DNA of 60,636 bases from Terriglobales bacterium. Lineage in GTDB: Bacteria > Acidobacteriota > Terriglobia > Terriglobales > Acidobacteriaceae. Positions 1 through 60,636 of this stretch are shown here, piece after piece (position 1 is the stretch's first letter; every line of letters begins with the position of its first letter). Below the pieces are notes generated by a model. That model made no database searches, was not told where the DNA came from, and worked only from the letters and a program-made list of their open reading frames with translations. The position numbers and the translations under genes were made by a program. The stretch covers positions 1 to 60,636 of the forward strand of contig DASPRM010000147.1 in NCBI GenBank assembly GCA_035624455.1, given 5' to 3'.

Positions 1-3000
1 CTGGCGAAGCACTGAAACCCGGTGCCGTGCCGGTGCCGCTGAGCGCTACTGTCGGTGCAGTCCCAGGAGCATTGCTGTTGATGGTCAGCGTCGCGCTCCG
101 CGCCCCCGTCGCCGACGGCGTGAACGTCACGTTGATGGTTGCAGTACTGTTGGGATTGACCGTAAGTGGCAAAGTGCCGTTGGGCGTCGCTGCAAACTCC
201 GACGCGTTGCTTCCATTAATCGGCACGGCAGAGATGACCAGCGGCGCTGTGCCGGTATTCGTCACCGTTACCGCAGTCGTCGTACTCGTTGTCCCCACCT
301 GCTGGTTATCGAACGAAATTGTCGGTGGGGCGGCGCTGATCCCCGGAGCAGTGCCCGTGCCCGAAAGCGAAATATTGAACGGACTCCCGCCGGGAATGTT
401 GTTAGTCAGCGCTAGAGTCGCCGAACGTGCTCCCGTCGCGGTGGGGGTAAACACGACACCGATCGTGGTGTTCTGGCCCGGCTGCACTGTGATGTTCTGT
501 GCGCCATTCGGTGTGGGCACAAATTCGGACGCATTGGCTCCGGTAACCGCGATGTTGCTGATGTTCAGCGGAGCCTGCCCTGTGTTGGTGATCGCGGCAG
601 TTAGCGCGCTGCTGGCCGTGTCGATCAGCTGATTCCCGAATGCCAGGGTGCACGTATTACCGCAACTGACGCCCGCCACCGTCCCGGTTCCCGAGAGCTG
701 GATCGTGTGCGGGCTGCCACTGGCGCTGTCCACTACGGTTAGAGTCGCTCCCTCGCCTCCAGCCAACGAAGGCTTGAAGGTCATACCAAAAGTGACGCTC
801 CCACCCGCTGCTACATTGAAAGGAACCGCGGGAGCCGATGGGCTGAATGCGAAGTCGCTCTGGTTGTTGCCGCCGAGAGAAATACTGGTTACCGCCAGCG
901 GCGCGGTACCTGTGTTGTTGATGGCGACCGCCGTGACTGCGCTTGTCGTCCCGACTGGCTGGCTGCCAAAGCTAACTGGGTTGCTGCTAAAGACCGGAGC
1001 AATGCCGGTGCCCGAGAGTGCGACCGTATGCGGGCTACCCGCCGCGGTGTCGGTAAACGTCAGCGTGGCCGTGCGCGCGCCCGCTGCCGCCGGCGTGAAC
1101 GTGACATTCACCGTAACGCTCGCGTTGGCATGGATCACGAGGTTCTGTGCGCCACTGGGTGTGGCGGCGAAGTCTCCCGCGTTTGTCCCCGTAATGGCGA
1201 TATTAGAGAGCGTCAGATCGCTGGCGCCCGTATTGGTAACCGTCACCGGGATGGCCGCGCTCGTCGTACCCACTACTTGCCCCGGAGCCGGAAAGGTCAC
1301 GGTCGCTGGCGAAACGCTAAACACCGAGCTTGTGCCGGTACCGCTGAGTTGAACCGTAGCGGGACCGACGCTGCTGTTCACGGTCATGGTAGCCGAGCGT
1401 TGGCCTGTCGCCGTTGGGCTGAAGCTGACGTTAATCGTTGTGCTGTCCCCGGCGGTCACCGTCGCCGAAGCCAGGCTAGCTTTGAAATCACCCGCATTGT
1501 TGCCTGCAAGCGAAACACCGCTGATCGTGAAGTCAGCGCTCCCGGTGTTGTTAACCGTAACCGTCTGCGCGGCGCTGGTGGTGTTCACCACCTGATTGCT
1601 GAAAGACAACGAATTCGGGTTGACCCCGATGACGCCCGCCTTGGCTTTTCCAGTGCCTGATAGCGCAATCGAATGCGCCCCTTGTGCCTGATAGCTGAGC
1701 AGCAGGTTGGCCGAGCGGTTTCCCACATCCGAAGGTGTAAACGTCGCATTGATCGTGGTTGTGCCACCGGCGGAAACCGTCACTGGTAGATCCGGCTTGG
1801 TGAAAGCAAAATCCGATGCATTGCTGCCGCTGAGCTTGACATCCGTGAGACTCAGATCGGCATTGCCATTATTCGTGATCGTGATCTTCCGACTATCAGT
1901 TGTTGTCCCAACCGTAACTGTTTCGAAATCGAGGCTGCTCGGATCCACACCGGCCGCCGCCGTCGTTCCCACCACCAGCACGGTGCTCGGCAAGCTGCTG
2001 AGCGGAACGCTATCGGTCACGATCAATTGCGCTACATAGTCACCCGCCAGATCGGCGGTGAACGTTGGGTTCGCGCTGGTCGCTCCTCCCAGACTGGCTG
2101 CGCTCCCAGCCGGCTTCGCCAGCATCACCCACGAATAGTTCAATGACAAACCGTTGGGATCGGACGATTGGCTGCCATCCAAGGTGACGTTCGCCCCCGG
2201 AGCCACGAATTGCGACGGCCCGGCATTGGCAAAGGGAAGAATGTCGTCGGTGCTGACCAGCACCGTCGCAGTCGAATTCCTGTTGTTACTGTCGCCAATC
2301 TGCAATTCCAGCGCGTACGTGGCCGACGCGTCGGCCTGAAATGTCGGATTGGCAATGTTTGGATTCGACAAAACCGCCTGGCTTGACGCCGGCAGCGCGG
2401 TGAAGCTCCAGGCATAGGTGAGCGCCTGCGATCCAGAACCATTCGCCGCACTTAGTGCGGATGATCCATTCTCGCCGGTAACTGTCACAAACGCCGATTG
2501 GCTGGCATCGAGTTGAACGGTAGCATTGGGCGCGATTTTCTGATTCTGCCCGGCATTGGCTATCGGCGGCACAGCGCTCGTACTGATCGTGACCGCAGCC
2601 GTCGAATTGTTTCCTTTGCCGTCATTGACCGTCAGTTCCGCCACATAGTCGCCGGGCAGATCAGCAGTAAACGTCGGTGTAACGATCGCGGCGCTTGAAA
2701 TTGTCGCGCTGCTGCCGGAGGGCTTGGTGACGAGCACCCAACTGTAGCTAAGGGCATTTCCGGAAACATCGGTAGATCCGCTGCCGTCCAGTTGTACCTT
2801 ACTGGCGGCCGGCACGACCTGATTGGGTCCTGCGTTCGCCAACGGTGGCGCTAATATCGTCGACACCAGCACCGCTGCTGACGTACTACTCCCGCTGCCA
2901 TCACTGACCGTCAGCTTCACTATGTAATCGCCAGCTTTGTCGGCGACGAAGGTTGGATTCACGGCTCCCGTGCCGGTCAATGCCGCTGCGCTGCCGGAGG

Positions 3001-3571
3001 GTGTGCTCAGCAATGTCCAGGCGTAGGTGAGTTGTTTGCCGCTGGGTGTGGTTGAGCCGCTTCCATCCAGGTGAACTGTGCTGCCGACCGACACCAGTTG
3101 GTTAGGGCCCGCATTCGCCACCGGCACCGGACTGGAAGAAGTAACGAAGAAGGTGGCGGCAGAGTTATGGCTGCCCGTGCTGACGATGATGAACCGCGGT
3201 CCCGGTGCCGCAGATGTGCCAATTGTGACCTGCGCCGTGGCGCTGGTCTGGCTATTCACAGTAACCGCTGTGAAAGCAGCATCTCCGCCAGAGCCGACGC
3301 TGGTGCCGGGACCGAAGCTGGCCGTGGTGGAGCCGGCAACAAAATTCGTCCGGTCACCCGTGATCGTTACGGTGACCGTGCTCCCGGTCGCTCCCGTATT
3401 CGGACTTAATGAGACATTGGCCGCCGGGTCCTGAGTGAGGTTTGGAGGCGGTGGCGGAGGAGGCGGCGCTTGCTGCTGCTGCTCAGAACTGGAGGACCCG
3501 CAAGCTATAAGGCCACATATAAGCAGACTTAGGGCGAGACCCGTAGCCGCTCGAACCCAACTTTTGGTCAT
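1..3571 (-). CDS. Giant PKD / choice-of-anchor-D repeat lipoprotein (partial, C-terminus off left edge)
   Basis: One open minus-strand frame runs from ATG 3571 to the left edge (about 1190 codons, no stop at any position checked). The N-terminus is a lipoprotein signal with lipobox LIAC (Cys24), then a Ser/Gln/Pro-rich linker. An IPT/TIG-like segment (about 45-130) follows, then four PKD-like domains starting near residues 146, 240, 332 and 444, each with an ANAGPNQ-type start and a YAW core. From about 540 to the edge there are roughly six choice-of-anchor-D/ASPM-SPD2-Hydin-like repeats ending in LSGTG. Such proteins are secreted or surface-anchored adhesive or scaffold proteins; no catalytic domain is visible. 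Start chosen for the lipobox and the GAGGTG ribosome site 7 nt upstream. The antisense strand is also open because of composition and is not coding. Confidence 0.88.
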   Translation of the reverse strand, partial: MTKSWVRAATGLALSLLICGLIACGSSSSEQQQQAPPPPPPPPNLTQDPAANVSLSPNTGATGSTVTVTITGDRTNFVAGSTTASFGPGTSVGSGGDAAFTAVTVNSQTSATAQVTIGTSAAPGPRFIIVSTGSHNSAATFFVTSSSPVPVANAGPNQLVSVGSTVHLDGSGSTTPSGKQLTYAWTLLSTPSGSAAALTGTGAVNPTFVADKAGDYIVKLTVSDGSGSSTSAAVLVSTILAPPLANAGPNQVVPAASKVQLDGSGSTDVSGNALSYSWVLVTKPSGSSATISSAAIVTPTFTADLPGDYVAELTVNDGKGNNSTAAVTISTSAVPPIANAGQNQKIAPNATVQLDASQSAFVTVTGENGSSALSAANGSGSQALTYAWSFTALPASSQAVLSNPNIANPTFQADASATYALELQIGDSNNRNSTATVLVSTDDILPFANAGPSQFVAPGANVTLDGSQSSDPNGLSLNYSWVMLAKPAGSAASLGGATSANPTFTADLAGDYVAQLIVTDSVPLSSLPSTVLVVGTTAAAGVDPSSLDFETVTVGTTTDSRKITITNNGNADLSLTDVKLSGSNASDFAFTKPDLPVTVSAGGTTTINATFTPSDVGNRSANLLLSYQAQGAHSIALSGTGKAKAGVIGVNPNSLSFSNQVVNTTSAAQTVTVNNTGSADFTISGVSLAGNNAGDFKASLASATVTAGDSTTINVSFSPTATGQRSATMTVNSSVGPATVQLSGTGTSSVFSVSPATVTFPAPGQVVGTTSAAIPVTVTNTGASDLTLSNIAITGTNAGDFAATPSGAQNLVIHANASVTVNVTFTPAAAGARTATLTFTDTAAGSPHTVALSGTGIAPVFSSNPVSFGSQPVGTTSAVTAVAINNTGTAPLAVTSISLGGNNQSDFAFSPSAPAVPFNVAAGGSVTFGMTFKPSLAGGEGATLTVVDSASGSPHTIQLSGTGTVAGVSCGNTCTLAFGNQLIDTASSALTAAITNTGQAPLNISNIAVTGANASEFVPTPNGAQNITVQPGQNTTIGVVFTPTATGARSATLALTNNIPGGSPFNISLSGTGTAPGISAAPPTISFDNQQVGTTSTTTAVTVTNTGTAPLVISAVPINGSNASEFAATPNGTLPLTVNPNSTATINVTFTPSATGARSATLTINSNAPGTAPTVALSGTGTAPGFSASP

Positions 3572-3602
3572 GAAGTGGCACCTCGGCGCAGAGGCCTAAC
3601 AT
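3483..3602 (-). CDS. Possible 39-codon upstream ORF overlapping the lipoprotein start
   Basis: A perfect Shine-Dalgarno AAGGAGGT (3611-3618, minus strand) sits 8 nt before an ATG at 3602. That ATG opens a 39-codon frame which overlaps the first part of the lipoprotein gene in another frame. This ribosome site is stronger than the one directly before the lipoprotein ATG, so the ORF could be a translated leader or coupling element. The peptide resembles nothing I recognise and may be meaningless. Confidence 0.25.
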   Translation of the reverse strand: MLGLCAEVPLHDQKLGSSGYGSRPKSAYMWPYSLRVLQF

Positions 3603-3823
3603 CGGCAGATACCTCCTTAACCGCCCGCAGGCAGTGTTTATCGGCCGAGAGTAATTGCCGAGGAGACTACATCGTGAATCGAGGCGGGATAATTGCCCGG
3701 AAGAATTAAACCATCGGGTTAGTCAGGCGGCGTAGTTCACTGGCCCCATGAAGGTTAATCGACAGAGTTCGTACGCGCACACACTTGCGGCCGGAAGTTC
3801 CAGCGTTCACGCTGTCCGGCTGT
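3572..3823. other. Intergenic leader region between pilX-like and lipoprotein genes
   Basis: 252 bases without a conventional gene. It holds the lipoprotein leader, including the strong AAGGAGGT site and short uORF near 3600. I compared it with the c-di-GMP-I riboswitch pattern, because a pilus gene is next door, and found no convincing match. No clear terminator after the pilX-like gene was seen. Confidence 0.4.
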
Positions 3824-5239
3824 TCAATAGCGATCCCAGCTGAAAGCTGTTGCCATCATCGGACCTGAGATGTTCAAGCTGTTCGCGATTTGTCGATCGT
3901 AGTGCAGTGTGCTGGCGCCATTTATGCTCACAGTGTTGCCATAAAGCGCACCCATCAGCCCTGCACTGCCGGTTACGATCACATCCGAATTCGGCGCATA
4001 AAAGACCACTTGCGCAGTTCCGTTCCCCACGATGCTGGAGCTGCCGCCTCCCCCGTAGAGGATCTGGAAATTTACCGGCGCATCGCCCGTCCCGATATTC
4101 GAAATTCCATTGCCGGCAATAACGGGTCCGCTGCTCCCCAGGATATACATGACAATGGCAGATCCCGGCGGGCTAACGTGAATCTGTGCCTGATTTGAAA
4201 CCGAAAGCCCATCCAGGTAGTACGTGCCGCTGCCCAGCGTAAGCAGTTGCGTACCGCTCAACGCGATGTTTCCGTAGTGCGTGCCGGGGGTAAGCGTGCT
4301 GCAGGTGCCGCCGCACGGCACGGCTGCGCCTAACCCCGTCGGAGTGGGCACGGACGGCAAACTAAGCTGCGATATCTGAATCACGTTACCTGCATTCGGA
4401 CCAGATGGGGCCGAACAAGTTCCGCCCACGTTGGCGTAGGCATCGTTTCCGTGGATCACCGCTCCCAGTAAACTCACCGAGCCATTACTCCCCACGTTTC
4501 CCTGAGTATCCGAGTGATTTGTGCTGGCATTCCACGGACCCTGGCTGGAATCGTAGCTGTCCGTTCCGGCAAGACTCCCCATGGAAATGGCGCTACAGGC
4601 ACTCGAGTTGCCGAAAGCACCATAGCTAAAGATCGGACTCGGAAAATTCTCGACCGTCAAACTCACTTGCGCCTGCGCATTGTGAATGCCGCTGACGTTT
4701 CCCTGAGAAGTAATTTTCCACGAGTGCACCAGGCTGGTGCCGCCGCCCAGCAGCTTGAATACTTTGACGTTCATCATCTGCGCTTGCACGTTATAGTTCC
4801 CACCTGGCATATCGGTGATCTGGTTCCCATTGCTGCTGGAGTTGAAGAAATTCGAAAAACTGGCCGCCGCAGTCGAGTCCACCGAACTGTAGGTTCCACT
4901 TCCCAGTCCGGCTGATAAAACGACGCACCCGGATGTGTCACTAGAACTGCAGGTTCCATTCTTGAGCGTCGCCGGGTACTTGGTGAGATCGAGCTTCGTG
5001 GTGTCCGGTGCCGGAAGATTGTTCTTCAGCCAGTCCACAGCCGCTTGCGCACCCGACTCCGCCACATAACGCGCCTGCGTAGTCTGTCTATAGGTAGAAG
5101 CCGAGGAAACCTCGATTTGGGTTACGAACACGAGCGACGCCGCCAGCGCCGACAACACCGCCATCAAAATCAAGGCGATTATCAGCGCAGATCCCCGCTC
5201 CCTCGGATGGCTTTTAGACACTAAGAACCCAGTCAGCAT
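3824..5239 (-). CDS. PilX N-terminal domain-type pilus assembly protein
   Basis: 471 aa. After a short basic leader (ending PRERG) comes a class-III-like hydrophobic stretch, about residues 17-40, followed by a polar helix with the AESGAQAA-type motif. This is the typical N-terminus of PilX-like minor pilin or pilus assembly proteins cut by prepilin peptidase. The remaining 400 residues are Gly/Ser/Asn-rich with many beta-type repeats and several paired cysteines, as in acidobacterial PilX-domain proteins carrying a long exported C-terminal domain. It probably sits at a type IV pilus or pseudopilus tip or in the inner membrane. No other pilin genes are in the window. It is co-directional with the downstream giant lipoprotein, 252 nt away. 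Family assignment rests on the N-terminus only. Confidence 0.8.
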   Translation of the reverse strand: MLTGFLVSKSHPRERGSALIIALILMAVLSALAASLVFVTQIEVSSASTYRQTTQARYVAESGAQAAVDWLKNNLPAPDTTKLDLTKYPATLKNGTCSSSDTSGCVVLSAGLGSGTYSSVDSTAAASFSNFFNSSSNGNQITDMPGGNYNVQAQMMNVKVFKLLGGGTSLVHSWKITSQGNVSGIHNAQAQVSLTVENFPSPIFSYGAFGNSSACSAISMGSLAGTDSYDSSQGPWNASTNHSDTQGNVGSNGSVSLLGAVIHGNDAYANVGGTCSAPSGPNAGNVIQISQLSLPSVPTPTGLGAAVPCGGTCSTLTPGTHYGNIALSGTQLLTLGSGTYYLDGLSVSNQAQIHVSPPGSAIVMYILGSSGPVIAGNGISNIGTGDAPVNFQILYGGGGSSSIVGNGTAQVVFYAPNSDVIVTGSAGLMGALYGNTVSINGASTLHYDRQIANSLNISGPMMATAFSWDRY

Positions 5240-5531
5240 GACTCCGCTCCTGAACCTGGGTTTGAGGATTTTCTGTTAGAAGCCCGGTCTTGTCAATTCA
5301 TCCCTGAAGACTATCTAGTGTCATATTGAGCGTGAACAGCACTCTGATCCAGTGGGTGAGAGGCCGATCGGCTGGGAATCGCGCACCTCAGCCTATGACG
5401 TCGACCTTGTTTGAAACCTCGCCATTTGAAACTTCGCCGAACTATTTGAACCGCGCGCCTCCTAGGTTTGACACTCCTCTCCGTCGCTGTTATCACTCCA
5501 TGACCATCATCTTTGGCCTCCGGAGCTGCAC

Positions 5532-6464
5532 TTGGTATCTTCCCGATTCTCCCGAGTTCCGTCCCTGCTCGTCTTGCTGATTCCATTTTTCTCCGTCACT
5601 TCCCTCTTCGGTTGGGGCAACGAAGGCCACACTGCCATCAACAAGACCGCTGCACTCAAGGTCCCGGCCGACATCCCTTCTTTCCTGCGCAAGGCCGCTG
5701 ACCGGATTGCCTACCTCGGGCCCGAACCCGATCGCTGGCGCGAAAGGAGCGAATACGCCCTCAAGAACGCCCAGGAACCGGATCACTACATCGACCTGGA
5801 GCGCGTGTCAGACATTCAGGAATTCCCCCAGGGGCGTTACGAGTTTTATCAGCTGTTGTACGCCAAGCGGGCTCGTGCCGGCGAACATGCCGATGACTAC
5901 CTGCCCGAACATGTCGGGTTGCAGCCCTACATCACCATGGAGATTTATGGCCGCCTGAAGGCCGCCTTCCGCCAGTATCGTCAGCTCAAGCAGGAGCACA
6001 AATCAACTTCGGCGGTGGAACAAAATATCGTCTTCTATGCCGGCTGGCTAGGTCACTACGTGGCCGACGCCTGCAACCCTCTGCACACCACCATTCACTA
6101 CAACGGCTGGATCGGCGACAATCCCAACGGCTATTCCACCAGCAAAGACATTCACTGGAAGTTCGAGGGCACCTTTGTCGCAGACCATCTCTCGCGCTTG
6201 AAGTTTGATGATCTGCTCTCGCCTCCGAACCGGCTGAGCGATCCTTTTCACGACTACCTCGGCTATCTGCGCCATTCCAACACACTGGTAGAACGCGTCT
6301 ACCAGATCGAAAAAAATCACGGCCTGGAAGGAGACGGATCCGCGGAGGCCATCGACTTCATTCGCCATCGCCTGGCCGCAGGCTGCCAGATGCTGCTGAA
6401 TCTCTGGTACACGGCATGGCTGGAGAGCGGCGAGCCTTTACCCGAAGCGAACAAGACTCCTTGA
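5532..6464 (+). CDS. Secreted S1/P1 nuclease / zinc phospholipase C-like protein
   Basis: 310 aa, TTG start chosen because GGAG lies 6 nt upstream (5522-5525) and the frame begins with a good signal peptide. The predicted mature protein starts W28-G-N-E-G-H33. In S1/P1 nucleases and related zinc-dependent phospholipases the N-terminal Trp and nearby His bind zinc. Further family-like metal-ligand motifs follow: a DRW segment near 72, DHYIDLE near 84, and GHYVADACNPLH with a following His and Gly/Asn-rich segment, equivalent to H-x3-D-x4-PLH. It should hydrolyse phosphodiester bonds (nucleic acid or phospholipid) outside the cytoplasm. It stands alone between the pilX-like gene (divergent) and the PEBP gene (convergent). 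The exact substrate class cannot be decided from sequence. Confidence 0.75.
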   Translation: MVSSRFSRVPSLLVLLIPFFSVTSLFGWGNEGHTAINKTAALKVPADIPSFLRKAADRIAYLGPEPDRWRERSEYALKNAQEPDHYIDLERVSDIQEFPQGRYEFYQLLYAKRARAGEHADDYLPEHVGLQPYITMEIYGRLKAAFRQYRQLKQEHKSTSAVEQNIVFYAGWLGHYVADACNPLHTTIHYNGWIGDNPNGYSTSKDIHWKFEGTFVADHLSRLKFDDLLSPPNRLSDPFHDYLGYLRHSNTLVERVYQIEKNHGLEGDGSAEAIDFIRHRLAAGCQMLLNLWYTAWLESGEPLPEANKTP

Positions 6465-6479
6465 TGAAGCGGAATGCAG

Positions 6480-6660
6480 TACATGACAGTGGAAGCCACT
6501 CAAAGATCGTCACCACGAGCAGCCACGAGGCTCCGAGGAATCTGCGGTAACTAACTGAACGCTAAGAATCTATCTCATAAATCGGTTTTGAAAGGGCGCG
6601 GCTTCAGCCGCGCCGTCCGGAGCCGCATAAATCCTGGGCTTTAGTCCCCGAGGGAAACAC
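6480..6660. repeat. Intergenic palindromic repeats (acidobacterial type)
   Basis: The gap between convergent genes carries a perfect 8-bp hairpin GGCGCGGC-ttca-GCCGCGCC (6595-6614) followed by a GGGCTTTAGTCCCC-like palindrome near 6640. A degenerate GTCACCACGAGC...GAGGAATCT element lies near 6495. These resemble dispersed intergenic palindromes common in this phylum. They may also serve as terminators for the converging genes, but no T-tract is present. Confidence 0.5.
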
Positions 6661-6686
6661 CACTTACCCGATTACAACTTGTTGTG

Positions 6687-7169
6687 TCATCGCCCGTACT
6701 TGCCCATCACCTCGGTCTGCGCCAGCACTCGTGCTTGCTTCATGGCCGCGTCCACTTCTTTGCGCGTGGCGCCGGCCTTCAAACCCAGCGGTGCTTCCAG
6801 GGCGAACAGTTTGAAATAGTAACGATGCGGTTTTCCTGGCGGCGGGCAGGGACCGTTATATCCGATCTTGCGGAAATCATTTTGTCCTTGACGCCCGCCG
6901 TCGGCCAGATCGCGGTCTTTGGGGAAGCCCTGCTGCAATTGCCGCTTCTCGGCCGGAAGGTCGTAGATCAGCCAGTGTGTCCACAAGCCGACCGGAGCGT
7001 CCGGGTCGTCTGCGATGAGCACCAGGGCGCGAGTCCCCTTCGGCGGCTCACCCCAGGAAAGATCGGGGGAGATATCGGCTCCATCGCAGGTGAACTGTTT
7101 GGGAATATTGCCCTGGGGATTGAAAGCAGTGGTCGAAAGTTGAAGACCAGTGGAAACTTGAGAGCTCAT
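6687..7169 (-). CDS. YbhB/YbcL-type phosphatidylethanolamine-binding (PEBP / Raf kinase inhibitor-like) protein
   Basis: 160 aa. Family motifs are DPDAPVGLWTHWLIYDLP (about 56-73) and the CPPPGKPHRYYFKLFAL strand-loop (about 108-124), which form the anion-binding pocket of PEBP proteins. Biochemical roles of bacterial members are poorly defined. The frame is open further upstream to 7538, but ATG 7169 is preceded by AAAGGAG at 8 nt and gives the normal family length. An in-frame GTG upstream would add a signal-like hydrophobic stretch (LVLLVLACVSS), so a secreted longer form is possible but lacks a good ribosome site. Divergent from the FNR-like gene. Confidence 0.85.
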   Translation of the reverse strand: MSSQVSTGLQLSTTAFNPQGNIPKQFTCDGADISPDLSWGEPPKGTRALVLIADDPDAPVGLWTHWLIYDLPAEKRQLQQGFPKDRDLADGGRQGQNDFRKIGYNGPCPPPGKPHRYYFKLFALEAPLGLKAGATRKEVDAAMKQARVLAQTEVMGKYGR

Positions 7170-7475
7170 CGTCGATGCTCCTTTCCAGTGCGGTGGTGGA
7201 AGTTGCGAATGGGTGGAGGGGACGGACGAAACGCAAGCCAATACCAGCAACACAAGCTGGGAGAACCTTGGAGTAACACTCGCGCGGCTCACCCGCCTAT
7301 TGTCACCCGGAAGCTTGGCCAATTCCAGGGGTCCAATCCCGCAGGACAGCGGAAGAAATCCGGTAGAGGCGAACCACCAGGAAACTCCCTCTTCGCGCAC
7401 CGCAACTGCCTTCCGGTTGCGGCTGGCGGATTCGCCATCGCCTGGAACCGGAAAGTCAGCCCGCTCACAACTACA

Positions 7476-7491
7476 TGTGAGATTGATCACA
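7476..7491. promoter_or_regulatory. CRP-type operator 1 (perfect TGTGA-N6-TCACA)
   Basis: TGTGA-gattga-TCACA is an exact match to the classical CRP consensus. It lies about 200 bases before the FNR-like gene start, between the divergent PEBP and regulator genes. The regulator's recognition helix has the CRP-like residues expected to read this sequence, so autoregulation is plausible. Confidence 0.7.
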
Positions 7492-7523
7492 GCTATCCCT
7501 TCCAGCCCGGCGGACACTAACCT

Positions 7524-7539
7524 CGTGATACTGATCACA
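7524..7539. promoter_or_regulatory. CRP-type operator 2 (CGTGA-N6-TCACA)
   Basis: CGTGA-tactga-TCACA differs from the CRP consensus at one outer base. It is centred 48 bp from the perfect site at 7476, so the two lie on roughly opposite faces of the helix. Confidence 0.6.
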
Positions 7540-7688
7540 AGTGGGTTGCCCGAGCGGAAAAATCCTGCGCGCCGGCCTCGCTGCGGCGCGGCGGGATCTG
7601 CTTCGTCGCCTGCTCGAGTTGGACTCGCTGGCCTTTATTACGGAACGCGTGGCTGTCCTCGGGCGTTAGTGTCACAGGAGGTTGTGCC

Positions 7689-8411
7689 GTGCTTTCACCT
7701 TACGGACTGGACATCATAGAGAGTTGTTTTACCTGTAAGCTGCGGGCCGAGCGGCTATTCTGCGACCTTCCCACCGCTGCCCTGCAATCCTTTGAGGCGA
7801 TCAAGTATGCGACGGCCTACCCCAGAGGCGCAGTGTTGTTTGTGGAAGGCCAGGCTCCCCGCGGAATCTACGTGCTGTGCAAAGGCCGAGTGAAACTTTC
7901 CATCTGCTCCACCGATGGCAAGACTCTGATCCTCAAGGTCGCCGAACCGGGAGAGGTCCTGGGACTGAGCGCTACCGTTTCCGGCAAAGCCTACGAGCTG
8001 ACCGCCGAGACCCTGGACCCCTGCCAGGTCAATTTCGTGAAACGGGAAGATTTCCTGCGCTTCCTGCGTGAGCATGCGGACGCTTGCTTCCGCGTGGCCG
8101 AGCAGTTGAGCGACAAATACAATGCCGCCTGTCACGAGATTCGTTCTCTGGGCCTGTCGCATTCTGCAGCGGAGAAATTAGCCAAACTGTTGCTTGACTG
8201 GACCTCCAAAAATGGCGAGCAGAATAAACAGGAGCCCCGTCTCAAGCTGGCGCTGACGCATGAAGAAATCGCGCAGATGATCGGTACCTCACGCGAGACG
8301 GTGACTCGGCTGTTTGCCGATCTCAAGAAAAAGCAGATTGTGCAGGCGAAGGGCTCAACCCTGCTCATCCGCAACAAGGGCGCGCTGAAAGCGCTGGCCA
8401 GCAATTCCTGA
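7689..8411 (+). CDS. FNR-like Crp/Fnr-family regulator with CRP-like DNA recognition helix
   Basis: 240 aa. GTG start at 7689 with AGGAGGT 6 nt upstream. N-terminal cysteines Cys13, Cys16 and Cys25 precede a cyclic-nucleotide-binding-fold domain (about 30-130). Cys112, in the strand LDPCQVNF, aligns with the fourth FNR cluster ligand (E. coli Cys122). A long dimer helix (about 130-150) leads to a winged HTH (about 185-230). Four cysteines in FNR-like positions suggest an oxygen- or NO-sensing 4Fe-4S cluster. The recognition helix reads SRETVTR (201-207). R-E-x-x-x-R is the CRP pattern for TGTGA sites, whereas FNR uses E-x-x-S-R. CRP-type boxes lie before this gene and before the cytochrome genes downstream, making it the likely local regulator. 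A terminator follows at 8435-8464. Confidence 0.88.
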   Translation: MLSPYGLDIIESCFTCKLRAERLFCDLPTAALQSFEAIKYATAYPRGAVLFVEGQAPRGIYVLCKGRVKLSICSTDGKTLILKVAEPGEVLGLSATVSGKAYELTAETLDPCQVNFVKREDFLRFLREHADACFRVAEQLSDKYNAACHEIRSLGLSHSAAEKLAKLLLDWTSKNGEQNKQEPRLKLALTHEEIAQMIGTSRETVTRLFADLKKKQIVQAKGSTLLIRNKGALKALASNS

Positions 8412-8434
8412 CAGTTTTCTTCCTCAAGTGGGCT

Positions 8435-8464
8435 GCCACGGTCCTCGTGGCGCCCTCCTTTTTT
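8435..8464 (+). terminator. Rho-independent terminator after the FNR-like gene
   Basis: Six-base stem GCCACG (8435-8440) and CGTGGC (8446-8451) with a 5-base loop, followed by GCCCTCC and six T residues (8459-8464). It lies just after the regulator stop and before the operator of the next gene. Confidence 0.55.
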
Positions 8465-8479
8465 CGCATCACGAAAAAT

Positions 8480-8495
8480 AGTGACTGCAGTCACT
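8480..8495. promoter_or_regulatory. CRP-type operator 3, perfect 16-bp palindrome
   Basis: AGTGA-CTGCAG-TCACT is a perfect 16-base palindrome with the GTGA-N6-TCAC core. It lies about 40 bases before the ATG of the truncated FNR paralogue, a position where a bound regulator would overlap or touch the promoter. Confidence 0.68.
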
Positions 8496-8528
8496 GTGTG
8501 GTTACCCCTAGGGGACTATCTACAAGTC

Positions 8529-9032
8529 ATGGAAAGCGCAAATCAACCCAGCTGTTTTGCATGTGAGCTGCGCCCGACGCGGCTGTTTTGCGACCTTCCG
8601 GCCAATGCACTAGATGCCCTTGACCACATCAAGGACATCTGCAGCTTTGCGCGAGGAGCTACTTTGTTCCAGGAGGGCCACCCCGGCCGAGGCGTTTTTC
8701 TTCTATGCCGGGGACGGGCTAAGCTCTCCATCTCCTCCGATCGCGGACAACGTCTGCTGCTTCGCATCGCGGGTCCGGGCGAGATCCTCGGCTTGAGCGC
8801 CAGCCTGGCGGGTCTGGATTACGAACTCACTGCCGAAGCCCTCGACCCTGTCCAGGTCGCTTTCATCCGGCGCAAGGACTTGCTCAACTTCCTTCGCCAG
8901 CATCGACAAGCCTGCATGCAGGTAATCCATTTCCTCAGCGAGGATCTGCACTCCGCCTACGAGCGAGTCCGCTCCATGGGCTGGGCTCACACCCGCATTC
9001 GCACGTCCCCCTCCACGATGAGAGTGCAGTAA
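8529..9032 (+). CDS. Truncated FNR-like paralogue lacking the DNA-binding domain
   Basis: 167 aa from ATG 8529; an in-frame GTG at 8481 falls inside the operator and has no ribosome site. It is clearly a paralogue of the gene at 7689, sharing the Cys-rich start (SCFACELRPTRLFCDLP against SCFTCKLRAERLFCDLP), the sensor domain and the dimer helix. It ends with an unrelated 15-residue tail exactly where the winged HTH should begin. No HTH remnant was seen in any frame in the next 300 bases, so this is loss rather than a simple frameshift. The residue matching the fourth cluster ligand is Val in LDPVQVAF. It could be a decaying gene or a DNA-binding-deficient partner that titrates the full-length protein by heterodimerising. 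Confidence 0.7.
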   Translation: MESANQPSCFACELRPTRLFCDLPANALDALDHIKDICSFARGATLFQEGHPGRGVFLLCRGRAKLSISSDRGQRLLLRIAGPGEILGLSASLAGLDYELTAEALDPVQVAFIRRKDLLNFLRQHRQACMQVIHFLSEDLHSAYERVRSMGWAHTRIRTSPSTMRVQ

Positions 9033-9166
9033 TGCGGGCTCTGGCATCTCATTCCTGAAGCCTAACTCCTCGCGGAATCCGTCCCCTCAGCCGTCTCGGC
9101 AACGCAAATTGCGGGCTCAAATTTCCACAATGCGGTGTGTACCAGACATGTACGCACCTGCAGACG

Positions 9167-9182
9167 TGTGATCTACGTCACA
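9167..9182. promoter_or_regulatory. CRP-type operator 4 (perfect TGTGA-N6-TCACA)
   Basis: TGTGA-tctacg-TCACA is an exact CRP consensus match, about 300 bases before the decaheme cytochrome gene. Confidence 0.7.
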
Positions 9183-9328
9183 ACCAAAACATCTGCTTCT
9201 GGCGCAAACTCCCGGCTTCATTCCATTTCCTGCTCTGGCTTTTCGAAGAACCCGAGAAGGCACAGCAGCGCATTCCGGGATCCCATGCCTCAGCCCTTTG
9301 GTCGAGATGTGACGGTCAGACACGCGAA

Positions 9329-9344
9329 GGTGATTCATTTCACC
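9329..9344. promoter_or_regulatory. CRP-type operator 5 (GGTGA-N6-TCACC)
   Basis: GGTGA-ttcatt-TCACC keeps the GTGA-N6-TCAC core, with symmetric arms extending one base further on each side (AGGTGA/TCACCT). It is centred about 135 bases before the decaheme cytochrome start. Confidence 0.62.
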
Positions 9345-9471
9345 TGCAAATGTGAGCGTTGCCGTCGCCTAAAGCACACCGTTTCAAACAGAGTGCTCCT
9401 CACTCGTGAGCGCCCAGAGCTGTTTTTTAGAACCGCCGGGTAGGCCTCGAAAGGAGGTCAGATAAAGCCGT

Positions 9472-10500
9472 ATGACTTGGAAACGAGCAGTTCTTGTCGT
9501 TGCCATGCTGGGTATCGCCTTCACTGTCGAGGCTCAGCTCAATCCTGCTCCCTCAGCGGGCGTTTCACTGAGGGCCAATGCCGTCAACCAGAACTTGGAT
9601 AAAGCGGCTTCCCCACCGCAGCAGGCAAAAGCACCCGCCAAGCCGGACGGCGATTACGTGGGCAGCGATACCTGTATCGCCTGTCACGAAGATCAGAACC
9701 ACCGCTTCCAGAACACGGTCATGGGGAAGGTAATGGCCCATCCGCATACCGCGGATGAAGCTCGCGGCTGCGAGTCCTGTCACGGTCCGGGCAAAGCGCA
9801 CGTGGAAGCCGGGGGCGGCAAAGACACCATTCCCGTCCGCTTCACCAGTGATTCCAAGAACACCGTGGCGGAGAAAAATGCCGCCTGCGTGCAATGCCAT
9901 GCTCGCGGCAACCAGCTCTTCTGGAAGGGCAGCCCGCATGACTCGCGCCACATGGCTTGCGTGGATTGTCACCAGGCGCATCAAGTGGTGACCCAGACTC
10001 TATCTCAGGAAGCCCGTTTCCTTTCGCCACTCAGCACCAACCGAGGCTTGAAGAAGGTGCAGCCCGAACTCTGCCTGGACTGTCACCAAATGCGCCGCGC
10101 CCAGTTGCAGCGCTCCTCGCATATGCCGTACCGCGAAGGGAAGGTGACCTGCACCAGTTGCCACAACCCACACGGCTCCCCCAATCCCAGCCAGCTCAAG
10201 CAGAGCACGGTCAATGAGAATTGCCTCGCCTGCCACACCGAGCGGCGTGGTCCATTCCTTTGGGAGCATCCGCCGGTGATGGAGAACTGTGTCAACTGCC
10301 ATGAAGCGCACGGCACCAACAATCCGCAATTGCTGAAGATGCGCATGCCCAGGGTGTGCGACTCCTGCCATGACTCCAGCCGCCACCCCACGACTCCAAC
10401 CCTGCTCAATTCCGTCCGCGACTTCAATCGCGGCTGCACGAATTGCCATTCCTACATCCACGGGTCGAACCACCCGTCGGGGAACTTCTTTCTGCGCTGA
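9472..10500 (+). CDS. Decaheme c-type cytochrome, MtrA/DmsE family
   Basis: 342 aa, close to MtrA length (about 333). A signal peptide of about 22 residues is followed by exactly ten CXXCH motifs (first CIACH near 70, last CTNCH near 325) spread along the chain. Family members are periplasmic decaheme wires that insert into an MtrB-type barrel and carry electrons across the outer membrane for metal or DMSO reduction, or inward for Fe(II) oxidation. The ribosome site AAAGGAGGT lies about 12 nt before ATG 9472. The MtrB-like porin gene starts 14 nt after its stop, the usual mtrAB-type pairing. Two CRP-type boxes lie upstream. Which direction electrons flow cannot be told from sequence. Confidence 0.93.
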   Translation: MTWKRAVLVVAMLGIAFTVEAQLNPAPSAGVSLRANAVNQNLDKAASPPQQAKAPAKPDGDYVGSDTCIACHEDQNHRFQNTVMGKVMAHPHTADEARGCESCHGPGKAHVEAGGGKDTIPVRFTSDSKNTVAEKNAACVQCHARGNQLFWKGSPHDSRHMACVDCHQAHQVVTQTLSQEARFLSPLSTNRGLKKVQPELCLDCHQMRRAQLQRSSHMPYREGKVTCTSCHNPHGSPNPSQLKQSTVNENCLACHTERRGPFLWEHPPVMENCVNCHEAHGTNNPQLLKMRMPRVCDSCHDSSRHPTTPTLLNSVRDFNRGCTNCHSYIHGSNHPSGNFFLR

Positions 10501-10514
10501 GAGAGGAGAGCGAA

Positions 10515-13205
10515 ATGAAAATTCAGAGATCAAGACAATCTGCATACCTGGCAGTGTTCGCCCTCCTTTTCTGCTCGCTCGCCCTGTTCGCTGAAGACAA
10601 AGATAAAGACAAGGACAAGCCCGCCGAGGAGAAGCCTGCCCAGTATGGTGTCATCGAATTCGGAGCGCGCTACTCCTGGGGCAATGTCGACGGTCGTCAG
10701 GACCTTCTGCTGGGTCCCGGCGGTCCAGCAGCCACTGGAAATCCGTCGCTCGCCCCAGGCTGCCTGGGTTGCGGAACTTCGTTGGACCCCGTGCTGCGTT
10801 TCTCCAAATACGGAGAGTATCGCGATATCCGCAATGGTTTCTTCGTTCGCAAACTCGATGCCACCTTCGATAACCTGCTCAACACCAAGTACTACGCGAT
10901 CCTGCAGTCGCAAAAGTCGATCTACCGCGACCAGAGCTATCTGGCAACCTTCGGACAGTACGGCAAGTTCAAGGTCCAGTTCCGCTACGATGAGATCCCA
11001 CACGTCTACAGCGACGTTACCCGCACTCTCTTTACCAAGACCGCCACGGGTGTTTGGAGCTACCCCTCAGCAATCCGCTCCACCTTACAGGCCAGCACGA
11101 CCGCCAATCTCCCCTCGCTGATCGCCGGCACAGGCACCAATGCTCAGCAGGGAGTGGTAACAAATTCCAGTCTCATCACCCCGAGCATATTACGCAAAGC
11201 GGGCACCTTCCTGGCTTCCTACGATCTCAGCGAGAATCTCAACATCAACGGTTCGTTCTTCCGCGAAGCGGAGGATGGCTACCGGCCGATTGGGCTGATC
11301 ATGAACTCCAGCCCCAGCGCCAGCGCCACTTCCGGCTTCGGTGTCGAACTGCCGGAGACGATCAGCTACTTCAACAATCTGGCGCGTATGGGGGCGGAAT
11401 ACGGCAAACACGACTGGGCGGTCCAGGGCGCCTTCGTGGGTTCCTTTTTCGAACAGAACATCCCCTCGATGACCTGGGACAACCCCTTCCTGCTGACGCA
11501 GCCTGCCGGCTCTGCTGCCATCTCCAATCCCACCACCGGGCGCATGACGCTATATCCCAACAACCAGGCTTACTACATCAATCTCGCCGGCGCCGCCGAC
11601 TTGGGGAAGTGGGTACGCTTGATGGCCAGCATCAGTCCTGGCTGGCTGCGTCAGGATGATTCCTTCCTGCCTTACACTACCAATGGCGCGATCACCGGAT
11701 GCGGCGGGGTGACCGGTGCGCCCTGCACGACGACTGCCTCTCTCCCAGCTCCGAGTCTGGAAGGCAGCAAGCAGACTCTGGCCATGAACTATACCTTTGT
11801 CACCCTCCCCTGGAAGCAATTCCAGATAAAGGCCATGTATCGTCACTACGACTACAACAACAACACCCCGGTGCGTACTTTCACTCCGACCGAAGGTGAT
11901 GCGGCCTCGCCGGTTGTCGCCGGTGTGGAAAACACTCCTTTCGGCTTCAACCGCAAGAACTTCGATTTAACCGGGAACTGGTACTTTGCCAAGAAGAGTT
12001 CAGCCAAGATCGGCTACCAGGCCGAATGGATGGATCGCTCACACCGCGACGTCGAGCACTCATTGGAGAACACTATCCTCGGCGCCGTCGACGTCGCCTA
12101 TTGGAAGAACCTTCTGTTCCGGCTGTCTTATCGCCACTCAAGTCGCAAGCCGGATGAATATCAGGACGATAATTCCAGTGACCCGGTCACTGGCGCTCCC
12201 ATTACCTGCACTGATCCCAGCGTAGCCTTTACCGCCGACCAACGCTGCAGCCGCAGATTCGATGAGGCGCACAGAGTGCGTAACCGCGCCGACGGCCTGA
12301 TCGAGTACACTCCCCTGGGTTCGTTGACCCTCTCCGCTTTCGGCGGAACTATCCAGGATGACTACAACCAGCGCGGCGATACTAACAGCCCCACCGCGCT
12401 GAACTTCCTCACTGGAAGTGCGGCGACCACGAACCCCTATTACCTTTATGGAATCCTGAAAGACATCTCCTACAACTATGGTTTCGGCGCAGATTACGCC
12501 TTTTCGCCGCGCCTCTCGTTTTTCGCTGAGTATTCTCACGAGCACTACTACAGAAGGCTGATCTCTCGTAACCGCACCCCAACCAGTGGCACCCAGACCA
12601 TTCTGACCTGCACCGGCTGCGATACAGCCAACAATGATTGGGAAAGCACAACCCCGGAAAAGGTCGACATCTGGACGGTGGGAACCGACACCAATTTGAA
12701 TAAGAAGGCGTATTTTTCGACCTATTATTCGTTGTCGGCGGGACTCGCTAACACCCTCTCGCGGTTCCTGGGCGATCCCACCATCACCACCGGTCCGAAC
12801 GCGTTCGTGTTAGTGGGCACCAGCGCCGCCGTAAGCTACCCAGAGTCAACCGCCCGCCAGCATGAAGTGGTGGCGGTCTTCAAGTACAAGCTCACCAACC
12901 ATCTCATGCCCAAATTCGAGTTCCGCTATCAGCAATTCGACAACAAGGACTTCCAGACCTCCCCCATGTCGCAGTACATGGGCTGCGCTAGCGCTGCTAC
13001 GGGGACCGCGGTGCCGGGATGTCCCATCCGAGTGGTCAGCAGTACGACCTCGCCCACGCCGGTCCTGAGCCCCAACGCGCCTATCAGCTTCTACCCATAT
13101 TTCCAGGTCGTCGACAACTCGTCGGCGCGGTACTTGTTCCTGGGCGTAGACCAGCCGTCCTACCATGCCTACTACGTATCGGCGACTCTGGAGTTCCACT
13201 TCTAA
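10515..13205 (+). CDS. MtrB/PioB-family outer-membrane beta-barrel protein
   Basis: 896 aa. ATG 10515 has GAGAGGAGAG directly upstream; a longer frame overlapping the cytochrome gene is ignored. A signal peptide (1-26) is followed by a charged Asp/Lys stretch, then many alternating amphipathic strands, and the chain ends in Phe (LEFHF) as barrel proteins do. A CLGC pair lies at Cys83/Cys86; an N-terminal CXXC is characteristic of MtrB proteins of metal reducers. A second CXXC (CTGC) lies near 699. It would sheath the decaheme cytochrome encoded immediately upstream. At about 900 aa it is longer than Shewanella MtrB (about 700). No surface cytochrome of the MtrC/OmcA type follows. Confidence 0.88.
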   Translation: MKIQRSRQSAYLAVFALLFCSLALFAEDKDKDKDKPAEEKPAQYGVIEFGARYSWGNVDGRQDLLLGPGGPAATGNPSLAPGCLGCGTSLDPVLRFSKYGEYRDIRNGFFVRKLDATFDNLLNTKYYAILQSQKSIYRDQSYLATFGQYGKFKVQFRYDEIPHVYSDVTRTLFTKTATGVWSYPSAIRSTLQASTTANLPSLIAGTGTNAQQGVVTNSSLITPSILRKAGTFLASYDLSENLNINGSFFREAEDGYRPIGLIMNSSPSASATSGFGVELPETISYFNNLARMGAEYGKHDWAVQGAFVGSFFEQNIPSMTWDNPFLLTQPAGSAAISNPTTGRMTLYPNNQAYYINLAGAADLGKWVRLMASISPGWLRQDDSFLPYTTNGAITGCGGVTGAPCTTTASLPAPSLEGSKQTLAMNYTFVTLPWKQFQIKAMYRHYDYNNNTPVRTFTPTEGDAASPVVAGVENTPFGFNRKNFDLTGNWYFAKKSSAKIGYQAEWMDRSHRDVEHSLENTILGAVDVAYWKNLLFRLSYRHSSRKPDEYQDDNSSDPVTGAPITCTDPSVAFTADQRCSRRFDEAHRVRNRADGLIEYTPLGSLTLSAFGGTIQDDYNQRGDTNSPTALNFLTGSAATTNPYYLYGILKDISYNYGFGADYAFSPRLSFFAEYSHEHYYRRLISRNRTPTSGTQTILTCTGCDTANNDWESTTPEKVDIWTVGTDTNLNKKAYFSTYYSLSAGLANTLSRFLGDPTITTGPNAFVLVGTSAAVSYPESTARQHEVVAVFKYKLTNHLMPKFEFRYQQFDNKDFQTSPMSQYMGCASAATGTAVPGCPIRVVSSTTSPTPVLSPNAPISFYPYFQVVDNSSARYLFLGVDQPSYHAYYVSATLEFHF

Positions 13206-13222
13206 ACAGCGCTATAGCCATC

Positions 13223-13254
13223 GGGAGCGGTAAACTGCCGCTCCCCCTCCTTTT
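13223..13254 (+). terminator. Terminator-like hairpin between the MtrB-like and CbcL-like genes
   Basis: Perfect 8-bp stem GGGAGCGG (13223-13230) with CCGCTCCC (13238-13245) and a 7-base loop, followed by CCTCC and four T residues. It could end or attenuate transcription of the mtrAB-like pair, making the next cytochromes a separately regulated unit. Confidence 0.55.
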
Positions 13255-13280
13255 CATAATCTCCATTAAGCACAGTATCG

Positions 13281-13296
13281 TGTGACCTCCGACACA
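13281..13296. promoter_or_regulatory. CRP-type box, imperfect (TGTGA-N6-ACACA)
   Basis: One perfect half-site TGTGA and a degraded second half ACACA. It lies after the hairpin that follows the MtrB-like gene and before the CbcL-like gene. Weak on its own; supported by position. Confidence 0.35.
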
Positions 13297-13425
13297 CTGC
13301 CGTTCGCCACGCCCGGGCAAGTCCACCGCAGTCTCAACTCCCGCATTCAGAAGGGCTTACGCTCCAAAGAGCAAGAATCGCACTATCGTGCTTGCGAGCA
13401 CAGCCCTGCGGTTCGGACTACCCAA

Positions 13426-13441
13426 TGTGCTCCCGGTCACA
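13426..13441. promoter_or_regulatory. CRP-type box (TGTGC-N6-TCACA)
   Basis: TGTGC-tcccgg-TCACA has one mismatch to the CRP consensus and lies about 160 bases before the CbcL-like gene. Confidence 0.45.
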
Positions 13442-13595
13442 TCGCCACGTGCGGGCATTCACAGCCCCTTGGGACATAAATCTGCGATGTATAAGAAGGC
13501 GCAGCTGGCTCGTTCTTCCAGCGCTTGAGCCTGGTCGATCGATGCCACGCGCGCCACGCGACTCGGTATCGCATCCTGCTCGCTTGAGACAGGGA

Positions 13596-15599
13596 ATGAA
13601 AAATTTCATATTCGTCCTCATATCTCTACTGCTTTCGATCACGACGGTTTCGGCCGCAAGTAAACCCGCTCCTGCGGACAAAAGCGCCGAGTGCCTCGCT
13701 TGTCACAGCGACGTAAATCTGGTCAAAGAAGTAAACGGGAAAAACGTCAGCCTGCGGGTGGATGAGCAGAAATTCAAGAACTCGATTCACGGCAGCATGT
13801 TCGGCTGTACCGATTGCCACACCGACGTCAAGGGCTTCCCGCATGATCCGGCCCCGGCGAAGGTGAGTTGCCAGACCTGCCACGCTGACCAGGTCACACA
13901 ATACGAGAACAGCCTGCACGCGCAGGCTCGCAAGAATGGCGACACCAAAGCCGCCACCTGCCTCGATTGTCACGGCAGTGCTCATGAAATTGTGGTCGCC
14001 AGCGATCCCAATTCACCGGTGAACCACGTCAATATTCCCAAAACCTGCGGAAGCTGCCACGGCCAGAAGTTCGTCATGGAAGCCAGCGGTCACAGCGCTG
14101 CCCAGTTCGTCTCCTATGAGGAGAGCGTGCATGGTAAGGCGGTGGCTGCGGGTTCGGAAAAGGCCGCCGTGTGCACCGATTGCCACGGAGCGCATGAAAT
14201 CCTACCCGCCGGTAATCCCAAATCGCCGATCTTCAAATTCAACGTGCCCAATACCTGTGCCCAGTGTCACAGCGGAGTGAAACAGGAATTCATGGGCAGC
14301 ATTCACGGGCAGGCAGTCAGCCGCGGAAATTGGCAGGCTCCCGTGTGCACCGATTGTCACGGGATCCACGCCATCAAGTCGCACGTCGATCCTAATTCTT
14401 CCGTTTCTGCGCAGGCCCTGGCGCGAACCACCTGCGCACGCTGTCACGAGGGAGTGCGGCTCTCACAGGAATTCGGAGTCGCCGGACGCCGCGCTTCGAC
14501 TTATCTGGCCAGCTATCACGGACTGGCATCGAAGCTGGGCTCCAATGTGGTTGCGAACTGCGCCAGTTGCCACGGGGTTCACAACATCCTGCCCTCGTCC
14601 GACCCCAAGTCCACGATCAACCAGGCCAACCTGGTCAAGACATGTGGCCGGTGTCACCCTGGAGCGAGCGAAAACTTCGCGCGTGGCAAGATCCACGTCG
14701 GTGCACCCCTCTCCGCCGATATGGGCAGCATCGCTGTGCGCTGGATCCGCCGCTTCTATCTCGCCATGATCTTCGCGGTGATCGGCGGCATGGTGTTGCA
14801 CAACTTCCTGATCTGGAGAAAGAAGGCTGTCGAACACCGCAAGAATGGCCACCGAGCAGTCACGCGCATGGACAAAAACCAGCGCATACAGCACCTGCTG
14901 CTGCTGTCTTCCTTCTTCGTACTGGTCATCACCGGCTTTGCTTTGAAATATCCCGATTCCTGGTTCGCCAGCATGCTGGGACTAGGCGAAAAGGTGCGCG
15001 GCATCGTCCACCGTGCCGCCGGCGTGGTGCTGATCGGGGTATCCCTGTACCACCTCGCCTACCTGATTGCGGACCGCAAAGGCCGGCGCATTATCTCAGA
15101 CATGCTGCCCGAACCAAAAGATGCCTGGGACGTTGTGGGGGTGCTGCGCTATTATCTCGGTCTCGGCAAGCACAAACCTGAATTTAAACGCTTCACTTAT
15201 GCGGAAAAGGCAGAGTACTGGGCTTTAGTCTGGGGCGCGGTGGTGATGGCCACAACCGGACTGATGTTGTGGTTCAAGATGACCGTGGGCCATCTGCTGC
15301 CGCGCTGGTGGCTCGACATAGCTACGGCTATCCACTTCTATGAAGCCGTGCTGGCCACGTTAGCTATTCTGGTCTGGCATTTTTACCAGGTGATTTTCGA
15401 TCCGGATACGTATCCAATGAACTGGGCCTGGTATGACGGGAAGATGTCGCTGGAGCACTATTCAGAAGAACACAATCTGGACCGGCAGACGATTTCCGAG
15501 GCGATCCGAGCCGAAGCCGCTGAGCAGCCGGCGCAGGCGGAAGACGAACCGGTTCACTCGGGCAGCGTTGAAGAATCAGCACCGAACTTGAAAAACTGA
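13596..15599 (+). CDS. Inner-membrane quinol oxidase: 11-heme cytochrome c fused to cytochrome b (CbcL-like)
   Basis: 667 aa from ATG 13596, chosen because a clean signal peptide (1-21) begins there; the ribosome site is weak. Residues about 30-370 carry eleven CXXCH motifs, several in the repeated form CTDCHGxH. The C-terminal part, from about 380, has five hydrophobic helices with His residues (RIQH, VHR, YHLAYL, IHFYEA, WHFYQVIF) typical of FdnI/HydC-type di-heme cytochrome b, ending in a Glu-rich tail. The same fusion in Geobacter CbcL oxidises menaquinol and passes electrons to the periplasm for low-potential extracellular electron transfer; CbcL has nine c hemes. It lies between the mtrAB-like pair and the ImcH-like gene, 56 nt before the latter, and is probably co-transcribed with it. 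Direction of electron flow is inferred. Confidence 0.88.
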   Translation: MKNFIFVLISLLLSITTVSAASKPAPADKSAECLACHSDVNLVKEVNGKNVSLRVDEQKFKNSIHGSMFGCTDCHTDVKGFPHDPAPAKVSCQTCHADQVTQYENSLHAQARKNGDTKAATCLDCHGSAHEIVVASDPNSPVNHVNIPKTCGSCHGQKFVMEASGHSAAQFVSYEESVHGKAVAAGSEKAAVCTDCHGAHEILPAGNPKSPIFKFNVPNTCAQCHSGVKQEFMGSIHGQAVSRGNWQAPVCTDCHGIHAIKSHVDPNSSVSAQALARTTCARCHEGVRLSQEFGVAGRRASTYLASYHGLASKLGSNVVANCASCHGVHNILPSSDPKSTINQANLVKTCGRCHPGASENFARGKIHVGAPLSADMGSIAVRWIRRFYLAMIFAVIGGMVLHNFLIWRKKAVEHRKNGHRAVTRMDKNQRIQHLLLLSSFFVLVITGFALKYPDSWFASMLGLGEKVRGIVHRAAGVVLIGVSLYHLAYLIADRKGRRIISDMLPEPKDAWDVVGVLRYYLGLGKHKPEFKRFTYAEKAEYWALVWGAVVMATTGLMLWFKMTVGHLLPRWWLDIATAIHFYEAVLATLAILVWHFYQVIFDPDTYPMNWAWYDGKMSLEHYSEEHNLDRQTISEAIRAEAAEQPAQAEDEPVHSGSVEESAPNLKN

Positions 15600-15655
15600 A
15601 TATCGCAGAAGACTGAGAACCTACTCGGCTGACATAGTCCCTGCAGGAGAACTGC

Positions 15656-17212
15656 ATGAGTGATGCCAATCCGCCGCAAGCAGGCGAGTCCGTTCCGTCG
15701 CCGCCCCCCGCACCGTCTTCTACCAGCGGTTTGTTTCGCAATCCCATCAGCCTGATTGGCGCCGCCATCGCCGCGGTGGCAGCGGCCAATATTATCTTTT
15801 TGGTCATCATCGACCTGATGTCCGGACATCCCAGTCCCTACATCGGGATTCTGGCCTACATGATTGCGCCGGCTTTTTTGGTGCTGGGCCTGGTGCTGAT
15901 CGCGGTCGGCATCCTCCACGAGCGCAGTCGCCGGCGCAAGGGGATTGCTGCCGCACTTCCTCGTTACCCGCGAATTGATCTCAACAATCCTGCCCAGCGC
16001 AGTGCTTTTGCTTTTTTTGTTACTTTCACCCTGGTATTTGTCCTCATCAGTGCGGTGGGAAGTTATAAGGCTTACGAATTTACCGACTCAGTGCAGTTCT
16101 GCGGCCAGCTCTGCCATAGCGTCATGCATCCGGAATTCATAGCCTATTCACAGTCCCCGCATGCCCGCGTGGCCTGCGTCGATTGTCATGTGGGAGCGGG
16201 CGCCGGTTGGTATGTGCGGTCGAAATTATCCGGCGCTTACCAGGTCTACGCGGTTGCTTTTCATAAGTACCCGCGTCCTATCCCCACTCCGGTCTCGAAC
16301 CTGCGCCCGGCACCGGAAACCTGCGAGCAATGCCACTGGCCCAAGAAATTTTATGGCGCACAACTGAAAGTCTTCACCCATTTCGGGACTGACGAAAAGA
16401 ACACCCCGCGGCAGATTCGCATGCTCATCAACACCGGCGGCGGCGATCCCAATACTGGTTTGCCGACGGGCATCCACTGGCACATGAACATTTCCAACGA
16501 AATCACCTACATTGCCACCGACAAGCAGCGCCAGACTATCCCCTGGGTACAGGCTAAAGACGCCCAGGGTCGGATCACGGTTTATACAGCAAAGGACGGT
16601 GGCTTGACCCCGGAGCAGGTGCAGAAGGGGTCTCGCCGTCGCATGGATTGCGTGGACTGCCATAACCGTCCCACGCACATTTACGTCCCTCCCGACCGCT
16701 CCGTGGATGAGTCCATACTGGCGCGCAGGATCGATGCGTCCTTGCCTTACATCAAGCAACAGGCCGTCAATACGCTCACCGGTCAGTACAACACCACGGA
16801 ACAAGCCCGCGAGGCTATCGCCACTGATTTACAGAAGTTCTATCAAACCAAATACCCTGATATTTACTCGTCCCGCCAACTGGAAATCCATAACGCTATC
16901 TCCGAGCTCCAGCGTATCTACAGCTCCACCATCTTTCCCGAGATGAAGGTGGACTGGCGGGTCCATCCCAACAATATCGGTCATTTCTATTTTCCGGGAT
17001 GCTTCCGTTGTCACGATGGCAATCACGTCAGCGCGGAGGGCAAGGTCCTCAGCAAAGAATGCAACATCTGCCATACCGTTATTGCCCAGGTTGAAAGTGG
17101 ACAGCCTGTGATCGGCAGCGCTCAGGGGATCGCCTTCAAACACCCCGTGGACCTCGGAGACATGACTGCGGTGAGCTGTAATGACTGCCATACCGGCGGC
17201 GTCGGACCGTGA
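15656..17212 (+). CDS. NapC/NirT-type seven-heme membrane cytochrome (ImcH-like)
   Basis: 518 aa; ATG 15656 has GGAG 7 nt upstream. Three membrane helices lie at about 29-54, 60-88 and 115-141. After the last come seven heme sites: one unusual CX3CH (CGQLCH, followed by SVM) and six CXXCH (CVDCH, CEQCH, CVDCH, CFRCH, CNICH, CNDCH). NapC/NrfH-type proteins oxidise quinol in the inner membrane, with a Met near the first heme acting as ligand. Three helices plus seven hemes is the layout of Geobacter ImcH, used with high-potential acceptors. It follows the CbcL-like gene in the same direction, so one operon may carry both a low- and a high-potential quinol exit. There is no dedicated reductase such as NapA or NrfA nearby. 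Confidence 0.87.
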
Positions 17213-17219
17213 GCATCCA

Positions 17220-17282
17220 TCTGTCATCTTGGGGGAGGACGGGGCTGGTTTGTCTAGGACAGGCAATCTTGCCTGTCCCGTC
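17220..17282. repeat. Structured intergenic repeat, copy A (before the radical SAM gene)
   Basis: Begins CTGTCATCTTG and contains a 10-bp perfect inverted repeat GGACAGGCAA-tc-TTGCCTGTCC (17257-17278) inside an outer GGACGGG/CCCGTCC pair. A related element beginning with the same CTGTCATCTTG lies at 18728, so the two copies flank the radical SAM gene. No T-tract follows; it may still stop transcription of the cytochrome operon. Confidence 0.5.
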
Positions 17283-17306
17283 CCCGTGAGTGGCCTCACA
17301 CCTAGA

Positions 17307-17322
17307 AGTGACGCATATCACG
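17307..17322. promoter_or_regulatory. CRP-type operator (AGTGA-N6-TCACG)
   Basis: AGTGA-cgcata-TCACG keeps the full GTGA-N6-TCAC core and lies about 80 bases before the radical SAM gene start, ahead of its strong GAGGAGGT ribosome site. Confidence 0.62.
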
Positions 17323-17397
17323 GCCCGATGTATGGGCCTCCCTTACTCTCCTGATACGGAAACCCCAAGCGGAGCGGAGCCGCCAGAGGAGGTTGGG

Positions 17398-18645
17398 ATG
17401 AATTCCGATAACAGCGGTCATACAGCAAACGCCCTTAAGCCACGCCTGGTTTTTTGGGAGGTCACCAAGGGCTGCAATCTGCGCTGCATCCACTGCCGCG
17501 CCACGGCCACGGAATTGAGCTCTCCTACCGACCTTCCCACCGCGCGAGCCCTCGAGATCATCGATCAGATCGCCAATTTCGCCAATCCCATCCTGGTTCT
17601 CAGCGGCGGCGAGCCGCTGTATCGGGCAGACATCTTCGACCTCGCCTCGGCGGGCGCGCGGCGCGGCCTGCGAGTGGCGCTGGCGACCAACGGAACGCTG
17701 GTGACCAAAGATGTCGCGCGGCGTATCGTCGATGCCGGCATCAAGCGTGTTTCTATCAGTCTCGACGGCGCCGACGCTCTCACCCACGACACTTTTCGTG
17801 GCATTCCTGGCGCGTTTGATGCGGCCGTGTACGGTCTGCGCAATCTGAAAAAACTAGGCATGTCGGTGCAGATCAACATGACCATCGCCCGACACAATGC
17901 CCGCCAGCTTCCCCAGGTCCTCGAACTGGCTCGCAATCTCGGTGCGGATGCCCTGCATACCTTCCTGCTGGTTCCAGTAGGCTGCGGCGTGGATATCGCC
18001 GCCGAACAGATGGTCCCACCCGACGAATATGAGGAGATGCTGAACTGGTTCTACGATCGCTCCAAAGACGGCGACATCGAACTGAAAGCGACCTGCGCAC
18101 CGCATTATTTCCGCGTCGTGCGTCAGCGTCGGGCGGAGGAGCGGCGTGCGGCGATGGCAGCCGGGGCGACTTACCTGCAAGCCGCCAATCCCAGCGCAAT
18201 CGGCCCGGACGAGATGAGTATGCCGGGAACAAATGCCGTGGTGTTTCGCCCCAAGGGCAATCACACCGGCCACCCCACCACTCATCCCGCTGGGCACCCT
18301 GACGGCATGAATGCCATGACCAAGGGCTGCCTGGCCGGCACCGGCGTGTGTTTCATCTCCCACGAGGGCGAAGTGTTTCCTTGTGGATATCTGCCGGTTC
18401 TTGCCGGAGACCTGCGTAGGAAATCATTTGCTGAAATTTGGAACGACTCTGAGGTCTTTGAGCAGTTGCGCGAAACCAACAACCTGAAAGGTAAATGCGG
18501 CTGCTGTGAGTTCCGCAATGTGTGCATGGGATGCCGCGCTCGCGCCTTTGCCGCCACCGGCGATTACCTGGCCGAGGAGCCATTCTGCGTGTACGAGCCC
18601 AAGTTGCCCGTCCTCAACAATTCGAAAGTGCCAGCGGCTCGTTGA
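17398..18645 (+). CDS. Radical SAM/SPASM protein, AhbD/NirJ family (heme or heme d1 synthesis type)
   Basis: 415 aa from ATG 17398, preceded by AGAGGAGGT. The radical SAM cluster motif is Cys26-x3-Cys30-x2-Cys33 (KGCNLRCIHC), followed by the SAM-binding GGEPL segment. The C-terminal half has the SPASM-type cysteines (GTGVC, FPCGY, KCGCCEFRNVCMGC, PFC) and the ATGDYLAEEPFC ending typical of NirJ and AhbD. AhbD converts iron-coproporphyrin III to heme in the siroheme route; NirJ acts in heme d1 synthesis. No nitrite reductase genes are nearby, so heme supply for the cytochromes is the better guess. Oddity: a His-rich loop, GNHTGHPTTHPAGHPDG, near residues 286-302. Its own CRP-type box and flanking repeats suggest a separate transcript. 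Confidence 0.82.
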   Translation: MNSDNSGHTANALKPRLVFWEVTKGCNLRCIHCRATATELSSPTDLPTARALEIIDQIANFANPILVLSGGEPLYRADIFDLASAGARRGLRVALATNGTLVTKDVARRIVDAGIKRVSISLDGADALTHDTFRGIPGAFDAAVYGLRNLKKLGMSVQINMTIARHNARQLPQVLELARNLGADALHTFLLVPVGCGVDIAAEQMVPPDEYEEMLNWFYDRSKDGDIELKATCAPHYFRVVRQRRAEERRAAMAAGATYLQAANPSAIGPDEMSMPGTNAVVFRPKGNHTGHPTTHPAGHPDGMNAMTKGCLAGTGVCFISHEGEVFPCGYLPVLAGDLRRKSFAEIWNDSEVFEQLRETNNLKGKCGCCEFRNVCMGCRARAFAATGDYLAEEPFCVYEPKLPVLNNSKVPAAR

Positions 18646-18669
18646 TCCTTCTTGAGCTGCAGCCCGCCA

Positions 18670-18720
18670 CGCCGGAATCCGCTTCCACCTCCTCGCGGAT
18701 TCCGGCGCGGCATTTTCTTA
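18670..18720 (+). terminator. Strong terminator after the radical SAM gene
   Basis: Perfect 13-bp stem: CGCCGGAATCCGC at 18670-18682 pairs with 18695-18707 across a 12-base loop, followed shortly by CATTTTCTTATT. It lies 24 bases after the stop codon. Confidence 0.65.
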
Positions 18721-18727
18721 TTAACCT

Positions 18728-18790
18728 CTGTCATCTTGAGCGAAGACCGGCCAAGGACCGTATAGGACAGGCGATCTCGTCCTTAAGATT
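18728..18790. repeat. Structured intergenic repeat, copy B (after the radical SAM gene)
   Basis: Starts CTGTCATCTTGAG and contains TAGGACAGGCGATCT, resembling copy A at 17220-17282 in order and wording but with a less perfect hairpin. It belongs to the GTCATCCTGAGC-type dispersed family also seen near 24223. Confidence 0.45.
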
Positions 18791-18815
18791 CATAGAGTAT
18801 GCTTAGGAATTAATC

Positions 18816-19010
18816 ATGGACCAGGTAAAGCTCGTTCGCGAGTGGGACCCAGACATCTTTCATGCCAGGGTGCTGGAGCTGGAGCGCCAGGGATGGGAAT
18901 CGCGCCGCGAGACCTATCGCGTCACCGCTGAAATGAATCCTGAGACTGGCATCATTTCGCACGTCTACAGCATTGAGCTACGCAAATCCGCACGCAGCAA
19001 TGATACATAG
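18816..19010 (+). CDS. Small hypothetical protein (64 aa)
   Basis: 64 aa, not recognised. Acidic/basic mixed sequence with no membrane segment; the pattern REWDPDIFHARVLELERQGWESRRETYR suggests an alpha/beta domain, and the second half (ISHVYSIELRK) looks like a beta hairpin. ATG 18816 is preceded by TAGGAA at about 7 nt. It stands between the terminator of the radical SAM gene and the convergent symporter gene. Codon composition looks coding and the frame does not overlap another gene. Confidence 0.55.
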   Translation: MDQVKLVREWDPDIFHARVLELERQGWESRRETYRVTAEMNPETGIISHVYSIELRKSARSNDT

Positions 19011-19037
19011 CAGATCTTTTTTGGAAACCCGCTGAGC

Positions 19038-20426
19038 TCAACAAACTGGACCTGCGATTACCGTCGGGTCCGCGGTGGGGCTCACTGCGAAATCTCCTTC
19101 CCAACGGGCGATCACCACGGTCGCAAGGCAATTGCCAATCACATTGACGGAAGTGCGGGCCATATCCATCAACTGATCGATTCCCAGCAGAATGAACACA
19201 GGTTCGACCGGAAGGCCAAACATACCAACCGTTCCCAGCAGGATCACAATGGCCGCGCGCGAGACTCCGGCGACTCCTTTACTGGTAAGCATCAGAGTGA
19301 GCAAGAAGAAAAGTTGCTGGCCTACGCTCATATGCACCCCGGCCGCCTGGGCTACGAAGATTCCGGCAAGCGATAAATACAGGCTGGAACCATCGAGGTT
19401 GAAGCTGTAGCCGGTGGGGATGACAAAAGCCACAGTTGGGCGCGGAATGCCGAGCCCTTCCATGGCTTCCATCGCACTTGGCAAAGCAGCTTCGGAACTA
19501 CTCGTACCGAAAGCGATAGAAGCGGGCTCGGCCACCGCCCGCAGAAATCTGCCGAGCGGCACACCCACCAGCAGTGCGATCGGCAGTAGTACGCCTATTA
19601 GGAAAACAATGAGTGCGACGTAGAGCGTAGCGAGAAGCTTCGCAAGATTCAGCAGCACACCCATTCCGGTGTGTCCAACGGTGTAAGCAATCGCCGCGCC
19701 GACTCCGATGGGCGCAAACAGCATCACCAGGTTGGTGAACTTGAACATCACCTCCGCAAGGCTCTCCGTGAACGCCAACATGGGGCGGCGCTTGTCTTCA
19801 CGCACCATGGCCAGCGCGATGCCAAACAGGATGCTGAAGATCACGATCTGCAGCACCTGCCCTTCGGCCACCGACTTAGCAAGGTTCTCAGGAAAAATGT
19901 GGAGGATGAGCTCGCTGCTAGTTGGCCGGGGGACCGGAGCCGCCTCGGCCACGCTGGCAGCGGGCAGATGAACTCCAACTCCAGCCTTGCTGATGTTGAT
20001 CGCCGCCAGGCCGATGAACAACGCCAGTGTGGTGACCACCTCGAAATAGATGATCGCCCTCACTCCCATGCGGCCAACTTTCTTCAGATCAGCATGTCCG
20101 GCAATTCCACTCACCAAGGTGCCAAACAGCAGTGGAGCAATGATGGCTTTGATCAATTGCAGGAAAATCTGAGCGAGCACGCGGAGATGAGTGGCCAGTC
20201 GTGGAAAATCATGGCCGACCTCGGCCCCGACAAACATGCCGAAGACAATCCAGGTGGTAAGCGAACGTCGTACTACGGCATACGCCAGCAGAGCGGCCAG
20301 GGAAATCCAGCGCGATGTTGTCAGCAGGATTGGACCGATTCGCACCCAGCCCAGGAGGTCGAGGACATTCAGCAGAGCGGCAATTGCCAGCAGAACAACT
20401 GCCGCGATCAGAAGTCGTGGCTTCAT
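19038..20426 (-). CDS. Dicarboxylate/amino acid:cation symporter (DctA/GltP family)
   Basis: 462 aa polytopic membrane protein. Family signatures: FGTSSSEAALPSAMEAME (the serine-rich re-entrant loop), PTGYSFNLDGSSLYL (substrate and sodium site) and VNVIGNCLATVVIARWEGDF. In the last motif, glutamate/aspartate carriers have NxxGD, while DctA-type C4-dicarboxylate carriers have NxxGN as here. That favours malate/fumarate/succinate uptake driven by sodium or protons, though motif evidence alone is modest. The N-terminus is slightly extended relative to DctA. It lies 22 nt downstream of dapD on the same strand and may be co-transcribed with it. A second C4-dicarboxylate carrier (Dcu type) is at 58986. 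Confidence 0.9.
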   Translation of the reverse strand: MKPRLLIAAVVLLAIAALLNVLDLLGWVRIGPILLTTSRWISLAALLAYAVVRRSLTTWIVFGMFVGAEVGHDFPRLATHLRVLAQIFLQLIKAIIAPLLFGTLVSGIAGHADLKKVGRMGVRAIIYFEVVTTLALFIGLAAINISKAGVGVHLPAASVAEAAPVPRPTSSELILHIFPENLAKSVAEGQVLQIVIFSILFGIALAMVREDKRRPMLAFTESLAEVMFKFTNLVMLFAPIGVGAAIAYTVGHTGMGVLLNLAKLLATLYVALIVFLIGVLLPIALLVGVPLGRFLRAVAEPASIAFGTSSSEAALPSAMEAMEGLGIPRPTVAFVIPTGYSFNLDGSSLYLSLAGIFVAQAAGVHMSVGQQLFFLLTLMLTSKGVAGVSRAAIVILLGTVGMFGLPVEPVFILLGIDQLMDMARTSVNVIGNCLATVVIARWEGDFAVSPTADPTVIAGPVC

Positions 20427-20448
20427 AGAGAGGAGCGTGGAGCTCCAG

Positions 20449-21282
20449 CTAGCGAAGAATGTCTTCCAGTTCTACGTTGCGATCGGTTTTCTCGTCGCGA
20501 TACTTAACAATCACCGGCGTATAAACCGAGAGGCCCCACTCCGCCGCTTTCCCTCGATTCACTGACCGCGATCCCGGCACCACCACCGCTCCCTCGGGCA
20601 CGCATAGAGGCTTCTCTGCTGTGGCGCGGTAGACCTCTCCCTGCACCAGGTCAAACAGAGGCGTAGAGCGTGTGAGTATAGTTCCTGCTCCTAACACCAC
20701 CCGCGCGCCTACCTGGGTTCCCTCATACACGCCGCAGTTGCCCCCGATCAGCACATCATCCTCGATGATCACCGGCGAAGCATTCACCGGTTCCAATACG
20801 CCACCGAGCTGGGCAGCGGCACTGATGTGGACGCGTTTACCTACCTGGGCGCAGGAGCCCACCAGTGCATGCGAATCCACCAGTGTCTCTTCATCCACGT
20901 AGGCCCCGGTATTGATATACATGGGCGGCATGCAGACCACGCTGGGGGCAACATAGGCACCGCTGCGGATCGAGGAACCTCCTGGAACCACACGCACCTG
21001 GTCTTCCACGCGAAATTGACGCACGGGAAAAGTATCCTTATCGACGAAGGAGAGCTCGAAGTCGCCCATCTCCTGGAGTTCGCCTAGTCGAAAACCCAGC
21101 AGAATTCCCTGCTTGACCCAGACATTCACTTTCCAGCCATTGTCCGTTTTTTCGGCAGCGCGCACCTCGCCGCGAGAAAGGGCTTCCCGGAAGTCGAGGA
21201 ACACATTGCGCGCCCCCGATACGTTTTTCGCCTCCGTGCCCATAGCATAGAGACGTTCAATTCCTGCTTGCAGCGGATGCAT
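20449..21282 (-). CDS. dapD: 2,3,4,5-tetrahydropyridine-2,6-dicarboxylate N-succinyltransferase
   Basis: 277 aa, the normal DapD length. It converts tetrahydrodipicolinate and succinyl-CoA to N-succinyl-2-amino-6-ketopimelate in lysine and diaminopimelate synthesis, in the cytoplasm. The N-terminal domain (about 1-100) ends in the [19 protein letters not shown] entry to a left-handed beta helix of hexapeptide repeats, including [28 protein letters not shown] and [13 protein letters not shown], and the chain finishes with VKYRDEKT. The frame continues upstream to 21465, but [13 protein letters not shown] at 21282 matches the usual DapD start; no strong ribosome site is visible there. Divergent from the MoxR-type ATPase gene. 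Confidence 0.93.
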
Positions 21283-21421
21283 TTGCAGCCAGTATAAATG
21301 GCGGAAGGTCACAGCGGGCAGCGAGGCCGCGTCAGTTGCTGTTTGCTCTTTTTGGGAATCCTCGGGACCAGCACCCTGGTGTTCCGCAGGCGCTGTCGGC
21401 AATGGGTTACAATCGCCTGCG

Positions 21422-22381
21422 ATGGGCTCATCGGTTGTTCCTCTCGCCGCGGCAAAGGCGACCAAACTGGAGTCTGCGCTTCGTTCCGTTATCCGCGGAC
21501 AGGATCAAGTGATCCGTCTCGCTCTTGTCTGCCTCTTTGCCCGCGGCCATCTCCTCATCGAAGGCGTGCCCGGTGTCGGCAAAACCACCCTCGGTCATGC
21601 CATCGCGCGGGCTCTGGACTGTACCTTCCAACGTATCCAATTCACCAGCGACATGCTTCCCAGCGACGTGGTTGGCATTTCGGTTTATTCCACCGTCGAG
21701 CAGAAATTCGAATTCAAGCACGGTCCTGTTTTTACCAATGTTCTGCTGGCCGACGAAATCAACCGCACCACTCCCAAAACTCAATCCTCGCTGCTGGAAG
21801 CGATGAACGAGTCTCACGTCACCGTCGATGGTCGCTCCTACACGCTGCCCGAGCCTTTTCTGGTCATCGCCACTCAGAACCCCGTCGAGCACCACGGCAC
21901 CTATCCTCTACCCGAGTCGCAGATGGACCGCTTTCTGATGCGCGTGCATATGGGCTATCCCGCCTATGAAAGTGAGAAAGAAATCTTGCGCTCCGAAGCG
22001 GGAGCGGCGCGTCTGGAAGAGCTCTGCCCTGTGCTGAGCGGGGCCGAGGTCCTCGCCATTCAGCGGGATGTCACCCGCGTGCGGGTGGACGAGTCTCTCG
22101 TTGAGTACGCGCTCGCCATGGTGAACCGCACTCGCGAGTCTGCTCTGCTTGCATTAGGAGTCTCGCCCCGTGGCTCGCTTGCTCTCTATCGCGCGGCTCA
22201 AGCTATGGCCTACGTGGATGGCCGCGATTTCACCACCCCTGAGGATTTCAAGACCCTCGCGATTCCCGTATTTGCTCATCGGGCCGTCGTGAGCGGACGT
22301 TACTCTTCTACTCTGAAGAAATCCGAGCAGGCGGAAACCGTTTTGCGCGAAATCGTGGAAAGCGTTCCCGTTCCTATCTAA
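21422..22381 (+). CDS. MoxR-family AAA+ ATPase
   Basis: 319 aa. Walker A GVPGVGKT lies near residues 44-51 and Walker [10 protein letters not shown] near 109-117, followed by sensor 1 ([24 protein letters not shown]) and a C-terminal lid domain. MoxR ATPases act as chaperones that help mature or activate metalloenzymes and membrane complexes, usually with DUF58 and VWA-domain partners encoded next door. No such partner is present here: the next gene (glgP) is convergent and overlaps its last four bases, so this is an orphan copy. It is divergent from dapD across a 139-base gap. Confidence 0.9.
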
Positions 22382-24138
22382 CGATTGCTTTCCTCCACCA
22401 CTCGCTCCGGAATCGCGGATACCACCGCCGGCAGCGCTTCTTCCCGCAACAGATACGCATTGCCGACGTACTGCTGCACCATGCGCTGCGTGTTGAAGAA
22501 AGATCCGTTGAGTGCGATTGCCGAGCGCATCACGTTGGCGAAACTCTGCGGACGTCCATAGAAGGTTGGCACGATCTCGCGCTCCAGCTTGTCATAGAGC
22601 GTGGCTACCTCCACTTCCGGATCTTCCGTGATCTCGCTGCTGCCGATTGCCCAGCCCGTCACCCCTTCAATGAGTCCTTCGAACCACCATCCATCCACCA
22701 CGCTGAAGCTGGGAACTCCATTCAGCGCCGCTTTCATCCCGCTCGTGCCGGAAGCCTCCTGCGGGCGGCGCGGCGTATTCAGCCAGATATCCCCTCCGCT
22801 GGTGATCTTCCCTCCCCAGTCCATGTCGTAATTTTCGACATACACCGTCTTGATCACGTCGGCCAGCGAAGCCGCGCCACCATGTACCTTGCGGATAATA
22901 TTCTTGCCTCCATCATCTCTTGGATGCGCCTTCCCTCCATACACCAGCTGCAAGGGTCCCACGTTTCGCGCTATGAAGCGCAGTTTTTCCGGATTGTGAA
23001 AGATCAAGTCTCCCCGTTTGTACGTGCTGGCGCGGCGTGCGAAACCCAATGTCAAGACTGCCGGATCAAGCACCGCTCCCGTCCTCTCGCGGATAGCCAG
23101 AAACAAGTCCTTTTTGGCTTCCTCATGCGTTGTGCGGATTTCTTCCAGGGGAATGCTGATCGCGTAGCGCAGATAATTGTTGTCATACCGCCAGGCGGGA
23201 ATGTAGCGGTCGAACAGCCGCCGGAACGGTTCGCTCGTCCACGTCACCGCGTGCACGCCGTTGGTGATGGCGCTGATCGTGTAGTTTGGGAACATACCCT
23301 GCGACACCTCACCATGCCGCATCGCGACTCCGTTCACATACCCGGAGAAACGTAGCGCCAGGTAGGTCATGTTCAGTGCACCTTCATGCCAGGCCTGGGC
23401 CTCATCGAGCAGTGCCACTTTGTCGGCCCCCAGGATTTGTTCCACCATTGCTCGCGGGAATTGGTCATGGCCCGCAGGTACCGGCGTATGCGTAGTGAAA
23501 ATGCACATCCGGCGGACGCTGTCCATATCCACTTTCTTTACCCTTCCCGAAAAACTCTGATCCAGCCTGCGTTCCAGCAGCCCCAAAGCCAGCAGAGCCG
23601 AGTGGCCTTCGTTCATGTGATAGCCCTGAATATCAGTGTGGCCGACTTTCCTCAGCAGCTGCAGACCGCCAAAGCCAAGTATCGTCTCCTGACACAGCCG
23701 ATAGTGCTCGTCCGCACCATACAGATAGTCGGTCAAGCTGCGGTCTCCAGGCGTGTTCTCTGGCAGATCTGTGTCCAGCAGATAGACAGGAACCATGTCG
23801 CCATTGATCCCCATTACCGTGAACTTCCATGCGCGCAGCGCTACCTGGCGGTCCTCGATCGACACACTGACCCGCACATCCACGGGTTGCAGCGTCTGCT
23901 CCGGGCTCCAGTTTTGCGGCTCTTCTCGCTGGTTCCCCCATTCGTCCAGACGCTGCCGGAAGTAGCCCTTGCGATACACCAGAGTCACGCCAATCATGGG
24001 CACGCCCAGATCAGCAGCAGAACGCAACGTATCGCCGGCGAGAATTCCCAGCCCCCCGCTGTATGTCGGAATTTTCGCCTCCAGGGCAATTTCCATGGAG
24101 AAATAGGCGATCGTTGGCAGTTTCATCCTTGTGGTCAT
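22378..24138 (-). CDS. glgP: Alpha-glucan (glycogen/maltodextrin) phosphorylase
   Basis: 586 aa, of the shorter alpha-glucan phosphorylase type. The start IAYFSMEIALEAKIPTYSGGLGILAGD is the family's conserved N-terminal block. The pyridoxal-phosphate lysine lies in GTSGMKAALNG near residue 480, with KAHPRDDGGKNIIRKVH before it. It releases glucose-1-phosphate from alpha-1,4-glucans with inorganic phosphate. It is convergent with the MoxR gene, overlapping by 4 bases, and encoded near malQ and treS, so this part of the genome handles glycogen and maltodextrin turnover. Confidence 0.92.
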   Translation of the reverse strand: MTTRMKLPTIAYFSMEIALEAKIPTYSGGLGILAGDTLRSAADLGVPMIGVTLVYRKGYFRQRLDEWGNQREEPQNWSPEQTLQPVDVRVSVSIEDRQVALRAWKFTVMGINGDMVPVYLLDTDLPENTPGDRSLTDYLYGADEHYRLCQETILGFGGLQLLRKVGHTDIQGYHMNEGHSALLALGLLERRLDQSFSGRVKKVDMDSVRRMCIFTTHTPVPAGHDQFPRAMVEQILGADKVALLDEAQAWHEGALNMTYLALRFSGYVNGVAMRHGEVSQGMFPNYTISAITNGVHAVTWTSEPFRRLFDRYIPAWRYDNNYLRYAISIPLEEIRTTHEEAKKDLFLAIRERTGAVLDPAVLTLGFARRASTYKRGDLIFHNPEKLRFIARNVGPLQLVYGGKAHPRDDGGKNIIRKVHGGAASLADVIKTVYVENYDMDWGGKITSGGDIWLNTPRRPQEASGTSGMKAALNGVPSFSVVDGWWFEGLIEGVTGWAIGSSEITEDPEVEVATLYDKLEREIVPTFYGRPQSFANVMRSAIALNGSFFNTQRMVQQYVGNAYLLREEALPAVVSAIPERVVEESNR

Positions 24139-24222
24139 CCCGTACTCCCGTACCTATGTGTACGTGCGAACGAAAACTTAATCAAGTCTCCCATCTTGCC
24201 GAAGAATCTCAAAATTCTTTGG

Positions 24223-24252
24223 GTCATCCTGAGCGAAGCGAAGGATCTTCTG
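24223..24252. repeat. Dispersed GTCATCCTGAGCGAAG-type intergenic element
   Basis: The stretch starting GTCATCCTGAGCGAAG and continuing CGAAGGATCTTC is a widespread intergenic sequence in Acidobacteriota genomes. It sits in the gap between glgP and the DUF4149 gene. Related but degenerate versions lie near 6495, 17220, 18728 and 26373. Confidence 0.55.
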
Positions 24253-24303
24253 CATTTCTTGTTCATCTAGGAGGGGCCCGCAGCTTCGGAGCATAATGTT
24301 CGC

Positions 24304-24780
24304 ATGGCTCTGTTTCGTTTCGCTATGCTCCTCGCTCTGGTTGTTTGGATTGGCGGCATCATCTTTTTCGCCTTCATCCTCGCTCCCACCGTGTTTTCGG
24401 TTCTGCCGACGCGCCATCTTGCGGGACAAGTGGTGAACCGCTCTCTCCATCTGCTGCACTGGACCGGTATCGTCTCAGGCATAGTCTTCCTCGCCGCTTC
24501 GATGTCCTACTCCGCAACGACCCTGGGGTCGGCCCATCCTGCAGCGCTAAAACACGCCTTGGTGTATCTCATGATCGCGCTCACTGTAATCTCGCTCTTT
24601 GTCGTATCGGCAAAGATGGATGCCCTGCGCACCAGCATGGGCATTATCGACGACGTTCCCCCCAGCGATGCCCGCCGCATCGAGTTCAATCGCTTGCATC
24701 ACTGGTCAACCCGCCTGGAAGGCGCGGTTCTTCTGCTCGGACTCGCCACTCTTTACCTGACCGCCCGCCAGCTCCAATGA
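24304..24780 (+). CDS. DUF4149 / TMEM205-like membrane protein
   Basis: 158 aa, four predicted membrane helices (about 4-28, 47-68, 82-104, 133-152). The N-terminal WIGGIIFFAFILAPTVF motif and the conserved RFNRLHHWS-like segment (IEFNRLHHWSTRLEG) near the last helix are typical of the DUF4149 family. Function is unknown; eukaryotic TMEM205 relatives are linked to metal-drug resistance. It is followed after 37 bases by malQ on the same strand, with no obvious functional link. Confidence 0.78.
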   Translation: MALFRFAMLLALVVWIGGIIFFAFILAPTVFSVLPTRHLAGQVVNRSLHLLHWTGIVSGIVFLAASMSYSATTLGSAHPAALKHALVYLMIALTVISLFVVSAKMDALRTSMGIIDDVPPSDARRIEFNRLHHWSTRLEGAVLLLGLATLYLTARQLQ

Positions 24781-24817
24781 CGCACCCGCTTGCGCCACCC
24801 CGGTCGTCCGCTTTAGT

Positions 24818-26338
24818 GTGTGGACCGTGAAATTTCCTCGCTCGAGCGGCATCCTGCTTCACATCACATCCTTGCCAGGACCGGATGGCATCGGTGACCT
24901 CGGCCCGGCCGCCTACCACTTCGCTGATTTCCTGGCAGAGTCCAGCCAGAGCATCTGGCAGGTGTTGCCTGTAAATCCCACCGGCTACGGCGACTCTCCT
25001 TACCAGTGCTTTTCCGCATTCGCTGGGAATCCCTTGCTCATCGACTTGGCCCAACTCCAACCTCAGGGACTGCTCACTCCCTCGCCGCCTCCGCCATTTT
25101 CCTGCTACATCGATTACGGCACGGTCATCAACTACAAACTTGCGGAACTTCGCCGTGCAGCCGAGGCTTTCCTCTCCCTCCCATCGCATCCTCTGCGCGG
25201 CGACTTCGAACTCTTCTGCCGCACTCATTCTGCCTGGCTCGATGACTACGCTCTCTTCATGGCCTGCAAGGACGCTCATCACGGCGCCATGTGGTCAGAG
25301 TGGGACCCACCGCTTCGCCGGCGTGATCCGGATGCGCTCCGCCATGCACGCTCTCGCTACTCCCGCGAACTCGAGGTTTTCAAATTCTGCCAATTCATAT
25401 TTTTCCGCCAATGGCAGGCGCTGAAAGCCTACTGTCAGAAACTCAAGATTCGCATCATGGGTGACATTCCCATTTACGTTGCCCATGACAGCGCCGACGT
25501 CTGGGCGCATCCGGAGCTCTTCCATCTGAACCAAAATGGCAAGCCTACTGTAGTCGCCGGCGTCCCGCCCGATTACTTCAGTGCTACCGGCCAGCTCTGG
25601 GGAAATCCCATTTATCGCTGGGATGTGCTTGCTGCCTCCGGGTACAGCTGGTGGATCGATCGCTTCCGCGCGTCGCTGCGCCTCTTCGATATCGTCCGAC
25701 TTGATCACTTCCGGGGATTTGAAGCCTACTGGGAAATTCCTGGCGGCTCGCCAACCGCACAGACCGGCCGATGGGTCAAGGGACCCGGATCCGCCCTGTT
25801 TCGCGCTCTGCAGTCCGAGCTGGGCGATCTGCCGATCCTCGCAGAAAACCTTGGCGTCATCACCCCTGAGGTTGAGGCCATTCGCCACGAATTCGGCTTC
25901 CCGGGCATGAGCCTGCTCCAGTTTGCTTTCGGCACCGATCCGCAGGGGCCATCTTTCCGCCCCCACAATTATTCGCGCGACCTGGTCGCCTACACCGGTG
26001 GGCACGACAACGACACCACCGTGGGATGGTGGACCAGCTCCGGCTCCCAGGACAGCACTCGCAGCTCCGACGATGTGCGCCGCGAGCGCGAATTCGCCAA
26101 AGCCTATCTTGGGTTCGATACTCAGCCGGTCAATTGGGTCTTCATCCGTGCCGTCCTCGCGTCAGTGGCCGGGATTGGAATGATTCCTCTGCAGGATGTC
26201 CTCGCTCTGGGTAGCGAGGCTCGCATGAATTTGCCCGGATCGCTTAGCGGAAACTGGAGATGGCGCTATCAGGCAGGAGATCTTACCAGTGAGCTGAGCC
26301 ATCGCCTCAAAGTTCTTAGCGCCACCTACGATCGCTGA
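24818..26338 (+). CDS. malQ: 4-alpha-glucanotransferase (amylomaltase)
   Basis: 506 aa, standard length for GH77 MalQ. It transfers segments of alpha-1,4-glucans between chains, feeding maltodextrin use together with glucan phosphorylase. Visible motifs are the N-terminal SSGILLHITSLPG and GDSPYQCFSAFAGNP, the nucleophile block IVRLDHFRGFEAYWEIP, the acid/base block ILAENLG, and the third acidic residue in GGHDNDTTVGWW. The GTG start at 24818 is uncertain: another GTG nine bases on gives the more usual short leader before KFPRSSG, and neither has a clear ribosome site. Confidence 0.92.
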   Translation: MWTVKFPRSSGILLHITSLPGPDGIGDLGPAAYHFADFLAESSQSIWQVLPVNPTGYGDSPYQCFSAFAGNPLLIDLAQLQPQGLLTPSPPPPFSCYIDYGTVINYKLAELRRAAEAFLSLPSHPLRGDFELFCRTHSAWLDDYALFMACKDAHHGAMWSEWDPPLRRRDPDALRHARSRYSRELEVFKFCQFIFFRQWQALKAYCQKLKIRIMGDIPIYVAHDSADVWAHPELFHLNQNGKPTVVAGVPPDYFSATGQLWGNPIYRWDVLAASGYSWWIDRFRASLRLFDIVRLDHFRGFEAYWEIPGGSPTAQTGRWVKGPGSALFRALQSELGDLPILAENLGVITPEVEAIRHEFGFPGMSLLQFAFGTDPQGPSFRPHNYSRDLVAYTGGHDNDTTVGWWTSSGSQDSTRSSDDVRREREFAKAYLGFDTQPVNWVFIRAVLASVAGIGMIPLQDVLALGSEARMNLPGSLSGNWRWRYQAGDLTSELSHRLKVLSATYDR

Positions 26339-26370
26339 GTGGGCACTCCGCAATCAGCGCTCAGACGGTT

Positions 26371-26535
26371 TTGTCATCACGAGCGGGCGAAAGCCCGCGA
26401 GGGATCAGCAATTCTGCAATTTCCGGATGAACCTCCGACAGACAATGGAAGGCCAATTAGCGGGTGCCCCATCCTAGCCTGCCGTTGGCTAGGGTCGGCG
26501 GTCGAAGTGCAGCTTCGGCTATATTGGCCCATGCT
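26371..26535. repeat. Repeat-rich gap: GTCATCACGAGC element and copy 1 of a paired-hairpin repeat
   Basis: GTCATCACGAGC followed by the hairpin GCGGGC-gaaa-GCCCGC lies near 26373-26400. From about 26461 comes GTGCCCCATCCTAGCC...GGCTAGGG followed by GGTCGAAGTGCAGCTTCGG. The latter has the same two-hairpin design as the elements at 40252-40311 and 44937-44993, though its second hairpin differs in several bases. It separates malQ from the convergent MscS-like gene. Confidence 0.5.
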
Positions 26536-26554
26536 GATTACTGACTGCCGAGTG

Positions 26555-27265
26555 CTATAGCGGCGACAGCTCGTCTTCTTTCTCTTCCTTCTCCTTCTGG
26601 GCGGTCCCAAACCGTCGTTCCAGGAACTCTCGCGCCAGATCCTTTCCGCCCAAACCGAAGGCAATCGCCAGTCCCAGCATCAGCGCTCCGAACACAATCC
26701 CGAATGCTGTCAGAATCGTTACATCCGCGACTCCCAGCTCTTCAAACGCCATTGCCAGCGTCAGGATCACCAGCATGCTGCGGATCGAGAGCCCAACCAG
26801 CCGTGGTGATCGCACGTTGGCATTCACCGCTGCCAGTAGCGCCGCGCGCGAAAAGAAGCTCGCCGCTGCCAGGCCCAGAAACAGAATCACCAGTGCCACC
26901 AGCAGCCGCGGCAGCAACTGGAAGAATCTGGCAACGTAGTCCTCCAGGCCTACGATGCCCAGAACATTCACTCCCAGCAGAATGAAACCCAGCCACGCCA
27001 CCCAGAAAACAAATCGGGCCAGCAGCTCACTCGAAGACGGCAACGCCGCCTGATGCAGGAACTGCGTCGCTCCTGCGCTCTCCGAGAGGCGGTCGAACTT
27101 GGCCAGCCTCAGAATGGCCCTTAGAATCGATCGCAACAGCGCTGCAATCGCCCAGCCCACGAATGCGATGATGATCATCACCAGCAATCTGGGCAGCAGG
27201 TGGGCAAATCCACGGGCGATTTCCTGCCAGGCTTGCGTCAGCTCATTCACTACCAGATCTCGCAT
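26555..27265 (-). CDS. MscS-related conserved TM-helix membrane protein
   Basis: 236 aa with about five membrane helices and two copies of the conserved small-conductance-channel TM-helix pattern (VGWAIAALLRSILRAILRLAKFDRL near 37-60; GLAAASFFSRAALLA near 130-145; AFGLGGKDLAREFLERRFG near the end). This is the domain seen in proteins annotated as mechanosensitive ion channel family, but the cytoplasmic beta domain of true MscS is absent. It is the last gene of a tight operon, starting 6 nt after the glycosyltransferase stop, with trehalose synthase first. The context points to a role in osmotic response. The tail is a Glu/Lys-rich stretch. Confidence 0.75.
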   Translation of the reverse strand: MRDLVVNELTQAWQEIARGFAHLLPRLLVMIIIAFVGWAIAALLRSILRAILRLAKFDRLSESAGATQFLHQAALPSSSELLARFVFWVAWLGFILLGVNVLGIVGLEDYVARFFQLLPRLLVALVILFLGLAAASFFSRAALLAAVNANVRSPRLVGLSIRSMLVILTLAMAFEELGVADVTILTAFGIVFGALMLGLAIAFGLGGKDLAREFLERRFGTAQKEKEEKEDELSPL

Positions 27266-27271
27266 GGCTAC

Positions 27272-28546
27272 TCACTTCCCGCCGTTCCAGCGTTCCAAAA
27301 GGTACGGCTTTTGCCGCTCAAATTCGCGGCACACGACTTCGATGTTCTTCTCCACCTGTTCCGCCGACGCGTTGCGGTTTTCCATCATGAACGTACACAT
27401 TCTTCCCCGGTACAGTGGAACCAGGGCCTGGATGATGTGATCCCGGTTCATCACCGCCTTGTGATAGGAAGCCGCAAATTCATAAACCGTTCTTGCCCAC
27501 AACCCCTCTGGATAGCAGAATTCGTCTTCCTGAGCCTTTGCCAGCCGCTGCAGGTCAGCCATCGTGCTGTCGGAAAGAATGGACCGTAAAACCGAGTCCA
27601 GTTCAACCACGCCTGAGCTGAACATATCCCGCAAGCTCTTGCGGTTGACCCGTACTGGTTCCAGCGTGACCTCGTATTCCTTGCCTAGTGTCGGCACTGG
27701 CTGCACCTCGGAGTTGTTGCTCCACGCGGAATACCTGGCCTCCAGCGACCAATACAGCGCGCCCACGGTCTGCCGCATCGCCCCCACCAGGTCGCTCGAG
27801 CGTCGATCCGCTAGAACCTTGGTTCCCAGGAAAGCCTGGCAGATGCGGTAGCCGCCGGTGATCGCGCTCAGGCTCAATGAGATTTCCGCTCCGCTCCGCC
27901 CCACTTCGTGCTGCCACACTTCTTCTCCCAGGAACTGCCCTCCCAGCCGGCCTGAAAATCCGAATTCCGACGCATACGGCTCGCGCAGATCGCGAGCATA
28001 TAACGCTCGCGTCATCGGATACACCAAATTGGTCAGCAATACACCTTCGTACTTATGCCGGCGATAGGTAGGCGCGACAAAATCGTAATTTTCGCTATAA
28101 ATCGGCCGCAGCAGCCGCTCTATCCACTCCGGCTGTGCGTTGGTCGATTCCGGCGAAATCACCGCGCATGCCTTAGCCCGCAGCAGATCCGCCGCCGCCA
28201 GGATCGTGCGCAGCGCGGTTCCCGTCGACGGTGTGTGCGAATACTGAGTGCTGATCGAGTGCAATGTGCGCAACGTATACAGGTTAGCGACGTGGCGTAC
28301 GTCGCTGATCGATGCCTCTGCCACTCGCTCGCGCGTCCCATCGTTGGATCCGCCATCGGGATTAATGATCGCCGCTCGCTCGCGCGGAAAGCTCTTCAGC
28401 AATCCCGCTACAATCGCTTGCGTGACCGGCACCACCGTCTTGACGTTGTTGTACGTAGGAAGGCCTACCAGGATGTCCACCTCGCCTACATTCATCAGCT
28501 GGCGAACTAGATCATCGGTAAGTACGCTCTCCTCCACCCGCTTCAC
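27272..28546 (-). CDS. GT-A glycosyltransferase, glucosyl-phosphoglycerate/mannosylglycerate synthase-like
   Basis: 424 aa. The GT-A start VDILVGLPTYNNVKTVVPV (about 23-41) and the later INPDGGSNDGT block resemble the GpgS/mannosylglycerate synthase group that makes glucosylglycerate- or mannosylglycerate-type compatible solutes; a classical DxD could not be placed with confidence. The middle contains a YRRHKYEGVLLTNLVYPMTRALY stretch and a family-like acceptor segment FGFSGRLGG. It lies in one operon downstream of trehalose synthase (65-base gap) and directly before an MscS-like gene, which supports an osmoprotectant role. The actual acceptor (glycerate, phosphoglycerate, other) is not decided by the sequence. 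Confidence 0.72.
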   Translation of the reverse strand: MKRVEESVLTDDLVRQLMNVGEVDILVGLPTYNNVKTVVPVTQAIVAGLLKSFPRERAAIINPDGGSNDGTRERVAEASISDVRHVANLYTLRTLHSISTQYSHTPSTGTALRTILAAADLLRAKACAVISPESTNAQPEWIERLLRPIYSENYDFVAPTYRRHKYEGVLLTNLVYPMTRALYARDLREPYASEFGFSGRLGGQFLGEEVWQHEVGRSGAEISLSLSAITGGYRICQAFLGTKVLADRRSSDLVGAMRQTVGALYWSLEARYSAWSNNSEVQPVPTLGKEYEVTLEPVRVNRKSLRDMFSSGVVELDSVLRSILSDSTMADLQRLAKAQEDEFCYPEGLWARTVYEFAASYHKAVMNRDHIIQALVPLYRGRMCTFMMENRNASAEQVEKNIEVVCREFERQKPYLLERWNGGK

Positions 28547-28611
28547 TCTCCACGAAAATTACAGCCTCGCCTGAAACGATCGCTGAGAATTGACGAACCG
28601 CACCAGTGCTC

Positions 28612-30306
28612 TCACAACCGCCGCAGGCGGAACCAATAGAACTGATAGGGGCCCATAGTCAAAAGATATGGCAGCTCACCAATACGGGGAAAAATGTTTC
28701 TTCCGAACATCTCGATCAAAATGCTCCCCTTGTACCGCCGCAGATCCAGTTCCACGGCTTGTGCCGAGCTCGACAGGTTGTTTACCACCAGCACCGTGTC
28801 GTTGCCCAACTGCCGCACGTAGGCCAGCACCCGGTGGTTGGCCGGATATAGAAACTCAATCGATCCCCGCCCGAATACCTGCGAAGAGCGTCGCACTTTT
28901 ATGATCCGTTGCGTCCAGGAGAGCAGCGAATGCTCCGACCGCTTCTGCGATTCCACGTTCACGGCCTGGTAACCGTAAACGGGATTCAAAATCAACGGGG
29001 AGTAGAGACTCTCCGGATCCGCGGCGGAAAAGCCCGCGTTCCACCCTCCATTCCACTGCATTGGCGTACGCACACCATTACGGTCGCCGAGATAGATGTT
29101 GTCACCCATCCCGATTTCGTCACCGTAGTAGATAATTGGCGTCCCCGGCATCGACAACAGCATGCCATTCATCAGTTCGATGCGGCGGCGATCGTTCTCC
29201 AGCAGCGGCGCCAAACGCCGCCGGATCCCCAGGTTCAGCCGCATCGTCTTGTCGCGCGCATACACGTCGTACATATAGTCGCGCTCGATGTCAGTCACCA
29301 TCTCCAGAGTCAGTTCATCATGATTGCGGAGAAACAACGCCCATTGGCAGGAGGAGGGAATGGCCGGCGTCTGCTGCAGAATTTCGCTGATCGGCTTGCG
29401 GTCTTCCAGCTTCAGCCCCATGAACATTCGCGGCATCAGCGGGAAATGGAAGGCCATGTGAAACTCTTCCCCTTCGGCAAAGTACGCTCGCAGATCGGCG
29501 GGCCACTGGTTGGCCTCTGCCAGCAGCATTCTTCCCGGATATTCTTTGTCCAGCCTCGCACGAAACTCGCGAATCACGGCGTGAGTTTCGGGCAAGTTCT
29601 CGCAGCTGGTCCCTTCGCGCTCCACCAGATACGGAACTGCGTCCAACCGGAAACCGTCTACACCGATCTCCAGCCAGAACTTCATCACGTTCCACATTTC
29701 TTCTCGAACTGCGGGATTGTCGTAGTTCAGGTCAGGCTGGTGACTGAAAAAGCGATGCCAGTAATACTGCTTGGAGATCGTATCCCACGCCCAGTTCGAC
29801 ATCTCCGTGTCGAGAAAAATGATCCGCACCCCGCGATACTTGGTATCGGTGTCGTTCCACACATACCAATCTCGTTTGGGGTTGTCGCGCGAGCTGCGAG
29901 ATTCCAGAAACCACGGGTGCTGATCCGAGGTGTGGTTCAGCACCATCTCGATAAGCACCCGCATCCCGCGTTCATGCGCACCGGTCAGGAAGCTCTTGAA
30001 ATCATCCAGCGTTCCATAACTCGGGTGAACCGATTGGTAGTCGGAGATGTCATAACCATCGTCCCGCAGCGGTGAAGGGAAAAAGGGCATCAACCAGATG
30101 GCTGTTATCCCCACGTTCTGTAGGTAGTCCAACCTTTGTGCCAGTCCCCGAAAATCGCCAATTCCATCGGCATTGCTGTCGCAGAACGTGCGCACGTGAA
30201 CCTGGTAAATAATCGCATCCTTGTACCAAAGTGCATCCGGCTGGACCTGCAATGCACTTCCTGCGCCTTTGGATCCCGTCACTGTTCTTGGAGGGGTTTC
30301 CAGCAT
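28612..30306 (-). CDS. treS: Maltose alpha-D-glucosyltransferase (trehalose synthase)
   Basis: 564 aa from ATG 30306, chosen because the conserved DALWYKDAIIYQVHVRTF follows soon after; the frame extends 22 codons further. GH13 blocks are present: DGYDISDY, VLNHTSDQHPWF, GFRLDAVPYL (nucleophile Asp), LLAEANQWP (acid/base Glu) and FLRNHDELT (third Asp), with YYGDEIGMGDNIYLGDRNGVRTPMQW typical of TreS. It interconverts maltose and trehalose. It lacks the fused maltokinase domain found in some relatives. First gene of the treS-glycosyltransferase-MscS-like operon. Together with nearby glgP and malQ it links glycogen breakdown to trehalose formation. Confidence 0.93.
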   Translation of the reverse strand: MLETPPRTVTGSKGAGSALQVQPDALWYKDAIIYQVHVRTFCDSNADGIGDFRGLAQRLDYLQNVGITAIWLMPFFPSPLRDDGYDISDYQSVHPSYGTLDDFKSFLTGAHERGMRVLIEMVLNHTSDQHPWFLESRSSRDNPKRDWYVWNDTDTKYRGVRIIFLDTEMSNWAWDTISKQYYWHRFFSHQPDLNYDNPAVREEMWNVMKFWLEIGVDGFRLDAVPYLVEREGTSCENLPETHAVIREFRARLDKEYPGRMLLAEANQWPADLRAYFAEGEEFHMAFHFPLMPRMFMGLKLEDRKPISEILQQTPAIPSSCQWALFLRNHDELTLEMVTDIERDYMYDVYARDKTMRLNLGIRRRLAPLLENDRRRIELMNGMLLSMPGTPIIYYGDEIGMGDNIYLGDRNGVRTPMQWNGGWNAGFSAADPESLYSPLILNPVYGYQAVNVESQKRSEHSLLSWTQRIIKVRRSSQVFGRGSIEFLYPANHRVLAYVRQLGNDTVLVVNNLSSSAQAVELDLRRYKGSILIEMFGRNIFPRIGELPYLLTMGPYQFYWFRLRRL

Positions 30307-30443
30307 TTGACATCCCCGGCCGAGGGCGGCGTGCCAGTCTCTTCCATAAGTCCGCCGCCCGACCCTGCTCACAACAATATAAACTCCCCAGGTGGCAACC
30401 TGCAGCCATCGCCCTCATCCAACCTCACGCTACTGGGGGGACT

Positions 30444-30602
30444 ATGAGCATCTTCACCATTCTGTTCATTGTTTTGATTTTGGCTTGGCTTTTCGGGTTC
30501 GGCGTGTTCCACGTCGCCGGTGGGTTGATTCACATCCTGCTGATCCTTGCGGTGATCTCTCTAATCCTGCACTTTGTTCGGGGAACTGCCAGGACGGTTT
30601 AG
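30444..30602 (+). CDS. Small lmo0937-type membrane protein (52 aa)
   Basis: 52 aa, almost entirely two hydrophobic helices (MSIFTILFIVLILAWLFGFG, then AGGLIHILLILAVISLILHF) ending in VRGTARTV. This matches the very short lmo0937-like membrane proteins common in soil bacteria, often near stress genes; function is unknown. The ATG at 30444 is preceded by a GGGGGG run 4 nt upstream. Convergent with a small secreted-protein ORF whose end it overlaps. Confidence 0.75.
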   Translation: MSIFTILFIVLILAWLFGFGVFHVAGGLIHILLILAVISLILHFVRGTARTV

Positions 30603-30773
30603 AAGACCGTTCGGCAGGCCCGCAGGCGCGAACGGCTTGCCCCAGCGCTGCTGAACATCGCTCTTCGCACTTTGATCCGAATTTTGAGCGTTTTCGGAAT
30701 TCTGAGAATTTGTCTGTCGTCCCCAGGCTGCCAGCGCCAAAAACAACACAAGAACAGCTATGGCCTTACTCAT
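30561..30773 (-). CDS. Possible small secreted protein (70 aa)
   Basis: 70 aa with a convincing signal peptide (MSKAIAVLVLFLALAAWG) followed by a Gln/Asn/Ser-rich segment. AGGGA lies 6 nt upstream of the ATG. Its last 14 codons overlap the end of the convergent lmo0937-like gene, which lowers confidence. No family recognised. Confidence 0.42.
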   Translation of the reverse strand: MSKAIAVLVLFLALAAWGRQTNSQNSENAQNSDQSAKSDVQQRWGKPFAPAGLPNGLLNRPGSSPNKVQD

Positions 30774-30813
30774 TTAAGCTTCCCTATCCTGTTTGGTTGC
30801 CAGAAGTCACAAT

Positions 30814-30840
30814 CCGCTACTACCCTTCCGGTAGTAGCGG
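30814..30840. terminator. Hairpin after the CsbD-fusion gene
   Basis: Perfect 11-bp stem CCGCTACTACC-cttcc-GGTAGTAGCGG, 22 bases beyond the stop of the minus-strand gene at 30862. No T-tract on either side, so it is a terminator or processing hairpin only by position. Confidence 0.45.
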
Positions 30841-30861
30841 ATCGCGAGTTTCAAGGTTGGA

Positions 30862-31812
30862 CTACCCTACTCTGTGTCGTTCTACGTCGGTTTCAGGCAC
30901 GCGTCCGGCAGGCACCTTCCAATCGCTCACCTGACGCTCCGCCTCCGCTCGCGTAATCCCGTACCTCTCCTGGATTTTCCCAATCAGTTGGTCTTTCTTT
31001 CCGGCAATCACATCAAGGTCATCATTGGTGAGCTTGCCCCATTTTTCCTTCACAGCGCCTTTCATTTGCTTCCACTTACCTTCCATCTGGTCCCACATTC
31101 CACTTCTCCCTTCGTTGTATTCTTGTGGCGCGGTCGTGCTCTCGTACTCGGTCGCATCGCTATATCCCGCAGATGGGTCCGAAGCTACATATGCCGGGCC
31201 GGGATAGACTCGTTCTTCCCGCACCGGGCCTTCAGCGTCTTCAACCTCCTCAACAGGTTCCGGGTAAGGCCGGTCAGAAGTGGCGAAGTCCGCCGAACTC
31301 TCTCCACTGGAAGAGATGTCTTCTGCTCCCGTCGATTCCAGGACCTCTTTCGCGCGCTTTGTCCAGTCGGAATCATCGCAATGCACCGAAAGTAGAATCC
31401 CTCCCTTTCGAATGCGCCCCTCGTAACGCTTCGCCTCAAACTCGGGGATGCCCATGCCTACCAGCGCTCCTGCAATCCCTCCCGCCGCTCCTACTGCTCC
31501 GATTCCAGCCAGTGCGGCCAGGACCGGGCCCGCCGCCATAAATGGGCCCACTCCCGGAATGGCGAGGGCTCCAATTCCAGCCAGCCATCCCAAAGCACCG
31601 CCCACTACGGCGCCAGTGGCAGCTCCAGCGGTGGCTCCTTCCGGCGCTTTGCTTGCCTTCGTGGTGGCCAATTCTTTCGACCCAAGATTCTCAGGCAGCA
31701 GCACCGATACGTCCTCGTAGCGGTAGCCTGCTGTCCTCAGCTTTTCTAAAGCCCCGTCCAAATGCAGTCTGTCTTCGTAAATTCCGAATACGGCTGTATT
31801 CTTTCCTGCCAT
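30862..31812 (-). CDS. Stress protein: YflT/general-stress-like domain fused to a CsbD domain
   Basis: 316 aa. The N-terminal part (about 1-55) has AVFGIYEDRLHLDGALEKLRTAGY, typical of the YflT/general stress protein 17M domain. A Gly/Ala-rich glycine-zipper stretch (about 60-125) follows, then a short domain ending VHCDDSDWTKRAKEVLESTGAEDI. An acidic Tyr/Pro/Glu linker (about 160-235) leads to a CsbD-like domain (WDQMEGKWKQMKGAVKEKWGKLTNDDLDVIAGKKDQLIGKIQERYGI, about 240-285). Both families are sigma-B-type stress proteins in Bacillus; here they form one chain. Divergent from the membrane glycosyltransferase gene; followed by a hairpin at 30814. Confidence 0.82.
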   Translation of the reverse strand: MAGKNTAVFGIYEDRLHLDGALEKLRTAGYRYEDVSVLLPENLGSKELATTKASKAPEGATAGAATGAVVGGALGWLAGIGALAIPGVGPFMAAGPVLAALAGIGAVGAAGGIAGALVGMGIPEFEAKRYEGRIRKGGILLSVHCDDSDWTKRAKEVLESTGAEDISSSGESSADFATSDRPYPEPVEEVEDAEGPVREERVYPGPAYVASDPSAGYSDATEYESTTAPQEYNEGRSGMWDQMEGKWKQMKGAVKEKWGKLTNDDLDVIAGKKDQLIGKIQERYGITRAEAERQVSDWKVPAGRVPETDVERHRVG

Positions 31813-32062
31813 TCCTCCCCCTTGGTTGCCTGCACTACCAATCCCTGACTGTTCCGATACCTACTTTCTCGACCTCAGCCAGTCTAGGTTTGGCAAAGCT
31901 GTGCAGCCATCCGGCAATGCCCCTAGTTCGAATGAAAAACCCATTAGTATTTGCTGCAAGCGCGGGGATGGAGTCGCGTTTGTCAGAGTTCTCATCCCGG
32001 ATCTGTACCTAATTTGCTTAGACAGGACACGCGTGCTCGTGCAGGACGCGATTCCACACTTC

Positions 32063-33514
32063 ATGTTCAGAGTTTGCAGGTATCCTGCTGACGTGTCAGC
32101 CCGAGTTCGGAAGTATGTTGAGCTAGTATTCGCGTCTGTCGTCCTGATCTGCGCTCTCGTCAATCTCTTCGGTTCCGTTGCGCGAGCGCGCGTCTCGTAT
32201 CAGCTCAACTATGAAGAAGGCAACATCCTCAACACCGCCGACCGTATTCTCCAGGGCCTTTCTCCCTATCCCGATCCTCACGGATGGCCGAGTGTCATCA
32301 ATCCTTACGGTCCTATTCCCTACTATCTCGTTTCTGCGGTCGTGCGGATCTGGGGTCTTTCCTTTTTCCCTTCCCGGCTGTTGATCGTACTTTGTACTTG
32401 CCTGATCGCGATTGTGATCGCTGCCCTGGTACGGCGCTGGGGAGGCTCATGGCTGGCAGGAATAGCTTTTGCCGCCCTTTACCTCTGCGACCCGGTAGTA
32501 CAAGACTGGACTGGCTTGTTGCGTGTCGACTTGATTGCCTTGCTATTCACTTTGGCGGGCTTGTTTGTCTTCGCCACTCAACCGCGGCGGTGGTGGCCGT
32601 CCGCCTTGCTTTTTGTTGCCGCCCTCTTCTGCAAATACACCATGCTCGCCGCCCCTGCCGCCTGCGTAACCTGGCTTCTGTTTCAACACGACTGGCGCGG
32701 CGCTTTGCGCGCCGTGGTATTCGCCTCTGTTCTCTCCGTAGCTGCTTTCGCTGTGATTCAGTGGGCCACGCACAGTTGGTTCGCTTTCTACATGTTCCAC
32801 ACCCACCCTGATCCCTTCCTCCTGCGCCAATACCTTGACGGCATCGCCGATGCGGCAAAAGGAAATGCGTTGCTCCTCGTGCTTTGCGCCGTGCTTCTCG
32901 TGCACGACTTGCGTCTACGGAGACCCTCGGTGCCGCTGCTCTATCTGTTGTTTTCTGTAATTGGCGCAGTCACGATGGGAAAGGCTGGCTCTGACACCAA
33001 TCACCTGCTGGAATTGACCGCTGCCACTTGTCTGGCAGCCGGTGCCGTCTGGAGTGTGCTCTGGGAGATTCCAGCACCCAAACCGCGCTGGGCAGCCACT
33101 GCGCTGGCGTTGCTGCTCGCCATTCTAGCCATTCGTCATGCCACCGAAGTGGGATTCGAGGGACCTTACCCGGGCTGCGAGCCCGCGTACGCCTTCGTGC
33201 GCGCGCATCCCGGTAAGAATTTTCTGTCTGAGAACCTCGGGGCCGTCGTGATGGCTCATCACCCACTCTTGATTTCCAACCCCTTCGTCTACACGCAGCT
33301 TGTTGAATACGGCGGCTGGTCCGACCAGTCTCTTCAGCAGCAAATCCGCGATCCCTATTACGACCTGATCATCATGAATACGGAACCTGCGCAGGAGTGG
33401 TCGGACGAAGTGATCGCAGCCTTGCGCGAGCATTACGTCCCGGTGGCACACTTCAACTGTGAATTAGCGGAACAGATGTGGGAGCCGATGCGTCCAGTCG
33501 AGAAGCGCCCTTGA
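32063..33514 (+). CDS. Polytopic membrane glycosyltransferase (GT39/GT87-like)
   Basis: 483 aa from ATG 32063; the start is uncertain, as the frame is open to 31826 and a GTG lies at 32092, none with a clear ribosome site. It has about nine to eleven membrane helices. The first periplasmic loop carries YQLNYEEGNILNTADRILQGLSPYPDP, the acidic-pair motif expected of GT-C enzymes that use polyprenyl-phosphate sugars, and later NPYGPIPYYL. The C-terminal soluble part includes GNFLSENLGAVVMAHHPLLISNPFVY-like text seen in acidobacterial homologues. It probably transfers a sugar to an envelope glycan or protein; the acceptor is unknown. It stands alone between the CsbD-fusion gene and a convergent PilZ gene. 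Confidence 0.7.
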   Translation: MFRVCRYPADVSARVRKYVELVFASVVLICALVNLFGSVARARVSYQLNYEEGNILNTADRILQGLSPYPDPHGWPSVINPYGPIPYYLVSAVVRIWGLSFFPSRLLIVLCTCLIAIVIAALVRRWGGSWLAGIAFAALYLCDPVVQDWTGLLRVDLIALLFTLAGLFVFATQPRRWWPSALLFVAALFCKYTMLAAPAACVTWLLFQHDWRGALRAVVFASVLSVAAFAVIQWATHSWFAFYMFHTHPDPFLLRQYLDGIADAAKGNALLLVLCAVLLVHDLRLRRPSVPLLYLLFSVIGAVTMGKAGSDTNHLLELTAATCLAAGAVWSVLWEIPAPKPRWAATALALLLAILAIRHATEVGFEGPYPGCEPAYAFVRAHPGKNFLSENLGAVVMAHHPLLISNPFVYTQLVEYGGWSDQSLQQQIRDPYYDLIIMNTEPAQEWSDEVIAALREHYVPVAHFNCELAEQMWEPMRPVEKRP

Positions 33515-33566
33515 CCATCTGGCCATCCGGCCTCAGGTTCAAGTTGGCTCTGGAATCCGGCCAGCC

Positions 33567-33902
33567 TCAGCTTGTCCGCATGCCGCGAAGCAGATCGCTC
33601 AACCGGTGATGGTCTTCATCTTCCAAGGCGACAAACCGAAACCCTTGGGCGGTGGCTTTGCGATCGGGCCGCAGAAACTCGACTAACCCGCGGATCGGGC
33701 CATCGGCGCTATCCAGCACTACTTCGCCAAAACTGCCGTTTCCGATCGGCTTGCCAATTTCGACCAGGCCGCCAGTCAGGGATACCTTCAGCAGCATTCC
33801 TTGCATGCGCTTGCCTTCCACTGCCAGACGTACCGGTTTGGGATGTGAAAGATGGACGCGGGGAGCCCGCACTTGGCCATGGGGATTGGGGAAATTAGCC
33901 AT
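33567..33902 (-). CDS. Small PilZ-like domain protein
   Basis: 111 aa from ATG 33902 with GGGAGG 7 nt upstream; an in-frame GTG at 33917 overlaps that ribosome site. The layout (PRVHLSHPKPVRLAVEGK, LLKVSLTGGLVEI, then a C-terminal GFRFVALEDEDHHRLSDLLRG) is that of a PilZ domain. The c-di-GMP signature is degenerate: RAPR in place of RxxxR, and KVSLTG in place of D/N-x-S-x-x-G. It may therefore not bind c-di-GMP. Divergent from the large PilZ-GAF-TonB gene. Confidence 0.65.
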   Translation of the reverse strand: MANFPNPHGQVRAPRVHLSHPKPVRLAVEGKRMQGMLLKVSLTGGLVEIGKPIGNGSFGEVVLDSADGPIRGLVEFLRPDRKATAQGFRFVALEDEDHHRLSDLLRGMRTS

Positions 33903-34273
33903 GGCATAGCCTCCCACTCTCGGCCCTGTTCACCAAGATGCCACGTGGCACTGCCCAATGGTACACATCTCCCGCTTCCCATTCTTGGCCATTTTCCTGG
34001 TCTGGCATCCGTCCGGCGCTCATCCTCTCCTGCCGTTTCGTACATGTACTGGCGTACTGGCGAGAAAACACTTTGGTAACACTCCCTTCTCGGCCCCTGT
34101 GAGTAAAGTGTTCTGCACCAGCAGTCACACAGACGGCCAGCAAGCGCTTCCCGTCAGACCCTCACAGTCAGACCCTCAGTTCGGCCAGAACCAGCCGCTG
34201 GCCTCCCCGGACATCTCCCGGAGCAAGGCGTCAGCGCTGGCAGCTCATTTGAAATACGAGGCTCGCGTCAACC
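33903..34273. promoter_or_regulatory. Divergent promoter region between two PilZ genes, with palindromes
   Basis: 371 bases without a gene. It contains a perfect 12-bp palindrome TGCCACGTGGCA (33939-33950), about 37 bases before the small PilZ gene, and a 10-bp palindrome GTACATGTAC (34040-34049). Either could bind a dimeric regulator; no known consensus was matched. Confidence 0.4.
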
Positions 34274-36919
34274 ATGCCAGAAACAGCGCCGGAAAAAATG
34301 GAAACCGTCTCTTACGCGCAGCAGCGCAACAGTCAGCGCCGGGAAAAAATTGTCGATCAACACTTGATCAAAGCCAAAATGGGCGGAGCCGGGGAGGCCC
34401 TGGTCATTGACCTCAGCGAAACCGGAATGGGAGTTCAACTCATGATTCCCATTCAGCCCGGCAGTAAGCTTACCGTCGATTTCGAACTACCCGGCAACGC
34501 TGGCCACGTCCGCGCTGATGCCCAGGTGGTTTGGTCCAATGCCGCCCGCCGCGCCGGCATTCGCTTCTTGCGGATGTCCGATCCCACTCGTGATCGCCTC
34601 AAGCGTTGGCTTGACCCCCTCCGCGCTTCTGCCGCCAGCAAGAGCGCAGGCGAGGGTAGCGCGGCTGCCCCTACCCGCGAATTTTCTGACCTGCTCGAGC
34701 ACATCCAACAACATAAACTTGATGTGAACTCCGGCCTGGCCTTGGTCCTGGAGCGCGCCTCTCAGATCACCGGTGCTACTGGAGCGGCCATCGCTACCGG
34801 AACGCCAAACGCGGCCATATGCCGCGCCAGCCTCGGGGATGCTCCGGAGGTCGGCTCTCCCATTCGCTCCACCTCCGGTCTCACCTCTGATTGTTTCCGC
34901 ACTCGTCAGACTCTGCGCTGCGATGATGCGCAAAACGACCGTCGCCTTGACCCGCAAGTTTGCCGCCAACTGAACCTGCGTTCCGCAGTGTTGGTGCCTC
35001 TGTTCTCCGACGACCACGGCCAGAATCTGGCTGGCGTGCTCGAAGTCTTCTCCTCCAAAGCCAAGGCTTTTTCCGATGAACACATGGCCAAGCTGGAGAC
35101 CCTGGCAGAAATAGCATCCTCTGTGGCCTTCGGCATAACCCGCCCATCAGATTCCAAGGCGGCCTCAAATGCCGGCAGCACCGTGGAACTCGATCTCACT
35201 GATGCTTTGCAATCCGCGTCTGCCGGCAATGGCGGTAGCAATCCCACGGCATCTGTAACTCTCATCAGCGAAGAGGAATTGGAAAAGCTGCTTAATCCTT
35301 TTATCTCCGGCTTGGAGCTCTCTGCGGTGGCCCCACAATCTGCTTCCGCCTCGCAGGCTCCACGTCCGGAGGATCTCGGCGATGATCCCCTCGCGCTGGA
35401 ACAACTAAAGTCACCCGCCAGCAGCAAGCCCGCACCCCCTGCGCCGCCATCACCGCCGGTTACTGCGCGGGTCAATCCGGTTGAAATCCCCAACAAGGCC
35501 GCTGAATCTGCTGTCCTGACACTAAGGCCCGAGCCGGAGATTAAGCCGCAAGCTTTGAAACCCGAACCAAAGGTGCAGGAAGCAACGAAGAAGCCAGAAT
35601 TCTCTGCTCCGCCTCCCAGACCGGTCGCTTCCAGCACACTCAACCGCGACTCCAAACCTGCTTTCGATCCCCGCACGGTTGTGGCTGCCAGGTCTGCGAC
35701 TCTCTCCGGAAACAACCGTGAAATCACTTCATCGGTCTTCCCCAAGACTGCCCCGGTCAAAGCTCCAGTTCCTATCAAGCCAGCAGCTCCGGTCACTGGA
35801 TCGGGGAAAGATCAGGACAAAACCAAAGAGCAAGATAAAACCAAAGACCTCGCAACTCTCGAGTTCAAACCCTTCGAACCCGTCAAGCGCGAAGAAGCAA
35901 TCGTCCCCGTTGCCGAGGGAATGGCGATCACTCCGCCCCTTGCCACTTCAAACAAGTCGGTGGCCGAGTTCTCCTGGACGCCCTCATTGGCTTCTGAGAC
36001 TTCCGGCCAAAGTCCAATTCGTTGGTTCGCTGGCGCCGCTGTACTGATTGTGGTCGCCGGAACGGCCTGGTTCTTTGCCGGCCGAGCCGCTAAGCCCGCT
36101 GCCCAACCCGAGGCTCGTGCTGTTCTGGGACCACCCATGACTCCTCCGGAAATTCCGGCGCCCACTCCCCAATCCACCACTCCTGCGCCAACGACAGCCG
36201 CGCAGTCGGCTGCGCCAACCGGAGCATCCTCATCCCCGCTGCCAACTGCTCACAGCACGCCGAATTCTGCGCCGCCCTCTGCGCCCTCCAGTTCCGCTCA
36301 ACCTAAGTCTTCAGCGCGCGTGGTAACTTCGGAGCTGAACCAACCCACTCCGGCCGCGACCCAAACATCGTCAAATACAACTCCGGCGCTCAAGACAGCA
36401 CCGGCCGCAACTGCCAAAACCCCCGCAGCTGTTCCGGAGGCTGCCAGCGCCATGTTGCGCGATGCCGAACCCGCTCAGACTTCCGTGACACGCCCCATTC
36501 ATGTTCCCAGTAACAAGCCTGCGGTTTCTGCTTCGGAAGCATCACCTGCGGTCGCACCAGAGCCCGTTCCGCAAAGCAATGCCATCGCATCCTTGACCCT
36601 GCCTTCCATGGCCGCCCAACCTTCTTTGGCAAAGCCACGCCAATCAGAAGGCCTGACCGGGGGTGCAATCATTTACAGAATCGAGCCCAGGTATCCGGCA
36701 ATGGCGAAGGCCAGCAAACTGGAAGGGGAGGTCGTACTCACTGCTTCGGTGAGCGCCAGTGGCAAGGTGGAAAAGGTATCGCGAGTCAGTGGGAATCCCG
36801 TGCTGGCAGACGCTGCCATCGAGGCTGTGAAGCAGTGGCGCTACGAACCCTTTAAACTGAATGGTGTACCGACGGCTAGTGACACGACCGTACGTGTGAA
36901 ATTCTCACGGCCACAGTAG
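34274..36919 (+). CDS. PilZ-GAF-transmembrane-TonB fusion protein
   Basis: 881 aa. Residues about 10-120 form a PilZ domain with an intact c-di-GMP signature: Arg18-x3-Arg22 and Asp46-L-Ser48-E-T-Gly51. Residues about 135-290 look like a GAF domain (VNSGLALVLERASQITGATGAAIA, RSAVLVPLFSDDHGQNLAGVLEVFSSKAKAFSDEH). A Pro/Lys-rich linker leads to one membrane helix near 577-595 (WFAGAAVLIVVAGTAWFFAG), then a Pro/Ala/Ser/Thr-rich periplasmic spacer of about 200 residues, and a TonB C-terminal domain (about 797-881) with YPAMAKASKLEGEVVL and AAIEAVKQWRYEPF. Cytoplasmic c-di-GMP and GAF sensing would thus be joined to a periplasmic TonB end. No exbB/exbD lies nearby. ATG 34274 has only weak ribosome-site support. 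Confidence 0.85.
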   Translation: MPETAPEKMETVSYAQQRNSQRREKIVDQHLIKAKMGGAGEALVIDLSETGMGVQLMIPIQPGSKLTVDFELPGNAGHVRADAQVVWSNAARRAGIRFLRMSDPTRDRLKRWLDPLRASAASKSAGEGSAAAPTREFSDLLEHIQQHKLDVNSGLALVLERASQITGATGAAIATGTPNAAICRASLGDAPEVGSPIRSTSGLTSDCFRTRQTLRCDDAQNDRRLDPQVCRQLNLRSAVLVPLFSDDHGQNLAGVLEVFSSKAKAFSDEHMAKLETLAEIASSVAFGITRPSDSKAASNAGSTVELDLTDALQSASAGNGGSNPTASVTLISEEELEKLLNPFISGLELSAVAPQSASASQAPRPEDLGDDPLALEQLKSPASSKPAPPAPPSPPVTARVNPVEIPNKAAESAVLTLRPEPEIKPQALKPEPKVQEATKKPEFSAPPPRPVASSTLNRDSKPAFDPRTVVAARSATLSGNNREITSSVFPKTAPVKAPVPIKPAAPVTGSGKDQDKTKEQDKTKDLATLEFKPFEPVKREEAIVPVAEGMAITPPLATSNKSVAEFSWTPSLASETSGQSPIRWFAGAAVLIVVAGTAWFFAGRAAKPAAQPEARAVLGPPMTPPEIPAPTPQSTTPAPTTAAQSAAPTGASSSPLPTAHSTPNSAPPSAPSSSAQPKSSARVVTSELNQPTPAATQTSSNTTPALKTAPAATAKTPAAVPEAASAMLRDAEPAQTSVTRPIHVPSNKPAVSASEASPAVAPEPVPQSNAIASLTLPSMAAQPSLAKPRQSEGLTGGAIIYRIEPRYPAMAKASKLEGEVVLTASVSASGKVEKVSRVSGNPVLADAAIEAVKQWRYEPFKLNGVPTASDTTVRVKFSRPQ

Positions 36920-37011
36920 AGCCATTGCACACGGCCCACATCCAGGATAGTTGGAATCAAACCCGAAGCCAGCGACCCAGACAAAAGACTTCGCTCTCTG
37001 CGACCGCGTTC

Positions 37012-37356
37012 CTAAGCGGCAGCCGGACTCTGTCTCTCCCGGTTGGCCACAGCCGGTTGTCCAGCTGCGGTGAGGCAAAGATCAAACATCTTGACCACCG
37101 GGTCGGTCTCTAACAACGGCTGCAATACCAGAGCCACCCGGGGGAACAAGCGCCGTTCATAGCGCTTTGCGTCCGATTCCGCTTTCCATAGCGAGATCGC
37201 CACCGCCACTCGATGCTCTCTCTCCAGTTGCATCACCAGACAATCCACAAAACCTGGCTGTGTGCTCAGCAGCGGGATCACGACGGTCTTCACCAGCCGG
37301 CAAAATTCTTCCGCCCTGCCAGGTTGCACGATCATCTCTGTCACTCGCGCGACCAT
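37012..37356 (-). CDS. Antibiotic biosynthesis monooxygenase (ABM)-domain protein
   Basis: 114 aa from ATG 37356 (GAGGAG 10 nt upstream); a GTG two codons earlier is an equally possible start. The pattern VARVTEMIVQPGRAEEFCRLVKTVVIPLLSTQPGFVDCLVMQ, then ISLWKAESDAKRYER, is the ferredoxin-like ABM/dimeric alpha-beta-barrel fold. Members include heme-degrading and quinone-monooxygenase proteins, but many are uncharacterised and the catalytic residues are not obvious here. Convergent with the PilZ-GAF-TonB gene. Confidence 0.7.
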   Translation of the reverse strand: MVARVTEMIVQPGRAEEFCRLVKTVVIPLLSTQPGFVDCLVMQLEREHRVAVAISLWKAESDAKRYERRLFPRVALVLQPLLETDPVVKMFDLCLTAAGQPAVANRERQSPAAA

Positions 37357-37568
37357 AGACACCTCGCTCCTCTGTTTCTACTGAGTGATCCGATTGTTCG
37401 GTGGCGCTGGTTTCAGGCGTGGCGCGAACGACTGGAATGATTTGTTGCCGACATTCTGCTCCCAGCTTTGGGAATGTCAAGCACTAAAGCACCAAATGAG
37501 TTGCAATCGGGGACCCTTGAGATTGCTGTTTGCAGCAAATGGCGGATTAATAGCGGCTGATTGCCAGC

Positions 37569-37790
37569 TTAATCGCTGACCTTGACGGTGAACCCCCACA
37601 GCTTTAGCAATGCGGGCGGAACGTATTTTTGATCTTTATTAATGCGCACCCATTCCTTCAGCTCCCGCGAATCCTTAAGCTCTTCCGGCGAAAGTTTCAA
37701 GGTTTTTACAACCTGCTCGAATGTACTTAAGCCAGCTGTCGTCCTGCCCTGAGGCTTTCCCCAATTCGGATTTCCACGACGTTTGATCAA
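37569..37790 (-). CDS. Small hypothetical protein with RRGNPNWGKP start
   Basis: 73 aa. The opening MIKRRGNPNWGKPQG is a recurring start of small uncharacterised bacterial proteins, and the rest (STFEQVVKTLKLSPEELKDSRELKEWVRINKDQKYVPPALLKLWGF) looks like a compact helical domain, possibly nucleic-acid-binding by its basic start. The start codon is TTG at 37790, with AAGGAAGG about 5 nt upstream. It stands alone. Confidence 0.5.
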   Translation of the reverse strand: MIKRRGNPNWGKPQGRTTAGLSTFEQVVKTLKLSPEELKDSRELKEWVRINKDQKYVPPALLKLWGFTVKVSD

Positions 37791-38424
37791 GCCTGCCTTC
37801 CTTCGCCAAAGCCTCCTTGCGCTTCGACCTGAAGATTCTACAAACTAGCCCTCTAGCTTACCAGCTAATCTTAATCCGACCGTCTCAGCCTCTTATTCTT
37901 TGTCCCGATCTGCGCCCCTTCTGGCACAAACCCGAGAATCCTTGTGCTCGCGCGAGCTTATCTCCACACTCGAAGCTCCAGCAATCCGGCACCTACTGTA
38001 GCGCGGCTTCGCAGAAATCCCTAGATAGCTAGGGGGCAATCGTGTAAGAAGAGATCTTTTCTTCGACTTGGGAATTTCCAATAGAACGTATCGAATCTTG
38101 TGATGGTACCCGCGACCAGCTCCCCTAATTCTGCTCTGGGTATTACCGATTGCTGATTGCACGGACCCCCTCTCTCCCCGCGCGAAGTGATGGCGGCGAG
38201 TCGCGACGAACCCTCGACACCTCAGCCGGGTTGCCGAGAGCGACCCGCGGTCGGCGTCCGGGGCTGTCAACGGGTTGACGAACTTTCGACAATTTCGTCA
38301 CTCGCGCCGCCGCTTAACCCCGTAAATCCTCCGCCCATCACAATTTAGCAATACAACCGTTTGGCGGACAAGTTGCTCCGTATAAATGCAACAACGCTGC
38401 CCCTGCGTTGAAAGGAGCGTGGCC
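37791..38424. other. 634-base region without a clear gene
   Basis: No convincing coding frame, tRNA or terminator. The sequence from about 38170 to 38300 is GC-rich and could be structured. I see nothing else to name. Confidence 0.5.
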
Positions 38425-38571
38425 ATGGACAACGTCCTTGTCATATCAAGGCCCCGGGACGCATCGCTGGCCTCCACCTCAGCCGGGCGGACTCCCTCTC
38501 CGCCCCCGCGTTGCGTGACGGCGTACGTGTGCATTGCAAGCACGCCCTGGCCACGCCCTATTCCTCTATAA
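38425..38571 (+). CDS. Possible 48-aa leader ORF before a small membrane protein
   Basis: ATG 38425 is preceded by AAAGGAG at 7 nt, a strong ribosome site. The 48-residue product is Pro/Ser/Arg-rich with two Cys and resembles nothing known. Its stop (TAA 38569-38571) overlaps the AAGGAG that precedes the next gene, so the two may be translationally coupled. Confidence 0.35.
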   Translation: MDNVLVISRPRDASLASTSAGRTPSPPPRCVTAYVCIASTPWPRPIPL

Positions 38572-38590
38572 GGAGCAGAAGGGTCTTTAT

Positions 38591-38812
38591 ATGTTTGTGG
38601 AAATCGTTTTCATCGCCGTGACCGTCCTCGCGGCCGCTCTGTTCGTCGGAGGCTGGTCGCTGCTCTTCTTTTTCTGGCGAGCCTTTGAGGATGGCAATGA
38701 TATTGACCCCATCTACCTCAAACCGGGCGACCCAGTGGCCCAGGGCCCTGTGGTGAAGGCTGTTAAACCGGGGCCGCGCACTTCCGGTCTCTCCGGAAAA
38801 GCCGCGGCGTAA
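38591..38812 (+). CDS. Single-helix small membrane protein (73 aa)
   Basis: 73 aa from ATG 38591, with GAAGGG 7 nt and AAGGAG 15 nt upstream. One long hydrophobic helix at the N-terminus (FVEIVFIAVTVLAAALFVGGWSLLFFFW), then a short soluble tail with an acidic EDGNDIDPIYLKPGD motif and a basic Gly/Lys-rich end. No family recognised. It lies between a possible leader ORF and a secreted-protein gene on the same strand. Confidence 0.55.
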   Translation: MFVEIVFIAVTVLAAALFVGGWSLLFFFWRAFEDGNDIDPIYLKPGDPVAQGPVVKAVKPGPRTSGLSGKAAA

Positions 38813-38892
38813 GCCTGCTCGCTGAGGCTAGTTGCCGCGGCCAGCTGCCCGCAGATGCCCGGGATTCTTGGGGCAAGAAAGGAGTAAAAGAA

Positions 38893-39366
38893 GTGAACTC
38901 GAAGGATCGACACCTCTGTCTTCTGGCAACAATTTGTCTCTTCACTCCGCTCTTGACCCAAACCGTTTCGGCTCAGAATAACGCCAAGCCTTCTGCCGTC
39001 ATTCCGTTCGATTTTTGGGTCGCGGGCACGCATATGGCTGCGGGTGAATACACACTCGATTCCGAGATACCCACGCTGGTGCTGATCCGCAGTCTGCGAG
39101 GTGGCCCAGTCGCACAAGTTTATTTGATTCCGACCAATGATCGAACGAATGCTATTCCCGGCAACAATCAGGTGCGTAACGATCCCAAATTGGTTTTCAC
39201 TCTACGCAACCACCGTTACGTGTTCACTGCGATTTGGACTCCCGACGGTGAGCAGGTTGTAAGCTCGGAATTCGGATCGCCTGCCTCTGCTGAGCAGCAA
39301 ACACGCGACATCTCTATTTCATATTCCGGAGTTACTGTCACCCCCGTCGCAGCAACAGAAAATTAG
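38893..39366 (+). CDS. Secreted protein of an acidobacteria-type IPFDFxVAGxxMxAGEY family
   Basis: 157 aa; GTG start with AAAGGAG 8 nt upstream. Signal peptide 1-27, then AVIPFDFWVAGTHMAAGEYTL, an opening seen in many small exported proteins of this phylum that have no assigned role. The rest is beta-rich (LVFTLRNHRYVFTAIWTPDG). Function is unknown. A terminator (39410-39447) follows, so it is probably the last gene of its transcript. Confidence 0.7.
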   Translation: MNSKDRHLCLLATICLFTPLLTQTVSAQNNAKPSAVIPFDFWVAGTHMAAGEYTLDSEIPTLVLIRSLRGGPVAQVYLIPTNDRTNAIPGNNQVRNDPKLVFTLRNHRYVFTAIWTPDGEQVVSSEFGSPASAEQQTRDISISYSGVTVTPVAATEN

Positions 39367-39409
39367 GTGTCGGCTCAGATAGAAAGACGTTGCTTCTCCG
39401 CCATAGGCG

Positions 39410-39447
39410 CCCCATCCCACCCGGGTTGTTGGGCAGGATGGGGTTTT
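39410..39447 (+). terminator. Terminator after the secreted-protein gene
   Basis: Stem CCCCATCC (39410-39417) with GGATGGGG (39436-39443) followed directly by TTTT. The wording CCCCATCC...GGATGGGG also matches a dispersed acidobacterial palindrome family. Confidence 0.6.
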
Positions 39448-39479
39448 CATTCTGCTGATGCTGAGTGCTGACTGCTGAG

Positions 39480-40148
39480 CTACCGGGCAAACGTCCCCAC
39501 AAAAGCGCTGCGTTTGTCGCTCACCGACCAGGTCTCGCCCAATCCCGGTCCCTTGTACTCATCTCGGACCGCCACCGCGGCCATGGCGTGGGTTGTGTCT
39601 GTAAGCGGCGGATAGAAAGTAACCTCGTTGCCGCATATGTGATCGTGATCGTTCAGCGACCGCGTCTGGACCGTCGCAAAATTACCCGCCCGCAGCAGGG
39701 CCGCCGTGGCATGTGCCTGCTGGCGAACCACCTCAAACGCTACCGGAGCAGTGATTACGCGTTCCACGTTATCGCTCAGCTTGCCACTCATGTGCTTTGC
39801 GAACGCCACCAGCGCGGTCTCTTGCTGGGGCGTGGCCTGATCATCCACGACAATCACGGATTTTGCAGGGTACGGCTCACCGTAGGGATCTCCTAGCGTC
39901 GCGTTTGCCCGAACCGCAAGCACCACGCTCAGGCCATCCAGCGGCGTCCCCTTCCAGCTTCCGCGATCGACCCGCCACGCCAGGATCGCTTCATTTCCTG
40001 TCAAACCCACTTCACCATTGGCAAAGCATTGCCCGGTATACACGTCGGCGCTACGAGTCTCGAGGTAGTCGCCCGATATTTGCTGCGCAGCCGACACACT
40101 CACCAATACCAAAAGACCGATTGCCATTCCTGCAATGAATTTTTTCAC
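39480..40148 (-). CDS. DUF1326-domain exported protein
   Basis: 222 aa from GTG 40148, chosen because GAGGAG lies 7 nt upstream and the frame then opens with a clean signal peptide (MKKFIAGMAIGLLVLVSVSAA); a GTG five codons earlier overlaps the ribosome site. The segment ISGDYLETRSADVYTGQCFANGEVGLTGNEAILAWRVDRGSWKG is the DUF1326 signature. The family has no established function. It stands alone, convergent with the secreted-protein gene. Confidence 0.75.
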   Translation of the reverse strand: MKKFIAGMAIGLLVLVSVSAAQQISGDYLETRSADVYTGQCFANGEVGLTGNEAILAWRVDRGSWKGTPLDGLSVVLAVRANATLGDPYGEPYPAKSVIVVDDQATPQQETALVAFAKHMSGKLSDNVERVITAPVAFEVVRQQAHATAALLRAGNFATVQTRSLNDHDHICGNEVTFYPPLTDTTHAMAAVAVRDEYKGPGLGETWSVSDKRSAFVGTFAR

Positions 40149-40251
40149 GACAAAACTCCTCACCCTTCCTTCGCTTCCTTTTTCCTATTCTCTTACATTC
40201 CGATGCCGGCCGAAACTGTTCCGCTTCACAGATAGCTAGCCGACGGACTTG

Positions 40252-40311
40252 AGGGGGCGCCACCTTAGCCGCCTTGGGCCAGGGCGGGAGGTCGAGGCGC
40301 AGCCTCGACAG
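40252..40311. repeat. Two-hairpin intergenic repeat, copy 2
   Basis: The last 26 bases (40286-40311) are identical to 44968-44993 and include the perfect hairpin GTCGAGGC-gca-GCCTCGAC. The part before them (GGGGGCGCCACCTTAGCC...GGGCCAGGGCGG) is an imperfect first hairpin, as in copies 1 (near 26461) and 3 (44937). Copies 2 and 3 bracket the molybdenum hydroxylase operon. Confidence 0.7.
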
Positions 40312-40348
40312 TTGACTGATTGTGGACCGGCCACCGTCCCGCTGTCCT

Positions 40349-40585
40349 TCACCCGCATCTGCCCGTGCCGTGACACGACCGTGTCTTGCACGTGCACTCT
40401 CCCGGTTCTGCCAGATGACCGTCCGGTCCGATACACGTCTGCGTGTATTCGCACCAGAACAGCCCATCGTTGCTCGGCTGCACCGTGGGATCGTGTTCGG
40501 CCAGAACGAACTGTCCTTTCCAGCGCAGCGCCGGGCACAGGTCCGGCGACCGGGTATCAAATCGCGGATCAACCTCGAATGTCAT
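40349..40585 (-). CDS. Small Cys-rich protein coupled to the molybdenum hydroxylase operon
   Basis: 78 aa with seven cysteines (17, 45, 51, 64, 66, 71, 77), five of them in the last 30 residues (TQTC, GECTCKTRSCHGTGRC). The ATG overlaps the stop of the FAD-subunit gene (ATGA, 4-base overlap), and AAAGGAGGT lies 5 nt before it, so translation is well supported and coupled. No signal peptide or known domain. It is not the PaoD/XdhC-type maturation chaperone of E. coli. A metal-binding or disulfide-rich role is possible but unproven. Confidence 0.65.
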   Translation of the reverse strand: MTFEVDPRFDTRSPDLCPALRWKGQFVLAEHDPTVQPSNDGLFWCEYTQTCIGPDGHLAEPGECTCKTRSCHGTGRCG

Positions 40586-41577
40586 GCCTGACCTCCTTTT
40601 GCCGCCGCCAGCACTGCGCGCCTCACCGCCACTCGTGTCAACTGGATCTTGTACGCGTTATGTGCGAGAGAGCGCGCATTCTGCACCGCTGCCGCTCCCG
40701 CCGCTTCGGCAGCGGCTGCATCGAGCTTCTTGCCTGCCAAGGCTTGCGCAGCTTCCGTCGACACCCAGGGCACCGGCGCCACTGAGCCCAACACTACCCG
40801 CGCCGATTGAATCGTGTCCCCATTCATCTTTAGGACCACCGACGCCAGCGCCAGCGGCCAGTCAAACGCCTGTTTCTGCCGAATCTCATATTGGGCGCTC
40901 TTCACCATTCCGTCTGGAGGCGGAATCACAATCTCGGTTACGATCTCATTGGGCTTCAAATCGTGCTCACGATCGGCGGCGGTCTTCGGAATGACGTAGA
41001 ACTTCTCCAGCGGAACTTCCCGCGCTCCGCTGGGACCGAAGATCCGAATGCTAGCCCCGTGCGTAATCAATGCCGGTGCCAGTGTCGACGGACTCACGAA
41101 CTTTGCCGGACCATCATTGCCCAGGATCGCGTGATAGCGGTTTTCACCCGCCTCCACTAACGATTTGCCACTTTCATCCTGGCCCAGCAATCCAAATCCG
41201 CCCCGGAAATACCAGCATCGCGGGCGCTGGCACAGGTTCCCGCCAATGCTCGCCATGTTGCGGATCTGCGGGCTGGCTGCGTCATCCGCTGCATTCGCCA
41301 GCACCGGATAATTCTTTCGCACATCAGCGTTGTCCGCGAACGCTTGCAGTTTCACTAGCGCTCCCACTTTCAAACCGGCTCGCGGTGTATAGGCGATCGC
41401 ATCCATTCCTTGGATTGCCTTCAGATTCACCACTCGCTTGGGCGCGACCACATCATCTTTCATTAGCGCCAGAAGATCGGTGCCGCCCGCCATTGCTTCC
41501 GCCTGCGACCAACTCGATCCCAGCAGTTGCACCGCCTGCTCCTTGGTTGTCGGTGAGGTGTACTCAAAGGCTCGCAT
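40582..41577 (-). CDS. FAD-binding subunit of a xanthine dehydrogenase-family enzyme (PaoB-like)
   Basis: 331 aa. FAD-binding blocks are AMAGGTDLLALMKDDV (about 28-43) and ASPQIRNMASIGGNLCQRPRCWYFRGG (about 102-128). PaoB and 4-hydroxybenzoyl-CoA reductase beta carry an extra 4Fe-4S cluster on four Cys in the region after GGNLC; here only two of these Cys (NLC, PRC) are kept, so the cluster is probably absent. The subunit passes electrons from the molybdenum centre through 2Fe-2S clusters to FAD or an acceptor. It starts overlapping the stop of the Moco subunit by one base (TGATG), so the operon is tightly coupled. Third gene of four. Confidence 0.88.
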   Translation of the reverse strand: MRAFEYTSPTTKEQAVQLLGSSWSQAEAMAGGTDLLALMKDDVVAPKRVVNLKAIQGMDAIAYTPRAGLKVGALVKLQAFADNADVRKNYPVLANAADDAASPQIRNMASIGGNLCQRPRCWYFRGGFGLLGQDESGKSLVEAGENRYHAILGNDGPAKFVSPSTLAPALITHGASIRIFGPSGAREVPLEKFYVIPKTAADREHDLKPNEIVTEIVIPPPDGMVKSAQYEIRQKQAFDWPLALASVVLKMNGDTIQSARVVLGSVAPVPWVSTEAAQALAGKKLDAAAAEAAGAAAVQNARSLAHNAYKIQLTRVAVRRAVLAAAKGGQA

Positions 41578-43946
41578 CAGGCTCCTCCTTTCTGGGCTCC
41601 CAGAGCCGCTAGCACGCGATTTGGCGTCAGCGGCAGCGGCGCTACTCTCACCCCGATCGCATTAGCTACGGCATTCGATAGTGCTGCCCCCGGCGAGATC
41701 ACCGGTGGCTCTCCCAGCCCGATCACTCCTCGTTCGTCATATCCCGGGCCGGTCATCATGTGGACCACCAGTTCCCCAATATCTCCGATCCCCGCCAGCC
41801 GGTAAAACTCCATATTTGGATTCAGCATCCTGCCCGTCGTGGGATCCATGATTTTCTCTTCATACAGCGAATACGCGATCCCCATGATCAGCGCTCCATA
41901 GCATTGGCTCTCCGCCGTCGTTAGGCTGACGATCAATCCGCAGTCCTGCACCGCCACCATTTTGTTCACCCGTACGATGCCGGTGTCGGTATCCACGGTG
42001 ACGTCGGCCATCTGTACGCCGCCCACTCCGCTGTTCGTGAGGTCAGGTTTGTTTTTTGCCGGCGTTGAATCATTGTGACCGTGCGCCGTGATCGCTACCG
42101 CGCCAATCTTGGCGCAAGCTTGTTTCCAGGTCAGGCTTCGCTTCGGATCTGCTGCTACCCGGATCGTTCCTTGCTTCGCTTCCAGGTCCTCGGGTTTCGC
42201 ATTCAGCACGGGGGCAACGTTGGCGAACAACTCGTTCACCGCATCCACGGCAGCGCGCCGTGTGGAGGAGCTAACTCCCCCGATCGTCGTGCTCCCTCCC
42301 GAGCCGCCCGACTTGGGATAATTCGTATCTCCGATATTCAATTTGATGGCCTCGATCGGCAGCCCCAGGGTTTCTCCCGCCACCATCAGGATTGCAGTTC
42401 GCGTGCCTGTGCCCAGGTCCTGTGTTCCCATCTTGATATCGACTGACCCATCGGGATAGATCGCGAGATCGCAATCGCTGGCGTGCCCGCGGCCTCCCCA
42501 GGTATGAATGGAAAGCCCCATGCCGCGCTTCAGCGGCCCTGCCGACTTGTCCCCTCGTGCGTGCCAGCGCTGCTTCCACCGCATCAGCTCATCCGCTTTT
42601 TCGAGCTCCTGGCGGTAGACATCGGCGCGGGCTGTCAAATCCAGGTTCTTCATCCAGAAATCGTAAGGATCCATGCCGATCCGCGCCGCCGCATCATCCA
42701 GCGCACACATGGTGATCGCCGCCGCCTGTGGGTGATTGGGCGCCCGCCAGGCTCGTGAGGGGCCGGCATTGGTGGAGATGGCGGTGTGCTGCGTGCGCAC
42801 ATTTGGAATCTTCGTAAAAACATACGGAATCGGTGGCATTCCACCCCCGCCTGGCCCTCCCGTGCCCCATGACTTTGAATCCCAACCCACAATCGTGCCT
42901 TCCTTCTTGACGGCGACGCGAACTCTGGAAAACGCAGAAGGTCTGGCGCCGGCCACTTCCAGTTCTTCCGCACGCTCCAGCATCAGCTTCACCGGTTTAC
43001 CATCCGCCTTCTTCGACAATTGCGCTGCAGCTTTTGACCATGCATCGGGCGCGAACTTGCTGCCAAACCCGCCACCCACATTCTGCTGATGCATGTGTAT
43101 ATTCGCAGCCGGCATCTGCATGAGAGTGGCCAATTGTGCAGGGATGCCCGACACGTTCTGGGTCGAAACCTGCACATCCAGGTGCTCAGGATCGGTCCAC
43201 ATCGCCACCACTCCATGCGATTCCAGGCAGCAATGCGTGATCACCGACGCTCCATACAATCCTTCTGAAATCACGATTTCCGGATCGGCAAAAGCCTTGT
43301 CCGGATCACCCTGCACCCTGGCGTTCTGTAGTTTGTACGGCGACTTGGGCTGATTTTCGGCAGGCTTGACTTGAGCGCTCTGCAGCGCGTCCAGTACAGG
43401 CTTGGGAGCCCCTTGCTTTGCAGCCTGATCCACAAACGGACCCGGCTGAAACGTGATTCCGCGCGACTTGATGGCAGCGATCATCTCCGGTTCGGGAACC
43501 TGATTGCTGAACATCCCAATCACATCATCCTGCGTCAGCGGACTGGTATCCGCCTCCACGTTGCCCGGTTCGGTGAAATCGTCCACGAAGTGAGGCAGTA
43601 CTTCGTATTCCACCTTGATGGCGCGCAACGCATCGCGAGCCGCCTCTTCACTCGTAGCAGCCACTGCCACGACCTGATCCCCGGCCCAATGAATCTCTTT
43701 CCCGGGCTCCTGCATGATTTCGATCGCCTTCACACCCGGCATCTTCTCCGCCGCACTGGTATCAATACTCTTGACCCGGCAATGGGCGTATGGTGCGGTC
43801 ACTACTTTGCTGAACAGCAGACCGGGGGGATTCGCATCAAAGGTGTATTTAGCCCGGCCGGAAACTTTATCGGGACCATCCACTCGCAATTCCCGCTTAC
43901 CGATCTCGCTTCGATGTTGCGCGTCAGGCCACTCGTAGCTCACCAT
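41577..43946 (-). CDS. Molybdopterin-binding subunit of a xanthine dehydrogenase-family enzyme (PaoC-like)
   Basis: 789 aa from ATG 43946, one base after the stop of the 2Fe-2S subunit. The N-terminal domain (about 1-125) has GKRELRVDGPDKVSGRAKYTFD; molybdenum-pocket motifs follow (GGGFGSKF, GGSGGSTTIGGVSSSTRRA), with the conserved catalytic Glu in GLGEPPVISPGAALSNAV near the end. It hydroxylates aldehydes or N-heterocycles. Oddity: residues about 134-205 (from LTQDDVIGMFSNQVPEPEMI to VLDALQSAQ, plus a Pro-rich tail) are an inserted helical module, resembling the DDVI...AGV-repeat units of unrelated acidobacterial proteins, between the normal EYEVLPHF and the VQGDPDKAFADPE block. Substrate is unknown. 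Confidence 0.88.
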   Translation of the reverse strand: MVSYEWPDAQHRSEIGKRELRVDGPDKVSGRAKYTFDANPPGLLFSKVVTAPYAHCRVKSIDTSAAEKMPGVKAIEIMQEPGKEIHWAGDQVVAVAATSEEAARDALRAIKVEYEVLPHFVDDFTEPGNVEADTSPLTQDDVIGMFSNQVPEPEMIAAIKSRGITFQPGPFVDQAAKQGAPKPVLDALQSAQVKPAENQPKSPYKLQNARVQGDPDKAFADPEIVISEGLYGASVITHCCLESHGVVAMWTDPEHLDVQVSTQNVSGIPAQLATLMQMPAANIHMHQQNVGGGFGSKFAPDAWSKAAAQLSKKADGKPVKLMLERAEELEVAGARPSAFSRVRVAVKKEGTIVGWDSKSWGTGGPGGGGMPPIPYVFTKIPNVRTQHTAISTNAGPSRAWRAPNHPQAAAITMCALDDAAARIGMDPYDFWMKNLDLTARADVYRQELEKADELMRWKQRWHARGDKSAGPLKRGMGLSIHTWGGRGHASDCDLAIYPDGSVDIKMGTQDLGTGTRTAILMVAGETLGLPIEAIKLNIGDTNYPKSGGSGGSTTIGGVSSSTRRAAVDAVNELFANVAPVLNAKPEDLEAKQGTIRVAADPKRSLTWKQACAKIGAVAITAHGHNDSTPAKNKPDLTNSGVGGVQMADVTVDTDTGIVRVNKMVAVQDCGLIVSLTTAESQCYGALIMGIAYSLYEEKIMDPTTGRMLNPNMEFYRLAGIGDIGELVVHMMTGPGYDERGVIGLGEPPVISPGAALSNAVANAIGVRVAPLPLTPNRVLAALGAQKGGA

Positions 43947-43947
43947 G

Positions 43948-44583
43948 CTATGCCCCCTTTCCATGCGCCATCTCAGCAATGGCGGCGCGAATCCCCGCGT
44001 ACGTCCCACAACGGCAGAAGTTGCCGGCCAGTTCTTTGAGCATCTGTTCCGGCGTCGGATTCGGATATTTGGCCAGCAAGGCTTTGCTGGCCATCACGAA
44101 TCCCGGGGTGCAGAACCCGCACTGCTGCCCATCGTTGTCAACGAATGCCTGCTGGATCGGATGCAATGTCTGGCCCTGCGCCAGGCTCTCTATGGTTTCG
44201 ATCTTCTGTCCTTGCGCATCGATGGCAAGAATGGAACACGCATATACTGGTTTCCCGTTCATCAGCACGGTGCAGGACCCGCACTCGGCGCGATCGCAGA
44301 CCTTTTTAGCTCCAGTCAGATCGAAGTTATTCCGCAGCGCGTCAAGCAGCGTTACCCGCGGCTCCAACTCTGCCGTAAGTTTCTTTCCATTTACCATCAG
44401 CGAAACCGGAGTCGTCCCCGGGCCATACACTGGAACCTCAGCGCCGTCCACCTCGACGACCGTCGGCCCCACTACCATGGGAACTGCCACGGAAATCCCT
44501 GAAATTTTCAGGAAGTCGCGTCTCGATACTCCGGAAGACGCGGAAGGCTCTTCTTTGACTTTCGACTCTTCCTCGCGTTTCAT
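43948..44583 (-). CDS. Tat-exported 2Fe-2S subunit of the molybdenum hydroxylase (PaoA-like)
   Basis: 211 aa. A twin-arginine signal lies at residues 20-40 (SRRDFLKISGISVAVPMVVG), so the complex is folded in the cytoplasm and exported with its cofactors, as for E. coli PaoABC. Two 2Fe-2S sites are present: plant-type CDRAECGSC...VYAC and the C-terminal QQCGFCTPGF...GNFCRCGTYAGI. First gene of the operon; order is 2Fe-2S, Moco, FAD (PaoA-C-B), unlike E. coli paoABC. It should pass electrons from the Moco site toward FAD and then the periplasm. Confidence 0.92.
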   Translation of the reverse strand: MKREEESKVKEEPSASSGVSRRDFLKISGISVAVPMVVGPTVVEVDGAEVPVYGPGTTPVSLMVNGKKLTAELEPRVTLLDALRNNFDLTGAKKVCDRAECGSCTVLMNGKPVYACSILAIDAQGQKIETIESLAQGQTLHPIQQAFVDNDGQQCGFCTPGFVMASKALLAKYPNPTPEQMLKELAGNFCRCGTYAGIRAAIAEMAHGKGA

Positions 44584-45279
44584 CTGCCCTCCATCACCAA
44601 CCGCAGTGTGTCAGAGAATAGTTCAAAGTCGATTGCCCGCGCTGAATGTCGGCTGACCCGAATATTCAACTCGAGTGGGATAACAGATTTCCTTGGACAA
44701 CGAAGCGAGTACTAGTTACCAGGTTCTTTTTGACTTATTTGCGAGGGCCAGGTTGCATCTCGGCATAGATTTTTTGGAGAAAAATCTTCTCCGTTAATCA
44801 GTATGAGCCTGAAGAGCGCCCCGAGATATAAGGGAACTAAGATTCGAATGCTATTCACCCATTCTTCGATTCCCGGTCAACTGCGACCGGCTCAATTTCT
44901 CGTGAGGCGTCTGCAGTTCCTCTGGCGTTTAGCCGGTGCCCCACCCTCAGCTGGTTTTGGCTAGGGTGGGAGGTCGAGGCGCAGCCTCGACAGCATTGGC
45001 TTGTTGCTGAGTGCTTCCTACTTCATAGTTGGGAATAAAGGTGCGGATGCGCGAGTCGTATTCGCCAAGCTTCATGCGGAGGTGCCGCGATACGCCCATC
45101 GGCACATCTTCTATCACAACCTTCGCAATCTGCCAATTTGTGGCCGGCGCCGCAGCAAAGGCCGTTCAGTCCGGCGCGCATACCACGTTCAGGACACTAC
45201 CCCTTACTCGCTCGAAAGTCATGTTGTCTGAACAGGCGTAGAATATACGACATTTCGATCCCAGCCTCTGGAGATCAAC
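44584..45279. other. 696-base gap containing repeat copy 3
   Basis: No gene is supported. It includes copy 3 of the two-hairpin repeat (44937-44993). A plus-strand frame at 45001-45231 is not convincing, lacking a ribosome site and typical composition. The promoter of the efflux operon is probably in the last 100 bases. Confidence 0.55.
44937..44993. repeat. Two-hairpin intergenic repeat, copy 3
   Basis: GTGCCCCACCCTCAGC...GGCTAGGGTGGG forms a first hairpin and is followed by the 26 bases (44968-44993) identical to 40286-40311, with hairpin GTCGAGGC-gca-GCCTCGAC. It lies upstream of the efflux genes. Confidence 0.7.
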
Positions 45280-46482
45280 ATGACCTTCCCCAAAAGCTAC
45301 GTTGTGATCGGCGGAGTGCTTTTCGTAATCATTGTGGGACTGATCATTGGAGCGATTCGTCCCTACAGGCATGCCTTGGGAGCACAACCGGCCGCTTCGC
45401 CGGATGTCGAGGTAGTCCAGGTTCACCAGGAGGATGTTCCGATTTATGGGGAATGGATCGGCACTCTTGACGGCTTGGTGAATGCCGACGTCAGGGCGGA
45501 AGTTACAGGGTACCTGCTGAAGCAGGAGTATCAGGAAGGCTCCTTCGTCAAGCAAGGCCAGCTTCTCTTCCAAATTGATCCGCGACCTTTTCAGGCAGCG
45601 CTGGATCAGGCCGAGGGACAACTCTCACAGGCTAAGGCCACGCTGGCAAATGCCGAAGCAGTACAAGGCAAAACCGAGCTCGATGTAAAGCGCTACACGC
45701 CATTGGCAAAGATGGAAGCCATCCCCCAGCAGGATCTCGATAACGCTGTGCAGGCCAATCTCGCGGCGAGAGCGACCATAGAAACGGCCAAAGCTCAGAT
45801 CAAGACGGCGGAGGCCGCGGTCGAAACCGCGAAAATTAATCTTGGTTTCACTCGCCTGGTTGCGCCCATTGACGGCATTGCCGGCCAGGCCCTGTTACAA
45901 GTCGGTGCTCTGGTAACCCCCGCCAGCGGCGTAGTCACCTCTGTCTCTACCGTGGACCCGATCAAAGTTTATTTCACCGTCAGCGAGCCCCGGTATTTAG
46001 CATGGCGGAGGCGATTTCCGACAGAAACCAGCCGCCTGGCAGCTGACAGAAAGCTACGTTTGCAATTGATCCTGGCGGACGGCTCTACCTATCCATTCGA
46101 TGGGAGCTTTTACTTTGCAGATCGCCAGGTAAATGAGAGCACGGGTGCAATTCGCATTGCCGGGTTGTTCCCCAATCCCAACGAAGTTCTGCGGCCCGGC
46201 GGCTACGCGAAAGTGCGCGCGGTGATCGACATGCAGCATGATGCTCTGCTCGTTCCGCAACGCGCTGTGTCAGAGCTCCAAGGCGGATACCAGGTTGCGG
46301 TTGTAGACAGCGATAACAAGGTCACGGTTCGAACCGTCAGCGTTGGCAACCGCGTTGGGAATCAATGGATTATTGCCAGCGGTCTAAGTCCCGGAGAAAA
46401 AGTCGTCGCTGAGGGAGTTCAGAAGGTGCGGACAGGTATTCGCGTGAGTCCCAAGCCATTTGCGGTGGAAGCCAAACAGTAA
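45280..46482 (+). CDS. RND efflux periplasmic adaptor (membrane fusion protein)
   Basis: 400 aa. An N-terminal anchor helix (about 8-28) is followed by the lipoyl-type RAEVTGYLLKQEYQEGSFVKQGQLLFQIDPRPF, an alpha-helical hairpin (LDQAEGQLSQAKATLANAE), the second lipoyl half (ARATIETAKAQIKTAEAAVETAKINLGFTRLVAPIDGI), and a beta-barrel with the ending VQKVRTGIRVSPKPF. It links the inner-membrane pump to an outer-membrane channel. The pump gene starts 6 nt after the stop. No TolC-type channel gene is in the window, so the third partner must be encoded elsewhere. Confidence 0.92.
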   Translation: MTFPKSYVVIGGVLFVIIVGLIIGAIRPYRHALGAQPAASPDVEVVQVHQEDVPIYGEWIGTLDGLVNADVRAEVTGYLLKQEYQEGSFVKQGQLLFQIDPRPFQAALDQAEGQLSQAKATLANAEAVQGKTELDVKRYTPLAKMEAIPQQDLDNAVQANLAARATIETAKAQIKTAEAAVETAKINLGFTRLVAPIDGIAGQALLQVGALVTPASGVVTSVSTVDPIKVYFTVSEPRYLAWRRRFPTETSRLAADRKLRLQLILADGSTYPFDGSFYFADRQVNESTGAIRIAGLFPNPNEVLRPGGYAKVRAVIDMQHDALLVPQRAVSELQGGYQVAVVDSDNKVTVRTVSVGNRVGNQWIIASGLSPGEKVVAEGVQKVRTGIRVSPKPFAVEAKQ

Positions 46483-46488
46483 TATCCC

Positions 46489-49400
46489 ATGTCGAAGTTC
46501 TTCATCAATCGCCCCATCGTCGCTATGGTGATCTCCATCGTCATGGTGCTGGTCGGTTCACTCACCATACTGACTTTGCCGGTCGCGCAATTTCCCAATA
46601 TCGTTCCGCCTGAAATTCAGGTGCTGGCTACTTATGTCGGCGCGGACGCGCAGACTCTGGAGCAAGCGGTTGCCACCCCCATCGAGCAGCAAATGAACGG
46701 GGTGGACAACATGAATTACATGTATTCCCTGAACGCGACCGGTAACTCCACCACCAGCCTGATTGTGGATTTTGATGTAAGAACCGATCCCAACACCGAC
46801 TTTATTCTCACCCAATCGCGGGAAACTCAGGCCGCTTCTCAGCTTCCGGTAGACGTCAACAATTATGGAGTCACCGTTCGAAAATCGGTGACGGCGCCGC
46901 TGATGTGGATTGCTCTTTACTCTCCACGTGGAGCCTATGATGCCGGGTTTCTCGCCAACTACGCATACATTAACCTCACCGATCCCATCCTGCGCTCGCC
47001 GGGCATCGGCAACGTTCAGGTATTCGGCTCTGGGCAATACGCCATGCGGCTTTGGGTCAAACCTGACACGCTGGCAAAACTCGGCCTTACCGTCCCGGAG
47101 ATTGTCAGCGCCATTCAGACGCAAAATACCGTGAATCCAGCCGGCAAAGTGGGCGGTGAACCCGCTCCCAAGGGTCAGGAATTTACCACCACCGTTCTCG
47201 CGCAGGGCAGACTCATTTCGCCGGAGGAGTTCGGCAGGATCGTCCTTCGCGAGACTCCCGATGGTGGAATCGTAAGGGTCCGCGATGTGGCCCGCATCGA
47301 ACTGGGCTCGCAGGACTACAGCGTTCAAGGCCGCTTCAATGGGAAACCTGGCGCCATCATAGCGGTCTACCAGTTGCCCGGATCGAATGCGGTCGATGCG
47401 GCTGCCGGCGTCAAGAAGCTGATGGCGCAAATGAAGCAGCGCTTCCCCGAGGACATGGACTTCGCCATTTCCCTGGACACAACTCTTTCCGTGACGGAAG
47501 GAATCAAGGAAATTGTTACCACCCTGGTGATTGCACTGGTCCTCGTAATTTTGGTCGTCTATCTATTCCTTCAAAGCTGGCGTTCTACCCTGATTCCGCT
47601 CCTCGCGGTGCCTGTTTCACTCGTAGGGACGTTCGTATTCTTCCCGCTGTTCGGTTTTTCCGTCAACACACTCTCTCTTTTTGGTTTGGTGCTGGCGATT
47701 GGTCTCGTGGTGGACGATGCCATTGTCGTCGTCGAGGGTGTGGAGCGGCACATCGAGGAGGGGATGACTCCAAAGGATGCGGCCCTTAAAGCAATGGAGG
47801 AGCTCTCGGGCCCTGTCGTGGGAATCGCCCTGGTTCTCTCCGCTGTATTCGTGCCCACCGCCTTCATTCCCGGAATTACCGGCAGGCTCTATCAGCAATT
47901 CGCCGTCACCATCGCCATCGCGGTCATTCTTTCTGCCTTCAACGCGCTTACCCTCAGCCCGGCGTTGGCCGCGCTTCTGCTTCGCCGGCGCGAAGAGAGC
48001 CATGGATCGCTGCGGAGATTCTTCAATTGGTTCAACCGTGTTTTCGAGCGAGCCAACGAACGCTATGTTCGTTGGAGTGGCGTCCTGCTCAAGAAAACTG
48101 TCGTCATCGTTGTATTGCTGATCGTGTCTTGCGTCGCAGCCGGATTCTTTGGTAGTCGTGTGCCATCGAGCTTCCTGCCCGATGAAGATCAAGGCTATGC
48201 CTATGTCAACCTGCAACTGCCCAACGGGGCTTCCTTGGAGCGAACCTCGAAGGCCGCGGCGCAAATAGAAAACATCCTCGCCAACACGCCTGGGGTCAGG
48301 TACACGACCACAGTCGTAGGCTTCAGCCTGCTCAGTTTTGTTCGTACCAGCTACAACGCTTTCTTTGTGCTGACCCTGAAGCCGTGGGGCGAGCGCACGA
48401 CCAGAGCGGAACAGTTTCAAGCGATCAAGGCGCATCTCACTCAGGAGCTGAGCAAGCTCCCAATGGGAATCGCTTTCAGTTTCTCTCCGCCCGCCATTCC
48501 GGGCGTCGGCACCGCAGGAGGATTCACATTCATCCTCGAGGACCGCTCGGGAGGTGATATTCAGTTCCTCACCAAGAACGTAAATACTTTTCTAGCGGCG
48601 GCGCGGAAGCGGCCTGAGATCGGCAGCATCAACACGACTTTCCTGCCCAGCGTTCCCCAGGACTTCGTCGACGTGGACCGCGACAAGGTTTTGAAACAAG
48701 GTGTCAATCTCAGCGATGTCTACCGCACGATCCAGGCCTTTATGGGAGGCTATTTCATCAACTACTTCAACCGCTTTGGCCGCCAGTGGCAGGTGTACAT
48801 CGAAGCGGAAAGTGACGACCGCGCCACCGCGGAGAACGTAGGTCGATTCTACGTGCGCAACAATAAGGGCGAAAACGTCCCGCTTTCGACACTCACCACG
48901 ATCAACCCGCGTCTCGGTCCGGAATTTACTATGCGTTTCAACGAGTACCGCTGCGCACAAATCAACGGCGGCGCTGCGCCCGGCTTCAGCGCCGACCAGG
49001 CGACCGCAGCTCTTGAGGACGTTTTCAAACAAACGATGCCGCGCGAGATGGGCTTCGACTACTCCGGGATTTCGTTTCAGGAACAGAAAGCTCGCCAGGG
49101 GGTTCCACCGGCAGCGATTTTTGGGCTGTCGCTGCTGTTTGTCTTCCTGATTCTTGCCGCTCTCTACGAAAGCTGGACGTTGCCCTTCAGCGTACTGCTT
49201 AGCACGCCTGTAGCCGTCTTTGGTGCTTTTGCCATCCTGTGGTTGCGCCGCGTGCTGATGGGCATTTTTCTGCCGCCATACATGGTGCAGATCGAAACTG
49301 ACATCTACTCGCAGATCGGTCTGGTCATGCTGATCGGCCTGGCGGCCAAAAACGCGATTTTGATCGTTGAGTTCGCCAAGGATCAGTACGAGTCCGGAAA

Positions 49401-49692
49401 ACCCTTGGACGCAGCCGCGCTGGAAGGAGCCCGACTGCGGTTGCGGCCGATCTTAATGACCTCCTTCGCGTTTATTCTCGGCTGCGTTCCCCTCTGGACA
49501 GCCACTGGCGCCGGCTCTGTGGCCCGCCAGATCATGGGAACCACCGTGATCGGAGGAATGATCGCTGCCAGCGGCATAGGAATCTTCTTCGTGCCGGGAA
49601 TCTTTTATATGGTCGAGAAGTGGTCTGGCGCCCCCAAGGAGGCTGAGTCCGGAGCCTTGCCAGCTACGCCTTCACCAGCGCCCGGAGACTGA
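46489..49692 (+). CDS. RND efflux pump, HAE1 (AcrB/MexB) family
   Basis: 1067 aa, typical AcrB length. The N-terminus MSKFFINRPIVAMVISIVMVLVG, the proton-relay pair Asp-Asp in IGLVVDDAIVVVEGVERH near 405, and the conserved Lys in IGLAAKNAILIVEFAKD near 950 are present, along with the repeated 12-helix layout and large periplasmic loops between helices 1-2 and 7-8. It exports hydrophobic or amphiphilic compounds using the proton gradient. Immediately downstream of its adaptor gene, co-transcribed. Substrates cannot be told from sequence. Confidence 0.95.
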   Translation: MSKFFINRPIVAMVISIVMVLVGSLTILTLPVAQFPNIVPPEIQVLATYVGADAQTLEQAVATPIEQQMNGVDNMNYMYSLNATGNSTTSLIVDFDVRTDPNTDFILTQSRETQAASQLPVDVNNYGVTVRKSVTAPLMWIALYSPRGAYDAGFLANYAYINLTDPILRSPGIGNVQVFGSGQYAMRLWVKPDTLAKLGLTVPEIVSAIQTQNTVNPAGKVGGEPAPKGQEFTTTVLAQGRLISPEEFGRIVLRETPDGGIVRVRDVARIELGSQDYSVQGRFNGKPGAIIAVYQLPGSNAVDAAAGVKKLMAQMKQRFPEDMDFAISLDTTLSVTEGIKEIVTTLVIALVLVILVVYLFLQSWRSTLIPLLAVPVSLVGTFVFFPLFGFSVNTLSLFGLVLAIGLVVDDAIVVVEGVERHIEEGMTPKDAALKAMEELSGPVVGIALVLSAVFVPTAFIPGITGRLYQQFAVTIAIAVILSAFNALTLSPALAALLLRRREESHGSLRRFFNWFNRVFERANERYVRWSGVLLKKTVVIVVLLIVSCVAAGFFGSRVPSSFLPDEDQGYAYVNLQLPNGASLERTSKAAAQIENILANTPGVRYTTTVVGFSLLSFVRTSYNAFFVLTLKPWGERTTRAEQFQAIKAHLTQELSKLPMGIAFSFSPPAIPGVGTAGGFTFILEDRSGGDIQFLTKNVNTFLAAARKRPEIGSINTTFLPSVPQDFVDVDRDKVLKQGVNLSDVYRTIQAFMGGYFINYFNRFGRQWQVYIEAESDDRATAENVGRFYVRNNKGENVPLSTLTTINPRLGPEFTMRFNEYRCAQINGGAAPGFSADQATAALEDVFKQTMPREMGFDYSGISFQEQKARQGVPPAAIFGLSLLFVFLILAALYESWTLPFSVLLSTPVAVFGAFAILWLRRVLMGIFLPPYMVQIETDIYSQIGLVMLIGLAAKNAILIVEFAKDQYESGKPLDAAALEGARLRLRPILMTSFAFILGCVPLWTATGAGSVARQIMGTTVIGGMIAASGIGIFFVPGIFYMVEKWSGAPKEAESGALPATPSPAPGD

Positions 49693-49982
49693 GCGGCCGA
49701 TCGCTCCTGAATCAAGTGACTGGGATTTTCACCGGAGGATTCCTCAGCAGAATGTCAGGCGACTAACTCAAAACCGCAATCGTACCCGGGCTCACAGAGC
49801 GCCAGGCGGATGTGCCCAAAGGCAAGAGTCAACGCAGACAGATAGGCTGAATCCATGCCGCAGTTGCGCTCCGGCGCGCGCAGCATCATAATTTTCGTCA
49901 GCATAGCTAGCTCTATCCCACATTCTTTTCACAACTCAATCACATTCCACGAGCAAGTATGCGTTAGCCGAGAGGTGAAATC

Positions 49983-50843
49983 ATGCGCTGGACACCGGGT
50001 GGACGAAGCCAAAATATCGAAGACCGCCGCACTGCCGGTTCAGCAGGAATTGGTTTGGGTGGAGGCGGGCTGCGCCTGGGCATCGGAGGCGTGATTGTCC
50101 TGGCCATTCTCAGCATCGTCTTCAAGCGCGACTTCTTTTCGCTGGTGGGAAGTTCACCTGGCGGTATAGCGCCCGCTTCTGCCACCTCTTCCAACCCCGC
50201 GCTGGACGCCCGTGAGGAACCCTTGGTGCAATTCGTCTCCTTTGTCCTGGATGATGCCCAGAATACCTGGAAGCAGATCCTGCCGGCCAACGGCGCCCAG
50301 TATCGTGATGCCAAGCTCGTGCTGTTCCGTGATGCTGTGAATTCGGCCTGCGGGTTTGCACAGTCTGCTACCGGTCCGTTTTATTGTCCGGCTGACCAGA
50401 AGGTGTACATCGACCTGGGCTTCTACAATGAGCTGAAAAATCGCTTTGGTGCTTCGGGAGACTTCGCGCAAGCCTATGTCCTGGCTCACGAGATCGGACA
50501 TCATGTGCAAAACCTGCTGGGAATCGACGCCAAAGTGCGGCAGGTGCAGCGTGCCAATCCTGGCGCGGCAAATCAACTCTCCGTGCGTCTCGAGTTGCAG
50601 GCGGATTGCCTCGCGGGGGTATGGGGCCATTCCACCGCACGCCGCAACATCCTTGAGCAGGGCGATCTCGAGAAAGCTCTCAATGCCGCGGCCGCGATTG
50701 GCGATGACCGCTTACAACGCATGGGCACCGGCCGCGTCAGTCCGGAATCTTTCACACACGGCAGCTCGCAGCAACGCATGCAGTGGTTTCAGACCGGCTT
50801 TAACAGTGGAACTCTATCTGCGTGCAATACCTTCGCCCAGTAA
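49983..50843 (+). CDS. Neutral zinc metallopeptidase (YpfJ / KPN_02809 family)
   Basis: 286 aa. Start MRWTPGGRSQNIEDRR with the Gly-rich hydrophobic stretch (about 22-45) as a membrane anchor, typical of this family. The zinc-binding HEIGHH lies near 171-176 (VLAHEIGHHVQNLLGI), with the downstream ELQADCLAGVWGH segment providing the third ligand. It should be a membrane-anchored periplasmic protease; natural substrates are unknown. GAGAGG lies about 8 nt before the ATG. It stands alone between the efflux operon and the LTxxQ-like gene. Confidence 0.92.
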   Translation: MRWTPGGRSQNIEDRRTAGSAGIGLGGGGLRLGIGGVIVLAILSIVFKRDFFSLVGSSPGGIAPASATSSNPALDAREEPLVQFVSFVLDDAQNTWKQILPANGAQYRDAKLVLFRDAVNSACGFAQSATGPFYCPADQKVYIDLGFYNELKNRFGASGDFAQAYVLAHEIGHHVQNLLGIDAKVRQVQRANPGAANQLSVRLELQADCLAGVWGHSTARRNILEQGDLEKALNAAAAIGDDRLQRMGTGRVSPESFTHGSSQQRMQWFQTGFNSGTLSACNTFAQ

Positions 50844-50952
50844 CGTGCCTGGCGGTCCCGTGAAGTGCGATTAAGTCCAACCCCGGTGTTTGGGGTCTGG
50901 AGCCCTCGATGGGACTGGAACCACCCGTGCAGAGATATTTCCCGAGCCAAGG

Positions 50953-50977
50953 AAAAAGGCGGCCGCAGCAGCCGCCT
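50953..50977 (-). terminator. Terminator of the minus-strand Spy-like gene
   Basis: On the minus strand, AGGCGGC (50977-50971) pairs with GCCGCCT (50963-50957), followed by TTTTTCC. It lies 36 bases after the stop of the gene ending at 51014. Confidence 0.65.
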
Positions 50978-51013
50978 CTTGTATTCCTCCAAAATACACC
51001 TGATTGACTGTGT

Positions 51014-51448
51014 TTACTCGTGTTCGCTGTCGCGTTCCTTTGACCCCTTGTAATGCTCCTTGGCCTCCTCTTTCATTTGCTTCCATTTGGCCTGCTGTTC
51101 GGGCGTAAGCACACCGTTAATCTGGGGCTGGAACGACTCGTGAATGGATTTCATTTTGGCCCGCTTCTGCTCCTGGGAAAGAGAAGAATCGTCGCGGACT
51201 GCCCTCATCTGCTGGGCTTCATCTGTTAGAAGGGGTTTCAGCTTGGCCTTTTGATCGTCGCTGAGATTGAGTTTCTCGGAGAGCATCTGCAGGTGCATCT
51301 CTGGGCTGCCTGCAGTCTGGGCGCCCATTGCACTGCCCTGTTCGGGTGCTGACGTTTGCGGTGCTTGTGATGTCTGGCCTGTCGCCAGAATACCGGTAAC
51401 AAGCACCATCAGAATTACAAGAATTAGCTGGCGGAGATATGTCGCCAT
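51014..51448 (-). CDS. Spy/CpxP-like periplasmic LTxxQ-type protein
   Basis: 144 aa; signal peptide 1-24 (MATYLRQLILVILMVLVTGILATG). The body is helical and charged with LNLSDDQKAKLKPLLTDEAQQMRAVR and LTPEQQAKWKQMKEE, the LTxxQ-like pattern of Spy/CpxP chaperones, though shorter and without the full cradle signature. AAAGGAGG lies 4 nt before the ATG. An 8-bp inverted repeat TTCGAAAA/TTTTCGAA (51459-51481) overlaps its leader and could be an operator. The gene at 52225 encodes a related but cytoplasmic-looking protein. Probable role is periplasmic envelope-stress protection, by family only. Confidence 0.7.
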   Translation of the reverse strand: MATYLRQLILVILMVLVTGILATGQTSQAPQTSAPEQGSAMGAQTAGSPEMHLQMLSEKLNLSDDQKAKLKPLLTDEAQQMRAVRDDSSLSQEQKRAKMKSIHESFQPQINGVLTPEQQAKWKQMKEEAKEHYKGSKERDSEHE

Positions 51449-52224
51449 CTTGCCTCCTTTCGAAAAACCTCAATTTTCGAAGTGGCGGCCTTGGCGAAGT
51501 TGGCTAACCGCATCCTACTCTCAATCGCCTTCGCATCCAACTGGCGAACCGCGTTAGGACGAGCACCAAGAACTTTTGGTTCCTCGCAGGCGGTCGGTTT
51601 ACTTGTGATAGCGGGATATTTCACTGGGGACTTAGGCCACATTTGCTTTTAAGGCAAACAAGGGGCGAACTCCTTGCGCGAGTGGAAAAACGCACCGCAA
51701 TAAGAGGCGAATTGCGCTTGACCGGGTGCCGCACGTTTGGTTCAATTGGCACCTACGGCGGCTCTCTCCCGCCGGAATTTCTTCGCGGATGATGGCGCTC
51801 GGGTTCGAAAAGCCATTGGCGAATGGTAATTGTCTGCAGTCCCCGAACACCGCCGAAATTAGCGATCGAGACGTGTTCGGGAGTCGATAGCGTTCAATTG
51901 AGGTACTGAGCGCATTCGACGTTCACAAAATCCACATCGCAACCATTAATCGCGTTCACCATCTCAGTTCGTACTGAAAACCCTGATATAGCGGCAGGCA
52001 CCAGGATATGGGCCGGTCATGTGCAATTTATGCAGATGTTTTCCCTTTTAGCTCCGCTACTCGACTCGTTCCCAACCAGCTCGCAAAAGGCAGCAGTTCA
52101 CCTCGTGAAGCCCAAAGGCTGTGCAGGACCTGCATCCTGCACAGCCCCGCTATTCTGCAGACTCTCTTCCTCAAGAAATCTCTCAACCCATCATCAAGCC
52201 ATAACCCGAAAAAAGGAGCACACC
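51449..52224. other. 776-base gap between the two Spy-like genes
   Basis: No gene is supported. An 8-bp inverted repeat (51459-51481) lies at the left end, and the ribosome site AAAAGGAG of the next gene at the right end. Short frames here lack ribosome sites and typical composition. Nothing else recognised. Confidence 0.5.
51459..51481. promoter_or_regulatory. Inverted repeat TTCGAAAA-N7-TTTTCGAA
   Basis: Perfect 8-base arms separated by seven bases, immediately upstream of the Spy-like gene ribosome site. It may be an operator or a leader hairpin; it matches no consensus I know. Confidence 0.35.
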
Positions 52225-52533
52225 ATGCCTCTTACGCCCGAACAACGCGATGCTGTTGCAAGTGAATTGAAGAGGTTCGGAGGAGAATTGAATCTCTCCG
52301 AGGATCAGAAACAGAAGCTGCACACCTTTATGGCAGAAGCCTCCGAAAAGTTGCACGACTACAAGCAACAGAACCCCAATGCGTCAAGAGAGGACCTTAT
52401 CAAGAAGGTCAGTGAAAATAGGGCGGCCATTCGTCAACGCCTGGTGAATTTCTTGACACCCGAGCAGCTCACCAAATGGGACGCGGAGGTGGCAAAAGCT
52501 AAGGAGTTCCTGGGACAGAAGCTAGCTGCCTAG
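52225..52533 (+). CDS. Small cytoplasmic LTxxQ-like helical protein (102 aa)
   Basis: 102 aa from ATG 52225 with AAAAGGAG 6 nt upstream; the longer frame from 52021 has no such support. No signal peptide or membrane segment. Its two motifs (LNLSEDQKQKLHTFMAEASEKL and FLTPEQLTKWDAEVAKAKEFL) match those of the exported Spy-like protein at 51014, suggesting a common ancestor or shared fold. Function is unknown. A strong terminator lies at 52565-52594. Confidence 0.75.
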   Translation: MPLTPEQRDAVASELKRFGGELNLSEDQKQKLHTFMAEASEKLHDYKQQNPNASREDLIKKVSENRAAIRQRLVNFLTPEQLTKWDAEVAKAKEFLGQKLAA

Positions 52534-52559
52534 TCTGTGGAACCATTGTTTCATGGTCT

Positions 52560-52784
52560 TCAACCCGCCGATTCTGCTAATCGGCGGTTTTTTTCTGGAT
52601 CGTCTATCCGCGCAACCGTCTTCGGCGGCTCGTTGCCGAGGCTTACGAAATAGTTGTGCCAAAAGAGCTTACCGATACCTGCGGTAACCGCCATCGCGAA
52701 AGCACCCCAAAACGCGACGCGTCGGCTACCGATCCACGGCAGGGTTCGGAGAATGGAAAAGGCGTCGCTTTCGTTAGGAGACAC
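52560..52784 (-). CDS. Possible small membrane protein (74 aa)
   Basis: 74 aa with one hydrophobic segment (RRVAFWGAFAMAVTAGIGKLFW), GTG start and no clear ribosome site. Its 3' end overlaps the strong terminator of the convergent gene, which argues against it, although composition is gene-like. Low confidence. Confidence 0.28.
   Translation of the reverse strand: MSPNESDAFSILRTLPWIGSRRVAFWGAFAMAVTAGIGKLFWHNYFVSLGNEPPKTVARIDDPEKNRRLAESAG
52565..52594 (+). terminator. Rho-independent terminator
   Basis: Perfect 9-bp stem CCGCCGATT (52565-52573) and AATCGGCGG (52579-52587) with loop CTGCT, followed by seven T residues (52588-52594). It ends the transcript of the gene at 52225. Confidence 0.85.
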
Positions 52785-52883
52785 AAATGCATCGGACGCG
52801 CTTGACTCTTCGCAGCCAGTTTCACTAGTTCACCGAATAGCCGCGCGGGTTGCTCGGAAAGATTGGATGAGTTGTGTATCGCG

Positions 52884-54296
52884 CTAGTCGGTCGCACCCT
52901 CGGAGAGATCCGCTTTCACCTCTCCACGACGAATAGCGTCAACCAGCGCTGCGTGATCCTCTTCTGTCTGATCGCCATAAGCTTCGGCCCAGCTTGCAAG
53001 CGCTTCGTCCAGCACGGTCGAGTTTCCGCAATAACCGGAGATACGAGCTGGATCACCCGTGCGGGCATGTGCGCGGGCCAGGATCGCGCCGCATGCCCAA
53101 GCATAGAAGTTGAACGCGGAGCCGGTCAGCCACTCAATCGGCACGGATGCCTTCAGGTTCTTCATCTGCCGAACGTAAAAGTCTCGGCCTTCGATCTCGG
53201 TGTAGCCGAGCATCGGGTCAGATGATGCCTGCAGCGCTCGCTGGCCTACTAGTACTCGCTTGCCGTTGTGACGAAATTCTTCCAGCATTGGAGGTACAAA
53301 GGGTGCGTGCGCTGCAGCAGCGGCCTCCTTTACCTGCAAAAACAGGGGATCGTCATCGCCGTTTCCAAACAACAGAACCAGGTATGCCCTCGTGCCCACA
53401 GATCCGACCCCGACCACTCTGTGGGCTACGTCGGCAGCATAGTAGCGACCCAGCATTACTCGCCGCTCTCGCGACAACGTGAGCGAATATTGGTTGAGGG
53501 CCTTGATCACCTTCTGTTTCGTGGTTTTATCGACCTGAGTTAATACGGGCGGGGCTTCCCTGAAGGTCCATCTTCCATTCCGCCCGCGATCGGCCACTTT
53601 TGGCAGCAATCCGCGGTTGTCGGTACGCATCGCCTTGGCCACTGTCTTATCGAAGACAGCCTTCGATTTCGCATCCATCTTCGCAACGGGGTTGTCCTTA
53701 CCGGGGTAGGCGTGAAGATACCAGACGTCCAGAACGCCCATGCCCTGCAGTCGATGAGCGTTGAAGCGATATCCTTCCACACAGCGTCTTACTGCCGCAG
53801 CTCGTTCGCGGCGATTCAGACCATTTTGGCGTCCGGCGACGTTGACGCTGGCCGCCAGACGTTTCAGGTCCCACTCCCACGGACCAACGATGGCTTCATC
53901 AAAATCGTTAAGATCGAAGACGACCTCGCGTTGCGGGGTTCCATATAAACCGAAGTTGTTCAAGTGAGCATCGCCGTCCATTACTGTGGGAATGCCGCTA
54001 ATCGGTGTATTGGAGAGATCGGCCGCCATCACACAAGCCGAGCCGCGTAGGAACGCGAATGGCGATGAGGCCATTCGCCCCATACGAAGAGGTATGAGAT
54101 GTTCTTGCCGTCCCTTGTTGCTCGCCATGACGGTCTTCACCGGATCGGTCCTATGCCTCGACGGTTTCCACTCGGCATGAGACTCCCGCGGAACAGAGTG
54201 ACGCAGTGCCTTTCCTTCGGCGCGGCGCTTCTCCCACGAATCCGTCTTGTGGCCGAGATCAAATAGCGGTAGCTCTTGAAGCTTTGCGACTGCCAT
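52884..54296 (-). CDS. DUF2252 domain protein
   Basis: 470 aa from ATG 54296, chosen because GGAGGAG lies 6 nt upstream; the frame extends 17 codons further. Family landmarks: RHRTDPVKTVMASNKGRQEHLIPLRMGRMASSPFAFLRGSACVMAADL near the N-terminus, then GDAHLNNFGLYGTPQREVVFDLNDFDEAIVGPWEWDLKRLAAS, whose GDAHLxN and DLNDFDE pattern resembles the catalytic and metal-binding loops of kinase-like folds. It is therefore often guessed to be a small-molecule kinase, which is unproven. It is the last gene of a run of four minus-strand genes from the sulfatase. Confidence 0.85.
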   Translation of the reverse strand: MAVAKLQELPLFDLGHKTDSWEKRRAEGKALRHSVPRESHAEWKPSRHRTDPVKTVMASNKGRQEHLIPLRMGRMASSPFAFLRGSACVMAADLSNTPISGIPTVMDGDAHLNNFGLYGTPQREVVFDLNDFDEAIVGPWEWDLKRLAASVNVAGRQNGLNRRERAAAVRRCVEGYRFNAHRLQGMGVLDVWYLHAYPGKDNPVAKMDAKSKAVFDKTVAKAMRTDNRGLLPKVADRGRNGRWTFREAPPVLTQVDKTTKQKVIKALNQYSLTLSRERRVMLGRYYAADVAHRVVGVGSVGTRAYLVLLFGNGDDDPLFLQVKEAAAAAHAPFVPPMLEEFRHNGKRVLVGQRALQASSDPMLGYTEIEGRDFYVRQMKNLKASVPIEWLTGSAFNFYAWACGAILARAHARTGDPARISGYCGNSTVLDEALASWAEAYGDQTEEDHAALVDAIRRGEVKADLSEGATD

Positions 54297-54362
54297 GTCT
54301 TGCTCCTCCTGCCCATCCAATTTCCTGATCCTGATCGCCCGGGCCAATCGCTGATCACTTTC

Positions 54363-55568
54363 TCACTTCACAGCGTTCAGCAACGCCTTCAACACGACAG
54401 CTAATGGGATCTCAGCCAGGACAACCGGAATCATCGGCAAGGCGACAGCAAGAGCGAGCACTATGAATGCGCCTTTGTCGACGGGGAAAGGCTGCATCTT
54501 CTCTATGTTTTCGTAACTGCTTCCGTAATCAATCAGCGTGCTGATTTCAGGTGCGGTGAGGAATTCCTGCTCGTGGCCCGCGCGATTGAGAATCCATTTC
54601 AAATGGAAATCCATGCTGTGTATCTGGCCGAGCGTTCCGTAGTCGAGGATGCCTTGACGCCGCAGCTTGGCCAATCGCGGAACGAAAAACACGAGTGGAC
54701 CGATAGCTATGAGTAAGATTATGGCCAGCAGGACTGCAGCCTGCAGCCTAAAGCCAACAAGGTGCGCGCCCTGATCGAGGATTTGATGGCGCCAATTAGA
54801 GGCAATTGCCGCCGAGATTGCGAAGGCAAACGGAGCATTGCCCATTGGCGAGAGACCCAGGAACCCAATTCCACCGTGGCGGTCTGGATGGGTGGCAATG
54901 AGCTGCAAATCCAATCGCGACAGGCGAAAGAGGAAATACGACCAAAGCAGCCATTTCCAGAGACTCAGACCAACCAGAAACTGGTAAATCAGCTGACTGA
55001 CCAAAGCGTAATACCATCCCGCGGGAAGAAGATGGCTGGCGCCTTCACCGGCAAGAGCCCAGGGACGAGCTTCGTGAACACGAGAGGAAATATTGAGAGC
55101 CACAGAGATGTAAACAGCAGCGATGATGGCGAGTTCCGGCCACACTGAATCGCGCCAGCGCAACAGGCTGTTGATGACGAGATCCAGGTCGGCTAGTCCT
55201 TTCGGTTTCAATAGTCCAGCGTCGCGCAGGTGCTGCACAATCAAACGAAATCGCGATTCCATCAACACCTGCCCCAGCAGCAGGACGGGCACCGCGATCA
55301 GCATCCGACTGGTTACCCGGTAGTCGGTAAGCAGGCTTCGCAAGGCGGCGGGGTGGAAGAGCGCGGTCATAATCACCAGCGGCAGCCATCCCACCGCAAT
55401 GGCAAGAATGATGCGTCTTCCCAGATTCCAGTGCGTGGAGTCAATCAGACGAGTGGTTTGCTGGGCGCGATAGAACGGTCCTCCGCGGATCAGGGAGGCA
55501 TCCTCAGAGACGATGGCGGGCGACACCTGCTGCTCCGGAAGGAAGGGCACGGGGTTCGGCTGAGCCAT
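54363..55568 (-). CDS. Unassigned polytopic membrane protein (401 aa)
   Basis: 401 aa from ATG 55568, with GGAG 6 nt upstream. Seven or so membrane helices, grouped at 50-95, 145-215 and 240-290, with the last near 370-400. Between them lies a cytoplasmic segment RLSRLDLQLIATHPDRHGGIGFLG. The sequence FLFRLSRLDLQLIATHPDRHGGIGFLGLSP is recognisable from uncharacterised membrane proteins but no function is established. It sits between DUF202 (27 bases upstream) and DUF2252 (66 bases downstream), all on the same strand and probably co-transcribed. Confidence 0.65.
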   Translation of the reverse strand: MAQPNPVPFLPEQQVSPAIVSEDASLIRGGPFYRAQQTTRLIDSTHWNLGRRIILAIAVGWLPLVIMTALFHPAALRSLLTDYRVTSRMLIAVPVLLLGQVLMESRFRLIVQHLRDAGLLKPKGLADLDLVINSLLRWRDSVWPELAIIAAVYISVALNISSRVHEARPWALAGEGASHLLPAGWYYALVSQLIYQFLVGLSLWKWLLWSYFLFRLSRLDLQLIATHPDRHGGIGFLGLSPMGNAPFAFAISAAIASNWRHQILDQGAHLVGFRLQAAVLLAIILLIAIGPLVFFVPRLAKLRRQGILDYGTLGQIHSMDFHLKWILNRAGHEQEFLTAPEISTLIDYGSSYENIEKMQPFPVDKGAFIVLALAVALPMIPVVLAEIPLAVVLKALLNAVK

Positions 55569-55595
55569 GGCAGCTCCTGCGATTCTCACTCCGGG

Positions 55596-56009
55596 CTACT
55601 GGATGAAGTAGGACCAGAGCGAGTAGAGTCCGAGAATAGAAACCAGCACAGCGATGGCGACGCTAAGCGGCCATTTTGCCACTACTGGGGTTTCCCCAAG
55701 ACGTAACCGGCGCAAAACGAGCCAATGTGAAATCGCGGCGATAAGTGTAGCAACCAATCCGATCAGTACAAGTGCCACGCCCATGCGAATGGCTGCCTGA
55801 TGAAGGCGGGCCGATTGTTGGGTGTGGGTGAGCTGTTCGAGCGCGCGAAAAAAGCCGATCATCCCGAAGCCAAAGGTGGCAAACGCCAAGGCGGTGCGAA
55901 TCCAGGCTAGAGTCGTACGGTCGAGCGCAAGAGAGGTGCGAAACCTGGCGAAACTAGTGCGCTGGCCGGCCAAAGCGGTTTTCGCGTCGGCAACTGGCTC
56001 CTGGCTCAC
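55596..56009 (-). CDS. DUF202 membrane protein
   Basis: 137 aa from GTG 56009, chosen because AAGGAG lies 5 nt upstream. Three membrane helices. The motif SLALDRTTLAWIRTALAFATFGFGMIGFF is the DUF202 signature, with R-x-x-L-A-W-x-R. The family occurs in yeast vacuolar VTC proteins and bacterial membrane proteins; the bacterial role is unknown. It is the second gene of the sulfatase-to-DUF2252 run, 75 bases after the sulfatase. Confidence 0.82.
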   Translation of the reverse strand: MSQEPVADAKTALAGQRTSFARFRTSLALDRTTLAWIRTALAFATFGFGMIGFFRALEQLTHTQQSARLHQAAIRMGVALVLIGLVATLIAAISHWLVLRRLRLGETPVVAKWPLSVAIAVLVSILGLYSLWSYFIQ

Positions 56010-56084
56010 GCGAGCTCCTTGATCAGTTTCCCGGATACGGATTTGAGTGCGCCTGAACGGCAAAAGAACGCAATTGAAATCCGC

Positions 56085-57707
56085 TTAATTACTGCTTCCT
56101 ACGGGCGCCTCCATCTTCCTCATCGCCTCGTCGATGGCCTTCTTCATGCTGAGCGTGTCGGCGCCTTGCCGTGGAGGATAGTCCTGCAGGCTCTTGAGAT
56201 GAGCTGCTAGAAATGGACCAGCGGCGGTAGGAGCCCAGAGCTTGTGAGCGAAAAATTCGCGCCCGATGTAGCCGAACTCCTCCGAGTCGGGCGTCATCTT
56301 TTCCATGGGATCCATCAGGAGGTTCACGACATATGGGACGCTGGGATAGCTCTTTGGATCGAACCAGTTGTTATGCATCTTGACGCCGATATGCATCTTC
56401 CAACCATCGACGCGAATGGCCATGAGATCGGTTTCGTCGTAATAGAAAATTTCCCGGCGTGCAGATTTCTGCGATTTTCCCGTCCAGTAATCGAGATTGT
56501 TGTATCCGTCCAGGTGAACCTTGTAGGTCGTCGAACCCATCTTGTACCCGGTTAGAAGGTTCTGCTTCAGATCCGGCAACCCGGCGGCGGCAGCGAGCGT
56601 AACGAAGAGATCTTCGTGGCTTTGAACACCATTGGAGACGGTGCCGGCGGGAATATGCCCGGGCCATTTGATCAAACAGGGTACACGCAGGCCACCTTCC
56701 CAAGTTGTGCCCTTTTCGCCACGGAAGGGAGCGTAGCCACCATCCGGCCAGAACATCAATTCGTTGCCGTTATCGGTGGTGTACACCACGATCGTGTTGT
56801 CCGCAACTCCCAGTTCGTCGAGTTTCTTGAGAATGGCGCCAACATGCTCGTCATGTTCAAGCATGCGAGCGCGGACTACATCCTCCTCCGCTCGGCCTTC
56901 GTTCACCGCCATCTGAACGTACTTGGGATTGGGATGCGACCAGATATGGATCGCAGTGGAATTAAACCAAACGAAAAAGGGCTTGCCTCCTTTGCCGTTT
57001 TTGTCCATCCATTTCAGGGTTTCGCCCAGGACTTCGGCATCGATAGTCTCCATGCGCTTGCGGGTGAGCGGACCGGTGTCTTCAATTTTCTGTCGTCCGA
57101 CTCTTCCGAATTTCGGATCGGTGGTGGAATCATCCGTATCCATTGCCCAGGTGTGAAGCACGCCACGCGGTCCGAACTTTTTCAGATAGTCAGGATTCTT
57201 GTGCGCAGGGTAATCGAGCTCCTCAGGCTCCTCTTCCGCATTGAGGTGATACAGATTGCCGAACCATTCGTCGAAGCCGTGGTTGGTAGGCAGAAATTCG
57301 TTGCGGTCACCGAGGTGGTTTTTTCCGAACTGTGCGGTCGCGTATCCTTGCGACTTCAATACTTCTGCGAGAGTTGGATCTTCTTTTTGAATTCCGCGTG
57401 TTGATCCAGGAATGCCGATGGTAGTCATACCAGTGCGGATGGGCATCTGTCCCATGATGAAGGCGGCGCGACCGGCAGTGCAGCTTGGCTGTCCATAGTG
57501 ATCGGTGAAGAGCATGCCGTTCTTGCCGATGCTGTCGATATTCGGGGTCCATCCCATCATGCCGTGCGTGTACGCGCCCACGTTCCAGTAGCCGATGTCA
57601 TCGCCAAAAATCACGACGATGTTTGGTTTTTGTTGAGCTGAGACGGGCAACAAGGAAAGCGTGAACGCAAGGAGCACGCCAATGGCTGGATAAGCGATTC
57701 TTCGCAT
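56085..57707 (-). CDS. Exported arylsulfatase-family enzyme
   Basis: 540 aa from ATG 57707 (GAGGGG about 6 nt upstream); the frame is open to 57842. Signal peptide 1-24 (MRRIAYPAIGVLLAFTLSLLPVSAQ). The alkaline-phosphatase fold starts with PNIVVIFGDDIGYWNVG, whose Asp pair binds calcium. The formylglycine site is CTAGR (in QPSCTAGRAAF), fitting C-x-A-x-R, so it needs a maturation enzyme such as FGE encoded elsewhere. Further active-site blocks are TTIGIPG, KNHLGDRNEFLPTNHGFDEWFG, and VVYTTDNGNE. It desulfates an organic or polysaccharide sulfate in the periplasm; substrate unknown. Confidence 0.92.
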   Translation of the reverse strand: MRRIAYPAIGVLLAFTLSLLPVSAQQKPNIVVIFGDDIGYWNVGAYTHGMMGWTPNIDSIGKNGMLFTDHYGQPSCTAGRAAFIMGQMPIRTGMTTIGIPGSTRGIQKEDPTLAEVLKSQGYATAQFGKNHLGDRNEFLPTNHGFDEWFGNLYHLNAEEEPEELDYPAHKNPDYLKKFGPRGVLHTWAMDTDDSTTDPKFGRVGRQKIEDTGPLTRKRMETIDAEVLGETLKWMDKNGKGGKPFFVWFNSTAIHIWSHPNPKYVQMAVNEGRAEEDVVRARMLEHDEHVGAILKKLDELGVADNTIVVYTTDNGNELMFWPDGGYAPFRGEKGTTWEGGLRVPCLIKWPGHIPAGTVSNGVQSHEDLFVTLAAAAGLPDLKQNLLTGYKMGSTTYKVHLDGYNNLDYWTGKSQKSARREIFYYDETDLMAIRVDGWKMHIGVKMHNNWFDPKSYPSVPYVVNLLMDPMEKMTPDSEEFGYIGREFFAHKLWAPTAAGPFLAAHLKSLQDYPPRQGADTLSMKKAIDEAMRKMEAPVGSSN

Positions 57708-58052
57708 GTTCATCCCCTCGACATGGCATTCGGTGGTCAAAAATAGCTGCTGAAAACTGGCACAAGCAACTTCTCTGTGAAATTTCTCGACAATCGTTTT
57801 CCTGTGAATAAAAAATATCTTCTTGACTTTCTTAAGTTGCAACGGAAGATTGCAACCCGCGAGTATTTGTGCAATTCTGCGAGACGTTGCTTGGCCTTGT
57901 CGGAGGAAGCGCGACTATCGGCCTTGGAACAGTTATGTCGGCGCGGCCCGGCGCGAGGCTGCAGCCGATCCCTTATTGTTTGGCGGGAACCCGGAACTAT
58001 AACTACCTTTTCGAAATAGGCCTTTTCTTGATCCCGAAGGAGGTCAAAAACC
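57708..58052. other. 345-base divergent promoter region, AT-rich
   Basis: Between the divergent sulfatase and SYLF genes. It is richer in A and T than its surroundings (for example 57780-57850). A plus-strand frame 57777-58019 was considered and not accepted. The GAAGGAGGTC ribosome site of the SYLF gene ends this stretch. Confidence 0.5.
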
Positions 58053-58784
58053 ATGGTGTTTTCACTCTTCCCAAGACTGGCGACGTCGATTCGAACAAGT
58101 GCCCTGGGGTTCGTGGTTATTTGCATCTTTGCGTGTTTGGCCGCACCCGCCTGGGGGGCGAGCAAAGAGAAAGATGAGGAAACCCTGAAGAACGCGGCCA
58201 CCGTATTTCAGCAGGTGGTCACGGGCGACGATGTTCCTGCGGACGTGCTGGCGAAATCGCTCTGCATCATCGTGCTGCCGAACGTGAAGAAGTTCGGTTT
58301 TGGTGTGGGAGGAAGCGGGGGGCGTGGCGCACTGAGCTGCCGCACGGGAGAGAACTTCACTGGCAAGTGGTCCGCTCCTGCGATGTATAGCATCGGCGGC
58401 GCCAGCGTCGGCGCACAGGTTGGTGGATCGTCCACCGATTTTGTAATGCTAGTGATGAACAACAAAGGCGTAGAGGCTGTCCTTAAAGACAAAACCAAAG
58501 TTGGCAGTGACGCCAGTGCCACCGCCGGTCCTAGCAGCGCGAGTGCCACCAGCACTTCGGTGGGCGGCTCCGACCTGTTGACTTACGCGAAGTCCAAAGG
58601 CCTGTTTGCCGGCGTATCTCTGGATGGAGCTACTCTCCACCAGGATGGCGACGCTAACCAACGCTTGTACGGCAAAGTGATGAGCGCTACCGACATCGTA
58701 CGTGGGAAAGATGTGAAGCCGCCCGCCGGTGGACAGGAACTGGTCACGCTGCTGGATAGCAAAGTTCCCAAGCTCAAGCATTGA
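58053..58784 (+). CDS. SYLF-domain (DUF500/YSC84-like) exported protein
   Basis: 243 aa; ATG 58053 with GAAGGAGG 7 nt upstream. N-terminal signal or anchor (ending APAWGA at about 36). The SYLF domain follows: LCIIVLPNVKKFGFGVGGSGGRGALSCRT, SAPAMYSIGGASVGAQVGGSSTDFVMLVMN, and SKGLFAGVSLDGATLHQDGDANQRLYG. SYLF proteins bind lipids (phosphoinositides in eukaryotes); bacterial roles are unclear. A Ser/Ala/Thr-rich insert (AGPSSASATSTSVG) lies at about 154-167. It stands alone. Confidence 0.9.
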   Translation: MVFSLFPRLATSIRTSALGFVVICIFACLAAPAWGASKEKDEETLKNAATVFQQVVTGDDVPADVLAKSLCIIVLPNVKKFGFGVGGSGGRGALSCRTGENFTGKWSAPAMYSIGGASVGAQVGGSSTDFVMLVMNNKGVEAVLKDKTKVGSDASATAGPSSASATSTSVGGSDLLTYAKSKGLFAGVSLDGATLHQDGDANQRLYGKVMSATDIVRGKDVKPPAGGQELVTLLDSKVPKLKH

Positions 58785-58985
58785 GAGGGGACGCAGGAAC
58801 AGCAAAAAGGGAGCGAGGTAGAGCCGGTAAACGAGAGCCGCAGGGCTGAGCGAAAAGGCTTGTTTGCATGAATTCGATTGCCAGCTCTACCGCATGAGGA
58901 AGAACTGCTCGTCTCGCACTTTTCGAGGCCATCAGCATTTTTTGCTTGTGATTGTGTGGCCGCGCTCAGTTCGCACATAAACCCA

Positions 58986-60317
58986 TTAGAAAAGAAGCGC
59001 CTGTAGGAAGAGCGCGATAATCACCGCTGACACAACCGTGACCACTCCAGGAAGCATGAAACTGTGGTTGAGCAAATACTTTCCAATCTTGGTTGTTCCG
59101 GTTTGATCGAAGGAGACGGCAGCTAATAGAGTGCCGTAAGTCGGGAGAACGAACACGCTGTTAGCCGCTGGATAGAATGCAATCAGGAGCGAAGGGTGCA
59201 GGCCAAGCGCCAGGCCCACCGGCATGAGGATTACAACCGTGGCAGCGACGCTGAAAAGCATGGCCGATAGAATGAACAGCCCTGCCGCGAAGGCCCATGG
59301 ATAAACGCGGATCAGGTCGGAGATGGAGCTGACGATAAGGGTCCGGTTGCCCTCGAAGAAAGAGGAACCCAGCCAGGAAACGCCAAGAATGGAAATGATT
59401 GCTACGATGCCGCTGCGCATGATGGTTCCCTTGAGCGTGGCCTCAGGTGAAGCCTTGAACAGGATCATGATCAATCCTGAAATCGCGATCATGACGATCA
59501 TAATGGCCATTCCCATGCTGACCTGATCGGTTTGCGTGGCGCCGCCTTCAATTGTTTCGTACACCGGGCGTAGTCGCGGGAACACGCCAATCAACACAAC
59601 CATGATGATGCCGGCAAGAAAAAGCAGCATCGAGCCACGCGCATTTCTGAGTGCTTTCCCCTGCGGCACCGGAGTTGATTCCACAGGCTTCAGGGCGCCG
59701 CTGGCAAGGCGCTCTTGATATTCGGGATCGTCGCTTAACTTCTTACCGCGCCAGGAAACGGAAACCGCACCGATCAGGACAGCCAGGAATGTGGAAGGTA
59801 TCGTGACCGCGAGCAGACGCGGAAGCGAAATATTATGTCCGGCAAGAAGGCCCACCATCGCCACCGTGGCGGCGGAAATCGGAGAGGCTACCGCTCCCTG
59901 AAAACCAGCAATCACACTGATAGACAATGGACGCTCAGGGCGGACATCCGCCTTGCGCGAGACCTCGGCGATAACCGGCAGCAAGGCGTAAATTACGTGT
60001 GTCGTACCCGAGGCAACGATCAAAAGATACGTGACCACAGGGGCAACAAAGGTTATGTACTGTGGGTGTCGACGCAGGATTTTCTCCGCCACCATAACCA
60101 GATAGTCAAGCCCGCCAGCGGCTTGCATTGCAGCAAGCGCAGTGATCACGGCAATGATCATGCCGAGGACGGTCTGGGGGGGACCACCGGGTGGCAGGTG
60201 AAATACGAAGACAAATACGCCCAACCCAACCCCGGCGACGGTGCCGAGCGCCAGTCCTCCGAGGCGCGCACCAATCAAGATGCAAGCCAAGAGAATGCAG
60301 AGTTCAATCCAGATCAT
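58986..60317 (-). CDS. Anaerobic C4-dicarboxylate transporter (DcuA/DcuB family)
   Basis: 443 aa, matching Dcu length, with about ten to twelve membrane helices. Characteristic blocks: [22 protein letters not shown] at the start, [22 protein letters not shown], and [34 protein letters not shown]-like text near the end. Dcu carriers exchange fumarate, aspartate, malate and succinate under oxygen limitation. The end of an asparaginase gene lies 63 bases upstream on the same strand, the ansB-dcu pairing known from enterobacteria: asparagine is cut to aspartate, which can be deaminated to fumarate. A DctA-like symporter gene is at 19038. Confidence 0.92.
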   Translation of the reverse strand: [443 protein letters not shown]

Positions 60318-60380
60318 CAGTTAGAATCCATGCCAGAGGATTCAGTCGCCTAAGGGGCGGAAGCTGGCACAACCACCCCA

Positions 60381-60636
60381 TCAGTAGGTGTAAAACAAAG
60401 TCTGGATTTCTGCCGTGGTCCGAGGCTTGAGCAGCGCCAACATCAGCAGAATCCTAGCCTTCTGCGGGTTGAGTTCGTCGGAGGCTACGAAGTTCATCTC
60501 ATCATCGTTCACTTCCACGTTGCGCCCGACGCTCCCAGTGACCACCCGGCTGCTTCTGACCACCACGACCCCTTTCTTGGCAGCTCTCGCGGCAGCCGAC
60601 AGGGAAGCTTTGTTCATGTTGCCATTGCCGACTCCG
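60381..60636 (-). CDS. Type II L-asparaginase, C-terminal end (5' part off right edge)
   Basis: Only the last 85 or so codons are inside the window; the frame runs open to the right edge. It reads GVGNGNMNKASLSAAARAAKKGVVVVRSSRVVTGSVGRN, then LNPQKARILLMLALLKPRTTAEIQTLFYTY at the end, matching the C-terminal domain of periplasmic asparaginases, where G-x-GNxN and VVxxSRxxxGxV are conserved. A start at 60617 would cut the conserved GVGNGN segment and is not the real one. Catalytic residues lie outside the window. It is followed by the Dcu-type transporter. Confidence 0.88.
   Translation of the reverse strand, partial: GVGNGNMNKASLSAAARAAKKGVVVVRSSRVVTGSVGRNVEVNDDEMNFVASDELNPQKARILLMLALLKPRTTAEIQTLFYTY

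Follow-up and report, generated by a model that had tools for sequence, protein, structure and literature searches.

A candidate acidobacterial FNR-type regulator with CRP-type boxes and a conserved HTH-less tandem twin

A Crp/Fnr regulator is encoded at 7689-8411 of the window, which is the whole 60,636-nucleotide stretch of DNA from a Terriglobales bacterium that was analysed, and it is followed by a shorter paralogue without a helix-turn-helix (HTH). The domains, the CRP-type boxes around the gene and the conserved pair can be read directly, and they suggest a sensor-plus-partner pair that may control respiration. On balance, we lean towards an acidobacterial FNR-type regulator that acts on CRP-type boxes, with a respiratory and heme regulon and a DNA-binding-deficient twin. 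The more unusual feature is the HTH-less tandem twin, which lies beyond the coordinates of the finding in the original prediction; a cluster sensor with CRP-type boxes is already known from Bacillus, and HTH-less antagonists are already known among LuxR proteins. The main features of the window are as follows.

7476..7491, unstranded: perfect CRP-type box TGTGAGATTGATCACA, 213 bp ahead of the regulator start
7524..7539, unstranded: second box CGTGATACTGATCACA, 1 mismatch, at -165 of the regulator
7689..8411, forward strand: FNR-like Crp/Fnr regulator, 240 aa (domains, cysteines, recognition helix and model described below)
8480..8495, unstranded: palindrome AGTGACTGCAGTCACT, 2 mismatches from the box, in the regulator-twin gap
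8529..9032, forward strand: HTH-less tandem twin, 167 aa, paralogue directly 3' of the regulator
9167..9182, unstranded: perfect CRP-type box TGTGATCTACGTCACA, between the twin and the cytochrome genes
9472..10500, forward strand: DmsE-family decaheme c cytochrome, putative first target (TIGR03508, 244.9 bits, cutoff 192.2)
10512..13205, forward strand: MtrB/PioB-type outer-membrane barrel (PF11854, 263.4 bits; TIGR03509, 198.7 bits, under its cutoff of 240.05)
13596..15599, forward strand: multiheme c / b561-type membrane cytochrome (PF14522, PF01292)
15656..17212, forward strand: NapC/NirT-NrfH-like multiheme cytochrome (PF03264)
17285-17300: 1-mismatch box CGTGAGTGGCCTCACA, ahead of a possible internal start near 17398 of the AhbD-like gene
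17290..18645, forward strand: AhbD-like radical SAM/SPASM protein (TIGR04545, 476.8 bits, just under its cutoff of 500)

The regulator gene begins with a GTG codon preceded by GGAGG. Profile searches detected cNMP_binding, HTH_Crp_2 and Crp domains in its product with E values of 7e-18 to 2e-9 and scores of 64.8 (PF00027), 64.2 (PF13545) and 37.6 bits (PF00325), each above the gathering score. The protein is a member of the Crp/Fnr superfamily, with a cNMP-binding-like domain and a C-terminal Crp-type HTH. Its nearest NCBIfam families were FtrB, CRP and FnrL, with every score far under the cutoff; membership was reached neither for the FNR family NF008365 (46 bits, cutoff 228), nor for FnrL NF045989 (59.4 bits, cutoff 300), nor for the CRP family NF008732 (72 bits, cutoff 266). 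An AlphaFold model was obtained with a pLDDT of 86 and a pTM of 0.73, the first 20 residues having a pLDDT of about 65. Among the structural matches listed, this model came closest to A. fischeri holo-FNR (Z 25.3, rmsd 2.5, 225 aligned residues), in a tie with CRP types such as Clr and GlxR, both cAMP-type regulators (Z 24.5-24.6). The closest named relatives come from metagenome genomes of Terriglobia/Acidobacteriaceae. The gene, the N-terminal cysteine trio, the CRP-like helix and the boxes of the original prediction all stood up in our analysis; its placing of C112 at an FNR ligand position did not.

The recognition helix R202-E203-T-V-T-R207 aligned with R-E-T-V-G-R of CRP and with V-E-T-I-S-R of FNR. 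It is CRP-like at R202, E203 and R207, and R202 and T206 stand where FNR has V208 and S212. The TGTGA-N6-TCACA boxes noted around the regulator are present as perfect copies at 7476 and 9167. Boxes with at most 1 mismatch numbered 7 in the window vs. 1.51 expected, a count reached in 0 of 100 shuffles, while FNR-type sites, defined as TTGAT-N4-ATCAA following the original prediction, were at chance level in the window (2 vs. 1.44 expected), in line with the prediction of CRP-type rather than FNR-type sites. We consider it very probable that the regulator acts through CRP-type boxes. According to the available text of PMC545781, Arg180 marks the HcpR proteins that have TTGTGA-N6-TCACAA sites, whereas the site is FNR-like for two orthologues lacking this Arg.

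The boxes recur at the same place in relatives. In 47 loci (the window, L010, L013, L015 and L039-L081), 35 perfect boxes were found within 300 bp upstream of the regulator, spread over 30 loci, giving a density of 2.48/kb vs. 0.011/kb elsewhere, or about 220-fold. Other perfect boxes numbered 0 inside the gene, 13 in the 1.5 kb downstream and 6 across the other 537 kb. The control pattern gave 0 perfect hits in these loci, and the FNR-type TTGAT-N4-ATCAA was absent from the 300 bp upstream in all 47, the window included, even at 1 mismatch. When boxes with at most 1 mismatch were counted in the 33 twin-bearing loci, 21 had one in the 300 bp upstream of the regulator and 14 had one in the regulator-twin gap, with both places occupied in 3 loci and neither in 1; thus, a box precedes the regulator or the twin in 32 of 33. 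The gap was occupied in 11 of the 12 loci that had no box upstream of the regulator, and 23 of 33 had a box within 400 bp after the twin. Because just 3 of the 33 loci carry a box at both places, the placement appears to move between subgroups from regulator to twin. The two positions are nearly mutually exclusive, as if feedback had switched gene between subgroups. Class II promoter spacing, inspected by eye, showed nothing clear.

In the regulator's own genome, 15 perfect boxes were found vs. 1 for the control, two of the 15 lying inside the window. Boxes are located about 200 bp or less from the starts of hemE, cydA, gltA, nuoB, glyS and a ccsB-like gene, the last of which scores below its NCBIfam cutoff. 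Further neighbours are a PAP2-like ORF, a cNMP-only gene and a biotin-carboxylase-like ORF (named by eye), as well as a short ORF preceding an adhE-like aldehyde dehydrogenase. One box falls inside a metallo-beta-lactamase-fold ORF, one is close to an ORF that belongs to no family, and no neighbour gene was identified for another. The glyS, metallo-beta-lactamase-fold, PAP2-like and biotin-carboxylase-like ORFs by these boxes have no obvious anaerobic role, which speaks against the proposed regulon. An HTH-less cNMP-domain gene without cysteines in this genome (G000:C80, L164:1685-2158) has a perfect symmetric box, TGTGATTGCAATCACA, at 1501, 169 bp upstream, and possibly belongs to the same network.

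A genome of another genus, G015, contains 27 perfect boxes vs. 1 for the control. The neighbours of the 26 boxes besides the regulator's own were inspected, and part of them were compared with protein families; in one set of 10 neighbour proteins, 3 had no family. The box recurs in G015 at cydA, hemE, the ccsB-like gene and glyS, whose proteins are 74-77% identical to those of the first genome, and further neighbours include ResB, a hemerythrin, an Rrf2 regulator/E1-dehydrogenase pair and two histidine kinases. The boxes between the Rrf2-type regulator and the E1 dehydrogenase gene and beside the hemerythrin gene (L189, L195) hint at links to iron-sulfur or oxygen/NO handling. In both genera, a perfect box immediately precedes glyS, which encodes glycyl-tRNA synthetase beta (L162, L190), with no obvious respiratory link. 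Across 41 genomes, boxes numbered 8-27 in the 8 with an orthologue (at least 68% identity), 2-18 in the 18 with paralogues only (a match at E<=1e-40 without an orthologue), and 0-7 in the 15 without any match at E<=1e-40, which mostly belong to another family, so that kinship confounds this last comparison. The difference between orthologue and paralogue-only genomes gave p 1.4e-4, uncorrected for kinship and genome size. The conserved placement of boxes by regulator or twin and the candidate respiratory and heme targets support the reading of CRP-type sites.

The regulator has cysteines at positions 13, 16, 25, 64, 73, 112, 133 and 148. We aligned 51 family members with E. coli FNR and CRP from NC_000913 in three MAFFT modes. 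The original prediction had placed C13, C16 and C25 at FNR cluster ligands; the N-terminal trio is indeed present, but C25 has no exact FNR counterpart, because the spacing is C-x2-C-x8-C in the regulator vs. C-x2-C-x5-C in FNR. The claim for C112 failed, since in all three modes this residue aligns with S119 of FNR and Cys92 of CRP (Cys93 when Met is counted). FNR C122 falls on N115 in the printed alignments, and a Cys at this position was found in 1 of 172 aligned rows. CRP itself is not known to need a cluster, and thus a Cys at its Cys92 position says little.

Conservation was then surveyed in 180 aligned rows, in which the window regulator is counted twice (as REG and as L001) and some sequences are cut or frameshifted; 8 such rows were dropped from the tree, leaving 172. 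Position 64 is Cys in 136 of 138 rows with the trio and in 3 of 42 without it, full-length and HTH-less proteins taken together. The same association appears in full-length rows (104/106 vs. 2/30) and in HTH-less rows (32/32 vs. 1/12). For C112, the counts are 76/137 vs. 13/41 overall, 74/106 vs. 11/29 in full-length rows and 2/31 vs. 2/12 in HTH-less rows. Fisher tests for a link with the trio, which ignore kinship, gave p 2e-33 for C64 and p 0.012 for C112. On a quick tree of the 172 rows, the trio changed 10 times, C64 7 times and C112 21 times; 4 of the 10 trio changes coincided with a loss of C64 on that branch, and 0 with a loss of C112. An independent-pairs test of the C64-trio link found 2 well-supported pairs, which gives it weak phylogenetic power, and position 64 is R or E in two distant proteins that have the trio.

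Because a Cys at 64 accompanies the N-terminal trio, C64 is the better candidate for the fourth ligand; C112 was rejected as such on the alignment, the row counts and the tree changes. We consider C64 a fairly likely cluster ligand, and it is likely that the regulator carries an Fe-S cluster. The model has strands at 59-65 and 112-118, and with the usual strand order of the cNMP jelly roll, the C64 strand would adjoin the strand equivalent to that of FNR Cys122. We also rejected C133, whose counterpart is invariant in 27 aligned twins yet variable in full-length proteins; it shared no branch changes with the trio on the tree. The regulator has no Cys after 148, and the C-terminal Cys cluster motif of Bacillus Fnr is absent from it.

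The twin was taken to start at a conserved ATG at 8529, although the ORF list gives a GTG at 8481. It contains a Cys trio with the same spacing (C9/C12/C21, C-x2-C-x8-C), C60 as the counterpart of C64, the cNMP fold, the dimer helix and a short basic tail. Its only profile match is PF00027; it has no HTH, and no HTH remnant was found after it in the window. Twins stand 3' of 33 of the 34 regulators that have at least 78% identity and at least 900 nt of room, and the lone exception (L084) is a frameshifted copy. Their frequency falls to 1/17 at 65-78% identity, 6/21 at 45-65% and 0/28 below 45%; 6 of the 7 more distant twins were examined, and all lack the trio. Presumed second copies (L004, L011, L012, L014, L091, L092, L170, L171) were left out of this count, in which others may remain; stretches of N interrupt two of the 33 twins, and one regulator (L082) carries a frameshift. 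In a genome that is represented twice (L014, L065), the twin has lost the trio yet retains the C64 counterpart.

Pairwise dN/dS values among 28 of the 33 close twins ranged from 0.016 to 0.445 with a median of 0.218 (93 of 378 pairs in the dS range), vs. a median of 0.059 for 27 regulators (108 of 351 pairs). The twin thus evolves about 4 times faster than the regulator and is maintained under looser constraint. Twin lengths are 160-172 aa, and the tails that could be parsed (26 of 27) contain 2-6 K/R and no D/E. The twin is very probably functional. It has the sequence features of an HTH-less antagonist, namely the lack of an HTH, a retained dimer helix and a position next to a full-length relative, and we tentatively regard a heterodimer antagonist of the regulator as possible.

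The regulator shares the N-terminal Cys trio and the Crp/Fnr fold with the FNR of E. coli and A. fischeri, the latter ranking first among the structural matches listed, and differs from E. coli FNR in the trio spacing and at the Cys122 position described above. With E. coli CRP it shares the R-E-T-V-x-R helix, a central Cys and the TGTGA-N6-TCACA-type box, whereas CRP lacks the N-terminal trio. CRP E72 and R82 contact cAMP; their counterparts in the regulator are an alignment gap and Y102, so these contact residues are not shared.

According to the available text of PMC3520743, B. subtilis Fnr binds an oxygen-labile 4Fe-4S cluster through three Cys and Asp141, and an FNR consensus, TGTGANNNNNNTCACA, is given in the accessible part of PMC8151001 (Table 1, citing the B. 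subtilis Fnr regulon paper). As far as these texts go, the Fnr proteins of B. subtilis and B. cereus resemble the regulator in TGTGA-N6-TCACA-type sites and in a cluster with a non-classical ligand set, predicted in our case. The Bacillus cluster cysteines lie in a C-terminal extension, whereas those of the regulator would be N-terminal plus the proposed C64, and the HTH-less twin found beside the regulator goes unmentioned for Bacillus Fnr in the same portions of the two papers. Since Bacillus Fnr has a cluster and CRP-type boxes, with Asp141 as the fourth ligand in B. subtilis, both a hybrid protein and ligand drift have precedents. The hybrid reading of the original prediction is supported for the CRP-type sites but not for C112, and describes a kind already known. 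Desulfovibrio HcpR is likewise a CRP/FNR-type regulator with TTGTGA-N6-TCACAA sites and Arg180, but its regulon (hcp, sulfate reduction) is a different one. The FNR of At. ferrooxidans is also short of one ligand Cys (available text of PMC6659574). In the accessible text of PMC11655674, TrlR and CerN are HTH-less relatives that form inactive heterodimers or block DNA binding (TrlR/TraR, CerN/CerM). These pairs belong to the AHL-sensing LuxR family, whereas the twin is a Crp/Fnr protein with cysteines; the adjacency seen here is not claimed for TrlR. Narrow search terms returned nothing on an HTH-less Crp/Fnr twin or an acidobacterial FNR among the matches listed, which is weak evidence that no such paper has been published.

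In the mechanism that we propose, C13, C16 and C25 together with C64 would hold an oxygen- or NO-labile Fe-S cluster, and the holo homodimer would bind TGTGA-N6-TCACA boxes at its own gene pair and in the respiratory and heme regulon. The twin would form a heterodimer with the regulator that has a single HTH and restrains, damps or retunes the response, as TrlR does with TraR. A box before the regulator or the twin would place one of the two genes under feedback control. The cluster, the heterodimer and the signal are predictions from sequence, and a cluster sensing O2 or NO in the regulator is plausible. A more elaborate version, which we find somewhat doubtful, would be an FNR-type sensing system of Acidobacteriota not described before, with the fourth ligand moved from beta-8 (FNR Cys122) to the neighbouring beta-3 (C64) and with every regulator of this group paired with a cluster-bearing HTH-less twin; in the heterodimers, the second cluster would tune the oxygen level at which genes for extracellular electron transfer and heme are switched.

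The scenario of an ordinary FNR geometry, with C112 as the fourth ligand and the twin incidental, draws on the 74 of 106 trio-bearing full-length rows with this Cys and on its presence in every relative of at least 72.9% identity printed in register, the broken copies L082 and L084 excepted. However, position 112 varies among C/A/S/G/T/V/I in the trio-bearing full-length rows and is rarely Cys in trio-bearing HTH-less rows, none of its tree changes is shared with the trio, it aligns with CRP Cys92 and FNR S119, and the L039-L088 sample itself favours C112, DPCQVNFV having been among the six search patterns. This scenario is therefore quite improbable. Crp/Fnr thiol switches such as CprK exist, and four conserved cysteines with a spacing unlike that of FNR would also fit zinc; nevertheless, the trio occupies the place of the FNR trio, holo-FNR shares the top rank among the structural matches, and a respiratory and heme regulon suits an O2/NO sensor, making a zinc site or a thiol/disulfide redox switch unlikely. 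The boxes may be shared, because the paralogues L002 and L003 of the same genome carry the same SRETVTR helix, and the 18 paralogue-only genomes still contain boxes. That the boxes are bound by a paralogue or by several Crp/Fnr proteins, the regulator being only one of them, is rather unlikely, given the higher box counts with an orthologue and the perfect boxes close upstream of the regulator in 30 of 47 loci.

For the twin, decay of a tandem duplicate into a pseudogene might be considered from its missing HTH and its higher median dN/dS (0.22 vs. 0.06). We rejected this explanation as highly improbable, since the adjacency is kept in 33 of 34 close orthologues, the lengths are conserved, purifying selection is evident, a box precedes the twin in 14 of 33 loci and no HTH remnant follows it in the window. 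Alternatively, the twin may act alone as a homodimeric sensor, a cluster donor or a protein-protein regulator, and its basic tail could contact another partner; the retained dimer helix and the strict adjacency favour pairing with the regulator, and we hold independent action to be possible but not favoured. The reading of a sensor with a DNA-binding-deficient partner also fits the neighbourhood: among the 25 close-orthologue loci that offer at least 4.5 kb of room, 23 have homologues of the window's cytochrome genes on the downstream side.

Acidobacteriota are abundant in soil, and narrow search terms returned no worked-out oxygen switch for them among the matches listed; with a box motif and a candidate regulon, such a switch becomes testable. 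If true, an FNR ligand that moved naturally to the neighbouring strand would illustrate the evolution of cluster sensors, and a conserved HTH-less FNR twin would represent an extra layer of control, so far documented for LuxR-type regulators in the available text of PMC11655674.

Several further observations were made at related loci. A paralogue group (L003, L126-L128, L130, L132) lacks the trio and C64 and keeps the SRETVTR/SRETVSR helix; its members may read the same boxes, either constitutively or in response to another trigger. A PEBP (YbhB/YbcL) gene at 6687-7538 on the reverse strand is divergent from the regulator. Since 13 of the 43 loci L039-L081 have an upstream homologue of it, the intergenic boxes may serve this gene too. 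In a sister group at 72-77% identity (L015, L066-L079, L081), the twin is absent and an AhbD-like radical SAM gene lies directly 3' in 13 of 16 loci, each of these 13 genes with a box (at most 1 mismatch) around its start. The MAG palsa_357 contains both an 86% regulator copy with a twin (L057) and a 76% copy with neither a twin nor an AhbD-like gene (L069).
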